Shown here: piece by piece, positions 1 to 64,000 of the stretch
Numbering within the stretch: position 1 is the first letter of the stretch
How the letters are laid out: the number at the start of each line of letters is the position of its first letter
NCBI GenBank assembly: GCA_036488875.1
Contig: DASXGW010000002.1
Location: 248,001-312,000 of the forward strand
Source of the DNA: Candidatus Baltobacteraceae bacterium
GTDB taxonomy: Bacteria > Vulcanimicrobiota > Vulcanimicrobiia > Vulcanimicrobiales > Vulcanimicrobiaceae
Length of the DNA: 64,000 bases
Reading direction: 5' to 3'
The notes under the pieces: model-generated
Seen by the model: the letters and a program-made list of their open reading frames with translations, nothing else
The model's database searches: none
Told to the model about the DNA's origin: nothing
Program-made: the position numbers and the translations under genes

Positions 1-471
1 GATTGCGGCTGCAAGGAGCGCGATGATAGCCGGCAACACGAGGCCGAAAGTAAACGACATCCCGACAACAAAACCGAAGACATATTCTCCACGATAGGTC
101 GGCCATATGCATCCCGACGCGAGGACTGCCAGCAATACGAAGAGTGGAGCGCTCCCGCCTTCGTCGACCATGAAAGCCACCGATAGTATCACTCCGGCGA
201 GGAGTGCGAAAAAAGCGGCTGCCATCGCACTGCTTAGCGCATCTGGCTTGACGGCAGCGCGGCGTCGCACCGACCACGCTGCAAGACCGCCGGTCAACGG
301 AATAATGGCGAGGCCCCACCAATTGGAGAAAGCCGGCAGGTCGCGTTGGTCGAGCAGGTGATGACTAACCACCCCGCCGTGCGTCGCTTGCCAGGCGAGA
401 TACGCGCTCGCAAAAAACACCGCGAATGCGATGACGTAGAAGTCGAGGCGGTATGCGCTCTTGTCCGTCAT
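1..471 (-). CDS. Integral membrane protein, partial (3' end outside window)
   Basis: Reading the minus strand from an ATG at 471 gives 157 uninterrupted codons that run off the left edge. The product starts MTDKSAYRLDFYVIAFAVFF and has about five hydrophobic segments separated by short charged loops (for example RRRAAVKPD), so it should sit in the cytoplasmic membrane. I do not recognise a family. It lies 93 bases downstream of the amine oxidase gene on the same strand and could share its transcript. The C-terminus is missing from the window. Confidence 0.6.
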   Translation of the reverse strand, partial: MTDKSAYRLDFYVIAFAVFFASAYLAWQATHGGVVSHHLLDQRDLPAFSNWWGLAIIPLTGGLAAWSVRRRAAVKPDALSSAMAAAFFALLAGVILSVAFMVDEGGSAPLFVLLAVLASGCIWPTYRGEYVFGFVVGMSFTFGLVLPAIIALLAAAI

Positions 472-564
472 GCGTCCCTCCGCCTTGGGTACGTGCTTCG
501 ATCAAGGCTTGTTTCAAGCGACTGGATCGTGGATCGGAAGGTCGGACTCGTCTATGATCGGGGT

Positions 565-1992
565 CTAACTCGATCGTACTGCATTTCCATTCGCTTTGAG
601 CAAAGCGTTGGCTGCTGAAATCCCGGACGTGTATGCGCCGTGGAGCGAACTGTGCAGTCCGCCCAAAGCGAGCGATTCGCCCGCGAAGAACAGTTTGCCG
701 TCGACACCCTTGCGTAGGGTCGTGCGTGCTGCGACGCCGCCGACCTTGGCGTAACTGTAGGCTCCCATCGCGTACGGATCGGAGGACCAGGAACTCGACG
801 TAATCCTGCCGTCGTAAGCTGCCGCGACACCCGGAAGATTTAATTCCAGTTGGCCCAAGAGAAACTTCGCCTGTTGCGGTTTATTCATTGCTTCAAGTGT
901 TATCGCAAGGTCGGCATCGGCCAGAAACTCGACGATATTTGCACCGAAGTATTTCAAGAAGAAGTTTGTGCCGGGAACATTAGACAATGCAATCGGTAGC
1001 GTCATGCCTTTGAACTGGGGGACGATGTCGGCCTTAAATCCCAGAGCGGCTTTATAAATGTGACCGAGCGGAATCTCCGCGATGGCGTGCGCGACATCGG
1101 CGGGAAGCGCCGGAGCAAATGTAATTCCGCCAGCCGCCAGGACGCTGGTTGGCGCCGTAACGATAGCGCTCCCGGCCCGCACGCTGCCGCCGTGCCAGTA
1201 TGCGGTGACACCCGACCCGTCGCGGACGACTCGCTCCACCGGGCTCGCCAGACGAATCGGAAGTCCGGAGGCAAGACTCGTGATGAAATTGCCGACGCCG
1301 CTCTGAACGAAGTAGCTGTCACCCGGTACTACGAACGGCGCGGGCGAAACGACGAGAAAATTGTACAGATCGAGCAGCGATGACTGCGACGGCTCGACGC
1401 CGCTAATCCCGAGCACGTTGATCGATAGCGCGTTATCGTAATACGGTTTCTTCCGGAAGGCATCGGTAACGACCGAAACGGGAGCATCTTGTGACGGGGA
1501 AGATATCGTGGCCCCGGCCGCGAGAATCGCAGCCAGCATCGAGCTGGTCGTGTTGACGAAGGCGGCGACTTCCGCATCGCTCGCTGTTTGCGTTCCGTCG
1601 TAGAAAACGTTGGGGTATTGCGTAAAGTTGTGAAGCCCCGTCAGCTTGCGTGCGCGAGCGATCTGGTAGAGGATGTTGCCCGATAGCACTTGCTGAAAAA
1701 GCTGCGCACCCAGATCGAACGGCGTCTGCGGAAAGGTCGTGTTGTCGGTATAGGCACGACCGCCGACGCGATCCTTCGCCTCCAGGAGCAGTACCGATTT
1801 ACCATACGAAATCAGCGTTCGCGCAGCGCCGATGCCGGCGACGCCGCAGCCGACGATCACGACATCGACTGGGTTGGGCTGGGCCGTCGGATGCGGCGCG
1901 GGAATGGAACTGGAGGCACCCGAGCACGCCGCAAGAGCGGTGACTCCAAAGGCTCCGGCGCCAAGCATGAGGTCGCGTCGAGAGATATACAC
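565..1992 (-). CDS. Tat-exported flavin-containing amine oxidase family protein
   Basis: This is an FAD-dependent amine oxidase-type enzyme of about 475 residues. The dinucleotide-binding motif [13 protein letters not shown] is near residue 45, followed by VGGRAY near residue 78, and the C-terminus has the family's FAGES ... HGAYTSG FAD-binding block. I chose the GTG at 1992 because a GGAGG sits four bases upstream and the product then begins with a twin-arginine signal (SRRDLMLG) ending in a lipobox-like LAAC. A longer reading frame reaches 2100 but puts about 36 residues before the signal. Folding with FAD before export is consistent with the Tat signal. The substrate (polyamine, monoamine or amino acid) cannot be told from sequence. 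Confidence 0.88.
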
Positions 1993-2265
1993 TACACCTC
2001 CGATTTCGAAGCATGTTGTCTCTCCTACCGGACAAACCTTTATAGGCCCGCGCGCGCAACACGATGACGACCGAAACGCAGAATGCGATTTAGCGAGCAT
2101 TGCGATCGACGGAGCTTACCGGTTACCGCCACTTTCGCTTCCCCGTCGTGACCGGCGGCGGCTTCCGCAAGGCGACCGCGCCGGCCCGATTTTCTCAGAG
2201 TTTTCCCAGCTATGTTCTTAGCCGGCGCGGCGGGTTGACGGCGCTACCGCGGGAATAACCGATTT

Positions 2266-3489
2266 ATGCCGTTGTGCGCGCATATCGTCGTAGTGTTTGT
2301 CTTGGCAGCGAACTGGCTCACGTTTCGTCTCGGACCGGAGAACAATGCCCTCGTGACCGATCCGCCGTTGCAGGCGACGTGGAAGACGGTCACGGGCGCA
2401 CCCATTTCGGCGAGCCCCACCACCGACGGCACGTTGCTCTACGTCGGGAACAATGCGGGTTATCTCAACGCGATCGACCTGCAAACCGGAAACGTGGTCT
2501 GGACGAGACATTTGCGCAATGCGGTCATGAGCGCGGCGTTGCTGTACGACGGCATGGTCTACGTCGGCATCGGCGACGAAAGCAGCAACGGTTCCGGACC
2601 CGGAGCCGTCTTCGTCGGAACGGGCCCCAGTGCGATCGACGCGTTCGAAGCGCGCACCGGTACGTTCAAATGGCACACCGCCGTCGCCGGTTCGGCGATG
2701 ACGACCTCAGCGATCGTTAACGGCACGCTGCTCAACCACAATGGCGCCGGTTGGATCACCGCGCTCGATCCCGCGTCGGGCCGAGTCAGGTACGCGCGCA
2801 ACCTGCGTTCGCTCGCTTCAATGACCGCGATTTTACCGCTCGACGGCGGATTCTTCATCACGACCGGCGTGCTCGACAACGCGGTATGGAAACTCAAAGC
2901 GTCCGACGGATCCACCGTTTGGCGCACGGCCTTCTCCCCCGAGGCATCCGGACACGGCGATTGTCCGCCGGTGACCGACGGCACCCGAGTGTACTGCGAC
3001 TATATGTCGCCGGCGCCCGGCCAAACGTACACCATCGCCGGAAACAAGGCCCAGGAACGCGCCTATGCGCTCGACCTCAAAACGGGGCAGTTACTCTGGG
3101 ACGTTCCGCTCGAGACGGCCGTTCTTCCGCCGCGCAACGAAGCCGCGATCCCATTACTCTACGACGGACGGTTGTATCTGGGAAGCTGCGTCGTCGCCTA
3201 CATGCACGCGCTCGACCCCGCGACCGGCCATCTGCTTTGGGAGACGCACGTCCACGGCGTCGTCAAGAGCGGCGCCGTCCTGGTCGAGGGCGTGCTGTAC
3301 TTCGGAGACCTCGGAGGCTATCTGTGGGCCCTCGATCCAAGTACCGGCAAAGTGCTCGGCGACAAGAAGATGGGCAGCGGCTTCAACGTCGGATCGCCGA
3401 TCGTCGTCGGGAAAACGCTCATCATCGGCAGCCGGACCGGCGCCGTCTACGCGCTTCCGCTCGACGACATTCGCAACAGTCACGATTAG
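2266..3489 (+). CDS. Secreted PQQ-like beta-propeller repeat protein
   Basis: The 407-residue product has a hydrophobic N-terminus that resembles a signal peptide. It is followed by repeated blades of the type LYVGNNAGYLNAIDLQTGNV, YFGDLGGYLWALDPSTGKVL and IIGSRTGAVYALPL. Such Trp/Asp/Gly-rich blades are typical of PQQ-dependent dehydrogenases and BamB-like propellers. No cytochrome c CxxCH motif and no obvious PQQ-dehydrogenase catalytic block is seen, so a binding or scaffold role outside the cytoplasm is more likely than a quinoprotein enzyme. It is divergent from the amine oxidase across a gap of about 270 bases that must hold both promoters. Confidence 0.8.
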   Translation: MPLCAHIVVVFVLAANWLTFRLGPENNALVTDPPLQATWKTVTGAPISASPTTDGTLLYVGNNAGYLNAIDLQTGNVVWTRHLRNAVMSAALLYDGMVYVGIGDESSNGSGPGAVFVGTGPSAIDAFEARTGTFKWHTAVAGSAMTTSAIVNGTLLNHNGAGWITALDPASGRVRYARNLRSLASMTAILPLDGGFFITTGVLDNAVWKLKASDGSTVWRTAFSPEASGHGDCPPVTDGTRVYCDYMSPAPGQTYTIAGNKAQERAYALDLKTGQLLWDVPLETAVLPPRNEAAIPLLYDGRLYLGSCVVAYMHALDPATGHLLWETHVHGVVKSGAVLVEGVLYFGDLGGYLWALDPSTGKVLGDKKMGSGFNVGSPIVVGKTLIIGSRTGAVYALPLDDIRNSHD

Positions 3490-3526
3490 GCGCAACCCTC
3501 GCCGGTCTGCGCGCGTCTTGCGCTCC

Positions 3527-4177
3527 ATGCAACACGCAACGCAACGCATTCACGAAGTCACGCGCCGCCCGTCGCCGGCGCCCCGCATACAACCGATCGC
3601 TCTCCACGAGGGCCTGCTTTGGATGGGCTCCTGGGAGACCAATCACATCTACGGCGTCGACCCGAAAAGCTGGACGGTTAAAGAAGACGTCGCCGCACCC
3701 GGTCAACCGTACGGAATCGCCCCCCTCGACGACGTCTTGCACGTCGTCGTATCGCTCGGCGGCGACGACGACGATCGCTACCTCTTCCGCTTCACGCCGG
3801 GACGCGGCTTCGATGCGAACAGTCAGACGCCGTGCCCCGACATGACAGGCTCGCACCTGGCGTCCGACGGTAAAGAACTTTTCCTCGGACAGATGCATAA
3901 CCGGCGGATCGTCACGCTCGACGCACAGACGCGCATCACGCGAGAGATTCCGTTGCCCACCCGCTGCGGCGGCTTCGGCTTCGGGCCGGACGGCATGCTG
4001 TATATGATCTCGGCCGATGAGGAGTTCGACAACCTCGAACTCGCCACGCTGGATTTTGCGGGGAAGATGAACGCACTCGCTCCGATCGAGTTCGGCGCGA
4101 GGTCCCTCGCGTACGACGGCTCGGTGTGGTACACGGCCGATCGCGAAGCGGGGTACGTCGTTTCCTTTACGCTCTAA
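3527..4177 (+). CDS. Small beta-propeller (SMP-30/NHL-like) protein
   Basis: The ATG at 3527 opens a 216-residue protein directly after the previous propeller gene. Blade-like segments are visible: GLLWMGSWETNHIYGVDP, LASDGKELFLGQMHNRRIV, GFGFGPDGMLYMISADEE and LAYDGSVWYTADREAGYV. At this length it would make roughly four blades, so it may be an incomplete propeller or may dimerise. There is no signal peptide with this start. The same open frame extends upstream inside the previous gene, but that part looks like an out-of-frame shadow. Co-transcription with the upstream propeller is likely (37-base gap). Confidence 0.65.
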   Translation: MQHATQRIHEVTRRPSPAPRIQPIALHEGLLWMGSWETNHIYGVDPKSWTVKEDVAAPGQPYGIAPLDDVLHVVVSLGGDDDDRYLFRFTPGRGFDANSQTPCPDMTGSHLASDGKELFLGQMHNRRIVTLDAQTRITREIPLPTRCGGFGFGPDGMLYMISADEEFDNLELATLDFAGKMNALAPIEFGARSLAYDGSVWYTADREAGYVVSFTL

Positions 4178-4228
4178 CCCGGCGCCGAGGAGGCGAGGTG
4201 CGCGTGTGACCGCGTTGAAGCTCAGCGC

Positions 4229-5839
4229 GTGCGGTTTCACCTTGGTCTAACGTGCGCTGCGCTGGCGTTTGCGTGGACGCTCGCCGCCTGCGCGCCCGCC
4301 GGGTCGTCGCATCGTGCGCCGCACGAGATGCGCGTCGGCATCGTCAGCGATCCGCGTTCGCTCAATCCGTTATTCGTCACGGCGCAGACCGACGTCGATC
4401 TCGCCCAGCTCACGACCGATACGCTCGTCGGATTGTCGCGGGACAATAAGCTCGTGCCGCAGCTCGCCGATCCGGTTCCCAGCCGCGCCAACGGCGGTAT
4501 CTCGGCCGATGGAAAAACGATCGTCTATCACCTCCGGCGCGAGGCGCGTTTCGCCGACGGGGTTGCTGTCACGTCCAACGACGTGGCGTTTACGTATCGC
4601 GCGATCCTCGATCCGCGCAATCCGGTGACCGATACGGAGCCGTATCGCCGTATTGCGTCCTTGTCGACACCCGACGCCCACACGGTGATCGTTCGGCTGA
4701 AGTCTCCTTGGGCCGCGGCGGTCTCCGAGTTGTTCGCCGTCTCCGACTTCATCTACGGCATCTTGCCCGCGCACGCGTTCTCGAGCACCGACATCTCCCG
4801 CGCACCCTGGAACGAGCGGCCTTTCGGAAGCGGGCCGTTTCGCGTCGACCGCTGGAATCACGGCGACGGCATTGTCTTCGTTCCGAATCCGTATGCGTGG
4901 AACCGCCCGCGGCTGCGCCGCCTGACGTTTCGGATTCTGCCGGACCAGACGACGCTGTTCGTCGCGCTGCAGACGGGCAGCGTCGACGCCGCGGCCCTTA
5001 CCGAGGATCAGATCGCCCAAGCGCGCAGGCTGCGGGGCATTCGCACGATCGCGACGCCGCAGAACCATACGGTCTACATGGAGTTTCAAACGCAGCGCTT
5101 CCCGGTAGACGATGCGCTCGTTCGGCGCGCAATCGTCGAAGCGATCGACCGCGAACGCATTCGCACGAGCATCTTCTTGAATCTTCAGCAACTTGCGACC
5201 ACCGAGATTCCGACGATCTTCGCCGCGCACGATCCGAACGTAAGCCAGCCCGCATACGATCCGCAGCAGGCCGCGGCCGATTTGGATCGCGCTGGCTGGC
5301 ATGTCGAAAACGGCGTACGCACGAAGAACGGCCGGCCCTTGACGTTGCTCTTCGCCTACGTCAGCACGTCGATACCGGCACGGCGCCTCGCGACCGTGGT
5401 GCAGGACGACCTGTCGCGCGTCGGTATCGAAACGACCGTCAAGGGTTACCCCTCAACGATGTTCTTCGGGTCGGCGGCGTCAGGCGGTATCGAACGCGGT
5501 GGTCGCTTCGACCTCGCGTATACGGATTGGTTCGGCGGCGCGGACCCGGAAGCGTCGGAGATCTTCAGCTGCGACAACCGAGCTCCCAATGGCCCCAACA
5601 CGGCGCGCTGGTGCGATCCGGGTTACGATGCGCTCTACGCCCGTCAAGCCGAAACGCTCGACTCTCGACGACGGGCGGCGATCTTTTCGGCGATGCAGCG
5701 CGCGGTCGCCGGCGGAGGCTCCTCGATTTTTCTCGTCTACAGCTCGCTCTACACCGCGTACCGCGACGGCGTTACCGGCTTGGCGCCGAACATGCTCTTC
5801 CAATACGGCAACAACGCACGGTGGGACGTATCGCCATGA
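4229..5839 (+). CDS. Peptide/nickel-type ABC transporter substrate-binding lipoprotein (SBP family 5)
   Basis: The 536-residue product starts at a GTG and has a lipoprotein signal with lipobox LAAC (Cys21). The body has the SBP_bac_5 pattern: PRSLNPLFVT early, TDTLVGLSRDNKLVPQLAD, then TIVYHLRREARFADGVAVTSNDVAFT, and later IDRERIR and the two-lobe DppA-like C-terminus. It would bind an oligopeptide or similar ligand on the outer face of the membrane. No permease or ATPase gene lies next to it, so it must use components encoded elsewhere or act alone. Its stop overlaps the start of the next gene (ATGA). Confidence 0.88.
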   Translation: MRFHLGLTCAALAFAWTLAACAPAGSSHRAPHEMRVGIVSDPRSLNPLFVTAQTDVDLAQLTTDTLVGLSRDNKLVPQLADPVPSRANGGISADGKTIVYHLRREARFADGVAVTSNDVAFTYRAILDPRNPVTDTEPYRRIASLSTPDAHTVIVRLKSPWAAAVSELFAVSDFIYGILPAHAFSSTDISRAPWNERPFGSGPFRVDRWNHGDGIVFVPNPYAWNRPRLRRLTFRILPDQTTLFVALQTGSVDAAALTEDQIAQARRLRGIRTIATPQNHTVYMEFQTQRFPVDDALVRRAIVEAIDRERIRTSIFLNLQQLATTEIPTIFAAHDPNVSQPAYDPQQAAADLDRAGWHVENGVRTKNGRPLTLLFAYVSTSIPARRLATVVQDDLSRVGIETTVKGYPSTMFFGSAASGGIERGGRFDLAYTDWFGGADPEASEIFSCDNRAPNGPNTARWCDPGYDALYARQAETLDSRRRAAIFSAMQRAVAGGGSSIFLVYSSLYTAYRDGVTGLAPNMLFQYGNNARWDVSP

Positions 5840-6753
5840 TGTATCTCGAAGAACACCGCGTCCGCGAGCTCTTGCGCTGGGACGATCTCATTGCGGCGAT
5901 GGAGCCCGCCCTCGCAGCGTTTTCCGCCGGACGCGTCGTGCAGCCGGTTCGAAGCGTTTTGACGATCGAAGAGAACGCCCGTTTTCTCGGCGTCATGCCG
6001 GCGGCGACGCCCGACGTCATGGGTGCGAAGATCGTCGCCTTCTATCCCGCCAACGAAGGCACCGAATACCCCACGCACGACGGATCGATTCTGCTTCTCG
6101 ACACGCGCACCGGAAGACCGCTCGTGGCGATGGACGCCCGGCTCATCACCGAGATGCGCACCGCTGCGGTCTCGGCCGCCGTCACCAAACGTCTGATGCC
6201 GCCCGGATCGCGCGTTCTGGGTCTGCTCGGCAGCGGCGTCCAGGCTCAGTCGCACGTCGAAGCGTTGTCGCGCGTCGCAGAATTTGACGAGATTCGTGTT
6301 TGGAGCCGCAACGCCGAACACGCCGAGCGTTTCGCGACCCAGCACGGCGCGCGAGCAACCAGCGCGCAAAACGCGGTCACGGGCGCCGACGTCGTCGTCG
6401 TCGCGACCAGCGCCCGCGAGCCGGTGCTCGAGGGTTCGTGGCTCAAGCCCGGTGCGCACGTGAACTCCGTCGGTGCAAACCGCTTTAACTGGCGCGAGCT
6501 CGACGATGCAGTGATGTGCAACACGATCGTCGTCGACTCGCGCGAAGCAGCGTTGCAAGAATCGGGCGACGTTATCGGATCCAAGGCGCAGATTTACGCC
6601 GAAGCCGGCGAACTCTTCGCCGGCACGATCGCCCTGCCGCCGCCATCGGCGACGACGGTTTTCAAGTCGATGGGCCTAGCGGTCGAAGACATCGCTACGG
6701 CCAAGCTGGTGTACGACGCCTTTACGTCGACCGTGTCCGCCGGTACAGAATAA
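5836..6753 (+). CDS. Ornithine cyclodeaminase / mu-crystallin family protein
   Basis: The 305-residue product matches the ornithine cyclodeaminase/mu-crystallin family in length and motifs: GAKIVAFYP (Lys65), RTAAVSA near residue 108, the Rossmann loop LLGSGVQAQSH at 131-140, and SVGANRFNWRELD in place of the usual GAD..G..EL. Members include ornithine cyclodeaminase, ketimine reductase and opine or alanine dehydrogenases, so the exact reaction is open. It overlaps the oligopeptide-binding protein gene by four bases, which implies translational coupling. Its last 32 bases overlap the convergent DUF2079 gene. Confidence 0.82.
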   Translation: MMYLEEHRVRELLRWDDLIAAMEPALAAFSAGRVVQPVRSVLTIEENARFLGVMPAATPDVMGAKIVAFYPANEGTEYPTHDGSILLLDTRTGRPLVAMDARLITEMRTAAVSAAVTKRLMPPGSRVLGLLGSGVQAQSHVEALSRVAEFDEIRVWSRNAEHAERFATQHGARATSAQNAVTGADVVVVATSAREPVLEGSWLKPGAHVNSVGANRFNWRELDDAVMCNTIVVDSREAALQESGDVIGSKAQIYAEAGELFAGTIALPPPSATTVFKSMGLAVEDIATAKLVYDAFTSTVSAGTE

Positions 6754-8086
6754 CGCCGTCGTCGATGACGACGGGCGCGTAGACGCCGGCGCGAACCTCG
6801 CGCTGCAGCAGCGGCAGCCAGCTGCCGTTCCACGCGGCCGATACGTACCGGCTATCCATGAGAACGTACTCGGGCGTCCCGGCGATACCGACGCGAGCGC
6901 TCGGAAAGAGTCCGAGATGTGCGTAGATCTCGTCGTACGTTCCAACTGCTGCGTCGCGGGGAAGCCGCCCGATGAGTGCGTTGGTGGCCGCGTCCTGCGG
7001 CTGCGGCATCCGCAAGAAGTGACCCAGATGCAGCGGGCTGAAAAACACCGAAACGATAGCACATAAAACCGCGCTGCTGCGCACCCACGCGATACCCTTA
7101 CCCCCCGGCGCGAGCACGCGTGCGCCCGCGATGACGAACGCCGCTAGCACGTAGGGAACCCACACGGCAGCGTAGTGCTGCCCCATGGTGTACGTTAACG
7201 GTTCTCGCGAAGCAAAGACTTCGACAAACCCCGGCACTGACAAGATGAGGACTCGGGAACGAAACGGGAGCAACGCCAGCGGCACGAACGCTTCGAGCAG
7301 GTACGTGAGCCGTCCCGCGATCTGCCGGTCGAGCGGTAACGCTTGCGAGTAACCGATCCAGTCGTAAAAATGCTGCGGATGCCACGCGGTCGTCGCCCCG
7401 GCCAATGGTCGCACGAGAAAGAAATATGCGGCGAAACACGCCGTCGATGCGGCGATCGCGACGATCCCGAAAGCGACGCCCGCGCGTTCGCGGGGTTTCC
7501 AGAAGTACGCGATGGCCGCGATCCCGAGAAAGGCCATCGCCGGCGGCTGATCTTCTTTGATCGATAGAACGACGGCCAGAAAGACGTACGCCAAGGAAAA
7601 GCGTCGCGCGTCGAGCGCCCACAGCAGCCACGCAATTGCCGCCGGCGCGAACGCAACCTCGTGGAAGTCGGTGAACGTGACGCCCTGGAGCGGCGGGTAG
7701 ATGAGCGCGATGCACGCCAGGCCCGCGGCATTACGCTCGCTGGTGCGGCGGCGCGCGATCAGGTAGAGCGCCGGGGCAACGAGCGACGTCGCCACGGCCT
7801 GTAGAACTCCGAGAACGACCGCGGAGCGCGCCGCCCATAACAGCGGTGCGCACAGATATAAAATCGGCGAGAAATGGTACGCGAAATGGCTCCCGTTTTC
7901 GAACGTATTGTGGAAGCCGTGGAACGCGGTGTCGATCGACTGTGCGAACAACCCCAGGTCCGCGCCCGCGTGGTACGTTGCGTAGCGGTCCGCCGCCAAC
8001 ACCGAAAACACCACGGCATATACACCGGTAGCTGCGGCGACGACTTTCGCTGGTCCGGACACGCGCGCTGTCTTGCCGGAAAGCAA
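6722..8086 (-). CDS. DUF2079 domain integral membrane protein
   Basis: The 454-residue protein is mostly hydrophobic with about ten predicted membrane segments. The N-terminal block (DRYATYHAGADLGLFAQSID, then FENGSHFAYHFSPILY) is characteristic of DUF2079 proteins, which look like distant relatives of polyprenol-phosphate-sugar-dependent glycosyltransferases. The acidic and histidine residues in that loop are where such enzymes place their active site; that comparison is inference. The gene converges on the ornithine cyclodeaminase-like gene and overlaps it by 32 bases. Confidence 0.8.
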   Translation of the reverse strand: MLSGKTARVSGPAKVVAAATGVYAVVFSVLAADRYATYHAGADLGLFAQSIDTAFHGFHNTFENGSHFAYHFSPILYLCAPLLWAARSAVVLGVLQAVATSLVAPALYLIARRRTSERNAAGLACIALIYPPLQGVTFTDFHEVAFAPAAIAWLLWALDARRFSLAYVFLAVVLSIKEDQPPAMAFLGIAAIAYFWKPRERAGVAFGIVAIAASTACFAAYFFLVRPLAGATTAWHPQHFYDWIGYSQALPLDRQIAGRLTYLLEAFVPLALLPFRSRVLILSVPGFVEVFASREPLTYTMGQHYAAVWVPYVLAAFVIAGARVLAPGGKGIAWVRSSAVLCAIVSVFFSPLHLGHFLRMPQPQDAATNALIGRLPRDAAVGTYDEIYAHLGLFPSARVGIAGTPEYVLMDSRYVSAAWNGSWLPLLQREVRAGVYAPVVIDDGVILYRRTRST

Positions 8087-8153
8087 ACGGGCATTCCTTC
8101 AAGGAAGCAGGCGATCCGATTAATTCGCCCCTCCTCAGGGAAGAAAGCGTGGC

Positions 8154-8522
8154 ATGACGCGTCTGACGTTGTTGGTACCGTGTGCCGCGGTGGCTGCCTT
8201 TGCAATCTCCCTTGCCCTTCTTCCACAACAAGTGGGAGCGCAGGCCGCAACGATGCCGCCGTATGCGACGACGACGCCCAGCGCGAATCCGATGGATACC
8301 GCGACGGTCAACCCGATGGCGACGTCGACGGCCGGCTCGATGGGAAACGCCAATCCCACGGAAACCGTCAACCCGCTCGCCACGGCCACCGCAACTCCGC
8401 TGGAAACGTCGACTTCCAGCACGGCGACGGGCGGTGGCGGCGGCGGCGGCTCCTGGGGGCTTCTCGGCCTGCTGGGATTGATCGGTCTGATCGGGTTGCG
8501 CGGAAGCTCGCGCCCGACCTGA
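8154..8522 (+). CDS. WGxxGxxG-CTERM-type secreted small protein
   Basis: The 122-residue product has a signal peptide (TLLVPCAAVAAFAISLALL), a low-complexity Thr/Ala/Pro/Met-rich middle, a run of seven glycines and the C-terminal block SWGLLGLLGLIGLIGLRG followed by an Arg-containing tail. That layout (signal peptide, disordered spacer, WGxxGxxG, hydrophobic helix, basic end) is the WGxxGxxG-CTERM arrangement, thought to be a sorting or processing signal at the cell surface. No candidate processing protease is nearby. The gene is flanked by two minus-strand genes. Confidence 0.7.
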   Translation: MTRLTLLVPCAAVAAFAISLALLPQQVGAQAATMPPYATTTPSANPMDTATVNPMATSTAGSMGNANPTETVNPLATATATPLETSTSSTATGGGGGGGSWGLLGLLGLIGLIGLRGSSRPT

Positions 8523-8525
8523 GGG

Positions 8526-9863
8526 TTAGGTTACCACGATCCGTTCGGCGCCGTCGAAGTGGCCCGGGGGCAGTTTGCGCATCTCCGTGAGCGCGCAGCT
8601 GTCCCGGAAGTGGGCCGCGACGTTATCGGATGGATCGAGCTGCGCGATGCGCGCAAAGATCTTGCCTGCGGTGAGGAACATGCCGCGGCGAAACTCGATC
8701 ATGCCGGCCGCGAATGCCTCGGCCGTTCGATCTTTGTGCGCGCGTAGCGACTCCTGGTCGTTGTCGTAGCATTCGAAGATCTCGACGCTGCGCGTCTTCC
8801 CCTTGGCTTTGACTTCGCCGAGATTGCGTAAGCGATGTCCGCGGCGTTGCTCCGGCTCGATGCCTTCGATGACGGGTCCGCTGACGAGCAGCGAAACGCC
8901 GTATGCTTTGGTGAGTCCTTCGATTCGCGACGCGACGTTGACCGCGTCGGAGATCACCGTCGTTTGCATACGCTCTTCTTCACCGACCGTCCCCAGGATT
9001 AGCGTTCCGCGGTGCACGCCGATGCCGATCTCGATCGGCGCGTATCCGGCGCTGCGCCGCCCTAAGTTATACAGCTCGACCTGGCGCTGCAGTTCGACGG
9101 CTGCCTGCAGAGCGTCGGCGGGACTGCGGGGAAAGAGCGCCATGATCGCATCGCCGATGTACTTATCGACGAAACCGTGGCGCGCGCGCACGATCGGGGT
9201 CACGTGACGCAGATACGAGTTGAGGAAGTCGAAGTTTTGCTGCGGCGTCAGCGTCTCGGATAAGGCCGTGAAGTCGCGGATGTCGGTAAAAAGGATCGTC
9301 ATCTCGCGCTCGACGTGATCGCCCAGCCGCACGTCGGTGATCGCCTTGCGCCCGAGATGCTCCAGAAACTCCCGCGGAACGAACCGGCTCGACGCGTTGG
9401 TGTAGAGTTCGATCACCGCCGTTTCGTCGAGCCGTGCGGGTCCGCGCGTTTGCATGCGGACCGTGGCCTCGCGCAGCCAGCGCCGCTGCAAGCACAGCGA
9501 TATGCGGCGCGTGATCTGCAAGCTGCGAGCGGCGTCCAGAGGTGTCGTCAAAAAGTCTTCCGCACCGTGCTGGAGACAGGTCTCGATACGCTGTTCCATC
9601 CCAGCGGGCGCCATAACGATCGCCGGCACGCGGCTGCGGGCTCCGCCGCCGGGCGCAGCCGACTGCAGCACCCGCACGACGTCGGCGCTGGGAAGCGACA
9701 GGTCCAGCAGAATCAGCTCGATAGTGCGCGCGGCGATTGCCGCCAGCGCTTCGTCGGGCGCACCTTTGCGGACCTCGGTATTGCCCGCGCCGCGCAGCGC
9801 ATGGGCCAAGACCTCGAAGTCGGCGTCGTTACCCCCGACGCATAGAACACGCGCCGTTTGCAC
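8526..9863 (-). CDS. Response-regulator receiver fused to class III adenylate/guanylate cyclase
   Basis: The 445-residue protein starts at a GTG. Residues 1-125 form a receiver-like domain with the expected phospho-acceptor Asp54 in LILLDLSLPS. Residues 185-370 form a class III nucleotide cyclase domain with the metal-binding aspartates in LFTDIRDFT (Asp194) and DKYIGDAIMA (Asp238), plus TVISDAVNVASRIE. The C-terminal 70 residues look like a TPR-type helical tail. It probably makes a cyclic nucleotide in response to an input signal. The receiver looks degenerate: the N-terminal acidic pair is replaced by GGND and the conserved Lys by Thr107. No partner kinase is adjacent. Confidence 0.87.
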   Translation of the reverse strand: MQTARVLCVGGNDADFEVLAHALRGAGNTEVRKGAPDEALAAIAARTIELILLDLSLPSADVVRVLQSAAPGGGARSRVPAIVMAPAGMEQRIETCLQHGAEDFLTTPLDAARSLQITRRISLCLQRRWLREATVRMQTRGPARLDETAVIELYTNASSRFVPREFLEHLGRKAITDVRLGDHVEREMTILFTDIRDFTALSETLTPQQNFDFLNSYLRHVTPIVRARHGFVDKYIGDAIMALFPRSPADALQAAVELQRQVELYNLGRRSAGYAPIEIGIGVHRGTLILGTVGEEERMQTTVISDAVNVASRIEGLTKAYGVSLLVSGPVIEGIEPEQRRGHRLRNLGEVKAKGKTRSVEIFECYDNDQESLRAHKDRTAEAFAAGMIEFRRGMFLTAGKIFARIAQLDPSDNVAAHFRDSCALTEMRKLPPGHFDGAERIVVT

Positions 9864-9890
9864 GCTCTAAGCTTCCTCTCGCCTGCCCGG

Positions 9891-11900
9891 CTACCTTTCG
9901 TTAGTGCCGTGCAAGTAGCGGTCCAGCCAGTCGAGCCAGAGGTTGGTGAGTTCCTCGGTAGTCCGGGGCGCGTTCGGGCCGTGCGTGGGGGCGTCGAACA
10001 CGACGAACTTCACCGGGACGCGATTGTCGTGCAGAGCGTGATAGAACGCGTACGACTGCGTGACGGGCACCACGGGGTCACCCGTCGTTCCCCAAATCAA
10101 CGTAGGCGTCGTAACGTCTTGCGCGTACGTCAACGGCGAAACGTCGACGTACTGCTTCATGCCGTCGCCGACATACGGTGAGACGCCGTTTTGGTAATAT
10201 CGATCTTGCACGTTGGAGACCGAAAGATCGTACTCTTGCGCCTCGACGTTTACCGCCGCCCCGGAGACGGCTGCCTTCCACCGCCGGTCGTGCGTGATGA
10301 GCCACGAAGTGAGCAATCCGCCGTAGGACCATCCGCTCACGCCGACGCGCGAGGTGTCCGCCTGCGGCAGTGCGTTGACGGCGGCCAGCCCGGTGAGAAT
10401 GTCCGCCGCCGGCCCGCGCACGGAATCGCCGACGATCGCCAGCAAAAAGGCATTTCCGGTATCGTCGCTGCCGCGATAGTTCGGCGCGAAGACCACGTAT
10501 CCGCGAGCCGCGATGAGCTGCTCGATCGGCCAATCGCCGCCGTACGATTTGCCCGCCGCGCTCTGGATTTCCGCGAGGCCGGGACCACCGTGAATGTCGA
10601 TGACGACCGGATACTTTCGCCCCGCCACGGCGTTTGGCGGAAAATGGACGACGCCGAACTCTTGGTATCCATCCGACGAGGTCCACGTTACGCTTTGAAT
10701 GCGCCCCAAGGTCAAGCGTTCGAAAAACGCGTTGTAGTTCGTCAAACGCCGCGGACGCGCGCCCAGCGACGGCAGGTAGTAGAGTTCGCGTAAGCTGCGC
10801 GCCGTCGTCGCGACGAAGGCGACCGCTCCCCGCTTGGAAACGGTGGCCGCGATTCCCGCATCGAAGGTGCTGCTCTGATACGCGTCACACGTGAGCTCGA
10901 GATCCCCCAGGTCGACGCGCGCGGGAGTCGCGCCCATCACGAAGTGATACATGCGCGAGTGCGTTTCGTCGTTGCCGCACGCGAGCAGGGAGTGCCCGTC
11001 GGGCATCCAGACCGTTCCACCAATGTCGCGATCGAAACCCCGCGTCGCGTCGACGTCCGCGGCGCCATCGCGTATGCGAACGGTATTGAGCGCCAAGAAA
11101 TTACCGCCGCGCGGATACGAGTACGTCAGATGCCTGCCGTCGGGTGAAAACTGCGGCGCCATCTCCACCGCGGGATGCGACGTCAGCTTCGAGAGCCGGC
11201 CCGAGGCGACGTCGAGCGTGTAGAGCGTCGAGCGCTCGTCGTCGCCGCTAAATGTGTTCGGCAGACGCGCCAAGACGATCGTGCGCCCGTCGTGCGACCA
11301 CGTGAACGCCGGCGTGAAGATTCCTCCCGAATCGGTCGGCGTGAGCGTCCAACTTCCGTGCGTGAGCCGCCTCACCGCGCCGCCTTCCTCGAGCCACAGG
11401 TGCACCGGTGGGACGAGCGCCGATAGCGTATAGTCGTTGTCGCCCGGTTCGAAGTAATCGCGCGTCGACGGTTGGTCCGATGCGGAAAAGGCGATAGCGC
11501 CGCCGTCGGGACGCCACGCAAAGTCGGTCGCGTCGCCCCCGGCGCGGGCGAGTAGTCGCGGCGGCGTTCCGTACTGCATCACCGCGATCCGTCCGCCGCT
11601 GCGGTCCAAGTATGCCAAGCGCCGGCCGTCGGGCGACCAGCGCGGCAGAGCGACGTCCGCATCGCCGACGAGAATGCGGTCGTCTCCGTTCGACGTGTCG
11701 ATAACGTGCAGCTCGCGCAGGTACGTATTCTGCGCGAAGTCGGGGCGCACGACGATCGCGGCGACGCGTGAGCCGTCGGGCGATATCGCCGGCTGCTCCA
11801 CGTCCGCGATCCGCCGCACGTCGGAGGTGCGAAGCTCGCGCGCCGCCGCCGGGGCGCCTGCAATGCATACCGCGAGAAAACAGAGAAGGACGTATCTCAT
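9891..11900 (-). CDS. Secreted S9 family prolyl oligopeptidase-type peptidase
   Basis: The 669-residue product has a signal peptide ending at GAPAAA, an N-terminal beta-propeller with WD40/TolB-like blades (SPDGSRVAAIV, SPDGRRLAYLD, FSPDGRHLTYSYP) and a C-terminal alpha/beta hydrolase domain. The catalytic Ser525 lies in GVSGWSYGG, Asp608 in WGTTGDPVVP and His640 in DAPTHGPNAP. This is the layout of dipeptidyl-peptidase IV and acylaminoacyl-peptidase relatives, which trim short peptides. It should act outside the cytoplasmic membrane. It is divergent from msrA across only 31 bases. Confidence 0.9.
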   Translation of the reverse strand: MRYVLLCFLAVCIAGAPAAARELRTSDVRRIADVEQPAISPDGSRVAAIVVRPDFAQNTYLRELHVIDTSNGDDRILVGDADVALPRWSPDGRRLAYLDRSGGRIAVMQYGTPPRLLARAGGDATDFAWRPDGGAIAFSASDQPSTRDYFEPGDNDYTLSALVPPVHLWLEEGGAVRRLTHGSWTLTPTDSGGIFTPAFTWSHDGRTIVLARLPNTFSGDDERSTLYTLDVASGRLSKLTSHPAVEMAPQFSPDGRHLTYSYPRGGNFLALNTVRIRDGAADVDATRGFDRDIGGTVWMPDGHSLLACGNDETHSRMYHFVMGATPARVDLGDLELTCDAYQSSTFDAGIAATVSKRGAVAFVATTARSLRELYYLPSLGARPRRLTNYNAFFERLTLGRIQSVTWTSSDGYQEFGVVHFPPNAVAGRKYPVVIDIHGGPGLAEIQSAAGKSYGGDWPIEQLIAARGYVVFAPNYRGSDDTGNAFLLAIVGDSVRGPAADILTGLAAVNALPQADTSRVGVSGWSYGGLLTSWLITHDRRWKAAVSGAAVNVEAQEYDLSVSNVQDRYYQNGVSPYVGDGMKQYVDVSPLTYAQDVTTPTLIWGTTGDPVVPVTQSYAFYHALHDNRVPVKFVVFDAPTHGPNAPRTTEELTNLWLDWLDRYLHGTNER

Positions 11901-11931
11901 CCGGTCGATGCCCTCCGGTCGTTATTGAGAT

Positions 11932-12564
11932 ATGAAATCGCCAATCGCCCTTCTCCTTGCCTGCCTGCTCGCGGCGACCGCCGCGGCCCCTGCCCGTGCC
12001 GCCAATGAGCAGCGCGTCGTCCTGGCGGGCGGGTGCTTCTGGGGAATGCAGGCCGTCTTCGAGTCCTTACGCGGCGTCACGTCGGCCGTTGCCGGATATG
12101 CGGGCGGCAACGCTGCCACCGCGCACTACGAGATCGTGAGCACGGGAATGACGGGTCAAGCCGAGTCGGTTGAAGTGACCTACGACCCCAAGCAAATCTC
12201 GTTCAAACAACTGCTCGACGTCTACTTTCTCGTCGCACACGATCCCACCGAGCTCAACCGGCAAGGACCAGACGAAGGCACGCAATACCGATCCGAGATT
12301 TTCTACACCACGCCGGCGCAGCACGCGCAAGCGGCGTCGTACATCGCAGCGCTCGGAAGCAAACACGTTTATAACGCTCCCATCGTCACGAAGCTCGAAG
12401 CGTTACCCGGCTTCTACGCAGCGGAAGGCTATCATCAAGACTTCGCCGTTCACAACCCCGACAACGAGTATATCGTAATCAACGATCTGCCCAAGCTGCA
12501 CAAGCTCAAAGACACCTATCCGGCCCTCGTCAAGCCGAACGCGCCCCTAATATCCAAGATGTAG
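11932..12564 (+). CDS. msrA: Peptide-methionine (S)-S-oxide reductase MsrA, exported
   Basis: The 210-residue protein reduces methionine-S-sulfoxide in proteins. The catalytic motif GGCFWG (Cys35) and GVTSAVAGYAGG are clear, as are YRSEIF and YHQDF further on. It carries a cleavable signal peptide (ALLLACLLAATAAAPARA), so it repairs proteins in the envelope rather than the cytoplasm. The body is a single MsrA domain with no MsrB fusion. A resolving cysteine is not obvious at the C-terminus, so recycling may rely on an external thiol partner. Confidence 0.94.
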   Translation: MKSPIALLLACLLAATAAAPARAANEQRVVLAGGCFWGMQAVFESLRGVTSAVAGYAGGNAATAHYEIVSTGMTGQAESVEVTYDPKQISFKQLLDVYFLVAHDPTELNRQGPDEGTQYRSEIFYTTPAQHAQAASYIAALGSKHVYNAPIVTKLEALPGFYAAEGYHQDFAVHNPDNEYIVINDLPKLHKLKDTYPALVKPNAPLISKM

Positions 12565-12578
12565 TTAAGGCGCGGTCG

Positions 12579-13499
12579 TTAGCTCGGGGCTTCGTTGACG
12601 TGCTGGGCGTAGGAATGCTTGTCGAAGTACCAGTCCGGAAGCGACGCGGGAAACGTGATGTCGTTGAAATCGTAGTCGACCGTAGCGTCCACGCCCAGAT
12701 ACTGCGCGTCCTGCGCGTATGTCGGCGTACCGTGAATGTGCGTTACCACCGGCATGTTGTTCATCCACCCGAGCGTCACTGTGAAGAGCATCGCGTAGAC
12801 GTGACCCTCACCTTCGTCGTAGAGCTTGTCGGTCGCAACGACCTCTTGGAGCTCGAGCGTCTTCGCATCGACGTAGAGCTCGCGCAACCGGTTGCGATCG
12901 GGATCGCGCCGTGCCTGCAGACTCACGTGCAGGAGATTCCCTTCGGTCGCTACCTTCGTGACTTTGTAGTCGAACTCGCCGAGCGCCGTCACCACCGCGA
13001 TGGTGGGAGGCAGCGACCCGCTCGGCTCGGGAGTTGGAACGAACGTTTCGGGGTTGGTGTGCGGATGAACCGGCGCCGGCTCTAACAGATCGGCGGTCGG
13101 CGGCCCCGGATCCCACGGCTCGTTGAACGACGGCCGTAAAAACTCGAGCTGGCCGCGCGCGGATCCGCGATACACTCGGCGGCCCAGCGCCGCGCGATCG
13201 CTCGTACGGCACCAGATGTGGTACGTGTAGCTATTGACCAGATCGGGGTAGCCGTCGTCGAGGGTCTGTTTGCGAACCAGCGTGTAGGTCTCGTACGGCG
13301 GCGGCGGGCGATGCGAGCGAAACTGCCGCCGAATCAGAAACAGCAGGCGCTCCGGTGACGGCAACGCGATGGGAGTCGCGGCCGGCATCGGCTTGGCCGC
13401 GACCGCGTGCGACGGCGGGGTTATGGCCAACCAGACCAGCAAAGCAAGAGCCAACCCGAAAAGCGTTCTCACACGCTTCTTCTTAAGCACGCCCTCCAT
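12579..13499 (-). CDS. Hypothetical secreted protein
   Basis: The product (306 residues from the ATG at 13499, which has AGGAG four bases upstream; in-frame ATGs also exist at 13502 and 13517) has a basic N-terminus and a strong hydrophobic signal segment (LFGLALALLVWLAITPP). The body has alternating beta-type segments such as YETYTLVRKQ, LLHVSLQARRD and LRELYVDAKTLELQEVV. This vaguely recalls the LolA/outer-membrane lipoprotein-sorting fold, but I do not recognise a family. It converges with msrA. Confidence 0.6.
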   Translation of the reverse strand: MEGVLKKKRVRTLFGLALALLVWLAITPPSHAVAAKPMPAATPIALPSPERLLFLIRRQFRSHRPPPPYETYTLVRKQTLDDGYPDLVNSYTYHIWCRTSDRAALGRRVYRGSARGQLEFLRPSFNEPWDPGPPTADLLEPAPVHPHTNPETFVPTPEPSGSLPPTIAVVTALGEFDYKVTKVATEGNLLHVSLQARRDPDRNRLRELYVDAKTLELQEVVATDKLYDEGEGHVYAMLFTVTLGWMNNMPVVTHIHGTPTYAQDAQYLGVDATVDYDFNDITFPASLPDWYFDKHSYAQHVNEAPS

Positions 13500-13545
13500 C
13501 ATGCTCCTATCGCGCATTCTTAGGAAACCCTCAGATTTAAAAGAG

Positions 13546-14310
13546 TTATTTCGGGGCCATGCGCAGGGCGCCGTCGAGCCGGATCACCTCGCCGTTGAGC
13601 ATTTGATTTTCCGCGATGTGACGCGCGAGTGCCGCGTATTCGGCCGGTTTGCCCAAGCGCGACGGGAACGGATTCTGTTTTCCGAGAGACTCGCGAGCCG
13701 CCTCGGGCAAACCGGCGAGCATGGGCGTGTCGAAAATTCCCGGGGCGATGCTGACGACTCGGATCTGCTGCTGCGCAAACTCGCGCGCGAGCGGTAAGGT
13801 CAGGCCGACCACTCCGCCCTTCGATGCCGCATACGCAACTTGGCCGATCTGTCCGTCGAATGCCGCCACCGACGCGGTGCACACGATCACGCCGCGATCC
13901 TCACCCGGCTCGACCGAACGCTTCATCATCTCCGCCGCTACTAGGCGGACGACGTTGAACGTTCCGATCAAGTTCACCATGACCACCTTCGTGAAGTGAT
14001 CCAGCGGTTGGGGCCCGTCGCGTCCCACGGCACGTTCGGCCGTCGCGATGCCGGCGCAGTTAATCGCTCCGTGAACGCCACCGAACTCCCGCAAGGCAAG
14101 CGCAATCGCGCCATTGACTTGGGATTCGTCGGTCACGTCGGTTCGCGCGAAACGCACCGAGCTGCCGAGTTCCTTTGCCAGGGTCTCGCCGCGGTCGCTG
14201 ACGTCGCAGATCACGACGCGCGCGCCTGCCGACGAAAACTCGCGCACGCACGCAGCGCCCAATCCCGAGCTCCCCCCGGTGACCAAAAACACTTTTTCGG
14301 ATAGATTCAC
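13546..14310 (-). CDS. SDR family 3-hydroxyacyl-CoA dehydrogenase (type II-like)
   Basis: This 254-residue short-chain dehydrogenase has the cofactor motif TGGSSGLG (11-18), NCAG (84-87), Ser147 in [11 protein letters not shown] and the catalytic pair Tyr160-Lys164 in YAASK. The stretches [14 protein letters not shown] and [12 protein letters not shown] are typical of 17-beta-HSD10/3-hydroxyacyl-CoA dehydrogenase type II enzymes, which oxidise 3-hydroxyacyl-CoA with NAD in beta-oxidation or branched-chain degradation. The gene starts inside the 3' end of the CoA-transferase gene (ATGA overlap). The two therefore form an operon likely to act in acyl-CoA metabolism. Confidence 0.86.
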
Positions 14311-15170
14311 GCTGACGATTCCCTTCTATCGTTAATTTCGGCTAGCGGCACGTCGCGCGCCTGCGCCAACTGCGCCCACTCTTTTGCCGGACGGCGCGCG
14401 ATTGCCGCCGCGATCGAATCCGCATCGACCCCGTCGATCTCGAGTATCTCGCGCAGCCCTTCGATAAAATGCGGCTCGAGCGCCGCCACGGCCACCCAGC
14501 CGTCGCTCGCGCGATACACGCGATACGTCGCGAGACTTCCTCCAAGCGCACCGTCGGCCGTCGTCAATCCGTAGCGCAACGGCGCGGCAAACTCCTCGGC
14601 CGCATCGACGATAGCGATTTCGACATACCGGCCGTGACCGTCGCGGGCGCGCGCGATCAACGCTGCCAAGGTCGCCGACACGGCGCGCTCCGCCGCGGCC
14701 AAATCGCCGATGAGCGTCCGCGGCATCGAGGGCGGCGACAGGAGTCCCGCGCGGGCCTGATACGTCAAATCGTGTCCGGCGCGGTCGCGGTGCGGTGCGG
14801 CTTCGCCGACGACGGCGACCTGCACCAACGCGGGATAGCGGCCGGCAAGCGTTTCATTTGCTATACCGGCTCGCTCGAGCGCGCGCGCGCGCATTGCGGT
14901 AAGCAGCACGTCGGCGGCAGCGATTCGCTCGTGCAGCGCGTCCCGATCGCGCGACGCGGAAAGATCCAGCCTCGCGACGTCGACGTGCTCGCGCAGGCGC
15001 GCGTACCATTGCGGTGCCGCCGTCTCCAACGGATCGCCGCGCATCGGCTCAACCTTCCACACCGTCGCGCCCAGCTCGGCCAAACGTGCGGCGGCAATCG
15101 GTCCGGGCACGTTCGTCGTCGCGGCGACGACGCGGACCCCTTGGAGCGGCGCGTTCGATCCGTCATTCAT
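14307..15170 (-). CDS. CaiB/BaiF (family III) CoA-transferase or acyl-CoA racemase
   Basis: The 287-residue product begins [33 protein letters not shown], cut here for brevity at the N-terminal Rossmann block of family III CoA-transferases. The presumed catalytic Asp is in [11 protein letters not shown], which aligns with the conserved Asp of alpha-methylacyl-CoA racemase and CaiB. It is shorter than most members (about 360-400 residues). I start it at the ATG at 15170. The longer open frame to 15215 would overlap the divergent deacetylase gene. It overlaps the downstream dehydrogenase gene by four bases. Confidence 0.8.
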
Positions 15171-15180
15171 TTCAGGACTC

Positions 15181-16146
15181 TTGCGCGCGCGTGCAGAAAG
15201 CACCCGCGTGCCCAAGAGAAACGCCCGCGATGAAAAGCGCGTCGATTACATTGCGCTCGCAATTGTCTTGCTTGCCGCCATCGCGCTTGGGTGGTGGCTG
15301 CTCGCTCCACGACGCGCGCATCACCCGAAGAGCGTCTCGGTCGTAACGCCCGCCCCGTCGCTCCCGCAGGCGACAAGCGCGCCGGCCGTTCCGGCGACGA
15401 CCGTTCCGACGAGCGCCCCGGCGACGTTGATGCCGTCCCCGCTTCCAACGACGACGCCGCATGCGGTCGCCGGCGCACCCAGATTGGCGCTTATCGTCGA
15501 CGACTGCGGACAATGGATCGATACCGAGCGCGGCTTTCTCGCATTGTCCATTCCGCTGACGATGTCGGTGCTGCCGGACGTGCATTACACGTCGACGATC
15601 GCAACCGAAGCCGCGGGCGCCGGCAAGGGCGTTATGCTGCATTTGCCGATGGAGACGTTATCGGGCCTCAATCCGGGACCCGGAAAAGTCACGACCGAGA
15701 TGTCCGACTCGCAAATCGCGCAACAAGTCGAGGCGGACCTCGCGCAAATTCCGCTTGCAGCCGGCGTCAATAACCACGAGGGGAGTAAAGCGTCGGCGGA
15801 CGAGCGGGTCATGGATGACGTCGTCGACGTCTTAGCCAAGCACGGCCATCTCTTCTTCATTGACTCGCGCACGAACGCGGCCTCGGTCGGCGAACGCGTT
15901 GCGGAGAGCCGCGGCGTTCCAACGGCGTCTCGCGACGTCTTTCTCGATAATCAGGCGTCGGTCGACTACACGGTCGCACAACTCAAAGAAGCGGCGGCAA
16001 TCGCACGCAAGAACGGCAGCGCCATCGCGATCGGACATCCGCGTCCGACGACGCTGCAAGCGGTGCGCGATATGATCCCGCAGCTGCAGGCATCGGGTAT
16101 CGAGTTCGTCTTAGCGAGGGACCTGGTTTCTAGCGATCCTCGCTAG
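15181..16146 (+). CDS. Divergent polysaccharide deacetylase family protein (YibQ/DUF610)
   Basis: The protein (321 residues from a TTG; a GTG at 15208 is a plausible alternative start) has one N-terminal membrane anchor (YIALAIVLLAAIALGWWLL), a Pro/Thr-rich linker and a divergent polysaccharide deacetylase domain from about residue 100. The domain shows LALIVDDCG, LPMET, NNHEGSKAS, FFIDSRT and IAIGHPRPTT, matching the family's order. Members sit in the periplasm and probably act on cell-wall glycans. The gene end overlaps the convergent HxlR gene by 17 bases. Confidence 0.85.
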   Translation: MRARAESTRVPKRNARDEKRVDYIALAIVLLAAIALGWWLLAPRRAHHPKSVSVVTPAPSLPQATSAPAVPATTVPTSAPATLMPSPLPTTTPHAVAGAPRLALIVDDCGQWIDTERGFLALSIPLTMSVLPDVHYTSTIATEAAGAGKGVMLHLPMETLSGLNPGPGKVTTEMSDSQIAQQVEADLAQIPLAAGVNNHEGSKASADERVMDDVVDVLAKHGHLFFIDSRTNAASVGERVAESRGVPTASRDVFLDNQASVDYTVAQLKEAAAIARKNGSAIAIGHPRPTTLQAVRDMIPQLQASGIEFVLARDLVSSDPR

Positions 16147-16507
16147 CGTCGCTTTCGATCCAGCGTTCCGCCCAGCGCCCTAACGCGTCGAGCGCTTCTT
16201 GCAGCTCCCGTCCGCGCTGCGTCAGCTGGTAGAGCACGCGGATAGGCGCTCCCGATTGCACCTCGCGCCGGATGATCTGCGTGGCTTCGAGCTCGCGCAG
16301 CCGCTCGGTCAGCAGCCGGTCCGAAATCCCCGGTATACCGCTGAGCAACTCGTTGAAGCGCTTGGGCCCCGGCAAGAGCAGTCGAATGACCGCGCCCGTC
16401 CAACGTCGTCCGATGAGCTCCACCGCACGGTGAAAGCGCGGGCATAATCCCGCTTGCAGCGTCTCCTCAGAGACCTGCTCGAGTTCGGATGACCGGCTTA
16501 GCGGCAT
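16130..16507 (-). CDS. HxlR family winged-helix transcriptional regulator
   Basis: The 125-residue protein is a typical HxlR regulator. CPRFHRAVELIGRRWTGAVI is at the start of the winged helix, FNELLSGIPGISDRLLTERL forms the recognition helix and LYQLTQRGRELQ the wing. The cysteine in LCPRF is where redox-sensing members such as HypR have theirs, so thiol sensing is possible (inference). A GGGGAT...ATCCCC inverted repeat lies just upstream of its start (16533-16553). The target gene is not evident. Confidence 0.87.
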   Translation of the reverse strand: MPLSRSSELEQVSEETLQAGLCPRFHRAVELIGRRWTGAVIRLLLPGPKRFNELLSGIPGISDRLLTERLRELEATQIIRREVQSGAPIRVLYQLTQRGRELQEALDALGRWAERWIESDASEDR

Positions 16508-16532
16508 GACGTTAATAAAAAAGGCGGGGCGC

Positions 16533-16553
16533 GGGGATCCTAGGGATATCCCC
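16533..16553. promoter_or_regulatory. Inverted repeat upstream of the HxlR gene (operator or terminator)
   Basis: GGGGAT and ATCCCC are separated by nine bases in the 56-base gap between the end of the MscS gene and the start of the HxlR gene. On the minus strand a run of six T follows about 13 bases later, so it could end MscS transcription weakly, or it could be an autoregulatory operator. Confidence 0.35.
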
Positions 16554-16563
16554 TCTTCGGCGG

Positions 16564-17505
16564 CTACGTAGCCACCGCCTTGACTTTTTCTCCCTTCGGA
16601 TCGTCGCCGGCAACGCGCTTGAGGAACGCTTCTGCGAACTCGCTGCCGATGCGGCGCCGATCCGCCGCGTCGCTCGCCGGCACCGTCACCACCATGTCGA
16701 TCGCGCCGTCCGCGATTTTGTTGAAGCGCACGTCGATCTCTTTCTCCGGCGATGCGTGCGAGACGCCGCGCGCCGTCTCTCGCGCGGCATCGCTCATGCG
16801 CCCGAAGTCGGCCGAACGATCGAGGGTAACGGTAATGGGGACGCGCAACGGCAAGCGGTAGGCGGTAAAGATCGCTTGCGCCAGCTTCTGGTTCGGAACG
16901 ATAATTCGATTGCCGTCGGCGTCGCGCAGCACCGTGGTACGCCAGTTGATATCGACGACCGTACCGGTGTTATCGGCGTCGATACGAACGAAATCCCCGG
17001 CGTGTACTTGTCGCGACGCGGCAATCTGAATGCCTGAAAAGAAGTTGGCCAGCGTATCCTGCAGCGCGAGCGCCACCGCAAGACCGCCGATGCCGAAGGC
17101 CGTGAGGATCGGCGCGACCGAGATGCCGAGATACTGCAGGACGACGAGGCCCCCGACGATCGCGACGAGCGTTTCCGTGACGCTGACGAAGAGTGTGATC
17201 GAGCCGATGGCGCCCGCGGCGCGTTGGCTGTGCCGAGTGACCAGGTTTGCCGCGATTCGCGCCGCGACCACCGTGGCGAGCGCAATCAGCAGCGCGACGA
17301 ATGCGCGGTGGGTGATCGGATTGACGTGGTGGTCCTGCAAGGTCAACGACGCAGCGTACAATCCGATCGCGAAGACGAACGCGAATGCGACGAATCGCAG
17401 CGGCGCCAGCGCGCGAAAGCGCCGAACGAGATACTCGGCCCCAAGGCCGATGAGGGCGTCTACCGCGATGATTCCTAATGCAACGATCGTGCGGTGGTCG
17501 AACAT
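16564..17505 (-). CDS. Small-conductance mechanosensitive channel (MscS family)
   Basis: The 313-residue protein has four to five transmembrane segments, then the MscS pore helix and beta domain: ILTAFGIGGLAVALALQDTLANFFSGIQI, quoted here only as its key parts GIGGLAVALALQ and DTLANFFSG, followed by GDFVRIDADNTGTVVDINWR and IIVPNQKLAQ. It opens under membrane tension and releases solutes in hypo-osmotic shock. Its start overlaps the end of the upstream copper-amine-oxidase-N-domain gene by 31 bases, so the two are probably co-transcribed. Confidence 0.92.
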   Translation of the reverse strand: MFDHRTIVALGIIAVDALIGLGAEYLVRRFRALAPLRFVAFAFVFAIGLYAASLTLQDHHVNPITHRAFVALLIALATVVAARIAANLVTRHSQRAAGAIGSITLFVSVTETLVAIVGGLVVLQYLGISVAPILTAFGIGGLAVALALQDTLANFFSGIQIAASRQVHAGDFVRIDADNTGTVVDINWRTTVLRDADGNRIIVPNQKLAQAIFTAYRLPLRVPITVTLDRSADFGRMSDAARETARGVSHASPEKEIDVRFNKIADGAIDMVVTVPASDAADRRRIGSEFAEAFLKRVAGDDPKGEKVKAVAT

Positions 17506-17984
17506 GCCGGTGGGCTCTTACCCACGGGAAGCGGCGTTCGGCGGGGGAGCGGCGGCCCGCTCCAGACCGGTCGCGGCGTGGCCTCGGGCTGCGGGGTAAA
17601 GACCGGGCGCGGGGGAACCGTGGGGGTGGTTGCGTCGAACGGCGTCGGCGCGGTGACCATCGGCGCCTCGGTCCAAACCTCGAGAACCCGCCGGTGACCG
17701 TCGTAGGCGACCGCCTCGCCGAGGCGCCGAACCAGGGGGCCGACCGCCACGTACGCGCCCTCACTGCGTTTGCCGCCCGGCAAGAGCACGCGGACGCTGC
17801 GCCCGTCGCGCTCGATCACTAACGTCGAGCCTTCGATCCAAGCACGGTCGGCCAGCCGTAGCAAAACGGGCTCCAGCGGAGCGAAGACGCGTCCTTCGAC
17901 GACGTATGCGCGAAAGTACGCCGGTAGTGGACGCCCATCGACGAGCATCGTGACCGGAGCGGGCGGTGGGAATACCGGCACCAT
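17475..17984 (-). CDS. Copper amine oxidase N-terminal-like (stalk) domain protein
   Basis: The 169-residue product contains the pattern MLVDGRPLPAYFRAYVVEGR, VFAPLEPVLLRL and YVAVGPLVRRLGEAVAYD, which is the duplicated stalk domain (PF07833-type) often found in wall-associated proteins. The C-terminal third is Pro/Thr-rich and probably disordered. No signal peptide is visible from this ATG, so export is uncertain. It overlaps the MscS gene by 31 bases. Its start is 20 bases from the divergent YihY gene. Confidence 0.65.
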   Translation of the reverse strand: MVPVFPPPAPVTMLVDGRPLPAYFRAYVVEGRVFAPLEPVLLRLADRAWIEGSTLVIERDGRSVRVLLPGGKRSEGAYVAVGPLVRRLGEAVAYDGHRRVLEVWTEAPMVTAPTPFDATTPTVPPRPVFTPQPEATPRPVWSGPPLPRRTPLPVGKSPPACSTTARSLH

Positions 17985-18004
17985 TGCGCGATATACCGCA
18001 TCGA

Positions 18005-18835
18005 ATGGCGCGATTCATTTCCGCGTTGCGCGAAGGCGGCATACGTTTTTCCCGCGATGGCTGCGCCTTTCTCGCGCAAGCGCTCGCGTTCAACGCACTG
18101 TTCGCGCTGTTTCCGCTTACCGTGCTGTCGCTGAGCGCCGCGACGCTGGTTTTACCATCGGCACAGCATCGCACCTTGGCATTTTTCGACACCCTGGCAC
18201 CGGCGCTGCACGACTACGTCGCCGCCAATCTCAGTTCGTATATCTACAGCCGCGGGATTACGAGCGCGATCGCGGCGATCGTACTCTTATGGTCGGGCAA
18301 GAATCTTTTCATGGGACTTGCCTACGCCCTCGACCGCGCGCTCGGCGTGCCGAAGGGGCGTCCGCTCGTGCACAACATCGCGCTGTCGTTCGTGATGCTG
18401 CCTCTCGTGGGACTGTTGCTGATCGCCGCAATATCGCTTCCCGTCATTATCGCAATCCTGTTTGCCGCAAGCGGCGTCAACGATCCCGCGCGGCTCACGC
18501 ACGTTCTCGCATATCTCATATCGATCGCGCTCGTTTTCATCGTCACGGTCGCGCTCTACCGCTGGCTTCCCAATCGCGGCGTCTCATGGGGTTTTGCGTT
18601 TCGCGGCGCGACGGTCGTTGCAATCGCGTGGCCGGTCGTGCAGCTCGCCTTCGCGCAGTACACGACGCACGTGGATTTCACGCATATTTACGGCGCGCTC
18701 TCCGCGCCGCTGGTTTTGCTCCTCTGGTTTTATCTGATCGGCTGCATCTTTCTGTACGGAGCCGAGTATAGCGCGGCGATGTCGGCAATGCGCGGCAAGG
18801 ACCACGTACCGGCGATTCCGGCGGAGGCTCGATAG
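18005..18835 (+). CDS. YihY/BrkB family inner-membrane protein
   Basis: The protein (276 residues from the ATG at 18005; a GTG at 17966 would extend it into the divergent gene) has six membrane segments and the family hallmarks GCAFLAQALAFNALFALFP near the N-terminus, SGKNLFMGLAYALDRA, WLPNR and a C-terminal GAEYSAA. Family members are polytopic membrane proteins of uncertain function, long mis-called ribonuclease BN. The stop codon overlaps the next gene's GTG start by one base (TAGTG), indicating coupling with the hydrolase. Confidence 0.87.
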   Translation: MARFISALREGGIRFSRDGCAFLAQALAFNALFALFPLTVLSLSAATLVLPSAQHRTLAFFDTLAPALHDYVAANLSSYIYSRGITSAIAAIVLLWSGKNLFMGLAYALDRALGVPKGRPLVHNIALSFVMLPLVGLLLIAAISLPVIIAILFAASGVNDPARLTHVLAYLISIALVFIVTVALYRWLPNRGVSWGFAFRGATVVAIAWPVVQLAFAQYTTHVDFTHIYGALSAPLVLLLWFYLIGCIFLYGAEYSAAMSAMRGKDHVPAIPAEAR

Positions 18836-19527
18836 TGCGCTTTGTGTTTCTTCACGGATCGGGATGCACCGGCGACGTCTTCGCCGCGCAACTCGCGGCT
18901 TTCCAGAATGCTCTCGCGCCGACGCTTCCCGGCCATGCCGACGGCCGCGAAGGTCCCGATACGGTCGCCGCGTTTGCCGACGCCGTGGACGCCGAACTGC
19001 GCGAACGAGAGATCGCCGAGGTCGTCGTTTGCGGGAACTCTCTGGGCGGTGCGATCGCATTGGAGCTTGCGCTTCGGAACGTGGCCGCCGTGCGCGCGGT
19101 GGTCCTGATCGGATCGGGCGTGCGGCTGCGCGTCGCACCGGCAATTTTCGAACGGCTCGAGTCCGACTTCCCCGCGGCGGCGCGCGAGTTGGCCGCAATG
19201 TTCTTCGCTCGGCCGAGTCCCGAGCTCGTCGACGCGTCGGTCGCTACGATGTTGCGCGTCGGGCAGACGCAAACCACACGCGACTTTCGCGCTTGCGACG
19301 CGTTTGACGCGAGCGAGCGCATTGCAGACCTGCGCGTTCCCCTGCTCGCGTTGACGGGCGACCGCGACGTGCTCACGCCGCCCAAATTCGCGCAATGGTT
19401 CGCCGACCGGGTACCGGGTGCGCAAGCGCGAATACTGGCCGACGCCGGCCACTTCGCCATGATCGAGCGGCCGGAGGAAACGAACGCCGCGCTGCGAGCG
19501 TTCGAAGAACGACTCCTCCCTCGTTGA
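18835..19527 (+). CDS. Alpha/beta-fold hydrolase
   Basis: The 230-residue protein has an oxyanion-hole motif FLHGSGCTG, the nucleophile elbow GNSLGG, a late acid in LTGDRDVLTP and the histidine in DAGHFAMIERPEE. This is the order of a small esterase or acyl-transfer hydrolase. There is no signal peptide, so it works in the cytoplasm. The start is a GTG that overlaps the YihY stop. Confidence 0.86.
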   Translation: MRFVFLHGSGCTGDVFAAQLAAFQNALAPTLPGHADGREGPDTVAAFADAVDAELREREIAEVVVCGNSLGGAIALELALRNVAAVRAVVLIGSGVRLRVAPAIFERLESDFPAAARELAAMFFARPSPELVDASVATMLRVGQTQTTRDFRACDAFDASERIADLRVPLLALTGDRDVLTPPKFAQWFADRVPGAQARILADAGHFAMIERPEETNAALRAFEERLLPR

Positions 19528-19537
19528 AAGGACCCTC

Positions 19538-20551
19538 GTGCGCCGGTTTCTCCCGATGTTATTCGTCGTTGCTTCGCTCGTGCTGATGGCCGCGGCTCCG
19601 TCCCCGAAACCCAGTCCCACACCGTCGCCTGCGGCCTCTGCGGCGCCCAAGCCCGGCTTCGGGCAGACGCCCACCGTACTCGTCTTCCCGTTCGAGACGC
19701 AATCGGGAGCCGATCCAAAGATCGGCGCCGCGATCTCGCAGATTCTCTCGCAGGGCATGGCGCAGGCCGGCGGCCTCACCGTCCTGCCGATTCCGCAGAA
19801 CGTAGCGCGCGCCGACTACCAAACGTACGCGCGTGAGCAGCACGCGGAGTTTTACATCAGCGGCTACGTGACCCCAATCGGTGAAACCGCATCGGTGGTC
19901 GAGCAGCTGGTCGGCGTCAACGACGGCATCGTGCTCTTCTCCCAAACCGCGCAGGTCAACAGTGTGGCCGACGTCGCCTCGCAGTCGCTGCAGGCGCGCT
20001 CGTTCATTATCGCCTATGCGAACCGCAACACGCAGAACATTGCGTCGACGACTGCGAACACGCCCGCTCCCGCCGTCACCAACGGCGCTCAGGTTAAGCT
20101 CGGCGGCATCAGTGCGATCGTCGATTCGGTCTTCCATCGCCGCGGTGCCGCCACGCCGACCCCGATCCCGGCCTCAGCCAAACCAGCCCGGGGCGTCATC
20201 ATCGCGCCGCTTGCGCCGAACGGGAACGTTCCGGCCGCGGACCTCACCAACGCGACCAACGAGCTGTATTTCGCCATGTCGCGCCGTTTCAACGCGTCGA
20301 TCACCCCGGTAAAGAGCAGCGTCGCGACGTCGGCTGATTCGATCTGCGGGACGCGTCGCAACAATACGATCGCCGGCGGTACCCTAGCAGAAAACATTCA
20401 AAAACACGGGCATGAAGTCGTCTTCACGCTCTCGGTGTACACGTGCTTCGGCGCGGTGCTCGATACCCAGATCGGAAAGGGTGACAACATCAAAGCGGCG
20501 ATCGACAAGGCCGTCACCGCGTACACTACCGCTCACCCCGACAATAGCTAG
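19538..20551 (+). CDS. Hypothetical secreted protein with a TolB/FlgO-like segment
   Basis: The 337-residue product starts at a GTG behind AAAGGA, has a signal peptide and then a Pro/Ser-rich linker (SPKPSPTPSPAAS). The segment TVLVFPFETQSGADPK, with ISQILSQGMAQAGGLTVLP and HAEFYISGYV, resembles the N-terminal fold of TolB/FlgO-like or CsgG-like proteins that form periplasmic assemblies. The second half contains another short segment with two cysteines (SICGTR, YTCFG) that could pair. Function is unknown. It lies 10 bases after the hydrolase gene and ends flush with rimM. Confidence 0.6.
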   Translation: MRRFLPMLFVVASLVLMAAAPSPKPSPTPSPAASAAPKPGFGQTPTVLVFPFETQSGADPKIGAAISQILSQGMAQAGGLTVLPIPQNVARADYQTYAREQHAEFYISGYVTPIGETASVVEQLVGVNDGIVLFSQTAQVNSVADVASQSLQARSFIIAYANRNTQNIASTTANTPAPAVTNGAQVKLGGISAIVDSVFHRRGAATPTPIPASAKPARGVIIAPLAPNGNVPAADLTNATNELYFAMSRRFNASITPVKSSVATSADSICGTRRNNTIAGGTLAENIQKHGHEVVFTLSVYTCFGAVLDTQIGKGDNIKAAIDKAVTAYTTAHPDNS

Positions 20552-21031
20552 TTAGTCGAGCAGTCCGGCCGGCGCATCGACGACAATGCGCCGTGCTTGC
20601 GTGTCAATCGTCCGAACGATTGCCGCGACCATTGGGACCAGGCGTCCGCCCACGACCAGCATGTCGCTAGCCGGATAGTGCTCGACGCGCTCGACGTCGC
20701 CGTACGTCTGACCGCCGGCGCCCACGACGGTGCATCCGACGAGATCGGCGTCGAAATACTCACCATCGGCCAGCGGAATGCGCTCGCGCGGAGCGTAGAG
20801 CACCGCGCCGGAAAGGCGTTCCGCCGCGTCGGCATCGGCCACGCCCTCGAAAGTGACGAGCAGCCGCCCCTTATGCGCGCGAACCGTGCGAAGACGCACG
20901 ACGCGCGATTCGCCGCCGATCTCGCACCGCAGCTCCGTACCCGCCGAAAAGACGATGCGACCCGCATTGCTCGGATCGCATTTGAGCTCGCCCGCAATAC
21001 CGAACGCGCCGGCAATGCGTCCTACCGGCAG
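20552..21031 (-). CDS. rimM: Ribosome maturation factor RimM (start codon anomalous)
   Basis: The product matches RimM from its first residues: LPVGRIAGAFGIAGELK, LLVTFEGVADADAAERL and the PRC-barrel part YFDADLVGCTVV. RimM binds ribosomal protein S19 and helps 16S processing. No ATG, GTG or TTG occurs in this frame near the expected N-terminus; the nearest candidate is a CTG at 21031. An ATG that overlaps the KH gene's stop (ATGA, 21036) is one base out of frame and hits TAG after four codons. This suggests a rare start, a one-base sequence error or a frameshift. The frame itself stays open upstream to 21229 inside the KH gene. It follows rpsP and the KH gene as is usual. Confidence 0.85.
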   Translation of the reverse strand: MPVGRIAGAFGIAGELKCDPSNAGRIVFSAGTELRCEIGGESRVVRLRTVRAHKGRLLVTFEGVADADAAERLSGAVLYAPRERIPLADGEYFDADLVGCTVVGAGGQTYGDVERVEHYPASDMLVVGGRLVPMVAAIVRTIDTQARRIVVDAPAGLLD

Positions 21032-21032
21032 C

Positions 21033-21548
21033 TCATTGCTCGTCTTCTTCTTGCTCCTGCGTACCGTCGGCGGCTTCTTCGGTGTCCAAAATATCGATCG
21101 AGACGCGACCTTCTGCGGTCGCGCGGACGATCGTGCGCAGTGCGTGCGCGACGCGTCCGTTACGCCCGATGACCTTGCCGAGATCCTCCGGATCGACGAC
21201 GAGTTCGATGACCGGTTTGCTTTCTTCATCCATGAAAAGCTCGACCGCGATCTCGTCGGGTTTGGCGACGAGTTTGCGCGCCACGAAACCGAGCAAGTCG
21301 GACGCGCGGCGATGCCCCGCCCAGGGATCGTCCGAAGCGGTTTTGGGTCTGGTGCGGGGGCCGTATTCGCGTCCGCGCTGCTGCGGCCGATCGCCTCGCG
21401 GCTGACGGCGCGGCTGTTCGTCTTCCGGTTCGACGTCGTCGATGACGGTTTCGCCCGAAGCGATCTTGCGAGCGCCTAACGTCGGTCGACGCTCGAACTC
21501 GTCCGAGCCTTCCCCGAAGAGGCCGAATTCGTCGTCGAACGCGCTCAT
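21033..21548 (-). CDS. KH-domain RNA-binding protein (KhpA-like) with N-terminal extension
   Basis: The last 75-80 residues are a KhpA domain: VARKLVAKPDEIAVE, then the GxxG RNA-binding loop in GKVIGRNGRVAHALR and GRVSIDILD. KhpA proteins are normally only about 75-80 residues. This one is 171 because of a charged N-terminal extension of about 80 residues that looks disordered (EPEDEQPRRQPRGDRPQQRG). It ends in an acidic tail. The position between rpsP and rimM is the classic khpA location. It shares one base with the rpsP stop. Confidence 0.85.
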   Translation of the reverse strand: MSAFDDEFGLFGEGSDEFERRPTLGARKIASGETVIDDVEPEDEQPRRQPRGDRPQQRGREYGPRTRPKTASDDPWAGHRRASDLLGFVARKLVAKPDEIAVELFMDEESKPVIELVVDPEDLGKVIGRNGRVAHALRTIVRATAEGRVSIDILDTEEAADGTQEQEEDEQ

Positions 21549-21844
21549 TACGAACCCGCCTTTTCGCTCTTAGGCTTGCGCTTGGCCGTGGAAATCGGAC
21601 CGCGGTCCATGATGCCTTTTTCAGCGAAAAGCCGGCGAACCGTCGTCGACGGCTGCGCGCCCTTGGAGAGCCATTCTTTGGCTTTGCCCTCATCGACGAC
21701 GATCGTCTTGGGCTCGGTGCGCGGGTTGTAGTGTCCGAGAATTTCGATGAACCGTCCGTCGCGCGGTGCACGTGCGTCGGCAACGACGAAGCGGTACGTC
21801 GGTTGTTTCTTTGCGCCCATGCGGCGCAGTCTGATCTTAACCAT
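21548..21844 (-). CDS. rpsP: 30S ribosomal protein S16
   Basis: The 98-residue protein begins [20 protein letters not shown], which is diagnostic for S16, with [15 protein letters not shown] and the C-terminal lysine-rich tail. S16 is an early-binding protein of the small subunit. It lies between ffh and the KH gene, as in many bacteria, and its stop shares a base with the KH start. Confidence 0.97.
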
Positions 21845-21868
21845 GATGTACTTTCTGGTGTTGGGTGA

Positions 21869-23206
21869 TTATGGCCGAAGCATTCCGGCGGGCAGTTTGG
21901 GCAAGAAACGTTTTTTCTTGCCGCCCCCGAGCTGCTTCATTAACTGACGTGACTGCTCGAACTGTTTGACGAGCCGGTTCACGTCGGAAACTTGCGTACC
22001 CGAGCCCAACGCAATGCGCTTGCGGCGCGAACCGTTGAGCATGTCGGGATGGCGGCGTTCGCGCCGCGTCATCGAGCAAATGATCGCTTCGATCCTCTTG
22101 ATGTCTTTCTCGGGGATCTCGAAGTCTTTGGGAAGCGCCCGCGAGAGACCGGGCACCATCTTCAAGACGTCGGTCATCGACCCGAGCTTGCGCATCTGCC
22201 GCATCTGATCGAGAAAATCGTCGAGCGTAAAACTTTGCTTGAGGAGCTTCTCTTCGAGCTGCTTTGCCTGCTCCTCCGAATAGAGTCCCTGCGTCTTCTC
22301 GATGAGCGTCAGAACGTCGCCCATACCGAGAATGCGCGACGCAAGCCGGTCCGGGTAGAACGGCTCGAGCGCCGCGACCTTTTCACCGACGCCGACGAAC
22401 TTGATCGGCGCCCCCGTAACGGCATGAATCGATAGCGCGGCACCGCCGCGAGTGTCGCCGTCCATCTTGGTGAGGATCACGCCCGTGATTCCCAACCGGT
22501 CGTGGAAGCCTTTGGCGACGTTGGTCGCTTCTTGACCGGTCATTGCGTCGGCAACGAGGAGAATTTCCTTCGGCGTTACCGCTGCTTTGATGCGCTCGAG
22601 CTCTTCCATGAGCGCGTCGTCGATGTGGAGCCTGCCGGCCGTGTCGACGATCACCGTGGAAAGCCCGAGCCGGCGCGCCTCGGCGACGGCTTCGCGTGCC
22701 GTCTTGACGGGGTCTTGGTTCCCGCGTTCGTAGACCGGGAGGTCGATTTGTTTGCCCAGCGTCACCAGCTGGTCGATAGCGGCCGGGCGGTAGACGTCGG
22801 CCGCGACGAGCAACGTACGCCGTCCCTGCTCTTTCAGACGCAGCGCGAGCTTGGCAGCCTGCGTGGTCTTCCCGGAGCCTTGCAAACCGACGAGCATGAT
22901 CACCGACGGCGGCGCGTCGGAGAAGTGCAGCCGCGCCTCGGCTCCGCCGAGCAGATCCACGAGCTCTTCGTGAACGATCTTGACGATCGTCTGCGCCGGC
23001 GTCAGCGACTCCAGAACGTTGGCGCCGATGGCCTTCTCTTTGACGCGAGCGACGAACGACTTGGCAGCGCCAAGCGAGACGTCCGCCTCCAATAAGGCAA
23101 CGCGAACTTCGCGCAGCGCCTCGTTGACGTCGCCTTCGCTAAGCTTTCCTCGTCCGCTCAGGCGCGAAAAGATCGCGCCTAAACGCTCGGTGAGCTGATC
23201 GAACAA
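21869..23206 (-). CDS. ffh: Signal recognition particle protein Ffh
   Basis: The 445-residue GTPase has the N domain, G1 motif GLQGSGKTTQAAKLA, DVYRPAAIDQL, DTAGRLHID and TKMDGDTRGGAAL. The C-terminal methionine-rich M domain shows LDDFLDQMRQMRKLGSM, MTRRERRHPDMLNGSRRKRI and a short GGGKKKR tail. It delivers signal-sequence-bearing ribosomes to the membrane with FtsY. The start is a TTG placed directly after the acpP stop (TAA-TTG), so translation is probably coupled. Confidence 0.97.
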   Translation of the reverse strand: MFDQLTERLGAIFSRLSGRGKLSEGDVNEALREVRVALLEADVSLGAAKSFVARVKEKAIGANVLESLTPAQTIVKIVHEELVDLLGGAEARLHFSDAPPSVIMLVGLQGSGKTTQAAKLALRLKEQGRRTLLVAADVYRPAAIDQLVTLGKQIDLPVYERGNQDPVKTAREAVAEARRLGLSTVIVDTAGRLHIDDALMEELERIKAAVTPKEILLVADAMTGQEATNVAKGFHDRLGITGVILTKMDGDTRGGAALSIHAVTGAPIKFVGVGEKVAALEPFYPDRLASRILGMGDVLTLIEKTQGLYSEEQAKQLEEKLLKQSFTLDDFLDQMRQMRKLGSMTDVLKMVPGLSRALPKDFEIPEKDIKRIEAIICSMTRRERRHPDMLNGSRRKRIALGSGTQVSDVNRLVKQFEQSRQLMKQLGGGKKKRFLPKLPAGMLRP

Positions 23207-23461
23207 TTACGCGTTCGCCGACGATCCGGCCGTCGCTTCGTCGATACGCTTGACGGCATCCCCGACCGTTTTGATCTTCTCGGCTTCTTCGTCGGGAATA
23301 TCGATGTTGAACTCGGTCTCGAACGCCATGACGAGCTCCACCTGGTCGAGCGAATCCGCCCCGAGGTCGTCGGTGATCGACGCTTCGGGCGTTACCTCGG
23401 ATTCGTCCACGCCGAGCTGCTCGACGATGATCTTCTTGACTTTATCTAACGTGGTTGACAT
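23207..23461 (-). CDS. acpP: Acyl carrier protein AcpP
   Basis: The 84-residue acidic protein carries the phosphopantetheine attachment serine in [14 protein letters not shown] (Ser37) and the standard four-helix pattern ending in VGDAVKRID. It carries growing fatty-acyl chains in fatty-acid synthesis. It lies directly behind fabG, but the usual fabF is not next to it; ffh follows instead. Confidence 0.97.
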
Positions 23462-23479
23462 TACGTCTCCTTGTCTGGT

Positions 23480-24226
23480 TTACATCAGTACGCCGCCGTC
23501 AACGACGAGCGTCTGCCCCGTAATATAGCTTGCGGCATCGGAGCAAAGGAAGGCGACTGCCCCGCTGACGTCCTCCGGTCTTCCCGGCCGGCCGAGAGCG
23601 GCATTTTTGATCAAGAACTCCCTTGCGGCGTCGGGCATTTTTTCGGTCATAGCGGTCTCGATGAGGCCCGGTGCAACGGCGTTGACTCTTATATTCCTCG
23701 AACCCAACTCCTTTGCGACGGACTTGCAGAGGCCGATGAGCCCGGCTTTCGACGCCGCGTACGCGGCTTGTCCGGCATTACCCATGATTCCGACGATGCT
23801 GGTCACGAGCACGATCGCCCCCGAGCGCTGCTTCATCATCGGTTTTGCGACCGCGCCGCAAAGATAAAACGCCGATTTCAAGTTGACGTCGAGCATTTGG
23901 TCGATCGTCTCGGCTTTGAGGCGCAGCAACAATGCGTCGACCGATTGCCCGGCATTGGCGATCGCGAAGTCGACTCGGCCGAAGCGCTCGAGGGTCTCAG
24001 CAACCGCGCGCTCGACGGACGCCTGGTTGGTGACGTTGCCGGTGAAGATGTGCGCCACTGCTCCCGGGCGTTCGGCCGCGCATTGAGCGGCAGTTTCTTC
24101 CAGCGCGGCCGAGTCGCGTCCGACGAGGGCGACGTCGGCCCCGCGCCGCGCGAACTCCACGGCGATCGCGCGTCCGATTCCGCGGCTCGCTCCGGTAACC
24201 AGCGCGCTCTTTCCCTCGAATCTCAT
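23480..24226 (-). CDS. fabG: 3-oxoacyl-ACP reductase FabG
   Basis: The 248-residue SDR has TGASRGIG (11-18), NAG (91-93) and the catalytic Ser143, Tyr156 and Lys160 at the positions seen in FabG enzymes. The C-terminus [14 protein letters not shown] is typical. It reduces 3-oxoacyl-ACP with NADPH. I start it at the ATG at 24226, which overlaps the fabD stop (ATGA). The frame remains open upstream but only as a shadow of fabD. Context between fabD and acpP supports FabG over other SDRs. Confidence 0.95.
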
Positions 24227-25164
24227 ACCTTGGCCCCCATCGCGTCGCGTAACTTTTCGACACCGGCGAAGTCGCTGACGACCATAGCTTTGGGAGCGCC
24301 CTCCATGCGGCGCATCAATGGACCGAGCACACCGGACGCACCGAATTCGACGATGAGATCGAGACCGTACGAAACCACGCGCTCGGCCGTCTCGTGCCAA
24401 CGCACTTCTTGAACGATCGAACGCACGAGATTGACCTTTATCGTTTCGACGTCGCGATACACGTGCGCGTCGACGTTGGAAACGACGTCGAACTCCGGCA
24501 GCGCGAAAGTGCCCGCGTCAACCGCGGCGGCGAAGCGTTCGACCGCGGGCTGCATCAGCTCGCTGTGCCAAGCCCCGGAGACGTTGAGCGGGACGACGCG
24601 CTTGGCGCCCCCGGCGAGCATCGCCTCGGACGCCGCCGTCACCGCATCGAGATCGCCGCTGATGACGATCTGCGTCGGCGAGTTGAAGTTTGCGAGCTGC
24701 ACTCTGCCGCCGGACTTACCGCGCGACTGCTCGACGATCTCGCGAACGGCCGGCGCTTCTAATCCCAAAACGGCGGTCATGCCGCCGCGAGCGCGTTCCG
24801 CTGCGGCTTGCATGGCCTTGCCCCGCTCGTCGACTATGCGGAGCGCGTCCTCGAACTCCAGCGAGCGCGCGGCGACCAAACTGCAGAACTCGCCGAACGA
24901 GTGTCCGGCGCTGACGACCGGCTGCAGGCTGTTGCCGAGCGCCGCATAGAGCGCCACGTTGGTCGTAAAGATCGCGGGTTGGCTGTATTGCGTTTCACGG
25001 AGCTTTTCTTCGGGCCCCTCGCGCTGCAGTTTCAGCACGTCGTAACCAAGCACGCCCGACGCGCGCTCGAATACTTCACGCGAGTCCGGATTGTGCGCGG
25101 CAACATCGACGCCCATCCCGACGACCTGCGAACCCTGGCCAGGAAACAATGCGCCTATTCGCAT
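24223..25164 (-). CDS. fabD: Malonyl-CoA:ACP transacylase FabD
   Basis: The 313-residue enzyme starts [18 protein letters not shown] and has the active-site serine in SAGHSFGEF (Ser89), the histidine in SGAWHSELM and GVLGPLMRR near the end. It loads malonyl units on ACP. The ATG at 25164 is preceded directly by the short repeat at 25165-25201, whose AGGATGAC end may supply the ribosome binding site. It sits between fabH and fabG. Confidence 0.95.
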
Positions 25165-25201
25165 CTTGTCATCCTGAGCGTAGCGAGCGAAGTCGAAGGG
25201 T
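25165..25201 (-). repeat. Short palindromic repeat copy 1, between fabH and fabD
   Basis: Read on the minus strand, CCCTTCGACTTCGCT, then CGCTACGCT, then CAGGATGACA fills the gap between the fabH TGA stop and the fabD ATG. A second copy lacking the inner part lies at 43274-43302 in an equivalent place. Similar CCTTCGAC..CAGGATGACA repeats are known from many bacterial genomes. Confidence 0.75.
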
Positions 25202-26197
25202 TCACGCGGCCGCCTGCCATTTCCACGCGACGGCACCCCACGAAAGCCCGCCGCCGAATGCCACGAAAACGATCACGTCGCCGTCGCGCAGCTTTCCGGC
25301 CCGCACGAACTCCGAAAGCGCGATCGGAATCGACGCAGCCGACGTGTTGCCGTATTCGGCGATGTTCGTCACGACTTTCTCTTCGGGCATTTGCAAGTAG
25401 TGGGCGGCGGCGTCGATAATGCGCTTATTGGCTTGATGCGGGATCAGATAGGCAACGTCGGATTTGGTGATCTGGGCTTTAGCCAGCGCGGTACCGGTCG
25501 CTTCGATCATTTTATTGACGGCGACCTTGAACACTTCGCGGCCCTGCATGGCAATGAGATTGCGTTTCTCTTCGATTGCCGCGCCGTCGATCGGATGTCG
25601 CGAACCGCTTGCCTCGACGTAGAGCAGGTCGGGCTTGGTGGCATCGGCGCCGAGTTCGGAGGCCAGAAACGAGTTCTCCTCGGAGCGCTCGAGGACGACG
25701 GCGCCGGCACCGTCACCGAACAGGATGGCCGTCGAGCGATCTTCCTTATTGAGAATCTTCGAAAGCGTTTCGGCACCGATGAGCATCACGCGGCGGTAGA
25801 TGCCCGAACAGATCAGGCCCGACGCGACGGTCAGGCCGTAGATGAAGCCGCTGCAGGCGATCGAAATGTCGAAGGCGGGTTTGTCCCGCGATCCCAATCG
25901 CGCGGCGACCAGGCACGCGGTCGCCGGAAAGTAGAAATCCGGCGTAACCGAGCAGACGATGAAGCAGTCGATGTCGCGAGGCGTGAGCCCGGCGTATTCC
26001 AGCGCGTTGCGCGCGGCGACGACCGCGAGATCGCTCGTCGCTTCCCGATCGGACGCCCAATGGCGGCGCTTCATTCCGGTGCGAGTCGTAATCCACTCGT
26101 CGGACGTTTCGAGCCACCGTTCCAAATCTTCGTTTGTCACGACGCGGGCCGGCGCGTGATGTCCGACGCCGACGATCTTCACGCCGGTTAGGGTCAT
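25202..26197 (-). CDS. fabH: 3-oxoacyl-ACP synthase III FabH
   Basis: The 331-residue condensing enzyme has the catalytic cysteine in ISIACSGFIYGL (Cys115), the histidine in YLIPHQANKRII and the asparagine in EYGNTSAASIP. TRTGMKRR near residue 40 matches the FabH CoA-binding region. It makes the first condensation of acyl-CoA with malonyl-ACP. It follows rpmF directly; the usual plsX between them is absent. Confidence 0.96.
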   Translation of the reverse strand: MTLTGVKIVGVGHHAPARVVTNEDLERWLETSDEWITTRTGMKRRHWASDREATSDLAVVAARNALEYAGLTPRDIDCFIVCSVTPDFYFPATACLVAARLGSRDKPAFDISIACSGFIYGLTVASGLICSGIYRRVMLIGAETLSKILNKEDRSTAILFGDGAGAVVLERSEENSFLASELGADATKPDLLYVEASGSRHPIDGAAIEEKRNLIAMQGREVFKVAVNKMIEATGTALAKAQITKSDVAYLIPHQANKRIIDAAAHYLQMPEEKVVTNIAEYGNTSAASIPIALSEFVRAGKLRDGDVIVFVAFGGGLSWGAVAWKWQAAA

Positions 26198-26203
26198 CGC
26201 GCG

Positions 26204-26410
26204 CTAGTCGTGGTCGTGGCCTGCGTGCTCGTTACGAACCTCGACGACCTGGCGGCCGTCATACGTTCCGCACGACTCGCAAGCGAAGTGCGGACGCTTG
26301 GGTTGATGACACTGTGGGCATTCGACCGTGGTGACCGGTTCGAGCTTCCAGTTCGCCGCGCGGCGGCTGCGCGTTTTACTGCGCGGCGTCTTCCATTTTA
26401 GATTTGCCAC
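26204..26410 (-). CDS. rpmF: 50S ribosomal protein L32
   Basis: The 68-residue protein starts at a GTG (26410) and reads MANLKWKTPRSKTRSRRAAN when the start is decoded as Met. It has a zinc ribbon made of CPQC and CESC. It ends in a His/Asp-rich tail (HAGHDHD). Its start lies 35 bases inside the DUF177 gene, a common arrangement for yceD-rpmF. The open frame continues upstream but only as a shadow. Confidence 0.94.
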   Translation of the reverse strand: MANLKWKTPRSKTRSRRAANWKLEPVTTVECPQCHQPKRPHFACESCGTYDGRQVVEVRNEHAGHDHD

Positions 26411-26876
26411 GTGAGTCTCCGTTGATACACGGGCAGTTGCCCGCGTTGAGGTTTGCTCCGCACGTCCCGCACAGACCGCGGCATTCTTCCGAACACCGCA
26501 AACCCATGGGCAGCACGCTGAGCACGTTTTGCTGCGCCAAGTCTGCAACGTCGAGCCGGTCACCGGCCAAGACGTTGCCCTCGCCGAAAGGATCTCCGTC
26601 GCGTCCGGCCACCGGGTCGAGACGCTCGTCGACGTCGACGTGCACGTCCCGGCTCGTGTCTTCCAGACACGACACGCACTGACCACGGGCCGCCGCGTCG
26701 ACCGTCCCCTCGATCGTCACAATACGGTCGGCATATCGAAGCTCGAGATGAACCCGGGCGGGTTCGGGAAAGCTGGTCCCCTCGAACGGCTCGATCGGCA
26801 CCTCGTCGTCGATCGCCATAAGCTGGCGCCCGCCCCCGAGAAGCCCGCCGATATCCACTTTATGACTGCGGTCCAT
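26376..26876 (-). CDS. DUF177 (YceD-like) large ribosomal RNA accumulation protein
   Basis: The 166-residue protein has the family pattern: an N-terminal beta region (ELRYADRIVTIEGTV), CVSCLEDTSRDVHVDVDERL, and a C-terminal cysteine cluster (LRCSEECRGLCGTCGANLN). YceD proteins are linked to 23S rRNA and are nearly always encoded before rpmF, as here. I use the ATG at 26876; an in-frame start at 26909 is further from the family N-terminus. It opens the long fatty-acid/ribosome operon. Confidence 0.88.
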   Translation of the reverse strand: MDRSHKVDIGGLLGGGRQLMAIDDEVPIEPFEGTSFPEPARVHLELRYADRIVTIEGTVDAAARGQCVSCLEDTSRDVHVDVDERLDPVAGRDGDPFGEGNVLAGDRLDVADLAQQNVLSVLPMGLRCSEECRGLCGTCGANLNAGNCPCINGDSRGKSKMEDAAQ

Positions 26877-26898
26877 GATACCAATGCGGTCGCAGGAT

Positions 26899-26926
26899 GA
26901 GGGCCCCACCTCGAGGCGGGGCCCTC
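26899..26926. other. Strong hairpin in the divergent DUF177/transglycosylase gap
   Basis: GAGGGCCCC at 26899-26907 is perfectly complementary to GGGGCCCTC at 26918-26926, with a short inner stem and a TCGA loop. It lies between divergent genes, so neither neighbour needs a terminator here, and no T-run follows on either strand. It could be a leader structure of the DUF177 transcript or a relic of a lost gene end. Confidence 0.5.
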
Positions 26927-27000
26927 AACTACGACCCCGACATTCTAGAGCCCGTGCGTTGGCCTTGTCAAACACGGCAGTCGGAGGGATAGAGCGGCGT

Positions 27001-27615
27001 ATGAACGTCGATCTCACCGCTGGACAGCTCGCCGCAGCGGGCGTTGCCTACGCTCCCCAAATCGCCACCGCCGCGGCGCGGCACGGACTCGATCCGGACT
27101 TGCTCGCCGCCGTGGCGGCTCAAGAGACGGGCGGCCCGGGCGCTAATGCCGGCCGGAACGTGGTGGGCGACGGCGGCCACGGTCACGGGCTGTTTCAGAT
27201 CGACGACCGGTGGCACGCCTTCGCCTCGACGCCCCAGGCCATGGACCCGTCCTCAAATGCCGATTACGCGGCCGGGATGCTCCAAGAGCTCATCGGCCGC
27301 TATGGCAACGTGCGCCAGGCCCTAAGCGCCTACAACGCCGGGAGTCCGGCTGCGACGGGCACGCAGACGCAATGGCCTGACGGGCAGCGTTTGGGCTACG
27401 CCGATTCCGTGATGCGCCACTACGACGAAATCTCCGGGGATGTGCCGCCGCCGGCCGGGCCCGCGCCTGCGCAGCTGCCCGAGACCGCCGAGGCATTAGC
27501 ATCTCAGTCCCCGGCCATGCCGCAGTTGCCGGCGCCGTCACAGCCGCAAAGCTACCACCGTCAGGAGACCGACTACACCGGCCTCTTCGATTCCGACGAT
27601 TCCACCACCGTATAG
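27001..27615 (+). CDS. Lytic transglycosylase (SLT-like) domain protein
   Basis: The 204-residue product has a goose-lysozyme/SLT fold: ARHGLDPDLLAAVAAQETGG with the catalytic Glu in AAQETGG, then HGHGLFQIDDRWHAF and VRQALSAYNAGSPA. These match the ES..GLMQ..YNAG pattern of peptidoglycan lytic transglycosylases. The last 60 residues are Pro/Ala/Gln-rich. No signal peptide is seen, which fits a phage or secretion-machine enzyme better than a housekeeping one. A GGAGG lies 13 bases before the ATG. It is the first gene of a three-gene plus-strand module next to tRNA-Ile. Confidence 0.8.
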   Translation: MNVDLTAGQLAAAGVAYAPQIATAAARHGLDPDLLAAVAAQETGGPGANAGRNVVGDGGHGHGLFQIDDRWHAFASTPQAMDPSSNADYAAGMLQELIGRYGNVRQALSAYNAGSPAATGTQTQWPDGQRLGYADSVMRHYDEISGDVPPPAGPAPAQLPETAEALASQSPAMPQLPAPSQPQSYHRQETDYTGLFDSDDSTTV

Positions 27616-27626
27616 GAGGGCAGACC

Positions 27627-27956
27627 ATGGCATTTTTGCTTCCGATCCTCGAAGGCGCGGGCGCCGGGCTGCTCGGCAACGCCGTCGGCGGACTCTTCGG
27701 CGGTGCCGGCGGCGCGGCCGAAAACGGCGCAATGAACGCGCTGAACTCACAGGACGAGAGCTTCCAGCTCGGGATCTACGCGTCCGAGATCCAGAATCAA
27801 GAGCAACTGCAGATGCAGTCGGAGGTCTTCGATCAGATGATGGACGAGCGCAGCGAAAACATGCGTGAGGTCGACACGCTTCGCAACGTCGACATGGCCC
27901 AACGCAAAGCCGACGACTCGATCACCAAGAAGTTCATTCAGAGCATCACCGAATGA
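27627..27956 (+). CDS. Small protein: Gly-rich N-terminus, helical C-terminus
   Basis: The 109-residue protein starts MAFLLPILEGAGAGLLGNAV and continues as a Gly/Ala-rich hydrophobic stretch of about 35 residues. The remainder is strongly helical and charged, with MQSEVFDQMMDERSENMRE and RKADDSITKKFIQSITE. AGGAGGG lies about 8 bases before the ATG. A truncated homologue of residues about 61-99 lies inverted at 28436-28582. I do not recognise the family. The form (membrane-active head and coiled helical tail, next to a transglycosylase) recalls small structural proteins of phages or secretion machines; that is inference only. Confidence 0.7.
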   Translation: MAFLLPILEGAGAGLLGNAVGGLFGGAGGAAENGAMNALNSQDESFQLGIYASEIQNQEQLQMQSEVFDQMMDERSENMREVDTLRNVDMAQRKADDSITKKFIQSITE

Positions 27957-28213
27957 GCGCGCCGCTTCTTCCGCCGCGCGGCGATCGCACCACAGCGGTG
28001 CGCGCCGCGGCGGCGCGTCCGGCGGCCGGCGCGCCGCCTTCTGACCTCACCGCCGAGCAGCAGGCGCAAGTCGCCGCGCAGCACGCCGCCTTCGACTTCC
28101 AGGCGGCGGAGTCGGCCGAGATGCTGCGCGAGCATGAGGCGCTCCAAGCCCTCATGATGGAGCAGCTCAAGAACGAAGACGAGATCATGAAAAAGTGGAT
28201 CGCGCTCATCTGA
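27953..28213 (+). CDS. Small helical protein, unknown function
   Basis: The 86-residue product overlaps the previous gene by four bases (ATGA). Its first 30 residues are Pro/Ala/Arg-rich and probably disordered. The rest is a long helix (LTAEQQAQVAAQHAAFDFQ, then EMLREHEALQALMMEQLKN) ending EDEIMKKWIALI. That ending resembles the DDSITKKFIQSITE end of the upstream protein, so the two may be distant paralogues or partners. I do not recognise a family. Confidence 0.65.
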   Translation: MSAPLLPPRGDRTTAVRAAAARPAAGAPPSDLTAEQQAQVAAQHAAFDFQAAESAEMLREHEALQALMMEQLKNEDEIMKKWIALI

Positions 28214-28243
28214 GGCGGCCAAGAGGACTCCGCCCCGCGAATA

Positions 28244-28252
28244 TGCTATAAT
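28244..28252 (+). promoter_or_regulatory. Extended -10 promoter of tRNA-Ile
   Basis: TGCTATAAT (an extended -10 TGnTATAAT) ends 21 bases before the tRNA. No convincing -35 was seen, which is usual for extended -10 promoters. Confidence 0.6.
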
Positions 28253-28273
28253 CCAGCCTTCGTTCCGCGCCCC

Positions 28274-28350
28274 GGGCCATTAGCTCAGTTGGTTAGAGCG
28301 CATGCTTGATAAGCATGAGGTCCCTGGTTCGAACCCAGGATGGCCCACCA
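28274..28350 (+). tRNA. tRNA-Ile (anticodon GAT)
   Basis: The cloverleaf is complete: acceptor stem GGGCCAT/ATGGCCC, D-arm TAGCTCAGTTGGTTAGAGC, anticodon stem CATGC/GCATG with loop TTGATAA (anticodon GAT), T-arm CTGGTTCGAACCCAG, and an encoded CCA. The 3' half from 28303 on is repeated at 29373-29421, so this gene served as an integration site and was left intact. Confidence 0.97.
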
Positions 28351-28352
28351 TT
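28303..28352 (+). repeat. Attachment-site copy (attL-like) inside tRNA-Ile
   Basis: This 50-base stretch runs from the anticodon loop to just past CCA. It recurs at 29373-29421 with only one base missing. The layout is what a tyrosine recombinase leaves after integrating at a tRNA. Confidence 0.85.
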
Positions 28353-28363
28353 TGATGAAAAAC

Positions 28364-28391
28364 AAACCTCCGGCGTGCTCGGAGGTTTTCT
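28364..28391 (+). terminator. Intrinsic terminator downstream of tRNA-Ile
   Basis: AAACCTCCG and CGGAGGTTT form a stem around a short GCGTGCT loop, followed by T-rich sequence. It lies 13 bases after the tRNA end and inside the putative integrated segment. Confidence 0.7.
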
Positions 28392-28408
28392 CATTCTTGA
28401 CCCGCTCA

Positions 28409-28429
28409 GGGGTCAAACGCGGGGTCAAA
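28409..28429 (+). repeat. Tandem GGGGTCAAA motifs, left end of element
   Basis: GGGGTCAAA occurs at 28409-28417 and again at 28421-28429, a 12-base period, with an inverted TTGACCC at 28397-28403. The same tandem spacing occurs at the other end (29296-29316). They look like arm-type recombinase or excisionase binding sites. Confidence 0.6.
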
Positions 28430-28435
28430 ACTTCG

Positions 28436-28582
28436 TCAGAAAGCCGCATGTCCGCGACAGACCATCTTGGTGATGGAACTGTCGGCTTTTCGCAGCGCCG
28501 TATCGACGTTGCGCTGCGTATCGACCCCGCGCATATTCTCGCTGCGCTCGTCCATCATCTGATCGAATATCTCGGATTGCAT
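28436..28582 (-). pseudogene. Truncated homologue of the 109-residue module protein
   Basis: The minus strand encodes 48 residues starting MQSEIFDQMMDERSENMRG. About 33 of the first 39 positions match residues of the protein encoded at 27627-27956 (both read ...DQMMDERSENMR.. and end the match at SITK). After that match the sequence diverges into CRGHAAF and a stop, close to the tandem motif site. A stop codon lies directly before the Met, and the Gly-rich N-terminal half is missing. It is therefore best seen as a relic of a related gene, lying 16 bases after the 198-residue gene on the same strand. Confidence 0.75.
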
Positions 28583-28598
28583 TTAGGCGCTCGTGGAC

Positions 28599-29195
28599 TC
28601 ACGCCGGGCGGAAGAACCCGATGAGGCCGCCCTTCGCCTCCCCCGTCGTCGCGTCAATTTCAAACGGAGTATTAGGACCCAACTCCTCGTGGCTGCCGCC
28701 TTTGGGAACCCAGGCCATTCCACGAACGATCCCGTTCGAGTAGCTGAGATCGCGAATGCCGTCTAACGAAACGCGATCGGAGATCCAAAGGATATTGGTG
28801 CCGTCGAAGGCACACACGTCCGTTTCGTCGGCGAGAAACATTTTGCCACCGACAACGTCGGACGCTGCACAAGTTAGCGGCAACGCCGGCAACTCCGACA
28901 CGTCCTCAGGATTACGAACGTCGAGCACGTAGCCTACACCGCGAACCCTGACGCCCATGACGTGGCGATTCGGCGTAGTAAAAATGCAAGGCGCCCCCGT
29001 GCTCCAACGCCCGGTAAATCCACGCTTCCAGGCTTTGCCATCGTCAGTCGTAACTTCCACTTGAACGACGGCGTCCGGGTCTACTCCCGTCGCGGCTTCA
29101 ATCGTACGAACTACAGACGTTCCCGAATGGGGGATGATTCTCGCCTCGTAAGCGTGGGCAAAGCCACCAACGATAACACCCTGGTCTAACTCCAT
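28599..29195 (-). CDS. Hypothetical beta-rich protein inside the tRNA-Ile element
   Basis: The 198-residue product begins MELDQGVIVGGFAHAYEARI. It has repeated beta-type segments such as GKMFLADETDVCAFDGTNIL and YSNGIVRGMAWVPKGGS that suggest part of a beta-propeller. No signal peptide, catalytic motif or familiar family is visible. It is the only intact gene between the two tRNA-derived repeats, so it is the presumed cargo of the element. It reads toward the tRNA. Confidence 0.6.
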   Translation of the reverse strand: MELDQGVIVGGFAHAYEARIIPHSGTSVVRTIEAATGVDPDAVVQVEVTTDDGKAWKRGFTGRWSTGAPCIFTTPNRHVMGVRVRGVGYVLDVRNPEDVSELPALPLTCAASDVVGGKMFLADETDVCAFDGTNILWISDRVSLDGIRDLSYSNGIVRGMAWVPKGGSHEELGPNTPFEIDATTGEAKGGLIGFFRPA

Positions 29196-29295
29196 TGGCG
29201 GAGGCGTGCGGCTGTAGCGACCTCGGTTCCTCTTTGCGGCGGGTCAGTCACGCCGTAGTCCAGCCCTCCCAAAGACGGCGTCCTCAGTCGCTTGA

Positions 29296-29316
29296 GGGGT
29301 CAAATGAGGGGTCAGA
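29296..29316 (+). repeat. Tandem GGGGTCAAA/GGGGTCAGA motifs, right end of element
   Basis: GGGGTCAAA at 29296-29304 and GGGGTCAGA at 29308-29316 have the same 12-base period and strand as the pair at 28409-28429. They lie 57 bases before the distal tRNA fragment. Confidence 0.6.
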
Positions 29317-29372
29317 CTGGACTGCTCGCAAGAAAACCCCTGCAAAATAAGGGCCGAAATCGCGTACCGTCG

Positions 29373-29421
29373 TGCTTGATAAGCATGAGGTCCTGGTTCG
29401 AACCCAGGATGGCCCACCATT
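29373..29421 (+). repeat. Distal attachment-site copy (attR-like tRNA-Ile 3' fragment)
   Basis: The fragment starts TGCTTGATAAGCATGAGGTC and continues through the T-arm to GGCCCACCATT, lacking one C compared with the intact gene. It has no acceptor 5' strand or D-arm, so it is not a functional tRNA. Confidence 0.85.
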
Positions 29422-29424
29422 AAA

Positions 29425-29454
29425 AGAACCTTGCTTGGCAAGGCTCTTTTTTTT
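29425..29454 (+). terminator. Intrinsic terminator behind the distal tRNA fragment
   Basis: AGAACCTTGC pairs with GCAAGGCTCT (one mismatch) around a TTG loop, followed by eight T. It is probably the original tRNA-Ile terminator displaced by the insertion. It would also end transcription running toward the convergent multicopper oxidase gene. Confidence 0.8.
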
Positions 29455-29468
29455 ACCGGATTCGATCG

Positions 29469-31274
29469 CTAGACCATCAAGATGTTCTGCATCATGCCCG
29501 TGTCTTCGTGGGGCAGCACGTGGCAGTGCCAGACGGTCTTGCCGTACCACTGTTTGAATCGAACGCGAATTGTAATACTCCCGTTAACGCCGCCGTTTGC
29601 GGGCGGCACCATGAACGTATCCCAGATCTCCGGGGGATCGACGGGCTGATCGTTGATCGCGATCACTTGAAACGAGTTTTCGTGCAAGTGGAACGGGTGG
29701 ATTTCGTCGTGCGCGTTCTCGATGCGCCACTGCTCGCAACTTCCGACCTTCGGCGCGCTTTCGATGTCCATCTCATCGTAGAGTTTTCCGTTAATCGTGA
29801 ACGCCACGCCGAAGAGCAGATCGGTTCGATTGAGCTGCTCTGCAAAGACGAACTTGCGATACTCGCGAACGCGGCTCTGGGGAATGAGGGGATACTCGCG
29901 CGACGGCTTCGGGAGCTTCTTCGGGATGCTCATATCTACGGCGTTCCCTCGAACCACGAAACGTGCGAAGTTCAGCTTGGGGATTAACCTAAAATAGAGA
30001 CCCTCGTTCGCCATCGACGCAAACGTGTACGTTCCGGGGTCGGCAGGCGCCTTGAACAGAAACTCGACACGGTTGCCCGAGCTCGCGATCATCATCGGGG
30101 CGGTCAGGAGATTCTCGTGGGTAACCACCGTCGTGCCCTTGCCGCTCATGTCTTTACTTTGGGGCTTTAGAAGATTGACGCCGTCGAACCCAATAAGCCA
30201 GCTTTCGAAACCGGGCAAGATCAAGGGCAGGGTCAGATAGTTTGTTCCGTTGAGAAAGCGCAACCGGACTACCTCGCCCGGCGAAACGTAAAACGTGGGA
30301 GCTGGGTCCACCGGCGTGTACGTGGCGCCTCCCTTAGCGCGGTTATCGACCCAGTATCGCCCCGCGTTGCCGCCCGCTTGAATGACCTCGATGTTACCCG
30401 TTGACCGATTCCTTTCGAGCGCGGTAACGGTCATCATCGTAAATTTCGTCGACAGGAAGTAACCGCCGTTTTTCGGGGCTCGATAGGCGATGTAATCGCG
30501 AGAATACGTCTTGCGCTTCCCCCTCACGGGGTTGACGTCCAGCGTTTGCACGACGAGCGTGATGTCGCGTGCGGCCGCAATCTCCGGTACCTCATCGATT
30601 GGCCCGCGAACGTAAATCAGCCCGGCCATTCCGTTGCTCACTTGCACGTCGGTCGATCCGTGGTGATGCGGATGATACCAGTGCAGGCCGCTCGGGTGAT
30701 CCTTGGGGATCGGGAAGCTGTAGTCGTAAGTTTGGCCCGGCTCGATCGCGATCATCTCGGCGTTTGGGTTGCTCGTCCCAAGCGGTTCGAAAAGGTGCGG
30801 GACCGTCTGAAGTCCGTGAACGTGCAGGTTTGTCGTATTGAAATCGTGAGGATTGTTCATCGCGTTGAGCGCAGTCGCGGGCCGATGCGGCCCGTGAAAG
30901 TCGGGGTCCATGGCCTCCATCATGTTCTGCGGCTGCGGAACGAGTTGCGGGGGGCCTTGCGTAACCTTTGGATTCGGCGGAAGTTTGTTGACCATACGAA
31001 CGTTAAGCGTGTCGCCCGGCTTCACCGTCCAGGACGGCCCAACCGTCGTGTTGGGATTGGCCATGTCGCCATAGGTGCGCCCACGCAGCTTGTAGCCGCC
31101 GGAGAACGTTGTCGTGACGTACTCCACGTTGAGCAGAAACGATTTCTTTCCGTTGGGGAGTAGTATCTCTTCGCCCTGCGTAATGAGCGATGGCCCGAAA
31201 CGTCCGGCGGTGGACGAACACGCCGCGATCGCGGCAGCAGAAAATCCCGTAATGATAAAACGGCGGCGGTCCAA
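29469..31274 (-). CDS. Tat-exported multicopper oxidase (CotA/bilirubin-oxidase-like)
   Basis: The 601-residue enzyme has all copper motifs in order: HVHG (LHVHGLQTVPH), HWYHPHHHGST, HPFHLHENSFQ and WHCHVLPHEDTGMM, giving type 1, 2 and 3 copper sites with an axial Met. I start it at the TTG at 31274 because GGAGGG precedes it and the product then opens with a Tat signal (DRRRFIITGF) and a lipobox-like IAAC. It oxidises phenolic or metal substrates with oxygen, outside the membrane. The open frame extends to 31604 without a sensible N-terminus. It is divergent from a lipoprotein gene. Confidence 0.92.
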   Translation of the reverse strand: MDRRRFIITGFSAAAIAACSSTAGRFGPSLITQGEEILLPNGKKSFLLNVEYVTTTFSGGYKLRGRTYGDMANPNTTVGPSWTVKPGDTLNVRMVNKLPPNPKVTQGPPQLVPQPQNMMEAMDPDFHGPHRPATALNAMNNPHDFNTTNLHVHGLQTVPHLFEPLGTSNPNAEMIAIEPGQTYDYSFPIPKDHPSGLHWYHPHHHGSTDVQVSNGMAGLIYVRGPIDEVPEIAAARDITLVVQTLDVNPVRGKRKTYSRDYIAYRAPKNGGYFLSTKFTMMTVTALERNRSTGNIEVIQAGGNAGRYWVDNRAKGGATYTPVDPAPTFYVSPGEVVRLRFLNGTNYLTLPLILPGFESWLIGFDGVNLLKPQSKDMSGKGTTVVTHENLLTAPMMIASSGNRVEFLFKAPADPGTYTFASMANEGLYFRLIPKLNFARFVVRGNAVDMSIPKKLPKPSREYPLIPQSRVREYRKFVFAEQLNRTDLLFGVAFTINGKLYDEMDIESAPKVGSCEQWRIENAHDEIHPFHLHENSFQVIAINDQPVDPPEIWDTFMVPPANGGVNGSITIRVRFKQWYGKTVWHCHVLPHEDTGMMQNILMV

Positions 31275-31479
31275 TATGTCCCTCCAATAAAACTCCCGGC
31301 TATGACCTTCAAAGTTCCGTCGCCACCGAGCCATCCCCTGGTTGCATCCACCGCTTCCCAATTGGCGAGCGAGCATGCTTGCCTGCCGACTGACACGCCG
31401 ACCAAACGACAACATCGCAGGCCAACTCAACCGCCGCAACAAAGCGCAATCCGTCGACGTTCCGGCGAGGAGGCATCGC

Positions 31480-32337
31480 ATGCGTTTGAACCTCGGTCGC
31501 TTTTTTGTACTCGTTATCCTAGCCGCGCCGTCAGCTTGCAGCGGCCCAGCCGCACATGAAACCCCCTCGTTCGCGGTGCCGTCAGTCGACCGGACGCAGC
31601 GCACCCCAGAGTCGAGCGTTCGGTTCTGGGTTTACAACTCCACAGCGAAGACGTTCCAACAGGGCGAGCTCGGCGGCTATTGCGTTCCAACAATGGCCGC
31701 TCGAGACGTCAAGCCGGGCACGACGATTGAAATTGTCGGTGTCGCGTCGGGCTGTCTGACTCTGGCGGCCTTCGACGTCCGGCTGCGCGATGTCGCAGCC
31801 GGCAAATCCATCTACTTTTCGGCGAACTACGAGACGACGGGCGGGATCTTCTCGCAAGCGAAGGTCCGATCGACCTCGGTCCCCTACACGGGCGTCTGCA
31901 CCAATGTCGACCCCGAGGCGGCCGTCCTTTATATCTCCACGAGTGGCTGCGGTGGTGGTGGCGGAACGATTGCGAAGTCGCAAGGACCTCAGACGTTCAC
32001 CCTTCGCATCGACAACCGGACCGGCATCGATCTCGTCGGCAAGACGGTCTGGTCCTACTGCACGAGCACGAAGCTTCAAGGTTTCTTAGGCGCCGGAGGA
32101 ACGCTGATCGCGGGCATCGCGACGAAAGGGGGCTCGCAGGCGTGCAAGCACATCGCCAACTTCGCTACGGACTACTACGAGCTGCATTCCGGTAACCTCG
32201 TCGAGGAAATCGAGTGGACCTTTACCGCACCCCACAAGACCCAACTCGCCGTCGACGGCTTCAAGGGGTATTGCGCGAGATCTCATCCAAAGGAACTCGT
32301 GCGTTTCTATAAAGCCGGCATCAACGGGTGTTATTAA
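31480..32337 (+). CDS. Hypothetical lipoprotein with two related beta-rich domains
   Basis: From the ATG at 31480 (AGGAGG seven bases upstream) the product has 285 residues and a lipoprotein signal ending APSACSG. Two domains of about 120 residues resemble each other: SVRFWVYNSTAKTF..GYC and TFTLRIDNRTGIDL..SYC, each with conserved cysteines. A Gly-rich strip (SGCGGGGGT) joins them. I do not recognise a family. The next gene follows six bases after the stop. Confidence 0.6.
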   Translation: MRLNLGRFFVLVILAAPSACSGPAAHETPSFAVPSVDRTQRTPESSVRFWVYNSTAKTFQQGELGGYCVPTMAARDVKPGTTIEIVGVASGCLTLAAFDVRLRDVAAGKSIYFSANYETTGGIFSQAKVRSTSVPYTGVCTNVDPEAAVLYISTSGCGGGGGTIAKSQGPQTFTLRIDNRTGIDLVGKTVWSYCTSTKLQGFLGAGGTLIAGIATKGGSQACKHIANFATDYYELHSGNLVEEIEWTFTAPHKTQLAVDGFKGYCARSHPKELVRFYKAGINGCY

Positions 32338-32342
32338 GCTCG

Positions 32343-33392
32343 ATGTTCACACGCGTGCTCGTAGCCCTACTCGCAAGCTCGCTCGTCGTCCCGGTGCCGG
32401 TCTCCACGACGCCGCAGCCCGATCACTACGGAAAACTGGCGAACCGGCAGTTTCTCGTGCGAACGCCGCAAGGGAGCGGCTACGCGCTGTATTTTAGCAA
32501 CGGCTCGCTCGACGGCAGCGCCGGCGCCACGCGCGCGCTGATCATCGTGCATGGCGTACTGCGCGACGCCGACTACTACTACGATACCGGTATCATCGCC
32601 GCCGCGGCCGCACACCGGCTCGATCGCACGCTCGTCATCGCACCGCAGTTTGTCGAACCAAAGGATATCGCTGGGCGTCCGCTTCCGGCGAACACGCTGC
32701 GCTGGAGCGGCCGGTGGCCGGGTGGTTCTGACGCGATCGCGCCGGCGCCCATCAGTACGTACGACGTCTTCGATGCGATCGTCGCTCGTTTGTCCGACAG
32801 CCGGCGCTTTCCACACATGCGCGACATCGTCATCGCGGGCCATTCGGCCGGCGGACAGATCGTCCAACGATACGCAATCGTCGGTAAAGCTCCGCAACTC
32901 GACCCCGGCTCGCGCGTACCGGTGCGACTCATTATCTCGAACCCATCGTCGTATTTGTACTTTACGGATTGGAGACCGTTCCCGCCGCACAACTGCGCCG
33001 ATTTCGACCAGTGGCGTTACGGCTTGCGGGGCGCACCCCGTTACGTCACCGGAACGCCGGCACAACTCGAGGCGCGCTACGTCAAACGCAGCGTCACGTA
33101 CTTGATGGGCGAAGCCGATACCAACCCGCACGAAGACGATCTAGATCGAAGCTGCGGCGGCGAGGCGCAAGGTCCGTATCGGTTCGCCCGCGCGAAATAC
33201 TTTATCAAGTATATCGCTGGGCGTCATCCCGAGGGCACGAACCAGGAGTATGCGTTCGTTCCCCACGTTCACCACGACAACCGTGGAATGTTCACGTCGC
33301 GCTGCGGCATCGGCGTGATCTTCGATGCTACGTTGGAGGCGTGTCGCGATTCAGGGGCGGTGACTCCGGCGGCCGTGCGCGTCCTACACTAG
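32343..33392 (+). CDS. Secreted alpha/beta hydrolase
   Basis: The 349-residue product has a signal peptide (MFTRVLVALLASSLVVPVPV) and an alpha/beta hydrolase core: ALIIVHGVLRDADYYY near the oxyanion hole, the nucleophile in VIAGHSAGGQIVQRY, MGEADTNPHEDD as the likely acid region and FVPHVHHDNRGMF supplying the histidine. Homologous proteins are often simply annotated as hydrolases, and the substrate is unknown. The ATG at 32343 is preferred to an upstream in-frame TTG that overlaps the previous gene. It converges with the GloVer lipoprotein gene by a four-base overlap. Confidence 0.75.
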   Translation: MFTRVLVALLASSLVVPVPVSTTPQPDHYGKLANRQFLVRTPQGSGYALYFSNGSLDGSAGATRALIIVHGVLRDADYYYDTGIIAAAAAHRLDRTLVIAPQFVEPKDIAGRPLPANTLRWSGRWPGGSDAIAPAPISTYDVFDAIVARLSDSRRFPHMRDIVIAGHSAGGQIVQRYAIVGKAPQLDPGSRVPVRLIISNPSSYLYFTDWRPFPPHNCADFDQWRYGLRGAPRYVTGTPAQLEARYVKRSVTYLMGEADTNPHEDDLDRSCGGEAQGPYRFARAKYFIKYIAGRHPEGTNQEYAFVPHVHHDNRGMFTSRCGIGVIFDATLEACRDSGAVTPAAVRVLH

Positions 33393-34558
33393 GGCGCGAG
33401 AGAAAAGATCGTTCCGCAGCCGTTGCCGTACGCGCTGCATCCGCCGCCGTTCTGCGTGGTGCCGTAGAGTTTGCCGCTTAACAGCGTTAACGTGGAAAAG
33501 GGCCACGCTCCGTCGGTTCCACCTGCAAAAGCGTGGACGACTGCTTCGTTTCCTTTTAGCGTGACTTTGAACACGATACCCTGTTGATGCGCACCGCCGT
33601 TGACGGTTGTGCCATACAACACGCCGTGGACGTTGACGAGGCCCGCGGCCGGATTGGCTCCGTCCTTACCGCTTGCGAACTTGTAAAGTAGGCTTTCCTT
33701 CCCCGAAGGTGTCAAGCGGTAAATGGTTCCGTCGTTGTTCATTCCACCGTTATAGGTCGTACCGTAAAAAGCAGCGTCGACATAAATGAGATCGCCGATA
33801 GGATCTCCGCCGTCGTAAATCGGTTTGAACGCGTAGACGACGCGCTCTTTCCCACCGCTCGTGATGCTGAAGACGGTTCCGAAGCCACGCGTTTGGTTAC
33901 CACCGCCTTGCGTCGTGCCGTAGAGTAGGCCTTTAACGACGATTAGCCCGGCTTTGGGATTTGCGCCATCGGGCGCTCCGGTGAAGCTATGGCGCACGCG
34001 TTCCGTGCCGCCCAAGGTCACGCTAAAAACGGTTCCCTTATTCTTTGCGCCGCCGAAATACGTCGTGCCGTACAATTCGCCACCATAGACCGTCAGGCGG
34101 CCAAGTGGATCGTATCCGTCTTTTCCACCCTTAAAGCTGTACACGACATGCTCTGCTCCAGTCGAATCGATGGCAAAGACGGATCCTTTCCCGTTGGCGC
34201 CGCCCGCCGCCGTCGTGCCATACAGCGCCCCTTTGTATACAACGAGAGCAGCTTCGGGCGCCGCGCCGTCGTACACCGATCCGAACTTGTGCACGATGCT
34301 TTCGTGCGTTCCATTTCCGTCGATTGCGAAGGCCACGCCATAGTTGTAGCCCCCGTGCGAGGTAGTGCCGTAAAGTCTTCCGTTAAGCGTCGTGAGTCCG
34401 GCTAACGGCTGCGAGCCATCGGGCGGGGCGGCAAAGGCATGCACCCGCTTATAGCTCGTCGCATGCGACGCGTCGGCGACGCCGCGCAGCGGCGCGGGTC
34501 CGAAACTGCCCGAGCAGCTCGATAGCATTAGCCCCGCGACTGCAAGCAAGCGTCTCAT
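33389..34558 (-). CDS. GloVer-repeat (YGTT..GG) lipoprotein
   Basis: The 389-residue lipoprotein (signal ending LSSCSG) consists of about eight to nine repeats of roughly 40 residues of the form LYGTT..GG....GTVF....G.E.V.YSF, for example LYGTTYFGGAKNKGTVFSV. This is the choice-of-anchor tandem repeat type called GloVer, a beta-propeller-like surface protein of unknown role. A second protein of this kind is encoded at 48497-49774. Confidence 0.85.
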   Translation of the reverse strand: MRRLLAVAGLMLSSCSGSFGPAPLRGVADASHATSYKRVHAFAAPPDGSQPLAGLTTLNGRLYGTTSHGGYNYGVAFAIDGNGTHESIVHKFGSVYDGAAPEAALVVYKGALYGTTAAGGANGKGSVFAIDSTGAEHVVYSFKGGKDGYDPLGRLTVYGGELYGTTYFGGAKNKGTVFSVTLGGTERVRHSFTGAPDGANPKAGLIVVKGLLYGTTQGGGNQTRGFGTVFSITSGGKERVVYAFKPIYDGGDPIGDLIYVDAAFYGTTYNGGMNNDGTIYRLTPSGKESLLYKFASGKDGANPAAGLVNVHGVLYGTTVNGGAHQQGIVFKVTLKGNEAVVHAFAGGTDGAWPFSTLTLLSGKLYGTTQNGGGCSAYGNGCGTIFSLAP

Positions 34559-34636
34559 CGTGCCCGATACTACGGCCTCAGGCTAGAAATGTCCCCGTCG
34601 CCCCATCGCCACATGCACTCGGCACGCCTCCCCCGC

Positions 34637-35989
34637 CTATTGATCGTCGACGGGCTCGTTTGATATCGGTTCGCGTTCAAAATACGCCTGCGGAAGCTTG
34701 GCCGCGATCGGAACGAACTTACGGGGAGCTTGATGAAAGTCGAAGCAATCCGCAATGCTCGTAGCGCGCGCGTCGGTCGCGTACAACGAGCCGAGCGAAA
34801 ACGTGTTCTCGACGAACCTCAAGATACTCCCGAACTCGTACTGCGTGTGCGAGACGTAGCCTTTCTTCGCATACGGCGAGATGACGAGCATCGGCACGCG
34901 AAACCCTAACCCTTGATAATCGAGCTGCGGCGGCGGGACGTGGTCGAACAGTCCGCCCCAATCGTCCCATACGACGATAATCGCCGTTGAGTTCCAATGC
35001 GGACCTTCACCGATGGCGTCGACGACGCGGGCGACCCACTGCGGGCCGGTATCGGGACCTCCGCCAGGGTGATCGGAGTCGTGCACTTGCGGAACGACCC
35101 ACGTGACCGACGGCAGCATGCCGCGGCGCGCAACCGCGAAGACGCCGCTCGGCGGCGAGATGACGTTGTCTTTCCATTCGTCTGAATACCGTACGGCATC
35201 GATCGCGTCGAACGCATTCCAAAGCGCGCCTCCCGCACAGCAAACGTTCGGCGTGTAATATCTCCACGTCAGTCCCGCGCGGTCGATGAGATTCGCCAGC
35301 GTCTTCCACTTGAAGCACGGGAATGGCCCGGCGCCCCGTTCGACCTCACGCTTGACGTTAATGAGATTCGTTGCCGTGTGCGCGGAGGCGTCGCAACCCC
35401 ATGGAGGGTTCGAGGGAATCGGATCGTCGATCACGCTTGCCCACTTGCCGATCGCCGTTCCCCCGGCAACGAGGTCCTGATGGGCCGTGAAACTGCCGCT
35501 GGACTGCGTCTGGAACATGTGATCGGCCAGCACGTATTGTTTGGCCATCGCCCAATACGGCTGTATCTGCTCGGGGTCGACGTATCGATAGACGTATTGG
35601 CCGATCTGGCCACGATTGCTGCCCGCGTTGGCATTCGCGAAACCGTCCATTTTGCCGCCGTCGTACTCTTTGACGAATGTCGCGTGGACGTGAGCCACAT
35701 CACGGGTGAGTAAATCGCCTTTGACCAGTGGCACCGTAACCACGCCCGTGGCGGTCTTCATCTTCCCGTGCGTGGCGCCGTCGGCACCCCGAAACGTCGC
35801 GAAGAAGTCGTCGAAGCTGCGATTCTCTTGGATCAGAATCACGATATGCTTGATCGGCGACGGATTTGGGCTTGCGACCGTGGGAAGCACCGGTCCGTCC
35901 GCGTTTGTCCCGGTCACCGAGCGCGCGCAGCCGGCAACGATCAGTGCGGCGCAGACGGCGAGTGAGCTAGCCAGCGTTTTCACCATCAC
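34637..35989 (-). CDS. Phospholipase C / acid phosphatase-like lipoprotein (alkaline phosphatase fold)
   Basis: The 450-residue product has a lipoprotein signal (LIVAGCARS) and the PF04185 phosphoesterase pattern: HIVILIQENRSFDDFFATF with the metal-binding Asn/Asp, TGPQWVARVVDAIG, and IVVWDDWGGLFDHVPPP with further metal ligands. Relatives are phospholipase C and AcpA-type acid phosphatases. It should hydrolyse phosphate esters at the cell surface. A close paralogue with the same order lies at 36356-37699. Confidence 0.85.
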   Translation of the reverse strand: MMVKTLASSLAVCAALIVAGCARSVTGTNADGPVLPTVASPNPSPIKHIVILIQENRSFDDFFATFRGADGATHGKMKTATGVVTVPLVKGDLLTRDVAHVHATFVKEYDGGKMDGFANANAGSNRGQIGQYVYRYVDPEQIQPYWAMAKQYVLADHMFQTQSSGSFTAHQDLVAGGTAIGKWASVIDDPIPSNPPWGCDASAHTATNLINVKREVERGAGPFPCFKWKTLANLIDRAGLTWRYYTPNVCCAGGALWNAFDAIDAVRYSDEWKDNVISPPSGVFAVARRGMLPSVTWVVPQVHDSDHPGGGPDTGPQWVARVVDAIGEGPHWNSTAIIVVWDDWGGLFDHVPPPQLDYQGLGFRVPMLVISPYAKKGYVSHTQYEFGSILRFVENTFSLGSLYATDARATSIADCFDFHQAPRKFVPIAAKLPQAYFEREPISNEPVDDQ

Positions 35990-36026
35990 GATATACGAAG
36001 CTGGCGCTTCGCGCCCTTTCGCCGGC

Positions 36027-36326
36027 CTACTTGCTCTCCCGCGCCTCGCGCGTAAACACCGGCATCAGCAGCCACAGAAACACCATGACGGTCAGAACGC
36101 CGGTTTCGAGCATCACGGTTTGATACTCCACGTTGCGAATGCGCGCCGCAACGTAGGCCTTGTGCTCGGCGCTCTCGATGCCGAACTGCGCCAAGGGGTT
36201 GCCGGGGTCGATTCCCGGCACGTTGCTTTGGTTGACCCGATCGCGCTGCGCGACGTAGTTAAAGCCGACCAGCGCCGTGGCGCCGAGGAACAGCGCGAGG
36301 AGGGCGACGCGAAGTTGCTGGGTCAT
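36027..36326 (-). CDS. Small membrane protein, unknown
   Basis: The 99-residue protein has one hydrophobic helix at each end (LRVALLALFLGATALVGF and MLETGVLTVMVFLWLLMPVF) with a 50-residue polar segment between them that would face outside. I do not recognise it. It sits between the two phospholipase-like genes on the same strand and may be transcribed with them. Confidence 0.6.
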   Translation of the reverse strand: MTQQLRVALLALFLGATALVGFNYVAQRDRVNQSNVPGIDPGNPLAQFGIESAEHKAYVAARIRNVEYQTVMLETGVLTVMVFLWLLMPVFTREARESK

Positions 36327-36355
36327 GGAAGGGGTTTCGCGAAGCGTGCGGCCGG

Positions 36356-37699
36356 TTACTCTGTGTCGACGGGCTCGGTCGAAATCGGTTCGTGCAGAAA
36401 GAACTCGAGCGACTGCGGAGCCGGAATCGTCTTGAAGGCGCGCGGCTTTTGCGAGAAGTTGAAGACGTCGTCGATGCTGCTGACGCCGACATCGGTCGTG
36501 TTGAGATGTCCCAAGCCCCAGTTGTCCTCGACGAACCGTAGGATGCTTCCGAACTCGTACTGCGTGTGCGAGACGTAGCTCTTACGCGCGTAAGGCGAGA
36601 TCACCAGCATCGGAACCCTGAAGCCCAAACCGTCGTAGTACTTTTGCGGTGGAGGGACGTGATCGAACTGGCCGCCCCAATCATCCCAGACGACGATTAT
36701 CGCCGTGGATTTCCAGTACGGCGAATGCCCGATCGCGTTGGCGACTTGGGCAACCCATGCGGGTCCGTGATCTGGCGGTGAGCCGGGGTGATCCGAGTTG
36801 CCCACCTTAGGAATGACCCACGATACGGCCGGCAGCTGCCCCTTCGTTATGTCGGAGAACACGTTGGTTTCCGGCATCGAAACGTTGGTGCCCCATTCCG
36901 GGCCGTACCGAACCGCATGAATGGCCTCGAAGGCATTCCAGATTGGGCCGCCGTCGCAGCAGATCGGCTCGACGTAGTACTTCCACGACACGCTTTTAGC
37001 ATCGAGCAAATCTCGAAGCGTGGGCCAGGTGAAGCACGGGAACGGTCCAACTTTCGTAACGACGTTTTTCGTCTTCTTGTAAATCAACGCTGTTGTGGTA
37101 GCCGGGTCCTTCGCGTCGCAGCCTGCGGGATCCGACGACGTGAGATCGATGACGGCGGCACTGGCATTGAGGTGGGTGTTGCCTCGAATCAGATCCTGGT
37201 GCGCCGTGAAGCTTCCGCTGCTCTGCGTTTGAAATAAATGATCGGCCAGCACGTATTGCTGCGCCAGCGTCCAATACGGCTTGATTTGGCTTGGATCCAC
37301 GTACGTATATGCGTTCGTTCCGGTCTTTCCGCAGCCGATGCAGGCAAAGTTTACCAGGCCAAAGCCGTCCATCTTCTTGCCGTCATATTCGGTCAGGAAG
37401 GCAGCGTGAAGGTGGTTGACGTCGCGCGACACCAACGGGCCCTTGGTCAAGGGAACCGTAACGACGCCGCTAGCAGTCTTCATCTTCCCGTGCGTCGCGC
37501 CGTCCGCGCCCGGATACGTCGCAAAGAGGTTGTCGAAGCTGCGATTCTCTTGAATGAGAATCACGACGTGCTGGATTGGCGAAGCGGTGGACCGATTGAC
37601 GTGCGTCGCGTTCGGGTGCGGCGGAAGCGGCATACCCGAAGATCCCCCACAGCCGGCGAGGGCCGCCAAAACCAAACCGAACAACGCGTGACGCTTCAT
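36356..37699 (-). CDS. Phospholipase C / acid phosphatase-like lipoprotein, paralogue
   Basis: The 447-residue product starts at the ATG at 37699 with lipoprotein signal LAALAGCGG. It has HVVILIQENRSFDNLFATY, ILADHLFQTQ-like and AHQDLIRGN segments, and IVVWDDWGGQFDHVPPP, matching the gene at 34637-35989 along its length. It differs mainly in the middle section with two CxxC-like turns (FACIGCGKTG). It is expected to be a surface phosphoesterase. The open frame upstream of 37699 runs through the tRNA-Ala gene and is not coding. Confidence 0.85.
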   Translation of the reverse strand: MKRHALFGLVLAALAGCGGSSGMPLPPHPNATHVNRSTASPIQHVVILIQENRSFDNLFATYPGADGATHGKMKTASGVVTVPLTKGPLVSRDVNHLHAAFLTEYDGKKMDGFGLVNFACIGCGKTGTNAYTYVDPSQIKPYWTLAQQYVLADHLFQTQSSGSFTAHQDLIRGNTHLNASAAVIDLTSSDPAGCDAKDPATTTALIYKKTKNVVTKVGPFPCFTWPTLRDLLDAKSVSWKYYVEPICCDGGPIWNAFEAIHAVRYGPEWGTNVSMPETNVFSDITKGQLPAVSWVIPKVGNSDHPGSPPDHGPAWVAQVANAIGHSPYWKSTAIIVVWDDWGGQFDHVPPPQKYYDGLGFRVPMLVISPYARKSYVSHTQYEFGSILRFVEDNWGLGHLNTTDVGVSSIDDVFNFSQKPRAFKTIPAPQSLEFFLHEPISTEPVDTE

Positions 37700-37727
37700 C
37701 GGTAACTCGATCGCTCCCAAAACGACG

Positions 37728-37803
37728 TGGTGGAGATGAGGGGACTCGAACCCCTGACCTTCGCCTTGCAAAGGCGTTGCTCTACCAACTGAGCTACATC
37801 CCC
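37728..37803 (-). tRNA. tRNA-Ala (anticodon TGC)
   Basis: On the minus strand the acceptor stem GGGGATG/CATCTCC (one G-T pair), anticodon loop TTTGCAA and T-arm with GTTCGAGTC are clear, and CCA is encoded. The first four bases are also part of a 13-bp inverted repeat (37800-37828). Confidence 0.96.
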
Positions 37804-37828
37804 AAAAAATGCTGCGCATTTTTTGGGG
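37800..37828. repeat. Perfect 13-bp inverted repeat at the 5' end of tRNA-Ala
   Basis: CCCCAAAAAATGC and GCATTTTTTGGGG are separated by three bases. The repeat includes the first four nucleotides of the mature tRNA, so a precursor could form a leader hairpin that competes with the acceptor stem. Confidence 0.8.
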
Positions 37829-37978
37829 GCCCCTTGCGCTTGTAACAGGCACTCCGCGCTTCGCGCTTCGCGCCCCCCACTCACGTGGGGCCCCCAAACC
37901 GCTGCAATCACTGCGACAGCGAAGGCGAGCGCCCTGCAAGGGTTCGCGACGCTGGGCGTGAAGAGAGCCGACCGCGCC

Positions 37979-38054
37979 GGGGGCATAGCTCAGTTGGTAG
38001 AGCATTACGCTGGCAGCGTAAGGGTCAGGAGTTCGAGTCTCCTTGCCTCCACCA
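37979..38054 (+). tRNA. tRNA-Ala (anticodon GGC)
   Basis: The acceptor stem GGGGGCA/TGCCTCC, D-arm TAGCTCAGTTGGTAGAGC, anticodon stem TTACG/CGTAA with loop CTGGCAG (anticodon GGC) and an encoded CCA are all present. It is divergent from tRNA-Ala(TGC), 175 bases away. That gap holds only GC-rich low-complexity sequence and I see no gene in it. Confidence 0.96.
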
Positions 38055-38061
38055 GTTCATG

Positions 38062-38090
38062 CAAGGCGCCCGTTCGGGCGCCTTGCTTTG
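38062..38090 (+). terminator. Intrinsic terminator behind tRNA-Ala(GGC)
   Basis: CAAGGCGCCC and GGGCGCCTTG form a perfect 10-bp stem with a GTTC loop, followed by CTTTG. Confidence 0.8.
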
Positions 38091-38100
38091 CTACCTATGT

Positions 38101-38106
38101 TATAGT
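38101..38106 (+). promoter_or_regulatory. -10 element of the RNase P RNA promoter
   Basis: TATAGT lies seven bases before the predicted rnpB 5' end, behind the tRNA terminator. The -35 box would overlap that terminator and is not clear. Confidence 0.5.
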
Positions 38107-38112
38107 AGGTCC

Positions 38113-38482
38113 GCGAAGTACGCTGGATGATCGCGCTACCCGGCTAGGCCGGGGGTGAGGAAAGTCCGGGCTTCACAGGGCAGGGTGCAGGATAACGTCC
38201 TGTCGGGGCAACTCGAAGGAAAGTGCCACAGAAACATACCGCCTGCCGCTTGGCGGGTAAGGGTGAAATCGGGAGGTAAGAGCTCCCGGAGCGACGCGGT
38301 GACGCGCGCTCGGGTAAACCCCACCTGAAGCAAGACCGCTCGGCGACCTCGAAAGAGGGGGACGGCCCGTCCCGGCGAGCCACGTCGCACCGAGGTGCGC
38401 GGCAACGCGCATCCCAGAGAGATGGTCATCCTCCGGCGGCTCGCCGCGGGAGACAGAATCCGGCTTACAGGCGCACTTCGCG
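38113..38482 (+). ncRNA. rnpB: RNase P RNA (bacterial type A)
   Basis: The conserved core motifs occur in order: GGTGAGGAAAGTCCGGGC near the start, CACAGAAACATACCGCC and GGTAAGGGTGAAA in the middle, GGTAAACCCCACCTG and CCGGCTTACAG near the 3' end. The terminal helix is GCGAAGT (38113) with ACTTCGC. It is the catalytic RNA that matures tRNA 5' ends. Short protein frames over it are shadows. It lies directly downstream of two tRNA genes. Confidence 0.97.
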
Positions 38483-38520
38483 AAACTATATCGACGATCC
38501 AAGGAGTTGAAGAGCACATC

Positions 38521-38925
38521 GTGACCGACCGCAGTTTCACCCCCGACATGACCGTTGACGACGCCTTCCGGCTGCACGCCGGCGCGCGTCGCGTGTTTGC
38601 GCGCTTCCATTTGGGAGGCTGCTCGAACTGCGCGATTAGCGAATCGCACACGATCGGCGCAATTAGCGAAGATTATGGAATCCCGCTTCCGATGTTGCTC
38701 GAGAGTCTCAACGCACTCTTCGATCAGGGCAGCTTCGCCGTCGGCGACAAAGTCCGCATTCCCGACGATATTCGTTCGAAGATTCCGCAGTTGGCCAACG
38801 TGCCCGAAACCGGTACGATCACCGGTCTCGAAAGCGGCGCGTACACCGCGGAGTTCGGCGACGTGCGGTTGCAGGGCTTGGCCGAGGATTTTCTTCCGGT
38901 CGAAGCTAGCGCGACTGCCGGCTAA
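38521..38925 (+). CDS. DUF1858 redox-disulfide domain protein
   Basis: The 134-residue product (GTG at 38521, GAAGAG upstream; an ATG at 38548 is possible) begins with a DUF1858/ScdA-N-like domain: MTVDDAFRLHAGARRVFARF, then GGCSNCAISESHTI with a CxxC pair. Such domains are linked to hybrid-cluster-protein or iron-sulfur-repair redox proteins. The C-terminal half (VGDKVRIPDDI, TGTITGLESGAYTAEFGDV) looks like a small SH3-type barrel. The gene begins about 40 bases after rnpB and overlaps the convergent DUF2203 gene by four bases. Confidence 0.75.
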   Translation: MTDRSFTPDMTVDDAFRLHAGARRVFARFHLGGCSNCAISESHTIGAISEDYGIPLPMLLESLNALFDQGSFAVGDKVRIPDDIRSKIPQLANVPETGTITGLESGAYTAEFGDVRLQGLAEDFLPVEASATAG

Positions 38926-39314
38926 AGCGGTTTCCGCGAGGAAAAGCCTTCGTCGCAGCCGTGCCAGCTTTGCACGGCCGGTTCGCCCGCTTTCCAGCAG
39001 AGATACATCGCCTCTCCGGCGCGAATCGCCGGGAAATCGATCAGCCCCAGATCGATGTCTTTGACGATGCAGCCGAAGGACTCGATCCGGTGGATCAGCC
39101 GGTGGATCTCCAACTTCAGATCGCCGAACCGTGGCGGCGGAAACGGCGACCGGGCCGCGGCTAGCCGCGCGTGCGGCTGCTCGACGTGGTGCAACGCCGG
39201 GTCGGACTCCAGCAGCTTAATGGCCAAATCGCGGCGTTTCGCCAGGAGCTCGTCGACGAGCGGCGTTAGTTTTGGCAGTAAAGCGTTGGCCCGTTCGGGC
39301 GAAAATGGTTTCAT
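38922..39314 (-). CDS. DUF2203 family protein
   Basis: The 130-residue protein begins MKPFSPERANALLPKLTPLV and ends with RAGEAMYLCWKAGEPAVQSW and HGCDEGFSSR, both diagnostic of DUF2203. The tryptophan/histidine-rich C-terminus may bind metal; the function is unknown. Its ATG at 39314 directly abuts the ATG of rapZ in a CATATG palindrome. Confidence 0.85.
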   Translation of the reverse strand: MKPFSPERANALLPKLTPLVDELLAKRRDLAIKLLESDPALHHVEQPHARLAAARSPFPPPRFGDLKLEIHRLIHRIESFGCIVKDIDLGLIDFPAIRAGEAMYLCWKAGEPAVQSWHGCDEGFSSRKPL

Positions 39315-40169
39315 ATGAGTTTGCTGCGTCTCGTCTTCGTCACTGGTCTTTCCGGCGCCGGACAAAGTCAGGCTATTAAATCCTTCGAGGATCTGGGCTT
39401 TTACTGCGTCGAGCACCTTCCTCCCGTCGCGCTTGCTGCCACCGTTGCGGCACTCGCGCTGGCCGGGATCGAGAATGCCGCGATCGCGCTCGACGTCCGC
39501 GGCGATGATTCGCTCGGCGATCCCTGCGCCGCCGTCGACGATATGATACGTACCCACGATGCGCGGCTGCTCTTTCTCGACGCGCACGACGAGCAGCTCG
39601 TGCGCCGCTTTAGTCAAACGCGGCGACGCCATCCTTTGCGACAAGCCGGTTCGCTGGTCGAGGCGATACAGGCCGATCGCCGCCTGCTCGCGCCGCTGCG
39701 CGAACGCGCGAGCGTGGTTATCGATACGTCGAACCTCACGCACGCCGGGCTGAAGCAGCGTATCGCGACCGCGTTTTTGCCGGATCGCCCGACGCGTTTG
39801 GGCGTCACCATCGTAGCGTTCGGTTTCAAATACGGGCTGCCGACCGACTTAGATCTCCTGTTCGACGTGCGCTTCCTGCGAAACCCGAACTATGAGGAGA
39901 CGCTCGCCCCGTTGACGGGTGAGAACGCCGCCGTTGCAGCATTTATCGAGAGTGATCCGTCGCTCGAACCGTTTTTGGGCAAGGCAAGCGACCTCATCGA
40001 CTTTCTCCTGCCGCGCTATCTCGAAGAGGGCAAGACCCAGCTTACCATCGGCGTCGGCTGCACCGGCGGCCGGCATCGTTCGGTGTACGTCGGGCGGCGG
40101 ATGCTCGAACGCTTACAGGCCGACGGGCGCCTCGAAGTAGCCTTTGAGGCCCGCGACGTGAGACGATAG
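39315..40169 (+). CDS. rapZ: RapZ-like RNase adapter / P-loop protein (altered Walker A)
   Basis: The 284-residue protein matches RapZ along its length: VTGLSGAG..SQAIKSFEDL, GFYCVEHLPP, RRFSQTRRRHPL, FGFKYGLPTDLDLLFDVRF and the C-terminal GCTGGRHRSVYVGRRML. RapZ binds small RNAs and metabolites in E. coli and controls amino-sugar synthesis. The Walker A lysine is replaced by Gln17 (codon CAA in GAGQSQ), so ATP binding may be weakened or lost. The C-terminal domain that binds RNA and metabolite is intact. It precedes the YvcK gene, a common pairing. whiA, often the third gene, is absent. Confidence 0.92.
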   Translation: MSLLRLVFVTGLSGAGQSQAIKSFEDLGFYCVEHLPPVALAATVAALALAGIENAAIALDVRGDDSLGDPCAAVDDMIRTHDARLLFLDAHDEQLVRRFSQTRRRHPLRQAGSLVEAIQADRRLLAPLRERASVVIDTSNLTHAGLKQRIATAFLPDRPTRLGVTIVAFGFKYGLPTDLDLLFDVRFLRNPNYEETLAPLTGENAAVAAFIESDPSLEPFLGKASDLIDFLLPRYLEEGKTQLTIGVGCTGGRHRSVYVGRRMLERLQADGRLEVAFEARDVRR

Positions 40170-40177
40170 AACCGACC

Positions 40178-41536
40178 GTGAAACGCCGCCTGAGTTCTTC
40201 GTTGCAATGGCTGGTGCCGGGGCTGGGAATCAAGCGCTGGGCGCTCGTAGCCATTTTCGGTGTTCTGCTGATCTTCGACGCGGTGGCGCGATGGCTGATC
40301 GCCGAAGGCAGCGGCATCGACATCAACGAGATCCTCGACTCGATCGTCGACGATTATTTCTCTCCCGCATACCTTACGGCCGTGCTCGCGGTGTTGGGCG
40401 TCTTCTTCACCGCGCTGGGATTTCGAATGTGGTCGCGCTCGGTCACGCGCACTCCGCCCGGACGCAGTCCACAAGGCTTCCGCGACGCGTTAACCGGGCT
40501 GCGCTTGCAGCAAGGGTACAAGGTCGTCGCCATCGGCGGCGGCACCGGACTCTCCACGCTGCTGCGCGGACTCAAACGGCGCACGAGTAACCTGACGGCG
40601 ATCGTTACCGTGAGCGACGACGGCGGATCGTCGGGACGGCTGCAAAAAGAACTCGGCGTTCTGCCGCCCGGCGACGTGCGCAACTGTTTGGTGGCGCTTG
40701 CTGACGACGAAGCGTTGGTGACCGACCTCTTTCGCTACCGGTTTACCGAAGGCGAAGGTTTGACCGGCCACTCGTTCGGCAATTTGTTTTTGGCCGCGAT
40801 GAGCGGCGTCACCGGAAATTTCGACACCGCGATCAAAGAGTCGAGCCGCGTGCTCAACATCGTCGGGCGCGTGCTGCCGGCGACTTTGAGCGTCGCGCGC
40901 CTGTGCGCCGAGCTCGACGACGGAACGGTCGTCGAAGGTGAGTCGAACATCTCGCAGGCGAGCCGGCCGATCAAGCGGGTCTTTTTCGATCCGCCGCGCG
41001 CCGAGCCGCTCGACGAAGTCATCAATGCCATCCGCGGCGCGGATGCGATCGTTCTTGGCCCCGGCTCGCTGTTTACGTCGATTCTGCCCAACTTCTTGGT
41101 CGACCGGATCGCTCGCGAAGTCGCCAACGCGCATGCCGTGAAGATGTACGTCTGCAACGTCATGACGCAGCCCGGCGAAACCGACGGCATGTCGGCCGCC
41201 GATCACGTAGAAGCGCTGCTGCGCAACTCCGCCGCGCGCGTGTTCGACTACGTTCTGGTCAACGACGAACCGCCTTCGCGATTGGCGGCGCTGTACGCAG
41301 AGGAAGGTCAGCTTCCCGTCGCGCCGGATACGGAGCGCATCGCCGCGCTGGGCGTCGAGCCCGTGTGCGCGAGCATCATCAGCGAAACCGAAACCGTTCG
41401 GCACGATCCCGATAAGTTAGCGGCGGTCGTGATTTCCGTGATCGATCGCGTCGTCGCCGATCGGGCGACGCTCATGAAACCCGCGAGCGCCTACCGTCAG
41501 GGTGAGGCGGCCGCGAGACTGAGATCGAGCTCGTAA
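40178..41536 (+). CDS. YvcK/CofD-like (gluconeogenesis factor) protein with membrane anchor
   Basis: The 452-residue protein has two N-terminal transmembrane segments (WALVAIFGVLLIFDAVARWL and TAVLAVLGVFFTALGF) and then a CofD/YvcK domain: VVAIGGGTGLSTLLRGLK, VSDDGGSSGRL, PPGDVRNCLVALAD and GPGSLFTSILPNFLV. YvcK binds UDP-sugars and is needed for cell-wall growth on gluconeogenic carbon. The anchor places it at the membrane. The 3' end overlaps the convergent lipoprotein gene by 40 bases. Confidence 0.92.
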   Translation: MKRRLSSSLQWLVPGLGIKRWALVAIFGVLLIFDAVARWLIAEGSGIDINEILDSIVDDYFSPAYLTAVLAVLGVFFTALGFRMWSRSVTRTPPGRSPQGFRDALTGLRLQQGYKVVAIGGGTGLSTLLRGLKRRTSNLTAIVTVSDDGGSSGRLQKELGVLPPGDVRNCLVALADDEALVTDLFRYRFTEGEGLTGHSFGNLFLAAMSGVTGNFDTAIKESSRVLNIVGRVLPATLSVARLCAELDDGTVVEGESNISQASRPIKRVFFDPPRAEPLDEVINAIRGADAIVLGPGSLFTSILPNFLVDRIAREVANAHAVKMYVCNVMTQPGETDGMSAADHVEALLRNSAARVFDYVLVNDEPPSRLAALYAEEGQLPVAPDTERIAALGVEPVCASIISETETVRHDPDKLAAVVISVIDRVVADRATLMKPASAYRQGEAAARLRSSS

Positions 41537-41829
41537 GGTTTCGACGGCTCGACCTGCGCCGTTGAAGATAACACCTTGTAGCCTTTAGCTTGCACGGTGT
41601 AATCGACGATGCCGCTGGGCACCTTTTCCACCGTAAACTTCCCGCTCGCATCGGTCGTCGCCGTCAGCACGGTATCGATCGTGACCACGGCACCCGCAAC
41701 CGGCGTTTTCGAACCGGCATCGAGCACCGTTCCGCTGATCGTGGTGAAGCCGGCGGCGGGCGGAAGCGCGTCGGTATTGCACGCCGCGAGCGCAATGGCG
41801 GCAAGGAGCGCAACGGGCAGCAATTTCAT
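41497..41829 (-). CDS. Small lipoprotein with carboxypeptidase-regulatory-like domain
   Basis: The 110-residue product has a lipoprotein signal (LLAAIALAACN) and one carboxypeptidase-regulatory-like/transthyretin-type domain: TISGTVLDAGSKTPVAGAVV, TTDASGKFTVEKVPSG and YTVQAKGYK. It is probably a surface adhesin-like module. It is divergent from the cystathionine beta-synthase gene across 37 bases. Confidence 0.75.
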   Translation of the reverse strand: MKLLPVALLAAIALAACNTDALPPAAGFTTISGTVLDAGSKTPVAGAVVTIDTVLTATTDASGKFTVEKVPSGIVDYTVQAKGYKVLSSTAQVEPSKPYELDLSLAAASP

Positions 41830-41866
41830 AGGTGAAGGTGTTCGCCGCGCGGAAGCCGCCGGTCCT

Positions 41867-43273
41867 ATGGCCACCACCGTTCCCTCGGACCGGGCAACCG
41901 GTCCTACATACTGTAATAACGCGCTCGAAGCGATCGGAAACACACCGCTCGTCAAGCTCAATAAGGTGACCGACGGCGCTGCGTGTCTCGTTTTGGCGAA
42001 AGTCGAATACGTCAATCCCGGCGGCAGCGTAAAAGACCGCCCGGCAATCGCCATGCTCGACGCCGCCGAGAAACAAGGTCAACTCAAGCCCGGTGGAACG
42101 ATCGTCGAACCCACCAGCGGCAACACCGGAACCGGTTTGGCCATGGCTGCCGCGATCCGCGGCTATCGCTGCATCCTGGTGATGCCCGATAAGATGTCGC
42201 GCGAAAAGATCGATCTGCTGCGCGCCTACGGCGCCGACGTCGTCGTCACGCCGACCAACGTTCCGGCCGACTCTCCGGAATCGTACTACGGCGTGGCCAA
42301 CCGCCTCGCCGCCGAGATCCCGGGGGCGTTTCAGCCTAACCAATTTCACAACCATTTCAATCCCGACGCGCATTACCACTCGACGGGTCCGGAGATTTGG
42401 CAGCAGACGCACGGAACGATCACGCACTTCGTCGCCGGCGTTGGGACGGGCGGGACGATTTCCGGAACGGCTCGCTATTTGAAGGAACAAAATCCAAACA
42501 TCCACGTCGTCGGCGCCGATCCAGAAGGCTCGATCTATTCGGGCGATATTCCGCGGTCGTTTGCGGTCGAGGGTATCGGCATGAACTATCTGCCCGAAAC
42601 CGTCGATCTGCGCGTGATCGACGAAGTCGTCCGCGTTTCGGACCGCGACTCGTTCCTCATGGCGCGCCGAATTACGCGCGAAGAAGGCTTGCTCGTCGGC
42701 GGTTCGTCGGGAACGGCCGCGGTTGCCGCCGTCAGGCTCGCCAAGACGCTGCCCAAAGAGGCGATCGTCGTCGTCGTCTTCCCGGATTCGGGGCGCGGCT
42801 ACATGTCGAAGATCTTCAACGACGACTGGATGATCGCCAACGGGTTCCTTCCCGACGCAAAGCGGCGCGCGACCGTCGGCGACGTGTTGCGGGGAAAGAC
42901 GCCGATTCCGCAGCTCATCACCGTCCAGCAAGACGACACGGTCAAGACCGCCCTCGATCTGCTGCGCAAGTACGAGATCTCGCAGTTGCCCGTCATGAAC
43001 GGCAGCGAACACGTCGGCAGCGTCAACGACATCGGCGTTATGCAGGCCGTCTTCGATCACGCCGACATCGTGCACGAGCCCATCAGCGAGGTCATGGGAC
43101 GCGCGTTCCCGGTGCTCGAGCAGTCCGAGGAAATCGAGCGTGCCTACAAGCTGCTCACGCTGGCCAACCCGGCCATCGTCGTCACCGACGACGGCGACCC
43201 GATCGGCGTGGTGACGCGGCAAGACATCATCACGTTCTTGTCGACAAGCTCGGAAGTCGTTAGGAAAGCATGA
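41867..43273 (+). CDS. Cystathionine beta-synthase with C-terminal CBS domain pair
   Basis: The 468-residue product has a PLP fold II domain: IGNTPLVKLNKV, the PLP lysine in NPGGSVKDRPA, TSGNTGTGLA and GVGTGGTISGTARY. Two CBS motifs follow from about residue 340 (TPIPQLITVQQDDTV, VGSVNDIGVM, PIGVVTRQDII). Enzymes of this layout join homocysteine and serine. Cysteine synthase activity cannot be excluded, but pairing with the next gene argues for reverse transsulfuration. I start at the ATG at 41867; the frame is open upstream without a family match. Confidence 0.88.
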   Translation: MATTVPSDRATGPTYCNNALEAIGNTPLVKLNKVTDGAACLVLAKVEYVNPGGSVKDRPAIAMLDAAEKQGQLKPGGTIVEPTSGNTGTGLAMAAAIRGYRCILVMPDKMSREKIDLLRAYGADVVVTPTNVPADSPESYYGVANRLAAEIPGAFQPNQFHNHFNPDAHYHSTGPEIWQQTHGTITHFVAGVGTGGTISGTARYLKEQNPNIHVVGADPEGSIYSGDIPRSFAVEGIGMNYLPETVDLRVIDEVVRVSDRDSFLMARRITREEGLLVGGSSGTAAVAAVRLAKTLPKEAIVVVVFPDSGRGYMSKIFNDDWMIANGFLPDAKRRATVGDVLRGKTPIPQLITVQQDDTVKTALDLLRKYEISQLPVMNGSEHVGSVNDIGVMQAVFDHADIVHEPISEVMGRAFPVLEQSEEIERAYKLLTLANPAIVVTDDGDPIGVVTRQDIITFLSTSSEVVRKA

Positions 43274-43302
43274 CCCTTCGACTTCGCTTAGGATGACAGA
43301 GT
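43274..43302 (+). repeat. Short palindromic repeat copy 2, between the transsulfuration genes
   Basis: CCCTTCGACTTCGCTTAGGATGACAG begins right after the TGA stop of the upstream gene (shown as halves CCCTTCGACTTCGCT and TAGGATGACAG) and ends just before the next start. It matches the copy at 25165-25201. Confidence 0.75.
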
Positions 43303-43307
43303 AAGGA

Positions 43308-44465
43308 ATGAAATTTTCAACCAGAGCAATTCACGTCGGGCAGGATGCAGATCCCACGACGGGCGCCACCATCGTTCCGATCTACCAGACGTCGACCTAC
43401 ACGCAAGATCGTGTCGGCGAGCACAAGGGCTTCGACTATAGCCGTACGGTCAACCCTACCCGCGTCGCGTTAGAAAAGCAGCTGGCAGCGCTGGAGGACG
43501 GCAGTTACGGCAGCGCGTTTGCCAGCGGTATGGCCGCGACGGCGGCCGTGCTCAACCTGCTCTCGGCCGGCGACCACGCCGTCGTCAGCGACGATCTCTA
43601 CGGCGGAACCTACCGCCTCTTCTCACGCGTCCTCGCACGCTACGGGTTGCATTTCACGTACGTCGACATGACCGACCTCGAAGCCGTCCGCGCCGCGATC
43701 GAGCCGGCGACCAAGCTCTTCTGGCTCGAAACGCCGACCAACCCGCTGCTCAAGCTCGTCGACATTCGAGCCGTCGTCGCGATGCGCAAGCCCGGGCAAA
43801 TCGTCGCCGTCGACAACACCTTCGCAACGCCCTATTTCCAGCAACCGCTGACGCTCGGTGCGGACGTCGTCGTTCACTCGACGACGAAATACATCGGCGG
43901 CCATAGCGACGTCGTCGGCGGCGTCGCGATCACCAACGACAAGGACCTTCACGAGACTATCAAGTTCCATCAGAACGCCGTCGGCGGCGTGCCGGGACCG
44001 CACGATGCCTGGCTGACGATGCGCGGCGCCAAGACGCTCGCGTTACGGATGCGCGAGCACGCGCACAACGCGCAAGCCGTGGCCGAGTTCCTGGAGTCGC
44101 ACGACGAGGTCGCACGCGTCTACTATCCGGGTCTTCCGTCGCATCCGCAGCACGCGCTTGCGAAGCGCCAAATGAGCGGCTTCGGCGGAATGGTATCTTT
44201 CGTCTTGACGGGGCCACCGGAGCGCGGACTCGATTTCGCGCATCGATTGAAGTACTTCAGCTTGGCAGAAAGCCTCGGCGGCGTCGAATCGCTGATCTGT
44301 CATCCCGCGCGGATGACCCACGGTTCGATTCCGAAGGAGGATCGCGAACGCCGCGGCGTCACCGACGGACTGCTTCGCCTATCGGTCGGCATCGAAGACG
44401 AGGACGATTTGATCGACGATCTGACTCAGGCGCTCGCCGCGGTCGCGCCGGTCACCGCCGTTTAG
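43308..44465 (+). CDS. Cystathionine gamma-lyase/synthase family PLP enzyme
   Basis: The 385-residue product has the Cys/Met-metabolism PLP signature: YSRTVNPTRVALEKQLAALE, ASGMAATAAVLNLL, VDNTFATPYFQQP and the PLP lysine in VVHSTTKYIGGHSDVVGG. It ends with ESLICHPARMTHGSIP. Sequence alone does not separate gamma-lyase from gamma-synthase. Together with the cystathionine beta-synthase it would convert homocysteine to cysteine. TAAGGA directly precedes the ATG. Confidence 0.9.
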   Translation: MKFSTRAIHVGQDADPTTGATIVPIYQTSTYTQDRVGEHKGFDYSRTVNPTRVALEKQLAALEDGSYGSAFASGMAATAAVLNLLSAGDHAVVSDDLYGGTYRLFSRVLARYGLHFTYVDMTDLEAVRAAIEPATKLFWLETPTNPLLKLVDIRAVVAMRKPGQIVAVDNTFATPYFQQPLTLGADVVVHSTTKYIGGHSDVVGGVAITNDKDLHETIKFHQNAVGGVPGPHDAWLTMRGAKTLALRMREHAHNAQAVAEFLESHDEVARVYYPGLPSHPQHALAKRQMSGFGGMVSFVLTGPPERGLDFAHRLKYFSLAESLGGVESLICHPARMTHGSIPKEDRERRGVTDGLLRLSVGIEDEDDLIDDLTQALAAVAPVTAV

Positions 44466-45052
44466 TCGCCGCGGCCGGTCGGATAGCGCACGGCGGTAAC
44501 GTTCCGCAGCATCGTCCGCGCCTGTTCGCTGCTAACGGCGCCCAGCGTGCCGGCAACCGATAGCACGACGCCGCGCGTTCCGTCTCCCCACACCACGGCG
44601 AACTCTTTGCGCGAGTCAAAGCCGCTGCCCATCGTTATCTCGACGAACTGCGCCGGCATGCCGTTGAGCAGCGAGATCGGCGTCTTGTTCTTGATGAGCA
44701 CGCCGTCCGCGGCGCCGTGCATCTGGCTCTCGAACTGGCCTTCCCACTGCTCGGGTGCGCCTTCGTACGACTCCATCGAGAGATCGATAACGACCGCGTT
44801 CTCTTTTCCCGGCCGAATGATCCAGCGAGCGACGGGCTGGAGATCCTGGCCGAGTTGCTGCACGTCGACCTCGCGGCGCCCTAATAAGTACGCCTCGGGC
44901 GGCGCCGTGAAGTTCATCCCGGCGTCGGAATACGTATGCGGATCGGGCGTCGGCGTTGGCTCGGCGACTTGCGCGCGCGGAGCGGCGGTCGTTCCCAAGG
45001 CGAGAACGAGCGTCGTTACGAGCAGCAGCGCTGCTTCCTTAAATCGTTTCAT
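44462..45052 (-). CDS. Hypothetical secreted protein
   Basis: The 196-residue product has a signal peptide (ALLLVTTLVLALGTTAAPRA), a short Thr/Pro linker and a compact domain with MNFTAPPEAYLLGRRE, ESYEGAPEQWEGQFESQM and AQFVEITMGSGFDSRKEFAVV. It resembles proteins that carry a PsbP/lipoprotein-like fold, but I cannot name a family. It starts at an ATG that overlaps the esterase stop (ATGA), so the two are coupled. Confidence 0.6.
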   Translation of the reverse strand: MKRFKEAALLLVTTLVLALGTTAAPRAQVAEPTPTPDPHTYSDAGMNFTAPPEAYLLGRREVDVQQLGQDLQPVARWIIRPGKENAVVIDLSMESYEGAPEQWEGQFESQMHGAADGVLIKNKTPISLLNGMPAQFVEITMGSGFDSRKEFAVVWGDGTRGVVLSVAGTLGAVSSEQARTMLRNVTAVRYPTGRGD

Positions 45053-46077
45053 TCCTTGGTATCCAAAACGGCGGTGAGGGCCGGCAGAGAGACTTCGTAG
45101 CGGTAGCCGACATTGCGATGGTCGTCGTCGAATTCCTCGTGCCGCACCTCGAGGCCGAGGTCGCGAATGCGCTGGGTCACCACTCGCGCCCCGATGTCCA
45201 GACCGTACTCGTCGCGCCGGCCGCAGTCCAAGTAGCGCAAGCGCAGCCGTTCCAAACGGTCGCGAGCGCCGGCGACTCGCTCGGCCGGGTCGAACGACAG
45301 CCAACGGGCAAAGACATCCTCGCGCAGCTCGCCCGTCTTCTTCTCAAAGGGCAGGTCGAGGTCGAAGGCACGGCTCGAGGCGGGCGAATACGCCGCCGCG
45401 TAGCCCAACATTTCCATCGTGGAATACTCCGGGCCGGCGCGCTTATGCTTGCGCTCGAACGCGTCGACGAAGGCGCCAATATCGAACTGATACCTCTCGA
45501 GCGTGCGGTGCACGTCGGGAAACGCCATCGGATGCGCGTAGCGGAAATACGAATCGCCGCTATGCGACGCAAACGCGCAAAACGTGCCTGGATGCTCGAG
45601 AACCAAGTGCATCGCACCAAAACCGCCCGACGACTTGCCAAGCACGGCGCGACCGCCTTCACGCGCAATGGTACGGTAGCGTTTGTCCACGTATCCGACG
45701 ATCTCGTCGACGACGTACGTCGCGTAGTTGCCGTTGTGGATCGAGTCGACGTATTGCGAGCCGCCCAGTCGCGTAAAGCCGTCGACCGCGACGAGGATCG
45801 AGGGCGGCATTCGGCGTTCGGTAACGAGCCTATCGACCCACTGAAACACGTTGGTCTCCCACGGCCGCGAGCCGAGCAGGGCCGCGACGTTGCCGGTGTA
45901 GCCGTGCAGCACGTAGAGCACCGGATAGCGCCGCGACGCTTCCTCGTCGTAGCCGGGCGGCACGTACACTGCCAGAGGCCGTTCGCTCGGATCGCCCAAC
46001 GGGTTTCCTGCGAGCGCCGTGCTTTGAATGAAATCGATACGCAGGTCGCCGCGAAGGCCGAGGAGCTTGGCAAGCAT
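45049..46077 (-). CDS. Esterase, enterochelin-esterase/antigen-85-like alpha/beta hydrolase
   Basis: The 342-residue enzyme has VYVPPGYDEEASRRYPVLYV, LHGYTGN, the nucleophile elbow VLGKSSGGFGAMHL and the histidine in EFDDDHRNVGYRY. This is the putative-esterase family (Fes/EstA/antigen 85). No signal peptide is seen from the ATG at 46077, so it would act in the cytoplasm unless export is unusual. Its start faces the GH35 gene with almost no gap. Confidence 0.83.
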   Translation of the reverse strand: MLAKLLGLRGDLRIDFIQSTALAGNPLGDPSERPLAVYVPPGYDEEASRRYPVLYVLHGYTGNVAALLGSRPWETNVFQWVDRLVTERRMPPSILVAVDGFTRLGGSQYVDSIHNGNYATYVVDEIVGYVDKRYRTIAREGGRAVLGKSSGGFGAMHLVLEHPGTFCAFASHSGDSYFRYAHPMAFPDVHRTLERYQFDIGAFVDAFERKHKRAGPEYSTMEMLGYAAAYSPASSRAFDLDLPFEKKTGELREDVFARWLSFDPAERVAGARDRLERLRLRYLDCGRRDEYGLDIGARVVTQRIRDLGLEVRHEEFDDDHRNVGYRYEVSLPALTAVLDTKE

Positions 46078-46082
46078 TGGCG

Positions 46083-48542
46083 ATGGGTTCGCGAACGTCG
46101 CTGACGATGCATCTTCTGATCGCCGCGCTCTTGGCATGGAACACGTGGCATACCTCGGCGATCGTGCAAGACCACGGTTATCCCGTCTTCACCGTCGACC
46201 GTCAACCGTTTTTCGTTTACGGTGCCGCCTTCTTCTACGAGCGCATTCCGCGCGACCGCTGGGAAGCATCGCTCGACGCCTATCGAGCGATGGGCATCAA
46301 TACGATCGATCTCTACGTTATCTGGAACTGGCATCAGCCGTCGGCAGCAGTGCTTCCCGATTTTAGCGGTGCAACGGATCCCAGGCGCGACCTCAAAGCG
46401 TTGCTTCGGCTGATCCACCAACGCGGACTCAAAGTGATCTTGCGTCCGGGTCCCGTGATCCGCAACGAGTGGCGCAACGGCGGATATCCGGATTGGCTGC
46501 TGAGGCGGCCGGAGTACAACATGCCGCTCCACGACATTCTCGAGGGGCGTTATCCGGCTACCGCGACGCTTCAGAACGCTCACGCCGATGCTGCCGCGTC
46601 GGAATGGCTGGCGAACTCGACGCATCTTCGCTATGCATCGCAGTGGCTGCGCGACGTCTTAACGGCGGTTGCGCCCTACAGCCACGACGTCATCGCGATC
46701 GCACTCGACGACGATCAGGGCGCCTACATCGACAACGACACTTATCCCGCGCCGCACTGGCACGAGTACGTCGATTTTCTCCGCTTGGCCGTCCAGAGCA
46801 TCGTGGGTGACCGCGTTCCCCTGTTTCTCAATACGTTCGAGATGAAAGTTCCGGCCGCCGCGCCGGCATGGTCGTGGGGCGACTGGTATCAGAGCGACGC
46901 GTACTCGATTGGCGCGCACGATCTCGCCGAGCTCGACTTCGCCACCGGATTGCTGCAGACGCAGCCGCACGTGCCGTTGATGCAAGCCGAGTTTCAAGCC
47001 GGCTGGCTGCAGGGTGCCGACGAAGGTAAACCGCGTCCCGCCGATCCAACGAATACAACGCTCGCGCTCAACGAACTCTTGCGCGACGGGATGCACGGCA
47101 TCGTGAACTTCCCGGTGCAGGATACGGTATATCCAGCCGGCTGGGAAGTGCCGTGGGCGAACTGGGACTATTTCTGGGACGCGGCGCTGACCGACGGTTT
47201 GGAGACGTCGCCGCGGTACGGGCCGACGGCCGAGTTTGGCATTTGGGCCATACGTCGATACGGCCGGCTGCTAGCCCGAACCCATCCAGCCTTCGATGCG
47301 GCCATCATTTGGCCGCCGAGTCTCTATCAAGCCAAAACCTTGACGAACGCCGATTTTGCTGCATTCAGGGACGCGACGCTGGCAATGCAGCGCGACTGTC
47401 ACGCCCGACGTTTGAACTGCGCGCTGGTCGATCTGTCATACGCGGATGCGGTTTGGCTTCATCAGTATCCCAAGTTCGTGCTTCCGGTTGTCCTAAGCGG
47501 TGCGCCTCCCATGCGGCTACTGCCGCAAGCCGTGCACCGGCTCCGATCACTACAGCGCTCGGGGAAGCTGCTCACGAACCTTTCAAACGTCCGGCCGTTG
47601 CTCGACGCGAGTTCATCGACGCTGCTCCTCGCCGACGATTCCAAGTTCGCGTTCGTCGATACCATTAACGCTAGCGCATCGCCGCGCAAAATAGGGCCTC
47701 TTCGCGTAAGGCTGGCAAATGGTACGATCACGGTACCTTCTTTCGCACTCGAAGCGCGATCTGCGCGCGTTATTCCCGTGGGAATTTCAAGCCGCTGCGA
47801 ATCAGCGTGCGTTATCAGGGAATCCGGGGTCGGTCACGGAGAACCTTTTACAAAGACACCGAAGCCGATATACGTCGACTTTTCCGCGGAGGCCGGCGCG
47901 CGCTTTCGCCGGCTATTCGGCGGTCCATACCCCTACAATGACGTCGCAACGAGCATCGGCCTATTGCGCGACGCCGTCGATCCCGAGCCGTCGCCGTCGA
48001 CGCGTGACTACATTGCCGCTTACACGCATCCGATCCCAGCCGGAACGTTTAATCGACCATACGATTGCGGGCACGCTGCGCTATCTCCGAATACCACGGT
48101 ACACTGCGTTTACGACGCACCCGACATTCCCAACGGGGGAGCGTTGTTCGAGCGCACGATCCGAAACGGTGCGAGCGGCGATATCGTCGTCAACGAACGG
48201 TTCACTCCTCACGACGCCGCATCGACCGCACGTTTGAAGAGTATCTCCGGTTTCGCCTACGCCGATGGCGATACCGTGGTGCGTCCGCCCGACGCCAACG
48301 GCGTCGGGATCCTCGACCACGGACGGTTGGCGATGCTGCGTTGGCTGCCCGGTGACGTCGCAAGCGTCGACGTGCGACTGACGCGGGGTGCCGCAATCGT
48401 CACCCTAATCTGCGCGCGGCGCGACGTCGAGTTTCACCTCGCCATCGTTGCGGTAGCCGATGCCGCCGGGGCGGAAAGCTTGTTACGCGAGCCGATCTAC
48501 GGTTTTACGGAGAAGATCGTTCCGCAACCCAGCGAACCGTAG
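46083..48542 (+). CDS. GH35-like beta-galactosidase family glycosidase, secreted
   Basis: The 819-residue protein (alternative ATG at 46107 leaves the signal peptide HLLIAALLAWNTW near the start) has the GH35 TIM barrel start: FFVYGAAFFYERIPRDRWE, DAYRAMGINTIDLYVIWNWH and LRPGPVIRNEWRNGGYPDWL. The presumed nucleophile Glu is in LMQAEFQAGWLQG. At the acid/base site the usual ENEYG is replaced by DDDQG, so activity may differ from classical beta-galactosidases. The C-terminal 350 residues are beta-rich and unassigned. The 3' end overlaps the convergent GloVer gene by 46 bases. Confidence 0.78.
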   Translation: MGSRTSLTMHLLIAALLAWNTWHTSAIVQDHGYPVFTVDRQPFFVYGAAFFYERIPRDRWEASLDAYRAMGINTIDLYVIWNWHQPSAAVLPDFSGATDPRRDLKALLRLIHQRGLKVILRPGPVIRNEWRNGGYPDWLLRRPEYNMPLHDILEGRYPATATLQNAHADAAASEWLANSTHLRYASQWLRDVLTAVAPYSHDVIAIALDDDQGAYIDNDTYPAPHWHEYVDFLRLAVQSIVGDRVPLFLNTFEMKVPAAAPAWSWGDWYQSDAYSIGAHDLAELDFATGLLQTQPHVPLMQAEFQAGWLQGADEGKPRPADPTNTTLALNELLRDGMHGIVNFPVQDTVYPAGWEVPWANWDYFWDAALTDGLETSPRYGPTAEFGIWAIRRYGRLLARTHPAFDAAIIWPPSLYQAKTLTNADFAAFRDATLAMQRDCHARRLNCALVDLSYADAVWLHQYPKFVLPVVLSGAPPMRLLPQAVHRLRSLQRSGKLLTNLSNVRPLLDASSSTLLLADDSKFAFVDTINASASPRKIGPLRVRLANGTITVPSFALEARSARVIPVGISSRCESACVIRESGVGHGEPFTKTPKPIYVDFSAEAGARFRRLFGGPYPYNDVATSIGLLRDAVDPEPSPSTRDYIAAYTHPIPAGTFNRPYDCGHAALSPNTTVHCVYDAPDIPNGGALFERTIRNGASGDIVVNERFTPHDAASTARLKSISGFAYADGDTVVRPPDANGVGILDHGRLAMLRWLPGDVASVDVRLTRGAAIVTLICARRDVEFHLAIVAVADAAGAESLLREPIYGFTEKIVPQPSEP

Positions 48543-49774
48543 CAGCCGCCGCTTCCGCCGCTCAAGGTCGTACCGTACAGCAAACCATTCCAATACAACA
48601 AATCGCCTTGCGGAGCGGAACCATCGGAAACACCGCCGTTAAAGCGGTGCAGAACCGAAAACGTTCCCGACGGGGTCATCTTGAAGAGCGTTCCGCAGCC
48701 CAGACCGACTTTGCACGTATTGCCGCCCCGCGCCGCCACACCGTAAAACGCGCCGTTTACGTAGGTTAATCCGGTCTGCGGATTCCCGCCGTCGGAGCCG
48801 TCTCCAAAACGGTGTACCACCGTCTCCTTGCCGGATGCGTCGATTTTGAAGATCGTCCCGCATCCAAGATTCTGACGGCAGCCTTTTCCCCCGCCACCCG
48901 TTAGCGTCGTCCCGTACAGCGAGCCGCCTTGCGCCAATAGCGGTGCCCAGGGATACGCGCCGTCCTTCCCGCCCTTGAAGCTGTAAACGACGCGTTGTTT
49001 TCCCGACGGTGCCAGCCCGAAGATGGTGCCTTTGTTGTTCGCTCCGCCGCTAAACGTCGTGCCGTACAGTAACCCGTTCACAACGATCATGCTGGCCAGC
49101 GGAGAGGAACCATTTGCACCCGAGAACGTGAAGACGGTGCGTTCCTTTCCGGAGGTCGTGATGCTGAAGATGGTTCCGCATCCGCCTTCACCGCACGCTT
49201 TTTTCCCGCCGCCGCCGTATTGTGCGGCCCCGTATAGCGTCCCGCCAAGCGTGACGAGCCCGACCTGAGGAGTCGCGCCGTCGGCGGTGCCCTCAAAACG
49301 ATAGAGGATTCGTTCGCGACCGGTACCGCTTACGGCGAAAATCGTTCCGCATCCGCTTGCATAGTAATGAAAGTGGCACGGATACCCGCCGCCCGACGTC
49401 GTGTCGCCGAATAACGTGCCGTCGACCTCGGTCAGACTCGTGTATGGGTTGAATCCGTCTTCCACTCCGGCGAAACTATACAGCGCTCGTTCTTGCCCCG
49501 ACGGCGTCACCGCAAAGACCACGCCCCCGGCGTGCGCGCCGCCGTTAAAGGTCGTGCCGTAGAACGTTCCATTGGAGACGATAAGGCCGGCTTCGGGATT
49601 AGCGCCGCCGGAGGCGCCGTCGAACGTGTGCACGATTCTATACCGCGCGTTGGCGGCCCGATGCGGCGACGCGTTCGGAGCAATCGAAGGCAGCGACATC
49701 GCTTGGCCGGAGCAGGCCGCCAGCAGAATCCCGATGAGAACGCACGGCACCAGTCGCACGGCGCGCTTGTTCAC
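48497..49774 (-). CDS. GloVer-repeat (YGTT..GG) lipoprotein, second copy
   Basis: The product (425 residues from the GTG at 49774) has a lipoprotein signal (VPCVLIGILLAACSG) and about eight repeats of the form FYGTTFNGGAHAGGVVFAVT. Several repeats have a pair of cysteines in an inserted loop (KVGLGCGTLF, YGSLGCGTIF), which the copy at 33389-34558 mostly lacks. It is probably a surface propeller. The start is uncertain because no clear ribosome site precedes it. Confidence 0.82.
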   Translation of the reverse strand: MNKRAVRLVPCVLIGILLAACSGQAMSLPSIAPNASPHRAANARYRIVHTFDGASGGANPEAGLIVSNGTFYGTTFNGGAHAGGVVFAVTPSGQERALYSFAGVEDGFNPYTSLTEVDGTLFGDTTSGGGYPCHFHYYASGCGTIFAVSGTGRERILYRFEGTADGATPQVGLVTLGGTLYGAAQYGGGGKKACGEGGCGTIFSITTSGKERTVFTFSGANGSSPLASMIVVNGLLYGTTFSGGANNKGTIFGLAPSGKQRVVYSFKGGKDGAYPWAPLLAQGGSLYGTTLTGGGGKGCRQNLGCGTIFKIDASGKETVVHRFGDGSDGGNPQTGLTYVNGAFYGVAARGGNTCKVGLGCGTLFKMTPSGTFSVLHRFNGGVSDGSAPQGDLLYWNGLLYGTTLSGGSGGCYGSLGCGTIFSVKP

Positions 49775-49841
49775 CCCGTACGCATGAAACGCCTTTGCAT
49801 ACGGGAACTCGGCGCCCGCCGCTTGAAGCGACTGCCGCGTT

Positions 49842-51365
49842 GTGACCGAATCGAGCGGCGACCGCCTGAACGACGCGTTGCGGCGCACGAGCGCGCATCT
49901 GTGTGCCGCCGGCGGCGTTCGCGCCGAGTACGTAACCGCCGTGACGGGCGATCGTGACGAACGCGTCGCCGGATTTTCCATGACCGTCGCGCGCGCGCAC
50001 GACGGGTTGCTCGCGGCGCTGCTGGAGGACTTCAACGCTCCGCACGAGGCCTCTGCAGCCGTTCGCGACGCCAATCCAAGCGCCGCGCGCGCATTTTCCG
50101 TCTCCGTTTGCGGCACTGGGCTGCGCTACGCGCTTCTTCTCGGCGACGACGGGTGGCGATGGGGCGACGGGCATTGGCAGCAATTCTCCCTACGGCGCGG
50201 CTTTCTCCCGACGCCGAACGGCGGGAGCGAACTGCTCGACGTCTGCCGCGGATCGTCGCGCCGAATCGTGGATGCATTGCTCCAGCACCGCCTCGTGCAG
50301 ATGGGTTCGCCGTACTGGCTCCAATGCAGCGACGGACGAGTCGAATGCGTCGCGGTCGAGTTTCCCTGGTATCCCGATCCGGCATCGCTAACGACGCTGG
50401 CTTCGCTTTCGCGCAGCGCGCCCGTCACCGCCATCGAACTCGATTTGACTCAAGACCACGTGCGGTTCTTTACTCGCCTTTCGGCGACCCTAGAGCACGT
50501 TCCCAACGAACTCGCCGGCTTCCAGACCGCCGTCGCGCGCAGCGCCGAGGTGGAGCGCGAGCGCTTCTTGCGCGAGGTTCCCGCGCTCGATCCGGCGCTG
50601 CCGCAAACCGTTTCGGCGCCGCCGGAAATCGCTGCCTTCGACGACGCCTCCTTTGAATCGTGGCGCCCGGTTCTTGGCGAGGGGCTGCACTTTCACTTCG
50701 GTATTTTCGATCCAAGCGTGACCGACCCCGACGACGCGGCGATGACGGCTGCGCTGCGGCGTTCGATTACGGACCTCTTCCCGTTCGTGCCCGAGGGCAG
50801 CACGCTGTACGACGTGGGCTGCGGATGGGGCGGTCCGCTCGGTATTTGGACGAAAGAGCGCCGCTGCCGCGCTCTGGGTCTAACGCCGAGCGCAACGCAA
50901 TATGCGTATATCGCTTCGCACGGCCTAGCGGTTCGTTATGGCGACGCGGAACACACGATGCCGCCTGGACCGTTCGATTGCGCGGTCTTTCTGGAGTCGC
51001 TCGAGTATCTAACGCACAAGGAAGAGCTCTTGCGCACGATGCACGCCTTCGTAAAACGCGTCGTCATGCGCGTCAACTGCGCCGAGTTTCCAATTCCCTC
51101 GACCGGACTGCAAATGTCGGCGCCGTCGAAAGACGAATTACGCGACCTGCTCGAGGTCACCGGCTGGCGCATCGTGCACTGGGCCGATCGCCGAGGCGAA
51201 ACGTTGCCCACAGCTACGGTGTGGAAACGCCGGATGCAGGCGCTGCCGCCGGGTCGCGACGAGCATCTCGACAAACTGCGGCGTTGGGCCGACTTCGTAA
51301 CGTCAAATCAAGACATCTTCGTGCGGATCAGCCCGCACATCGAGGTCGTCGCCGACCGCGATTAG
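49842..51365 (+). CDS. Two-domain protein with C-terminal class I SAM methyltransferase
   Basis: The 507-residue product starts at a GTG. Residues from about 310 form a class I methyltransferase: the SAM loop LYDVGCGWGGPLGIW, ALGLTPSATQYAYI, and FDCAVFLESLEYLTHKEELL as motif II. This recalls cyclopropane-synthase-like and small-molecule methyltransferases. The N-terminal 290 residues contain WYPDPASLTTLASL and LTQDHVRFFTRLSAT and match nothing I know. Its 3' end overlaps the dlt-like operon's last gene by four bases in convergent orientation. Its substrate could be the same envelope polymer, but that is a guess. Confidence 0.75.
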   Translation: MTESSGDRLNDALRRTSAHLCAAGGVRAEYVTAVTGDRDERVAGFSMTVARAHDGLLAALLEDFNAPHEASAAVRDANPSAARAFSVSVCGTGLRYALLLGDDGWRWGDGHWQQFSLRRGFLPTPNGGSELLDVCRGSSRRIVDALLQHRLVQMGSPYWLQCSDGRVECVAVEFPWYPDPASLTTLASLSRSAPVTAIELDLTQDHVRFFTRLSATLEHVPNELAGFQTAVARSAEVERERFLREVPALDPALPQTVSAPPEIAAFDDASFESWRPVLGEGLHFHFGIFDPSVTDPDDAAMTAALRRSITDLFPFVPEGSTLYDVGCGWGGPLGIWTKERRCRALGLTPSATQYAYIASHGLAVRYGDAEHTMPPGPFDCAVFLESLEYLTHKEELLRTMHAFVKRVVMRVNCAEFPIPSTGLQMSAPSKDELRDLLEVTGWRIVHWADRRGETLPTATVWKRRMQALPPGRDEHLDKLRRWADFVTSNQDIFVRISPHIEVVADRD

Positions 51366-52375
51366 CGCGCCGGCGGTGAAGGGATGCGCAGTGCGGGAAT
51401 GTCGTTCGCAAGCGTCGCCGCCAAGAGCTGCTGGCCTCGTTGCGTCAGGTGAGTATTGTCGATAAAGTCCACTTGAGGAAAGGCCCGGTCGAGATCGACC
51501 ACGCGGATTCCGCGGCTTTCCAGAATCTTCACCAGATAATCGGCGTTGCGAGCGTAGGCGGGAACGTCGATAAACTCGTGAACCAGCGCGTGATTGGTAG
51601 GAGTGAGAAACGCGATCGCCGGGATCCGCTGCTCGCGCAACGCGTCGGCTACCGCTTCGAGATACCGCACCCCCACGTTGCGTTCGTCCAGCGGTGCCAA
51701 ATCGTATGTGCCGAGAAAATCCTCGGCCACCGGCCGTTCTTTGGGAACGGCATCGGCGTCGCCCGAGAGAGCGTCGCGCAGATCCGCTCGCGCACCGTAC
51801 ACGAGCCAAGCCGAAGCCATCGCAGCGCCTAACCGCGCGAGGACGCCTTCTCCGCCATCGGCCACATCCAACGTCGAACGATCCGCCGGGGTCATTAACG
51901 GTCCGGCAAGCGCGGCCAGAGCGGGAGCGAGCGTTTTATACGACTGATCGCCGGGACTAAACGACGGCTGGTTGATTTCCAAAACGACGAGCTTTGGATG
52001 GACGTGAAACTTCGCGAAGAGCAGCGTGAGCGCGTAATAGTTCGGCGGACTCCCCGCCTTGAACGACAGGTTCACGCACGAGCAACCGCCCTTCGCCAAT
52101 AGGGCGACGGCATTGCCGTCTGCAGGAACGCCGTAGCCCCACAGTGCCGAGTCGCCCATGAAGACGACTTGCGGAGGCTGCTTTGCGATTGCGTCGAGCT
52201 TGTGCTCCAGCGCTGTGGCGGAGAAATCCGATGCAAAGCGGCCGCTGCTCGACAGGTACGCGGAAACCGCGGCGTTTTCGGCAACGGTGAGCAGCGCGAT
52301 CGTTGCGACGATAACCGCCGCAACGGCCAGCCTATTGCGCGGCCAAAGCGACTCGGTCGACTTTTCCGTTGGCAT
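51362..52375 (-). CDS. SGNH/GDSL-type membrane-anchored protein (DltD/AlgJ-like role)
   Basis: The 337-residue protein has an N-terminal membrane anchor (VAAVIVATIALLTVAENAAV) and an SGNH fold: FMGDSALWGYG with Ser76, then LVVLEINQPSF, and DNTHLTQRGQQLL with Asp306 and His309. Such proteins pair with MBOAT acyltransferases (DltD with DltB, AlgJ/AlgX with AlgI) and hand the acyl group to the acceptor polymer outside the membrane. Its start lies 44 bases inside the adenylating-enzyme gene, so it belongs to the same operon. Confidence 0.82.
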   Translation of the reverse strand: MPTEKSTESLWPRNRLAVAAVIVATIALLTVAENAAVSAYLSSSGRFASDFSATALEHKLDAIAKQPPQVVFMGDSALWGYGVPADGNAVALLAKGGCSCVNLSFKAGSPPNYYALTLLFAKFHVHPKLVVLEINQPSFSPGDQSYKTLAPALAALAGPLMTPADRSTLDVADGGEGVLARLGAAMASAWLVYGARADLRDALSGDADAVPKERPVAEDFLGTYDLAPLDERNVGVRYLEAVADALREQRIPAIAFLTPTNHALVHEFIDVPAYARNADYLVKILESRGIRVVDLDRAFPQVDFIDNTHLTQRGQQLLAATLANDIPALRIPSPPAR

Positions 52376-53882
52376 TCTTCGGGAGGTGCTTGCGAAGCTC
52401 GAAGTTCTGCGGAATCATGTACGCCGGCAACGTCTCGCGCAGCCGCGCGCGAAGCTCCGCTTTCGTCAGCGCATCGTCGGGCGCGACGTAGGCCACGATG
52501 ATTTTCATACCACTGCCGTCTGCTTTGTGAACGACCGCCGACTGCACGACCCCGTCGAGCCGATTGATAGCCGCTTCGATCTCCTCGAGCTCGATGCGGT
52601 ATCCCATGTGCTTGATCTGGTTGTCAGCGCGCCCCACGAAAACAAGGGTGCGGCCGTCTTGGCCTAACCGGACGAGGTCACCCGTCTTATATGCGCGCTC
52701 CGGCCAGCGCGCGTTGACCGGATTGGCGACGAACGCTCCTTGAGTTCGCGCGAAGTCGTTAATGTATCCCAAACCCACTTGAGGTCCCATGACGTACAGC
52801 TCGCCGATCTCGCCGGGTCCGACTTCACGGCCGTCGTCAAGCACGACTGCAGAACAGTTCTCGGCGATGTGTCCCAGCGGCACGGTCCCTTCGAGATCCT
52901 CTAAATCGCCGGCTTCGATGTCCCACGCCGAACAGAAACAGGTGCACTCCGTCGGTCCATAGGCGTTGATCAACTTGCTGCGGTGACCGAACATCGCGAA
53001 CAACTTGCGAAGCTCGGGTTTGGGATACACCTCGCCGCAGAAAATGAACTGGCGGATCGCGGGCAGCCGATCCGGCGCGAGGAGATTCAACGTCGTCAAA
53101 TAGATCACCAGCGACGGCACCGAGCCCCAGCTGGTGCACTGCGACCGTTCCACCTGTTCGAGCACCAGGCTGGGATTAGCGAGCGTTTCGCGCGCGATTG
53201 GAACGACCGCGGCTCCATTGAGCAGCGCGCCGTAGACGTCGCTCACGGAAAAGTCGAAATGCAGCGGATTGAGATTCGTGAGAAAGTCGCCGGGCGCAAA
53301 TCCAAAGCGCATCCCGCACCAACTCGCAAAACTCAACAGGTTGCCGTGCGTGACGATTGCGCCCTTAGGCACGCCGGTCGAACCCGACGTAAACATGACG
53401 TACGCCGGATCGCTGCCCGTTACCGCCGCGCACGTGGCGGGCTCGCCGGCCGGTGCCGCTTCTATAGCACGCGCAAACGCCGGATCGTCGAACGCGAAGG
53501 TGGGAATGCCGGTGTGGGCCGCCGCATCGCGCACGGAGTCCGGAACGGTCTGCGCAACGACGAACGCCGGCGCCGCGGTCGACAAGATGTGCTCGAGCCT
53601 GGCTGCGGGATTGAGGTCGTCGAGGTTCAAGTAGGCAGCGCCAACCTTAAGTGCGCCGAGCATTGCCGCGAAACAATCCAGCGTTTTGGTATGCACGATC
53701 CCCATCACGTCGCCGCGCCGAAGCCCGCGACGGATAAGCTCCGATGCGAAGCGGTTGACCCGATCGTCGAGCTCGGCGTACGAGACCTCACGCCCGTCGG
53801 GGAAACGTAACGCCGGGCGCCGCGCATGGTCGCGGGCCACCGCCCCAAACTCGAGCCCGACGTTATACGAATACGGCTTCAT
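52332..53882 (-). CDS. Amino-acid adenylating enzyme, DltA-like
   Basis: The 516-residue stand-alone adenylation enzyme shows all core motifs: A3 VMFTSGSTGVPKG (162-174), HFDFSVSDVYGAL (208-220) with the Asp that grips the alpha-amino group, A5 NAYGPTECT, A7 YKTGDLV, A8 GRADNQIKHMGYRIELEEIE and A10 PKNANGKVDR with Lys507. It would activate an amino acid with ATP and load it on a separate carrier. Similarity to DltA (FIFCGEVYPKPELRKLF) suggests alanine or another small amino acid. The carrier gene and the MBOAT gene lie just upstream. Confidence 0.88.
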   Translation of the reverse strand: MKPYSYNVGLEFGAVARDHARRPALRFPDGREVSYAELDDRVNRFASELIRRGLRRGDVMGIVHTKTLDCFAAMLGALKVGAAYLNLDDLNPAARLEHILSTAAPAFVVAQTVPDSVRDAAAHTGIPTFAFDDPAFARAIEAAPAGEPATCAAVTGSDPAYVMFTSGSTGVPKGAIVTHGNLLSFASWCGMRFGFAPGDFLTNLNPLHFDFSVSDVYGALLNGAAVVPIARETLANPSLVLEQVERSQCTSWGSVPSLVIYLTTLNLLAPDRLPAIRQFIFCGEVYPKPELRKLFAMFGHRSKLINAYGPTECTCFCSAWDIEAGDLEDLEGTVPLGHIAENCSAVVLDDGREVGPGEIGELYVMGPQVGLGYINDFARTQGAFVANPVNARWPERAYKTGDLVRLGQDGRTLVFVGRADNQIKHMGYRIELEEIEAAINRLDGVVQSAVVHKADGSGMKIIVAYVAPDDALTKAELRARLRETLPAYMIPQNFELRKHLPKNANGKVDRVALAAQ

Positions 53883-53887
53883 GCTAT

Positions 53888-55309
53888 TTAGAAAGCTTTA
53901 TACGCGATCTGCGGAGCCGGAGCGTTAAAGATGACCGCAACCGTTACCACGACCACCGCTACGGCCGCGTACCCGGCCGCCCGCAGATACCCTGCCGGCG
54001 TCTTCGCCAAGATTCGTCCGGCGGCGGTGGCTATCGCTATCGCAGGCCAGTACAGTAACGCAAAACCGAGTATGACCGCCGCCACGGCAAGCCCAATCGC
54101 GGGTGCTCCCGCCACGCGAACGAGATCGCCCAGTTGCGTCCAACTCGCCCAAAAGAACACCAGCACCAGGCACAGCCAGAAAAACGTCAAGCCGCTCGAA
54201 ACGGCCGCGTATGCCGGATGCGCGCAGAGCGCCTGGTAGCGGACGCGGCCCATCCAACGGGTCATCGCCAGCTGGTACAACTTGTTTCCGCTCATACCCG
54301 CGCCGTTGACGAAGCCAAAGATGACGAACATCCACGTCTGCCCGTGCCAAACGCCAACGAGGAAGAACGTGACGAAGTACGCCAATACCCCGAGCGTCGG
54401 CGCGGCGGCAGCCGACGGAAACCGGCGCATCATCGCCAGCAGCATCGGCGAGTAGACGTACGTCTTGAACCAGTTCGCAAGCGACATGTGCCATCGACCC
54501 CAGAATTCGATAAATCCTCGAGCCACAAACGGGACGTTGAAGTTCTCCGGCAGTTCCATGCCCAAGAATCTGGCCGCTCCGATGACCGCGTCGGTATAAC
54601 CGGAGATGTTGGCGTAAATGTACGCGGGATAGATTGCTAGGATCAGACCGGTGTCCAGCACGCGGGCCGGCAATGCCAATGCAGAGCCTGACCACTGCAG
54701 CGCGTGTTGGTGCGCGAACAGAAGGGCGGGCGATGCGACCATCACTTTGAACAGTCCCATCACGATGCGTTCGGTCGCGCGGCCGGCAACCTCGGCGCTC
54801 AAGCGCGCCGGACGCTCCTCATCTCGCCTAAACGGCGGATACAGCTGAATCGGACCCGCAACGAAGGTCGTGAAGTTCAGCGTGTAGTTTGCGTACGAAA
54901 CGAGGCTCACCCGCGCGGGCAGCGCGTTCTGATAGGCATCCACCACGAGGCTCACGACGCGAAAGAACGCGTACGAGAGCCCGACCGTCAGGTACACGTT
55001 GGCCAGAAGCGCCGTGGACGGAACGAAGGCGTAGCGCTTGAGCCAGCATAGCCCGAACGTCAATCCTACGAGAATCGAGTAAAACACCCAACGGTTCTTA
55101 TATCGCTCGACGAATCGCATCGCGCCGAATCCGGCGATCAAGAAGACGGCAAACGGAACGACGGAAACCGGCCCGGTCGCAAACGTGGCAAAGAACGCCA
55201 CGTTGGCGACCAGGAGGACGCATTGGCGCCACGCCGGTCCGAAGGACGGGGCGAGAAGCACTGCAACGCACGCGCAAAAGACCAGAAACTCGAGGGACGG
55301 AACGCTCAC
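53888..55309 (-). CDS. MBOAT family O-acyltransferase, DltB-like
   Basis: The 473-residue polytopic membrane protein has the MBOAT signature: ISGYTDAVIGAARFLG, FIEFWGRWHMSLANWFKTYV (His274) and the catalytic histidine in LVGVWHGQTWMF (His322). MBOAT proteins move an acyl or aminoacyl group from a carrier on the inside to a polymer on the outside. It starts at a GTG overlapping the carrier gene stop (GTGA) and ends five bases before the adenylating enzyme, so all are one operon. Confidence 0.92.
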   Translation of the reverse strand: MSVPSLEFLVFCACVAVLLAPSFGPAWRQCVLLVANVAFFATFATGPVSVVPFAVFLIAGFGAMRFVERYKNRWVFYSILVGLTFGLCWLKRYAFVPSTALLANVYLTVGLSYAFFRVVSLVVDAYQNALPARVSLVSYANYTLNFTTFVAGPIQLYPPFRRDEERPARLSAEVAGRATERIVMGLFKVMVASPALLFAHQHALQWSGSALALPARVLDTGLILAIYPAYIYANISGYTDAVIGAARFLGMELPENFNVPFVARGFIEFWGRWHMSLANWFKTYVYSPMLLAMMRRFPSAAAAPTLGVLAYFVTFFLVGVWHGQTWMFVIFGFVNGAGMSGNKLYQLAMTRWMGRVRYQALCAHPAYAAVSSGLTFFWLCLVLVFFWASWTQLGDLVRVAGAPAIGLAVAAVILGFALLYWPAIAIATAAGRILAKTPAGYLRAAGYAAVAVVVVTVAVIFNAPAPQIAYKAF

Positions 55310-55554
55310 TGGAGCTTCGATTGAATGAGCGCCGCTAGGTCGCCCACGTTATTAAGCGAGGTTATTTGCGCGGCTGCAAAATCGACGGAGAACGTTTTCT
55401 CCACCGTCAGGATGAGCCGCAGCTGTGCGAAACTGTCCCAACCGGCGACTTGATCGGCCATGAGTTCCGGGGTTGCCGTGATCGTTTCGTCGTCAAAGAT
55501 CTCGCGAAGCATCTTCGTCAGCCTCCGGTAAATCTCGTCCGTTTCCATCGGCAT
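55306..55554 (-). CDS. Acyl/aminoacyl carrier protein, DltC-like
   Basis: The 82-residue acidic protein carries the phosphopantetheine serine in VAGWDSFAQLRLIL (Ser41). WDS is the form common in DltC-like and polyketide-type carriers, unlike the ADSLD of the AcpP encoded at 23207. It would carry the amino acid activated by the DltA-like enzyme to the MBOAT protein. Its ATG overlaps the upstream stop (TAATG). Confidence 0.9.
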   Translation of the reverse strand: MPMETDEIYRRLTKMLREIFDDETITATPELMADQVAGWDSFAQLRLILTVEKTFSVDFAAAQITSLNNVGDLAALIQSKLQ

Positions 55555-57368
55555 TAGGGCTCTCTCCAGGGTTTCGTCTTCAGCAGCTCGTTGAGAATCG
55601 TTTGTGCGTATACCGCGGCGCCCTGAACCGACAAGTGCGAGTCGCGCGCTCCGAAGAGTGCCGGATGAGTGGGAAGCAGCTCCTCGCGCGCAAAGATCGG
55701 GAACGCGTTAACCACGGGAACGCCTGCGGCCGCTGCCGCTTCGCGCAGAAGTTCGCCGGAGCGTTCGTACTCGGTTGGGGGACCGGGTGCCGGCGAATAA
55801 CCCGGGGGTAGGAAAATACCTGTGTACGCGGATTCCGAGGGAGACACTTCCCACGGCAGGGGATCGAGCGCCACGAGAAACGGAACGCGATTCTTACTCA
55901 ACGTCGTCGAGATCGTTCGTAACGCGTCGGTGACCTGCGGTTGCCACTGCGCCGCGTAGGGATCGACGCTTTCGGTAATCGGCCGGTTTATCGTCATCGA
56001 AACGTGTCCGGTATTCAGTTGCAGAATGACCATGTCGGCTAAACCGGTCGCGAGATATTGATCGATAAAGTCTCGCGTGCCGTTCATATCGGCTAACACT
56101 TGCCGAGGATAAACGCGCGGCGGTTTGGGAAGTCCAAGCGCGCGCCAGTTCCGGCTCAAACCTTGCTCGACGATCCCCGAAATCGATTGATCCCACTGCT
56201 GATTGCTCGAAGTATCGGAGTTTCCGAGAAAGAAAATCCGGTAATATTTCGTGTCGGCTGCGAGTTCCGACGGCGCCACCTGATACCGGAAGTCGATCCC
56301 GGAGACGGTGCGGATACGGCGGTTTCCGGTGTCCGAAAAGACGAACGCGCCGCTTGCCGTCCGCACTAGACCCATCGGCTGGTCGACGCGCGCGACGTCG
56401 CTGCCGCCATCGCGGAACTCGCCGGCGCTAAATCCGGCATTCTCGGTCGCGGGGCCGGCCGCGACGTTCTCCCCCGACCCGGTGAAAAAACGGATGGAGT
56501 TGGTGGCGATGTCGGTGTAGACGACCTTGTCGTCGTCGACCGCGGCGATGGCAAATGGATATCCGAACGTTCGCGTTCCAGCGACGTACGCTCCGCTGGG
56601 ATCGTCGTCCCACACACCGGTTTTATAAAACCGGGTTACGGCCGAACGCGTCAAGTCGTACACCAGCATCCCGCCCCGCGCTGCGACGAAGAGCTGTGGG
56701 GACGTGCATGCATCGCAGACGCTCAAGCCGGTAACGTCACGCAGCGATTTGTCGTCGGGTGGCGCAGCGGTAAGCGTGGTTACGCTTCCGTCCGGCGCGA
56801 CGCGCCGAACGCCGACGCTCGTGTCCCCGACGTAAAGGATGCCGTGAGTATCGAACGCAAGGGCCCGGGGCTGCGCAAAGCGCGCGGCCGTCAACGTTCC
56901 GTCTTGCGAACCGGCTTCGCCGCAACGCCCCGCGTACGTTGAAACGATGCCGCCGCGAATGAAACGTAGACAATGGTTTGCGGTGTCCGCGACGACGATC
57001 GCGCCCGACGGCGTGACGGCCACGGCTGAGGGCTGGTTGAATCGCGCAGACTGAGCCGGGCCGTCGGCGAATCCGCCCGGCACCCATAATCCGCTAGCGT
57101 CGATTCCACCGGAGCCCGCGACGGTCGACACGATGCCGCTGGAGGAGACTCTTCGTACGCGTTGTCCGGCGGCATCGGCAACGTAGAGATCGCCGCTCGG
57201 CGCGAGCGCGAGCCCTTCGGGCATAAGGAAACTCGCCGTCTTTGCCGGGCCGTCTTCCAAGCCGGGGAGACCCGAGCCGGCAAGTGTAGTTACCTCGGCG
57301 CTTCGCGCGGGCAAAGAGGAAAGCGCCGCCAGAATAGTCAGGCAAGCGACGATTGAGCTTCGCTGCAT
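55554..57368 (-). CDS. Secreted NHL beta-propeller fused to SGNH-like domain
   Basis: The 604-residue product (ATG at 57368; another at 57392) has a signal peptide (SIVACLTILAALSSLPARSA). NHL-type blades follow to about residue 365: GLALAPSGDLYVADAAGQRV, AVAVTPSGAIVVADTANHCL and LVRTASGAFVFSDTGNRRI. The C-terminal 230 residues start IFFLGNSDTSSNQQW, which fits an SGNH block I (Ser384), and end with GARDSHLSVQGAAVYAQTI, a block-V-like Asp-x-His. AlgX-type acetyltransferases use a similar D-x-H plus Ser set. It opens the dlt-like operon and is likely its outside partner or acceptor-binding subunit. Confidence 0.78.
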   Translation of the reverse strand: MQRSSIVACLTILAALSSLPARSAEVTTLAGSGLPGLEDGPAKTASFLMPEGLALAPSGDLYVADAAGQRVRRVSSSGIVSTVAGSGGIDASGLWVPGGFADGPAQSARFNQPSAVAVTPSGAIVVADTANHCLRFIRGGIVSTYAGRCGEAGSQDGTLTAARFAQPRALAFDTHGILYVGDTSVGVRRVAPDGSVTTLTAAPPDDKSLRDVTGLSVCDACTSPQLFVAARGGMLVYDLTRSAVTRFYKTGVWDDDPSGAYVAGTRTFGYPFAIAAVDDDKVVYTDIATNSIRFFTGSGENVAAGPATENAGFSAGEFRDGGSDVARVDQPMGLVRTASGAFVFSDTGNRRIRTVSGIDFRYQVAPSELAADTKYYRIFFLGNSDTSSNQQWDQSISGIVEQGLSRNWRALGLPKPPRVYPRQVLADMNGTRDFIDQYLATGLADMVILQLNTGHVSMTINRPITESVDPYAAQWQPQVTDALRTISTTLSKNRVPFLVALDPLPWEVSPSESAYTGIFLPPGYSPAPGPPTEYERSGELLREAAAAAGVPVVNAFPIFAREELLPTHPALFGARDSHLSVQGAAVYAQTILNELLKTKPWREP

Positions 57369-57411
57369 CGGCTCGCGAGGATTCGAGGCCACCTTAGATA
57401 AGCTCCTGGCG

Positions 57412-57885
57412 ATGCTCCGGTCGCTACAATTGTTACCACTGGCCTTCTACCTGGCATTTTCGCTGCCGGCCGCAGCAGCCCCGGATTCGTCCATAAAGGG
57501 CGAAGTCATCGTCGCAAAAACGCAAGGCAATGCAATCGTCCTTTGGGATATTACGCAGTCGGTTGCAGCGCTCGTCGCGACGCCGAGCTCACACGACGAG
57601 AAAATCCGAGACGTTGAACTTCAAGCGTCGGAGATTCTGCTCGCGCATCTCGCCGAGATGTCGGCTGCGTCGACGGTTGAAGTTCGCGCGCTCTATCAAC
57701 GCAACGGCGACGTAAGTCCCATCTATAAGACCGCTACCTTCGCCGGCGTCGAGCGCCTCCTGACGATAACCGCAACGTATGCAGCCGCGGTAAAAAACAA
57801 AGCCGCCTGGGAGAAGCAGCTCGCCGCCGGCGCGATGCCTTCGGGCATCACTGTAGAGGTCACAGGCGACCTGCCTCCGCGATAG
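57412..57885 (+). CDS. Hypothetical small secreted protein
   Basis: The 157-residue product has a signal peptide (LLPLAFYLAFSLPAAAAP) and a mixed helix/strand domain with EVIVAKTQGNAIVLWDITQS and AAYAAAVKNK-like helices. I do not recognise a family. It is divergent from the dlt-like operon with a 43-base gap, so its promoter overlaps the operon promoter and the two may be co-regulated. Confidence 0.6.
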   Translation: MLRSLQLLPLAFYLAFSLPAAAAPDSSIKGEVIVAKTQGNAIVLWDITQSVAALVATPSSHDEKIRDVELQASEILLAHLAEMSAASTVEVRALYQRNGDVSPIYKTATFAGVERLLTITATYAAAVKNKAAWEKQLAAGAMPSGITVEVTGDLPPR

Positions 57886-57929
57886 GTGCGCGACCGAGGG
57901 CGGGCGAATCGGCGCGTTTCGTCTCTTTA

Positions 57930-58013
57930 GGGGAAGTGGCGGAATGGCAGACGCAGCCGCCTCAAAAGCGGCCGAGGCAACTCATGTGGGTTCGACTCCC
58001 ACCTTCCCCACCA
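57930..58013 (+). tRNA. tRNA-Leu (anticodon CAA)
   Basis: The acceptor stem GGGGAAG/CTTCCCC, anticodon stem GCCGC/GCGGC with loop CTCAAAA (anticodon CAA), a longer class II variable arm and an encoded CCA are present. Confidence 0.95.
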
Positions 58014-58029
58014 GCTAAGGGGTGCGGCA

Positions 58030-58548
58030 ATGTCGCTCGAGCAGGTCAGCCTTATCTTTCAGATTGCGGCGTCGCTCGCCGTGGTCGCATCCCTCATTTT
58101 CGTCGGCATTCAGATCAAAGGGAACACGCTCGAGCTCCAGCGCAACGAACACAACTCCACGATGGCTCAATGGACCGTCGTTCGAATGGCGATCGCCAAG
58201 CACGCCGATATCGCCGAACTGATGACCGCCGGTTTGAGCGGCGAGCGCACGTTGGATTCCACCGAACAACTGCGCCTCGCGCAAATGCTGCAAGAGATTG
58301 CGTTGGCGGCGTTTCACATCTGGGACCGCACGCAACGCGGCGTTTTTCCAAAAGGTACCTTCGAGTTAACCGGCGGAGCGTTGTTGTGCAGCGTCTTGAC
58401 GACTCCGCTCGGGGATGCGTGGTGGACCGGAGCCAAGGAACACGGATTCTATCCGGCCTTCGTTACAGACGTCGACGCTCAACTTGCGGCGAACCCCGCG
58501 CAGCCCATCCTCTTGACGCCGGAGCCCCTTACCTACACGCGCCATTGA
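58030..58548 (+). CDS. Single-pass membrane protein of the 'SLIFQIAASLAVVASLIFVG' type
   Basis: The 172-residue protein starts SLEQVSLIFQIAASLAVVAS with one N-terminal membrane helix. It is followed by GIQIKGNTLELQRNEHNSTM and a helical soluble domain ending near WWTGAKEHGFYPAFVTDVD. Many bacteria encode short proteins of this form with an N-terminal helix and a conserved N/R-rich juxtamembrane stretch; their function is unknown. It lies 16 bases after tRNA-Leu. Confidence 0.7.
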   Translation: MSLEQVSLIFQIAASLAVVASLIFVGIQIKGNTLELQRNEHNSTMAQWTVVRMAIAKHADIAELMTAGLSGERTLDSTEQLRLAQMLQEIALAAFHIWDRTQRGVFPKGTFELTGGALLCSVLTTPLGDAWWTGAKEHGFYPAFVTDVDAQLAANPAQPILLTPEPLTYTRH

Positions 58549-58553
58549 GGGCC

Positions 58554-58706
58554 GTGGACGAATCGGGGGCGCCGCTCCCTTACGTATTGGTCGTTCTCTC
58601 ATTTGCCGGGTGCACCGGCGGCCCTCACCCATCGCCGCTACCGTTCTCACCTAGCACCGGCACTGCGCCGACGGCGTTGGACGCTCTCTGGACGCCCGGT
58701 CGTTAG
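58554..58706 (+). CDS. Possible small lipoprotein
   Basis: A GTG at 58554, close behind GAGGG, opens a 50-codon frame whose product has LPYVLVVLSFAGCTGG, a plausible lipoprotein signal and lipobox, followed by a Pro/Ser/Thr-rich tail. It fits between two genes of the same strand without overlap. Length and composition are weak evidence, so it could be chance. Confidence 0.3.
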   Translation: MDESGAPLPYVLVVLSFAGCTGGPHPSPLPFSPSTGTAPTALDALWTPGR

Positions 58707-58716
58707 GATGGTACCT

Positions 58717-60555
58717 ATGAAGATCCATCGCCAGCTAATTCTGACGGCCTTTGCCGTTTCGGCGGTTTGCGCATTGGCCGCGTGCAGTTCGACAGCCCTT
58801 CCCACGCTGCGCCAAGGGAGTGCGCCGAATGGACGCCCGGGGCTCCGAGCCGCTGAGCTAGATCGCGTCGCCGTGCGTATCTTCATTCCACACTGGCGTC
58901 ACCGCGACGTACGGTCGATGCGCCCGTTCTTCGTCGCGAACGGCACGCGCGGAATCGCGGTGATCGTCTCGGTGCACGGGAGTTCGACGCCGGTCAGCAC
59001 GACCAACGCCGGGGTTGCGGCCGGGTCGTCGCTATGTAAGGCCGTCACCGGTGGGCGGCAATGCACGATTTCCGCGGGGGCACCCCCCGGCAGCGACGAC
59101 TTCGTCATCAAGACGTACGACGCGGCGCCGTCCGGCGGCGGTTTCTCCGCTGCGAAACAACTCGCGATCGGTTCCGGTGCGAAGACGATTGCCGCGGGTA
59201 AATCCAACTCGCTCAACGTCACCGTCGGCGGCGTCGTCGCCAAGGCGGCGGTGCATCTCTCGTGGCCGGTCAATCCCGTTATCGATAAAGACATCCAAAC
59301 GGTGACGCTTAGCGCGCTCGATGCCGACGGAAATACCATCATCAACGACGGCTGGTACTCGGCCGCTGGAACCGCAGTCACGATGATGCTTTCGGCGACC
59401 AACGGCAGCGCGGGCATGTTTACCTTTTCTGCGACGAGCGTAGCGTTTGCCGCGCCGACTTCGAAGCTGACCTATGATTCGACGAAGATCACGTCGACGG
59501 AGGCGAAAAACGGCTTTACTTCTTCGATCGGCGCGACGCCCAGTAACGGCGCGATCCCAGGCTCGGCAATCTTCACGCTTTCGAAGCCGACCGTAGTTGC
59601 CGAGTTCCCCGTTAACTACGGCAGTGGGCCGCAAGGCATCATCGTTGGCCCGGACAACGCACTCTGGTTCGCTGAAAACAGCGTCAGCGCCATCGGGCGG
59701 ATTAGTACGTCGGCTGCCTCCGGAACGCATCCGAGCGGCTATTCTAATGGGTTGTCGGCAAACGCCCAGCCCGTAGCGCTGGCGTACGCCTCCGACGATC
59801 GGAAGATTTGGTTCACTGAGTGCGGCTCCGGCAAAATCGGAAACATCGATCCGTCATCGCCGGCTTCTGCGATGAACGAATATCTGTCACCCGGGGGTGC
59901 CGGCTCCGCCCCTTACGGCATCACGTACGGGCCAGACTCGAACATGTGGTTCACCGAACAGTATTCGTTGGACAGCAAGGTCGTCAAGTTCAATGCGAGC
60001 GCAATCGACGGTGGCATCGGTTCCATGCACGAGTATCCAACGAAGACCTCTAGTTCCAGCCCCGGGTGGATCACGACCGGTCCCGACAAGAACCTTTGGT
60101 TTACCGAACCCGGCGTCGATAAAATCGGCACGATGACCACATCGGGTACCGCCAACGATTTCATGGGACCCCTAGTGACGAATAGCCTCGGTGCCGGTCA
60201 GATCGCGACCGGTCCGGACGGCGCACTTTGGTTTACCGAGGAAAACCCGGGGGGCGGTAGTGCGAGCGCCGGGCATCGCATCGCGCGCGTCACGACCGCC
60301 GGTTCGATTACCCAAGAATATGCGTTCACGAATACGTTTACGGAGCCGGCTGGTATCGTCACCGGACCCGACGGCGCGTTGTGGTTTGCAGAATACTGCA
60401 ACAACGCGATCGGACGGCTCGATCCGAACACCAAAACCCTCGTGGAGTTTTCGCTGCCGAATACCGGCAGCTATCCATGGGGCATCATCAAAGGTCCCGA
60501 CGGCGCGTTGTGGTTTACCGAGTATATAGGCAACCGCATCGGAAAGCTTCAGTAA
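58717..60555 (+). CDS. Virginiamycin-B-lyase-like beta-propeller lipoprotein
   Basis: The 612-residue product (ATG at 58717, AGGATGG upstream) has lipobox ALAACSS. An N-terminal part of about 290 residues carries two Ig-like beta domains (VTLSALDADGNTIINDGWYS). A C-terminal six-to-seven-bladed propeller has the repeat GITYGPDSNMWFTEQ, ATGPDGALWFTEENPG and IVTGPDGALWFAEYCNN. The blade motif is that of Vgb (streptogramin lyase) proteins. Whether it has lyase activity is unknown; a binding role at the surface is as likely. Confidence 0.85.
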   Translation: MKIHRQLILTAFAVSAVCALAACSSTALPTLRQGSAPNGRPGLRAAELDRVAVRIFIPHWRHRDVRSMRPFFVANGTRGIAVIVSVHGSSTPVSTTNAGVAAGSSLCKAVTGGRQCTISAGAPPGSDDFVIKTYDAAPSGGGFSAAKQLAIGSGAKTIAAGKSNSLNVTVGGVVAKAAVHLSWPVNPVIDKDIQTVTLSALDADGNTIINDGWYSAAGTAVTMMLSATNGSAGMFTFSATSVAFAAPTSKLTYDSTKITSTEAKNGFTSSIGATPSNGAIPGSAIFTLSKPTVVAEFPVNYGSGPQGIIVGPDNALWFAENSVSAIGRISTSAASGTHPSGYSNGLSANAQPVALAYASDDRKIWFTECGSGKIGNIDPSSPASAMNEYLSPGGAGSAPYGITYGPDSNMWFTEQYSLDSKVVKFNASAIDGGIGSMHEYPTKTSSSSPGWITTGPDKNLWFTEPGVDKIGTMTTSGTANDFMGPLVTNSLGAGQIATGPDGALWFTEENPGGGSASAGHRIARVTTAGSITQEYAFTNTFTEPAGIVTGPDGALWFAEYCNNAIGRLDPNTKTLVEFSLPNTGSYPWGIIKGPDGALWFTEYIGNRIGKLQ

Positions 60556-60575
60556 CTCAAGGGCCGCAAAAAGAA

Positions 60576-60603
60576 AGCGGCGCCCGGTGAACCGAGCGCC
60601 ATT
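60576..60603. terminator. Bidirectional terminator between the propeller lipoprotein and HU genes
   Basis: GGCGCCCGGT (60579) and ACCGAGCGCC form a stem with one mismatch and a GA loop. On the minus strand it is followed by GCTTTCTTTTT; on the plus strand by ATTTCTTCT. It can serve both convergent genes. Confidence 0.75.
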
Positions 60604-60626
60604 TCTTCTGTCTTAACGCGAACGCT

Positions 60627-61016
60627 TTAGCGGCGGCGCTTCGCGACTTTCTTCTTCGCCGCGGCTTTACGCGCGGGTGCGGCCTTCTTCGCTTTACGCG
60701 CCGGCGCCGATTTCTTCGCTTTACGCGCTCCGCCGCCGCGCTTGGCCATCACGGCTTCTTTGAGAGCCTTCGCAGGCAAGAATTTGAAGACGCGTTTTGC
60801 CGGAACTTTCACTTGCTCGCCCGTCGCCGGATTGCGTGCCATCCGCGCCGCGCGGTCGCGAACCTTGAACTGTCCGAAGCCCGGAATCTTCACGGGCTCG
60901 CCGCTAACGCAGGCAGCTTGAATGTCCTCGAAGAGCCCATCCACCAGCGTCATGGCGTCTTTGCGCGACAGTTCCAGGCGTTCCATCGCCGAGCGTACCA
61001 AATCAACCTTGTTCAT
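60627..61016 (-). CDS. HU-family DNA-binding protein with Lys/Ala-rich tail
   Basis: The first 92 residues are a normal HU/IHF fold: MNKVDLVRSAMERLELSRKD, VKIPGFGQFKVRDRAARMAR and NPATGEQVKVPAKRVFKFLP. The last 35 residues repeat PARKAKK/KKAAPARKA and end KKKVAKRRR, like a histone H1 tail. It compacts DNA and may bind it more tightly than plain HU. It is divergent from aroA. Confidence 0.93.
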   Translation of the reverse strand: MNKVDLVRSAMERLELSRKDAMTLVDGLFEDIQAACVSGEPVKIPGFGQFKVRDRAARMARNPATGEQVKVPAKRVFKFLPAKALKEAVMAKRGGGARKAKKSAPARKAKKAAPARKAAAKKKVAKRRR

Positions 61017-61164
61017 CCGTCCCTTTCCGTCTGAAGAGCAAAGCAATTGGGAGGTGTCTACCGCTAAAAATCGCGATTTCCTACGCGTGGGGATGCAATT
61101 TTCGCCCAATTTATTGACAATTTCACCGGAGGGATGGACCCTGCCGGGCGGTAACACAGCATCC

Positions 61165-62436
61165 GTGCTCAACGCTGCGACGTTTGCGCCCGGTCCCGTG
61201 CGCGGCACCGTTTCGGTTCCCGGCGACAAGTCGATTTCGCATCGCGCTCTCATCGCCGCGGCAACGATTCCAGAGCCGGTTCGCATCGCCAATCTCAACC
61301 CCGGGCGTGACGTTCGCGCGACGCTGGAGGCGCTTGCCGCACTGGGCACGCGGATCGAACGCGACAACGACGACGTCGTCGTCAGCGGAGCTCGCTTACG
61401 CGAGCCGGCAGCCGACCTCGATTGCATGAACTCCGGATCGACCGCGCGGATGCTCCTGGGAGCCTGTGCCGGCGCGAACGTCCCGGCGCGGTTCGACGGG
61501 GATTCGTCGCTGCGACGGCGCCCGATGGAGCCCGTCGCCGCGCAGCTGCGCGCCTTCGGCGCGAAGATCGCGACGACCGAAGGCCGCATGCCGGTCGAGT
61601 TGCAGGGCAGGCCGCAGATCCAGACGCGCAGCTTCATCTTGCTCTCGCCCTCGGCACAGGTGAAATCCGCACTGCTGTTTGCCGGCGTCTTTGCGAAAAC
61701 CGCGATCGATATTTCCGGCGATCGCGGTTCGCGCGATCATACGGAGCGTCTGCTGCACTATCTCGGAGCCGACGTGACCTGGGACGGACGCAACGTCTCC
61801 CTCGGAACGACGCCGCTTTCGGCCAAGCCGATCGACGTCGCCGGCGACTTCTCGGCCGCCGCCTTCTTCATCACCGCCGCGGCGATCGCTCCCGGGAGCG
61901 ACGTCACGGTATGCGGTACTGGCGTCAATCCCACTCGTACGGGCTTGCTTGACGCGCTGCGCTTAATGGGTGCGTCCATCGAGCTGCGCAACGAACGCAC
62001 CGTCGCCGGCGAACCGGTGGCGGACGTCGCCGTACGATACGCGCCGCTGCACGCGATCGGGGTTGGTCCGGAGCTGGCGCTGCGCGCAATCGATGAGATT
62101 CCGCTGCTCGCCGTCGCGGCGGCTTTCGCCGAAGGCGAAACGAGCATTTCGGGTATCCGGGAGCTGCGGACGAAAGAGTCCGATCGCATCGCGACGACAC
62201 AGGGCTTACTCTCCGCCGTCGGGGTCGAGACAATCGCCCGGGCCGATGGCTTAACGGTCTGCTGCGGGGCGCGATCGGCGGCCACCGCACCGGTGAGTAC
62301 GCACGACGATCATCGCATCGCCATGGCCGCAGCGGTGCTCGCCTGCGGCGCCGGACCGATTGCCATCGACAGCGACGCGAGCATCGACGTCAGCTTCCCG
62401 AACTTCCTAACCACGCTTGCGGGGGTGCGCGCGTGA
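61165..62436 (+). CDS. aroA: 3-phosphoshikimate 1-carboxyvinyltransferase (EPSP synthase)
   Basis: The product (423 residues from the GTG at 61165) has the EPSP synthase signatures: VPGDKSISHRALI near the N-terminus, DCMNSGSTARML, RDHTERLL, KPIDVAGDFSAAAFF, ELRTKESDRI and DDHRIAMAAAVL. It makes EPSP in the shikimate pathway. An ATG at 61093 is in frame but adds residues without family match. A TTGACA near 61113 may be the -35 of its promoter. Its stop overlaps the next gene (GTGA). Confidence 0.94.
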   Translation: MLNAATFAPGPVRGTVSVPGDKSISHRALIAAATIPEPVRIANLNPGRDVRATLEALAALGTRIERDNDDVVVSGARLREPAADLDCMNSGSTARMLLGACAGANVPARFDGDSSLRRRPMEPVAAQLRAFGAKIATTEGRMPVELQGRPQIQTRSFILLSPSAQVKSALLFAGVFAKTAIDISGDRGSRDHTERLLHYLGADVTWDGRNVSLGTTPLSAKPIDVAGDFSAAAFFITAAAIAPGSDVTVCGTGVNPTRTGLLDALRLMGASIELRNERTVAGEPVADVAVRYAPLHAIGVGPELALRAIDEIPLLAVAAAFAEGETSISGIRELRTKESDRIATTQGLLSAVGVETIARADGLTVCCGARSAATAPVSTHDDHRIAMAAAVLACGAGPIAIDSDASIDVSFPNFLTTLAGVRA

Positions 62437-63653
62437 ACGAAATAAGAGCGGTCTATACCGCAGATGAGTTCGAGCGCGAGTCGCGCTACCTCGAGACGAT
62501 CGTCTGGGAAGCCATGGGCATCGAGCCGGGGATGAAAGTGCTCTTCTGCGGTTACGGCGAGGAGGCCGGCAGCGAGATCGCCCGCGCGATGGACTCCGGC
62601 GCCGAAGTCACGGTTATCGAACATCGCGACACGGCGATCCACCGCTATGCCAAACTGGGGGCGAAACTGCTGCGCGGCAGCACGTCGGTCATTCCGGCGA
62701 AAGAGAACGCCTTCGACTTAGCGATCGCCTTTCATTACCTGCACGAAATCGATCCCTTTTTTCACGCCCAGGTCACGTCGGAGCTCGCCCGGGTTGGAAA
62801 ACGCGTCGCGATCGTCGAGCCCGCTCCGCCCGGCGACGCGCTCGGAAAGCGCATCGCCTTGCTCTATTCGCAGGCCAAACGCGAGCTCGGACAGTTCGAG
62901 TATTACCAGCCCATTGAGTATTGGAAAAAGCTGCTTCAGGCGGTGAAGGCGGATATTTCACAGCACGTGTTCGCCTTCGCGAAGGTCCCGCCACGCGAGT
63001 ACCTGATCGACACGATCGATCTGCTGCTCAAGACGATGGAGGTCGAGGACGCGCCGAAAAGCTTTATCGACGAGCTTCGTCAAATCGCGCGCCGCTCCGA
63101 CACGCAGTTGCTCCCACCGCCGCGGTTCGTCTTAGTCGGCGCGGCGTTAGGCGAGCTTCCCGTGCCGCGCTTCAGCGATCGTCCAACTGCACCCAAACCG
63201 TTGCCGGCTCCGGCAGCGCCGGCGGTCGCTCCCAAAGCGCCGCCGTCGACGGAGCGCCCGGTAACGGCCGAAGCGGGTTACGAGTTTCCGCCGGTCGACG
63301 TACCGTCGCAGCCAACACAGCCAACGCAGTCACCGGCGCCACAGGCGCCCGCGCCGCAAGCGCAGCCTGCGCCCCAACCGCAGCCCGCGCCCTTCGCGCC
63401 GGCTTCGAACGAGCCGCCGCCCGGATTCGTGCCCGGCTTACCCTTTGGCGCGCCGCGCCCCCCCGAAGGCAACGCGCCGCCCGCACAGGCACCAAAGCCG
63501 CCACAAGCCCCCTTTGGAGCGCCGTTTGCCATGCCGGCTCCCGACCCGTTCGGAGCGCCGCCGCAGGGGATACCGCCGTCCTCGACGTGGCAATGGGAAC
63601 CGCCCGAAGGCGGCGACGAGGGTGAGACGCCGTTTGGACCCGGCGGCGCTTAA
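62433..63653 (+). CDS. Class I SAM methyltransferase-like protein with Pro-rich tail
   Basis: The 406-residue product begins at a GTG overlapping aroA. Residues 20-200 look like a class I methyltransferase: MKVLFCGYGEEAGSEIARAM in place of the SAM loop, VTVIEHRDTAIHRYA, and DLAIAFHYLHEIDPFFHAQV. The glycine pattern (GYGEEAGSE) is weaker than normal. The last 160 residues are Pro/Ala/Gln-rich repeats such as PQAPAPQAQPAPQPQ with PFGAP motifs, probably disordered. Coupling to aroA suggests co-expression, not a shared reaction. Confidence 0.7.
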   Translation: MNEIRAVYTADEFERESRYLETIVWEAMGIEPGMKVLFCGYGEEAGSEIARAMDSGAEVTVIEHRDTAIHRYAKLGAKLLRGSTSVIPAKENAFDLAIAFHYLHEIDPFFHAQVTSELARVGKRVAIVEPAPPGDALGKRIALLYSQAKRELGQFEYYQPIEYWKKLLQAVKADISQHVFAFAKVPPREYLIDTIDLLLKTMEVEDAPKSFIDELRQIARRSDTQLLPPPRFVLVGAALGELPVPRFSDRPTAPKPLPAPAAPAVAPKAPPSTERPVTAEAGYEFPPVDVPSQPTQPTQSPAPQAPAPQAQPAPQPQPAPFAPASNEPPPGFVPGLPFGAPRPPEGNAPPAQAPKPPQAPFGAPFAMPAPDPFGAPPQGIPPSSTWQWEPPEGGDEGETPFGPGGA

Positions 63654-63934
63654 GTCAGCAATCTAACGATACGGACCGCGACGGCGCAGTAGCGCAGCGC
63701 AAGGCCGATCGTCGACACCGATCGACGCGCGCGGTCCATCAGTGGCGCTACCGCCTCGACGTCACGCGTAATGCGCTGCGACACAGCCGCAAGCCGCTGC
63801 GGATCGATCGCGCGGCGCTGCGTTTCTTCGAGGTGCGCGAGCTTGGTCTTCAAGGTGCGTTGCGCGCGCATGAGATTGAGCGCCCCGAGCAGCATCAGCA
63901 CGAGCGACGCGACGCAGAACGCGCCCACAATCAC
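63650..63934 (-). CDS. Small single-pass membrane protein
   Basis: The 94-residue protein starts at a GTG overlapping the upstream gene's stop (GTGA). It has an N-terminal helix (VGAFCVASLVLMLLGAL) and a helical charged region with RTLKTKLAHLEETQRRA, then a second weak hydrophobic stretch at the end. It resembles YtxH/DUF948-type proteins, but I cannot assign it. It ends flush with the methyltransferase gene (shared TTAA). Confidence 0.55.
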   Translation of the reverse strand: MIVGAFCVASLVLMLLGALNLMRAQRTLKTKLAHLEETQRRAIDPQRLAAVSQRITRDVEAVAPLMDRARRSVSTIGLALRYCAVAVRIVRLLT

Positions 63935-64000
63935 GCGGCCGACTCGCTCTTGCCGCCGCCGGATGACGGTTCGGTTTTCGTCTCGGGCTTCGCTTCGCTT
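63931..64000 (-). CDS. C-terminal fragment of a gene entering from the right edge
   Basis: In the frame that ends TGA at 63931, the minus strand reads SEAKPETKTEPSSGGGKSES then AA and stop, a Lys/Glu/Pro-rich tail. The tail overlaps the next gene's GTG by four bases. Only 22 codons are visible, so the identity is unknown; small membrane-anchored proteins such as TatA or YtxH often end like this. Confidence 0.4.
   Translation of the reverse strand, partial: SEAKPETKTEPSSGGGKSESAA

Follow-up and report, generated by a model that had tools for sequence, protein, structure and literature searches.

A conserved gene block beside tRNA-Ile

The window, a 64,000-nucleotide stretch of contig DASXGW010000002.1 from Candidatus Baltobacteraceae bacterium, a soil bacterium, carries at 27001-28213 a transglycosylase gene and two paralogous small helical proteins, which together form a conserved block in the phylum, with a tRNA-Ile gene downstream:

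27001-27615, plus strand: SLT-domain lytic transglycosylase gene, which opens the conserved block (Pfam PF01464, E 8e-11)
27627-27956, plus strand: P109, a 109-aa protein, Gly-rich in its N-terminal half and helical in its C-terminal half, whose family is the source of the relic described below
27953-28213, plus strand: P86, an 86-aa protein paralogous to P109 in the helical half (reciprocal tblastn matches with P109 loci)
28274-28350, plus strand: complete tRNA-Ile (GAT), the attachment gene of the downstream element (ARAGORN, Rfam)

Of 149 Eremiobacterota genomes, 98 contain P109, spread over four families of the phylum, and the database titles retrieved for its relatives are likewise those of Eremiobacterota. 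In the window's family, the loci sampled have the block order fabH, a yceD-like gene, the SLT transglycosylase gene, P109, P86 and tRNA-Ile(GAT), except where an insertion or the end of a contig breaks the locus and in a few cases of rearrangement. An orthologue of the SLT transglycosylase gene lies upstream of P109 at nearly all of these sampled loci, and a locus from a second family of the order (L084) has the same block order without the transglycosylase gene. Given this wide presence and these constant neighbors (FabH, the YceD-like protein, the SLT transglycosylase, P86 and tRNA-Ile), P109 is an old chromosomal gene of Eremiobacterota that is vertically inherited.

The product of P109 matches no Pfam family, and its AlphaFold2 model has a low mean pLDDT (56.5), with one long C-terminal helix whose pLDDT as a block is 74-79 over the last 30 residues. 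A role in the cell envelope would be our guess, made because of the transglycosylase neighbor and the Gly-rich, probably membrane-interacting N-terminus.

The initial annotation of this region took the P109 family to be mobile, which would make P109 itself a mobile or phage gene spreading with tRNA elements. We regard this as extremely unlikely. Off-site pieces of P109 do exist in one relative (G049, below) and, weakly, in another (G051), and the best PHROG match of P109 is to an internal virion protein, although at an E-value of only 0.017. Against these stand the spread over 98 genomes and the constant synteny in the window's family, and no P109 relative was found in viral contigs. Nor was any intact off-site P109 seen in the 149 genomes, where off-site matches are fragments only. 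The initial annotation had also asked whether family members cluster next to tRNA genes. Intact copies of P109 do adjoin tRNA-Ile, but as this is the ancestral place of the gene, the clustering is no sign of mobility. P109 does not travel as a unit; rather, it is a place where mobile elements insert, and pieces of it are left behind when they do.

An inverted piece of P109 inside a tRNA-Ile element

Tyrosine-recombinase elements integrate in the 3' ends of tRNA genes, restoring the tRNA as they do so, and carry paired arm-type sites in attP. Downstream of P86, the window contains the following features of such an element, together with a piece of P109:

28303-28352, plus strand: attL, the left attachment repeat, formed by the 3' part of tRNA-Ile (98% identity over a 50-bp alignment to 29373-29421)
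28409-28427, plus strand: left copy of the tandem motif, GGGGTCAAACGCGGGGTCA, which resembles an arm site and lies 56 bp inward of the left repeat
28465-28582, minus strand: relic of P109, codons 63-101, inverted (82% DNA identity to 27813-27930, E 2e-30)
28599-29195, minus strand: 198-aa ORF, an accessory gene; no other long ORF within the element has homologues
29296-29314, plus strand: right copy of the tandem motif, GGGGTCAAATGAGGGGTCA, 58 bp inward of the right repeat
29373-29421, plus strand: attR, the displaced 3' part of tRNA-Ile, with one base deleted

The two attachment repeats are identical at 49 of 50 positions, no other such pair is present in the genome, and together they bound a segment of 1.07 kb (1.02 kb between the repeats), after which a terminator-like hairpin follows at about 29428-29452. 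Exact matches to GGGGTCAAANNNGGGGTCA occur only twice in the window and in the whole genome, namely at the two ends of the element (28409-28427 and 29296-29314), and the geometry of this placement makes the tandem motifs candidate integrase arm sites. No ORF for a tyrosine integrase is present within 28351-29372, and no intact copy of the 1-kb segment was found in any of the 149 genomes. The segment at 28303-29421 is thus the emptied shell of a tyrosine-integrase-type element. The lack of an integrase between the repeats makes it an internally deleted or non-autonomous element, not an active one.

The same tandem motif was not found beside any other tRNA in the phylum. Downstream of tRNA-Ile in the relative G038 (L078 11249-11420), where the contig stops, a different tandem motif, TTGTCCCCCGTTTTGTCCCCTTTGTCCC, hints at another type of tRNA-Ile element. 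The 198-aa ORF is present in 7 of the 149 genomes (six besides that of the window), with two copies in one of them; it has no Pfam or PHROG family and no relatives in viral contigs or phage records. In G052, the genes surrounding its homologues are accessory and lipoprotein-like. The accessory regions of several genomes (L075, L076 and L112) contain repeated genes of this lipoprotein-like type, in which the signal resembles LLAGCGGSQPP.

Comparing both sides of the tRNA with blastn yielded a single strong match between the plus strand at 27813-27930 and the minus strand at 28582-28465, which is ungapped and identical at 97 of 118 bases (E 2e-30). No further repeats of this kind touch the relic or the P109 region within the window, and across the whole genome P109 has no second match besides the relic. 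In translation, 33 of 39 residues of the relic are identical to codons 63-101 of the 109 in P109. The ORF in which it lies (28436-28582, minus strand) is 48 aa long, and its nine C-terminal residues, MVCRGHAAF, have no match in P109. Between the match boundary and the left tandem motif (28409-28427) there are 38 bp.

Much of what the initial annotation had read from the sequence therefore holds. It had described about 39 residues, roughly 33 of them matching the helical half of P109, and exactly this was counted, although at 28465-28582 and not over the whole ORF. It had described two copies, one truncated, flanking the tRNA in opposite orientation, as the blastn match also has them, along with an end of the match close to the tandem motif. 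Its proposed link between the relic and a mobile-element relic at tRNA-Ile is likewise borne out, the tandem motif being part of that element relic.

Serine-integrase insertions and scars in related genomes

At least four genomes have elements with large serine recombinases at this locus; these elements interrupt P109 at one of two points, codon ~57 and codon ~96, or have their end in the 3' end of P86. Scars are present at the P109/P86 locus in two further genomes (G108 and G053). The relatives are metagenome-assembled, and several of the junctions (those of G055, G049 and G047) coincide with the end of a contig. The window's own P109 is intact and not split by a serine recombinase.

In G107 (L014 / L104), both junctions are on one contig. 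P109 runs up to codon 96 and is followed by 6.8 kb of inserted DNA, at the end of which lies the gene of a 491-aa recombinase with Resolvase (PF00239) and Recombinase (PF07508) domains, the frame of which continues into P109 codons 97-109; P86 and tRNA-Ile come next. P109 is also cut at codon 96 in G038 (L078) and G055 (L079), whose recombinases are 50-52% identical to that of G107, and when the recombinase of G049 (L108) is included, those at P109 or P86 have 47-52% identity to it. The recombinase contig of G055 encodes both a large and a small terminase, which marks the element as a prophage or a prophage relative. The end of the recombinase gene in G038 is fused to the 3' end of P86, immediately before tRNA-Ile (L078 11050-11093). 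In G049, P109 is cut at codon ~57, a recombinase is followed by codons 57-84 and then by foreign DNA, and a third contig begins at P109 codon 58; this pattern may reflect two insertions within the same gene or the presence of more than one strain. The arrangement expected of a gene serving as attB, in which a large serine recombinase gene adjoins the break, is seen in G107 and G049 and, for P86, in G038. In G047, P109 is intact on one contig and another contig begins at codon 97.

Scars are found in two genomes. In G108 (L133 2390-4720), P109 is intact, and downstream of it are scars in which the P109 3' end plus P86 occurs twice, the copies being 96% identical over 276 bp, with a third attachment-like stub, of P109 codons 91-97, between them. 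These scars point to several rounds of insertion plus decay. In G053, P109 and most of P86 are gone, and behind a transglycosylase gene broken off at codon ~111 there is, in inverted orientation, a recombinase C-terminus fused to the 3' end of P86 (L112 4186-4500). This is a second example of inverted debris at the locus. The junctions of G038 and G053 suggest that either gene, P109 or P86, can be used, or that the stretch between them was deleted.

When the SLT transglycosylase gene was used as a control query, no comparable isolated fragments were found elsewhere. With P109 as the query, a weak 50-bp fragment, possibly covering codons about 67-82, was seen in G051 (contig C13, L129 4941-5006); the same contig carries two genes for IS-type transposases as well as a ThiF-like gene resembling one on the G055 prophage contig. 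A further candidate in G107 (contig C110, E 0.001) was unconvincing as a P109 piece when its sequence was read, and the many matches of 20-30 bp are compositional background.

Decay and origin of the relic

We compared the relic with functional P109s of related genera. Over the same 39 codons, these have 0-5 residue changes from the consensus (only one of them has more than 3) and 3-12 third-position changes, whereas the relic has 7 of its 39 residues changed. Its eight private changes are spread 2/5/1 over codon positions 1/2/3, so that seven are at positions 1 and 2. From the residue changes and from this spread it follows that the relic has been evolving without selection for some time, and we infer that the piece has no present function.

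The relic could be functional, as a spare attB for serine-integrase elements that spares the host gene or as a source of a short peptide, but we hold this to be highly unlikely. It is unbroken across the junction points at codons 84 and 96, and other isolated pieces overlap it (codons 57-84 in G049 and possibly about 67-82 in G051). However, its private changes are mostly non-synonymous, its homology stops only about 15 bp past the codon-96 junction, and no clear RBS-like sequence precedes its ATG, as judged by eye. The G049 piece, moreover, lies at a recombinase junction and is better read as a chromosomal remnant between two insertions. A broader version of this idea, in which P109 and its paralogue P86 make up a paired landing site open to serine integrases at either gene, and elements carry pieces of P109 across the junction points as a portable spare attB that diverts incoming phages from the host gene, is a speculation to which we give very little credence.

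The relic and the local P109 differ at 21 positions, spread 2/5/14 over codon positions 1/2/3. For a local copy decaying from birth about 6 third-position differences would be expected against the 14 observed, an excess with P 0.003, or 0.035 when rate uncertainty is included. This excess mildly favors a piece of a working P109 from another lineage before its capture. Alternatively, a piece of the resident P109 could have been copied and inverted across the tRNA by repair or recombination and have been decaying since, with the tRNA element, whether earlier or later, unrelated to it. The relic is only about 530 bp from its would-be parent gene, a tree with the local P109 as its sister is not rejected (AU p 0.42), and no genome is clearly closer over the full length of the relic (83% identity at best, versus 82% to the local P109). 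Such a local duplication is at odds with the third-position excess and with the position of the relic inside the att repeats and motifs, which makes it part of the inserted segment or of a later insertion into that segment. Overall, we consider local duplication unlikely, though an alternative to be taken seriously.

The reading that we consider likely joins a vertically inherited P109, a double landing site and an integrase-less tRNA-Ile shell that holds a decaying, inverted piece of P109. The relic is probably debris of integration traffic at the locus, and we infer that it came with or via mobile elements, probably from a once functional P109 and perhaps from another lineage. Serine-integrase elements and phages would land inside P109 (at codons ~57 and ~96, and perhaps ~84) and in the similar 3' end of P86, and a different, tyrosine-integrase-type element would have landed in the 3' end of tRNA-Ile in the genome of the window. 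Such an active landing site, with different integrases using P109, P86 and tRNA-Ile, would leave behind broken and sometimes inverted pieces, one of which (P109 codons 63-101) would have ended up inverted inside the shell of the tRNA-Ile element and then decayed without selection. Debris at the locus comparable to the relic is present in G053, G108 and G049. The orientation poses a problem for the simplest route, since plain specialized transduction or imprecise excision from tRNA-Ile predicts a piece in the orientation of P109, not an inverted one. No integrase or recombinase remnant was found beside the relic, and matches of its flanks to recombinase gene ends are not significant (best p 0.015, for the 3' flank, out of 20 tests).

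Comparison with known systems

A gene fragment beside a tRNA is no proof that the gene is mobile, and here a tempting misreading is corrected. The relic itself is ordinary. What will be useful to specialists is the landing site, a small gene, from a phylum with hardly any cultured members, that diverse serine integrases have targeted repeatedly; its junctions yield new recombinases with inferable attachment sites and mark a place to seek phages of Eremiobacterota. A search of the literature for the P109/tRNA-Ile locus, which was not exhaustive, found nothing.

The tRNA-Ile segment resembles the elements of tyrosine recombinases in its repeated tRNA 3' half, with the intact tRNA on one side and a decayed, displaced copy on the other, and in its paired tandem motifs, putative arm sites that are placed nearly symmetrically at 56 and 58 bp inside the ends. 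It differs from them in being only 1.07 kb long, in its absent integrase and in having a motif that recurs at none of the other tRNA elements found in the phylum.

For the serine integrases, the closest comparison we can draw is with the work of Durrant et al. 2022 (PMC10083194), in which diverse large serine recombinases converge on one conserved coding site. Examples of targets shared by several recombinases are a prolyl isomerase site and a magnesium chelatase/ATP-dependent protease gene (PMC10083194), and Eremiobacterota are not mentioned in that study. As with those targets, diverse recombinases split one conserved coding sequence at P109, with the recombinase gene at one end of the element. 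Unlike those targets, the P109 family is confined to Eremiobacterota in the present searches, and it offers two or three insertion points within one 330-bp gene in addition to the end of a paralogous neighbor. As far as our searches go, a phylum-specific small gene as a target, with two to three insertion points and a paralogous neighbor that is also used, is new.

Follow-up and report, generated by a model that had tools for sequence, protein, structure and literature searches.

A probable integrase-less island relic at the tRNA-Ile(GAT) gene of a Candidatus Baltobacteraceae genome

Here, we describe a 1.07-kb stretch at the tRNA-Ile(GAT) gene of a Candidatus Baltobacteraceae bacterium, which we read, with a probability of roughly 0.78, as an island that has lost its interior and its integrase, i.e., as a CIME-like relic. 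It lies in a 64-kb piece of contig DASXGW010000002.1, called the window in the following. The stretch carries both cores and both clusters of arm-like repeats, and holds no detectable integrase.

In the course of events that we propose, an island would have entered the 3' part of tRNA-Ile(GAT) via site-specific recombination by a tyrosine recombinase at the anticodon arm. The island's own copy would have replaced the 3' half of the tRNA gene (attL), and the old 3' half would have moved 1.07 kb downstream (attR). The interior including the integrase gene would then have been lost, presumably by deletion, leaving the cores, the arm-type repeat clusters, an accessory gene and a pseudogene fragment. 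The features concerned are the following, in window coordinates.

27627-27956, plus strand: 109-aa gene upstream of tRNA-Ile, outside the element; its C-terminal part resembles the gene fragment
28274-28350, plus strand: intact tRNA-Ile(GAT), with the attL side of the core at 28303-28350
28364-28388, plus strand: terminator-like hairpin after the intact tRNA-Ile, by position inside the element
28409-28427, plus strand: left arm-like tandem direct repeat GGGGTCAAACGC-GGGGTCA, 58 bp inward of the left end
28460-28582, minus strand: 123-nt gene fragment in inverted orientation; it matches the C-terminal region of the 109-aa gene (27813-27935) at 81% identity
28599-29195, minus strand: 198-aa ORF, the only apparent cargo gene
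29296-29314, plus strand: right arm-like tandem direct repeat GGGGTCAAATGA-GGGGTCA
29341-29353, plus strand: TGCAAAATAAGGG motif, some 20 bp ahead of the core; with one base different, it recurs at the junction of the truncated integrase (contig C14, same genome)
29373-29419, plus strand: predicted attR, the tRNA-Ile 3' part with 47 of 48 bases, one C deleted
29429-29443, plus strand: terminator-like hairpin after attR

Results

Core copies and contents of the element

The original prediction placed a repeat of the tRNA-Ile 3' half (50 bases) 1.07 kb downstream of the tRNA gene, with one base lost, and its coordinates are accurate. Bases 28303-28352 recur at 29373-29421 with a core-to-core spacing of 1070 bp, and the lost C belongs to the CCC before the T-stem. 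The final 26 nt of tRNA-Ile are identical in the downstream copy (0 expected in shuffles), and with up to three mismatches they occur at two sites only within the window. A terminator was predicted past the downstream copy, and a hairpin is indeed found there, which from its position is probably the original tRNA-Ile terminator. Another hairpin follows the intact tRNA-Ile.

It was also proposed that the copies bracket one unknown gene and a gene fragment without an integrase. This is what the interval holds: the 198-aa ORF, which is the only one above 100 aa, and the 123-nt fragment; no integrase remnant was found inside the element. The 198-aa ORF matched no Pfam, NCBIfam or PHROG family, phage or plasmid homologues were not found, and at the sensitivity used no homologue turned up in viral or genome contigs. 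Within the class, homologues are sporadic (G044 52%; G059 41% and 39%; G080 33%; G020 32%) and sit in gene neighbourhoods unlike that of the window. A single-sequence fold of the ORF reached a pLDDT of 40 and was too poor for use. A link of the homologues to RHS, an idea taken from the translations, came down to a single sub-threshold RHS match, on which we make no claim.

Compared with the 109-aa gene, the fragment shows 3, 6 and 14 differences at codon positions 1, 2 and 3, respectively. The differences are biased to the third position, so a coding copy gave rise to the fragment. Among the compared loci, the closest DNA match of the fragment is the host gene (82%), followed by G012 with 81% over a shorter stretch. 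The 109-aa gene itself is kept beside tRNA-Ile in much of the family. Together with an 86-aa gene, it forms a pair (27627-28213 for both) conserved upstream of tRNA-Ile beside an SLT transglycosylase gene. The two genes may be related, because weaker second matches of the 109-aa protein adjoin it in many genomes.

Arm-like repeats and a motif near attR

Matched tandem direct repeats (GGGGTCAAANGNGGGGTCA), absent from the original prediction, lie about 58 bp inside each end of the element. Each end has two GGGGTCA copies with a 12-bp period, and these make up four of the eight plus-strand GGGGTCA words of the window. The paired pattern occurs nowhere else in the 3.7-Mb genome with up to two mismatches and in none of the 116 other genomes of the class with up to one mismatch; as the search pattern was drawn from the observed repeats, these counts describe uniqueness and are no unbiased p-value. 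In a separate test, the two 120-bp ends reached a best 20-mer identity of 18, whereas 300 approximate dinucleotide shuffles gave 15 at most. From general knowledge of tyrosine recombinases and from their position, we take the GGGGTCA repeats to be integrase arm sites, which an integrase would bind. A full-length parent island with GGGGTCA arms was not found in the 117 class genomes, genome_contigs or viral_contigs. For the six matches to the arms in viral_contigs, neither a tRNA nor a match to any of the integrases tried was found, and they look accidental.

The motif TGCARAATAAGGG was considered as a general att mark and dismissed, as it has just four matches in 117 genomes. Two are in the genome of the window, at attR of the element and at the integrase/tRNA junction on contig C14; the others are located in apparently unrelated sequence of G006 and near a contig end of G098. 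Tandem repeats of 9-11 bp with an 11-12-bp period are also found before the core in G012, G084, G113 and on C14.

The same tRNA in related genomes

Extra copies of the tRNA-Ile 3' part that start at tRNA positions 26-35, i.e., in or beside the anticodon arm, occur in 13 out of 117 class genomes (G000, which is the genome of the window, G010, G011, G012, G045, G075, G080, G083, G084, G085, G087, G089 and G113); in several of them, the partial copy and the intact tRNA-Ile lie on different contigs. The G113 copy by itself yields a weak tRNA-Ile call in ARAGORN. In G018 the copy is longer, starting at position 1 or 19 by alignment.

Both an integrase-bearing island and empty sites are present at this tRNA in relatives. 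G012 carries a 22.5-kb island whose PF00589 integrase lies 149 bp away from the end of the tRNA; the repeats TTACTAACCC and ACTAGCCCAC are common to both ends of the island and lie inside them. In G113, a PF00589 gene ends at L221:3272, followed by tandem repeats and then the core. In G011, a 3' fragment stands directly before tRNA-Ala-Ala and the C-terminal end of an integrase is found upstream (38.8%, E 6.8e-8). The integrase search covered 41 of the 117 genomes, with G080 outside those 41, and contig ends cut the loci of several relatives. The empty sites that were to be sought in related genomes were found in part: the outgroup G025 has Ile-Ala(TGC)-Ala(GGC) in a contiguous array, and in the only same-genus genome, G001, contigs end on both sides of the tRNA-Ile locus. 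In G022, Ile and Ala are 22 nt apart. Recurrent breakpoints in 13 genomes, the contiguous outgroup array, the integrase-bearing island of G012 and the paired arm-like repeats together support the prediction of an integrated element at tRNA-Ile.

In the window, 9.4 kb lie between tRNA-Ile and the first tRNA-Ala, and tRNA-Ala(TGC) at 37728-37803 is inverted. Since attR is not next to tRNA-Ala, unlike the predicted ancestral order, the right flank was rearranged too. The Ile-Ala-Ala array is split over 29420-38054, with 8.3 kb of other genes after attR, and the same Ile-Ala gap is filled by unrelated genes in many family members.

Small units were seen at three further loci. In both G010 and G089, tRNA-Ile 3' copies bound an interval of about 1.1 kb, with unrelated contents and no integrase-like ORF seen. 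These intervals are weaker cases, because no arm repeats common to both ends were found in either of them. In G080 (L211, G080:C222, 1819-2330), tRNA-Ile is followed by three partial copies, i.e., at least three tandem units of about 149 bp, each consisting of the tRNA 3' part and a 102-bp repeat-rich spacer with no ORF of note. From copy to copy, the distance is first 137 bp, with 10 Ns included, and then 149 bp. G020, which belongs to the same genus as G080, is 96% identical on both flanks and is without the array, and thus represents a natural empty site.

Recombinases and present mobility

A matching recombinase was to be sought elsewhere in the genome, and no complete one was seen. The genome encodes two PF00589 proteins, an Xer-type recombinase, whose best match, XerC, falls below the curated cut-off, and a truncated integrase, a 137-aa C-terminal piece on contig C14, which is the only non-Xer candidate in the assembly. 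The C-terminus of this integrase and TGTGACAAA tandem repeats directly adjoin a tRNA-Leu. As a side observation, this tRNA-Leu(TAA) gene (L093, G000:C14, about 1999-2300, minus strand) is split by a 219-nt group I intron according to the intron mode of ARAGORN; the match to Rfam Intron_gpI has an E of 4.7e-7, below gathering.

The element is probably immobile in its own genome today, since no complete cognate integrase was seen in the 97.6%-complete assembly. The genome has one copy of the 1.07-kb unit. Scripted recombination of the two cores yields 76 nt in which ARAGORN still finds tRNA-Ile(GAT), and hence excision need not destroy the tRNA.

Discussion

Origin of the element

Two origins, a relic or a minimal element mobilised in trans, had been left side by side in the original prediction. 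The relic is favoured, short of proof, as the genome has no non-Xer integrase other than a truncated C-terminal piece. Counting against our reading are the lack of a full-length parent with GGGGTCA arms in the genomes searched, the contig breaks of G001 at the locus, the lack of an integrase remnant that would prove a deletion, and the rearranged right flank. Under trans mobilisation, another island's integrase would have inserted a small integrase-less element in the form of a 1-kb circle, following a logic like that of MITEs or CALINs. Such an event is unlikely in our judgement. It would go well with both arm clusters and both cores being kept, with the intervals of about 1.1 kb in G010 and G089, where no integrase-like ORF was seen, with the three or more tandem gene-free 149-bp units of G080, precisely inserted relative to G020, and with the predicted tRNA that excision would leave. 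However, neither content nor arms were recognised as common to the three intervals of about 1.1 kb, the unit exists in a single copy, the genome search yielded no complete helper integrase, and the G080 array contains a run of Ns. A family-wide version is more doubtful still. It holds that integrase-free units of a tRNA-Ile core and paired arms (about 0.1-1.1 kb), the one in the window carrying one gene, were repeatedly inserted in trans by the integrases of unrelated islands. If it were true, trans-inserted units would be the tyrosine-recombinase counterpart of MITEs.

It is very improbable that an old duplication of the tRNA region, tandem or segmental, produced the second copy with no integration involved. 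Local duplication did occur here, as seen from the inverted 123-nt copy of the neighbour gene, but the tRNA 5' part is missing from the copy, 13 genomes repeatedly show breakpoints within the anticodon arm or next to it, the matched repeats are symmetric inside both ends, and relatives have integrases at the same junctions. Such a duplication was expected to leave the same repeats and contents in all relatives, and no sampled relative shares them. We give the least credit to a chimera with its left end from one island and its right end from another that used the same site. The repeated use of tRNA-Ile as a site and the rearrangement of the stretch up to tRNA-Ala would suit a chimera; against it, the arm repeats at both ends are of the same sequence type, unique in genome and class, as for the ends of one island.

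Relation to known elements

CIMEs are defined as elements that keep attL and attR and have lost their integration and transfer genes (PMC5704250; PMC7563491). Classical CIMEs span 1.2-13 kb, and gene-free microCIMEs 130-220 bp (PMC7563491). In the window, both predicted sites are retained (cores 28303-28350 and 29373-29419, with arm-like repeats inside the ends), and no integration or conjugation/mobilisation genes are present, the one ORF above 100 aa having no family match. Judged by its sequence, the element fits the structural definition of a CIME, and ICE or IME ancestry is not part of this fit. Like the CIMEs and microCIMEs of Streptococcus, it has few or no cargo genes and is located at the 3' end of a conserved gene (PMC5704250; PMC7563491). 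In contrast to them, it belongs to another lineage, is with about 1.1 kb slightly below the CIME range, and has no tandem ICE or IME in sight. The G080 units resemble microCIMEs in size and absence of genes.

The island of G012 shares with the element the tRNA, the breakpoint region, tandem arm-like repeats at both ends and the AAAATAAGG motif about 20 bp before attR, whereas it has kept an integrase and about 22 kb, and its arm sequence differs. The ssrA islands of Dehalococcoides are likewise site-specific and flanked by repeats of the 3' end of an RNA gene, yet they differ by a serine recombinase, a tmRNA target, tandem arrangement and many genes (PMC3146451). Some of them are without integration genes and were described as possible CIMEs (PMC3146451). 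Two other classes were rejected. An IME requires its own integrase and normally a relaxase, none of which is encoded in the element. The terminal inverted repeats of a MITE are absent, and only the self-complementary T-arm of the tRNA pairs the ends. An integron cassette array or CALIN would be a poor fit, as the boundaries are tRNA 3' parts. An integrase-less remnant of a tRNA island is thus an already known kind of element.

What the element in the window adds is a clear CIME-like remnant beyond the cited Streptococcus and Dehalococcoides cases. Paired arm repeats can moreover flag integrase-less elements that integrase-based searches miss. More useful than the single element is the size series within one family at one tRNA, which runs from 22.5 kb with an integrase via 3.8 kb and about 1.1 kb to the 149-bp units, of which at least three lie in tandem and for which a natural empty site exists in the same genus. 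With this series, decay or miniaturisation of tRNA islands becomes directly comparable.

Follow-up and report, generated by a model that had tools for sequence, protein, structure and literature searches.

Five minus-strand genes in a 64,000-nucleotide stretch of DNA from a Candidatus Baltobacteraceae bacterium (this whole stretch is called the window) probably encode a carrier-fed machine for envelope acylation. With a probability of roughly 0.6, an amino acid is loaded onto a carrier protein and passed via Tyr470 of an MBOAT protein and a DltD-like SGNH protein to an envelope polysaccharide, and the operon is derived from a version that used an FkbH enzyme. The gene set, motifs, folds, orthologue context and exchange of the loading enzyme were read from sequences and models; we infer the chemistry, the identity of the amino acid and the acceptor.

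The genes occupy 51362-57368. They encode a secreted NHL-propeller/SGNH protein (55554-57368 with an ATG start, or from 57392 if GTG is used), a carrier protein (55306-55554), an MBOAT protein (53888-55309, GTG start), a stand-alone amino-acid adenylating enzyme (52332-53882) and a membrane-anchored SGNH protein, the putative final acyltransferase (51362-52375). The NHL/SGNH and carrier genes overlap by 1 nt, the carrier and MBOAT genes by 4 nt, and the adenylating enzyme (A domain) and membrane SGNH genes by 44 nt; a 5-nt gap separates the MBOAT and A-domain genes. A single transcription unit is therefore likely. The open reading frames and family scans agree with a preliminary description of this DNA, which had placed five overlapping minus-strand genes here. 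A divergent plus-strand gene next to the NHL/SGNH gene (57412-57885) encodes a secreted 157-aa protein without known family. The genome has two phosphopantetheinyl-transferase genes. Elsewhere in the window, two adjoining genes of a phosphoesterase family (PF04185) were found at 34637-35989 and 36356-38005.

The carrier protein matched PF00550, and its predicted phosphopantetheine site is Ser41 in a WDS motif, as the preliminary description had recognised. Of 31 aligned rows, 30 keep this serine, and the one that does not is a misread ORF. The best solved-structure relative of the carrier was 2lml. By description it can be likened to the specialised GmACP3-like carrier, which is likewise stand-alone and proposed to serve an envelope polysaccharide; Ramelot 2011, as cited in PMC4847154, gives it a putative role in LPS.

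The adenylating enzyme matched PF00501 and PF13193, and its score against TIGR01733 was 347.5 bits, above the cut-off of 317.4. Asp210 and Lys507, the equivalents of Asp235 and Lys517 in GrsA numbering, are both present. These features uphold the earlier assignment to an amino-acid type of enzyme with an amine-gripping Asp, and an amino acid is the likely activated substrate. The ten-residue specificity code is DFSGICACFK, whereas DltA enzymes aligned with it have DLMIVCTVMK and DLTVVVGVAK, different at most positions; the pocket residues S, G, C, A and C are small and not DltA-like. The code is also unlike those of the nearest relatives (DNFFVGVCIK type). Even within the genus the substrate may vary: the genus-mate G001 has DNFYVGVCLK where the window genome (G000) has DFSGICACFK. 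Naming the substrate from the code was dropped, as only codes of the same alignment were available for comparison.

A paralogue of the A domain (58%) with the code DNFFVGVCIK is located elsewhere in the window genome (G000:C2:22686-24224; L158:8657-10234), and others were found at L160-L163. Such loci resemble sugar-biosynthesis loci, and the copies in G077, G082 and G025 adjoin genes for a carrier, an SDR protein and a hexapeptide transferase. From this context, the paralogous A domain may aminoacylate a nucleotide sugar.

The MBOAT protein matched PF03062 above the cut-off, and extra C-terminal hydrophobic helices precede its end, the hexapeptide IAYKAF (residues 468-473; codons at 53891-53908, minus strand), which contains the putative acyl-shuttle residue Tyr470. 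His322, His274, Tyr470 and Phe473 are invariant in all nine orthologues, and their C-terminal motif is [I/V]xYxxF, with I or V at the first position within the family clade. In Dlt systems, the acyl group goes from the MBOAT to the Tyr of the C-terminal FXYXXF hexapeptide of DltX, and in PatA this hexapeptide is the MBOAT's own C-terminus, where its Tyr is a proven acyl acceptor (PMC12148441). We found no separate DltX microprotein: among ORFs of at least 25 aa between 48 and 62 kb, only the MBOAT ends in the motif. The classical DltX had been described as absent; its function instead appears to be fused to the MBOAT C-terminus as IAYKAF, which matches the shuttle hexapeptide of DltX and PatA. 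According to the 2025 literature, MBOAT-SGNH systems other than Dlt have no carrier, evidently because acyl-CoA is used, and no DltX-like microprotein (PMC12148441). With a fused hexapeptide and carrier-fed loading, the window therefore joins the Dlt layout with that of Pat and Alg. The genome's other MBOAT (G000:C13:341728-342990; L051) lies in a 1079-codon frame ending in FIYFKF and branches with MBOATs that have no nearby carrier.

In the MBOAT tree, the window protein is nested inside an FkbH-type clade (support 97-100) and outside the DltB clade, and carrier-linked MBOATs including DltB stand apart from most carrier-less ones. This was a quick SH-aLRT tree without bootstrap and with several long branches, and its deep placements are unsure. 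Carrier genes were found near 32 of 42 MBOATs of this type and near 5 of 61 others (Fisher p 7e-13, a descriptive value inflated by kinship and by the class being defined with the query).

No Pfam family matched the membrane SGNH protein, and a search of solved structures with its profile gave no convincing relative. Its structural model (pLDDT 86.9) was closest among solved structures to E. faecalis DltD (6o93; Z 16.6 over 278 residues, rmsd 4.0), whereas generic SGNH enzymes aligned with it over only about 170 residues. As modelled, the protein has a DltD fold; structure prediction of the SGNH proteins had been proposed earlier as a check. Without exception, 13 relatives keep Ser76 of the GDS motif, Asp306 and His309.

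The NHL protein matched PF01436, and its modelled propeller matched teneurin-like and NHL domains with Z scores above 30. Its C-terminal domain had no Pfam match but aligned with the membrane SGNH protein by hhalign (E 5.8e-7), and the triad S392/D584/H586 is kept in 13, 12 and 13 of 15 relatives, respectively. Because a fold search with the model listed only propellers, the SGNH half is assigned as a remote SGNH domain from the hhalign match and the conservation of the triad. The propeller/SGNH fusion of the preliminary description stands but is not special to this operon: NHL/SGNH and 157-aa genes are also found with other MBOAT systems of these bacteria. Three tandem NHL/SGNH genes were observed at L034:9748-14947 and at L037:605-5885, and the catalytic Ser or His is missing from some of the relatives' copies (L036, L037). 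The secreted 157-aa family (57412-57885 and relatives) is without known relative and tied to these MBOAT loci; a search against solved structures gave no convincing match.

Orthologues of the window MBOAT were found in ten genomes of the same family, including the window genome. Every intact orthologous locus of the family combines carrier, MBOAT and SGNH genes, and the SGNH is DltD-like in each of the eight intact loci outside the genus; judged from gene context, the recurrence of this trio exceeds chance. FkbH is encoded in seven of the eight full orthologous loci (about 280-300 bits against TIGR01686, cut-off 147), and in those seven genomes it is the only FkbH gene. The eighth genome, G025, has no FkbH; a fatty acyl-AMP ligase, possibly a third kind of loader, is encoded beside the MBOAT on the opposite strand (L037:6393-8135). 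In G073, a genus-mate of G025, FkbH sits between the carrier and the MBOAT.

The locus has lost FkbH in the window genus, where G000 carries the A domain instead. In G001, which has no FkbH, one contig has an A domain overlapping the SGNH gene (L159), and another has an intact carrier overlapping the MBOAT (L042). Scattering of the genes in relatives had been named as a finding against a joint function; the two pairs of G001 are indeed split and have different neighbours, but each pair is itself kept. A distant FkbH-type gene elsewhere in G000 (C8:241115-242062), without adjacent MBOAT or carrier, could in principle load the window carrier in trans. In other loci the machine handles a glyceryl-type group, and the loader for amino acids appears to have been a late substitution. 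The comparison of loci suggests that bacteria swap the loading enzyme (for glycerate, fatty acid or amino acid) on one conserved membrane machine.

Sets of FkbH, carrier and MBOAT with a fused hexapeptide were also found in Pseudomonas, Caulobacteraceae, Rhodospirillales, Burkholderiaceae, Bradyrhizobium, Sulfitobacter, Omnitrophota and others; that of the Tistrella mobilis plasmid pTM1 has an MBOAT ending in FIYAGF. A minority of loci (L071, L072, L076, L079) have a DltB-sized MBOAT and a small separate ORF with the motif. Independent sets of A domain, carrier and fused motif seem to be present, on thin evidence, in a Bacteroidetes contig (L098; VIYFNF) and an alphaproteobacterium (L077; AYYQRF). 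Dlt may be one branch of a large class of carrier-fed envelope acylation systems, a proposal whose odds we put slightly above even. In this class the carrier, MBOAT and SGNH would stay while the loader is exchanged (FkbH for a glyceryl or derived three-carbon acid, a fatty acyl-AMP ligase or an A domain), the shuttle Tyr would be carried by either the MBOAT or a DltX-like microprotein irrespective of the donor, and the window would have been caught after an exchange of glyceryl for amino acid.

As in Dlt, the window set comprises an adenylating enzyme, a carrier, an MBOAT and a DltD-fold SGNH protein, with a carrier-fed donor and a Tyr hexapeptide shuttle. Unlike the system for D-alanylation of teichoic acid, its shuttle peptide is on the MBOAT and not on a DltX microprotein, its A-domain code is not DltA-like, its MBOAT branches with FkbH-type loci, its host is diderm, and extra NHL/SGNH and 157-aa proteins are present. 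The set falls outside Dlt proper by DltA, DltB and DltX yet probably works like Dlt. PatA/PatB and AlgI/AlgJ/AlgX likewise have an MBOAT with two extra helices and a C-terminal FxYxxF and a paired SGNH protein, but their donor is acetyl-CoA and they lack a carrier and a loading enzyme (PMC12148441), both of which the window has. FkbH loading of glyceryl onto carriers is known from polyketides and peptides such as suomilide; the orthologous MBOAT loci have FkbH above the cut-off together with a carrier, and in the window FkbH has been replaced. In the literature searched, we found no paper on FkbH with an MBOAT in envelope acylation, two matches concerning aeruginosin-type peptides, and no description of the broader loader-exchange class. 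The window MBOAT belongs to the FkbH-associated clade and has an adjacent carrier, and its locus has an A domain in place of FkbH; by these comparisons the set is better described as an amino-acid variant of the FkbH/carrier/MBOAT/SGNH class. The Dlt-like reading of the preliminary description holds for the carrier, A domain, MBOAT and SGNH as one set, but the closest systems are FkbH/carrier/MBOAT loci and not dlt.

In the proposed mechanism, the A domain would activate an amino acid with ATP and load it onto the Ser41-phosphopantetheine of the carrier. At the cytoplasmic face, the carrier would hand the aminoacyl group to the MBOAT, which would transfer it via His322 to its own Tyr470 at the outer face. 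The DltD-like SGNH protein would receive it on Ser76 and esterify a hydroxyl group of an envelope polysaccharide with it. The proposal for each chemical step is drawn from homologous Dlt and Pat systems, whose chemistry is proven. The secreted NHL/SGNH and 157-aa proteins probably act at or on the acceptor, and the operon would descend from the FkbH (glyceryl-loading) version by exchange of the loader.

It is unlikely that this is an ordinary dlt operon with a fused DltX that, like Bordetella dra and Dickeya dlt, attaches D-alanine to an envelope polymer through an ester. The DltD fold of the membrane SGNH protein would suit such an operon, and Gram-negative dlt loci have been published (PMC3544676; PMC4448142, also cited for Bordetella dra). 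These loci (dra; dltBAC/dltD) are likewise aminoacylation sets in bacteria without teichoic acids, but published descriptions set them apart as D-alanine systems with DltA-type enzymes. The A domain does match the DltA models NF003417 and TIGR01734 (302 and 296.4 bits) and the MBOAT the DltB model TIGR04091 (169.4 bits), but all three scores are far under the cut-offs of 476, 559.85 and 375. The specificity code and the grouping of the MBOAT with FkbH loci also argue against this reading, and D-alanine is not indicated as the substrate.

A machine that esterifies an amine-less acyl group, with the A domain activating a hydroxy, aryl or fatty acid, is quite doubtful: the close relatives of the MBOAT are all linked to FkbH or a fatty acyl-AMP ligase, as such a machine would suggest, but the Asp and Lys at positions 235 and 517 and the TIGR01733 score point to an amino acid. 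Least probable of all, the A domain and carrier would serve another pathway, such as aminoacylation of a nucleotide sugar, and the MBOAT/SGNH pair would use acetyl-CoA. The carrier gene overlaps the MBOAT gene here and adjoins it wherever an orthologous locus of the family is intact, and MBOATs linked to carriers group in a clade of their own, separate from most carrier-less ones; these observations outweigh the A-domain paralogues of G000, G077, G082 and G025, which lie among sugar and hexapeptide-transferase genes with no MBOAT, the last three with a carrier.

The closest named relatives of the MBOAT are from Candidatus Eremiobacterota/Vulcanimicrobiota, a phylum with a cultured member that has an outer membrane (PMC9758169). 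An Omp85 gene is present in the window genome, in which LptD gave no match. Since the host phylum is diderm, teichoic acid is an unlikely acceptor, consistent with the earlier expectation of a diderm host and a different acceptor. Sugar-nucleotide-type genes were absent among the scanned window genes and were seen by ORF inspection beside the locus in some genera (L034, L035).

The modular class as a whole is a more interesting claim than the window operon. The loci found break the published rule (PMC12148441) both ways, with a carrier outside Dlt and a DltX-like microprotein without a carrier. They predict that many Gram-negative bacteria have new ester groups (glycerate-like or amino acid) on their surface polysaccharides, and such groups would alter surface charge and polymer properties; cultured organisms with such loci include Tistrella mobilis, Bradyrhizobium and Pseudomonas sp. 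T1-3-2.

A second MBOAT system was observed in the same bacteria (L045:5720-5914, L047:9809-9985, and also L046, L048, L049 and L050). It consists of a DltB-sized MBOAT and a DltX-like microprotein ending in FIYTDF or FFYGNF, accompanied by the same DltD-like SGNH protein and often by NHL/SGNH and 157-aa genes; no carrier lies within 9 kb. By its predicted gene content, it is a hybrid opposite to that of the window. In G138, of the same phylum, a DltA-like A domain is followed by a 740-aa GDSL-MBOAT fusion protein (L043:332-4131).
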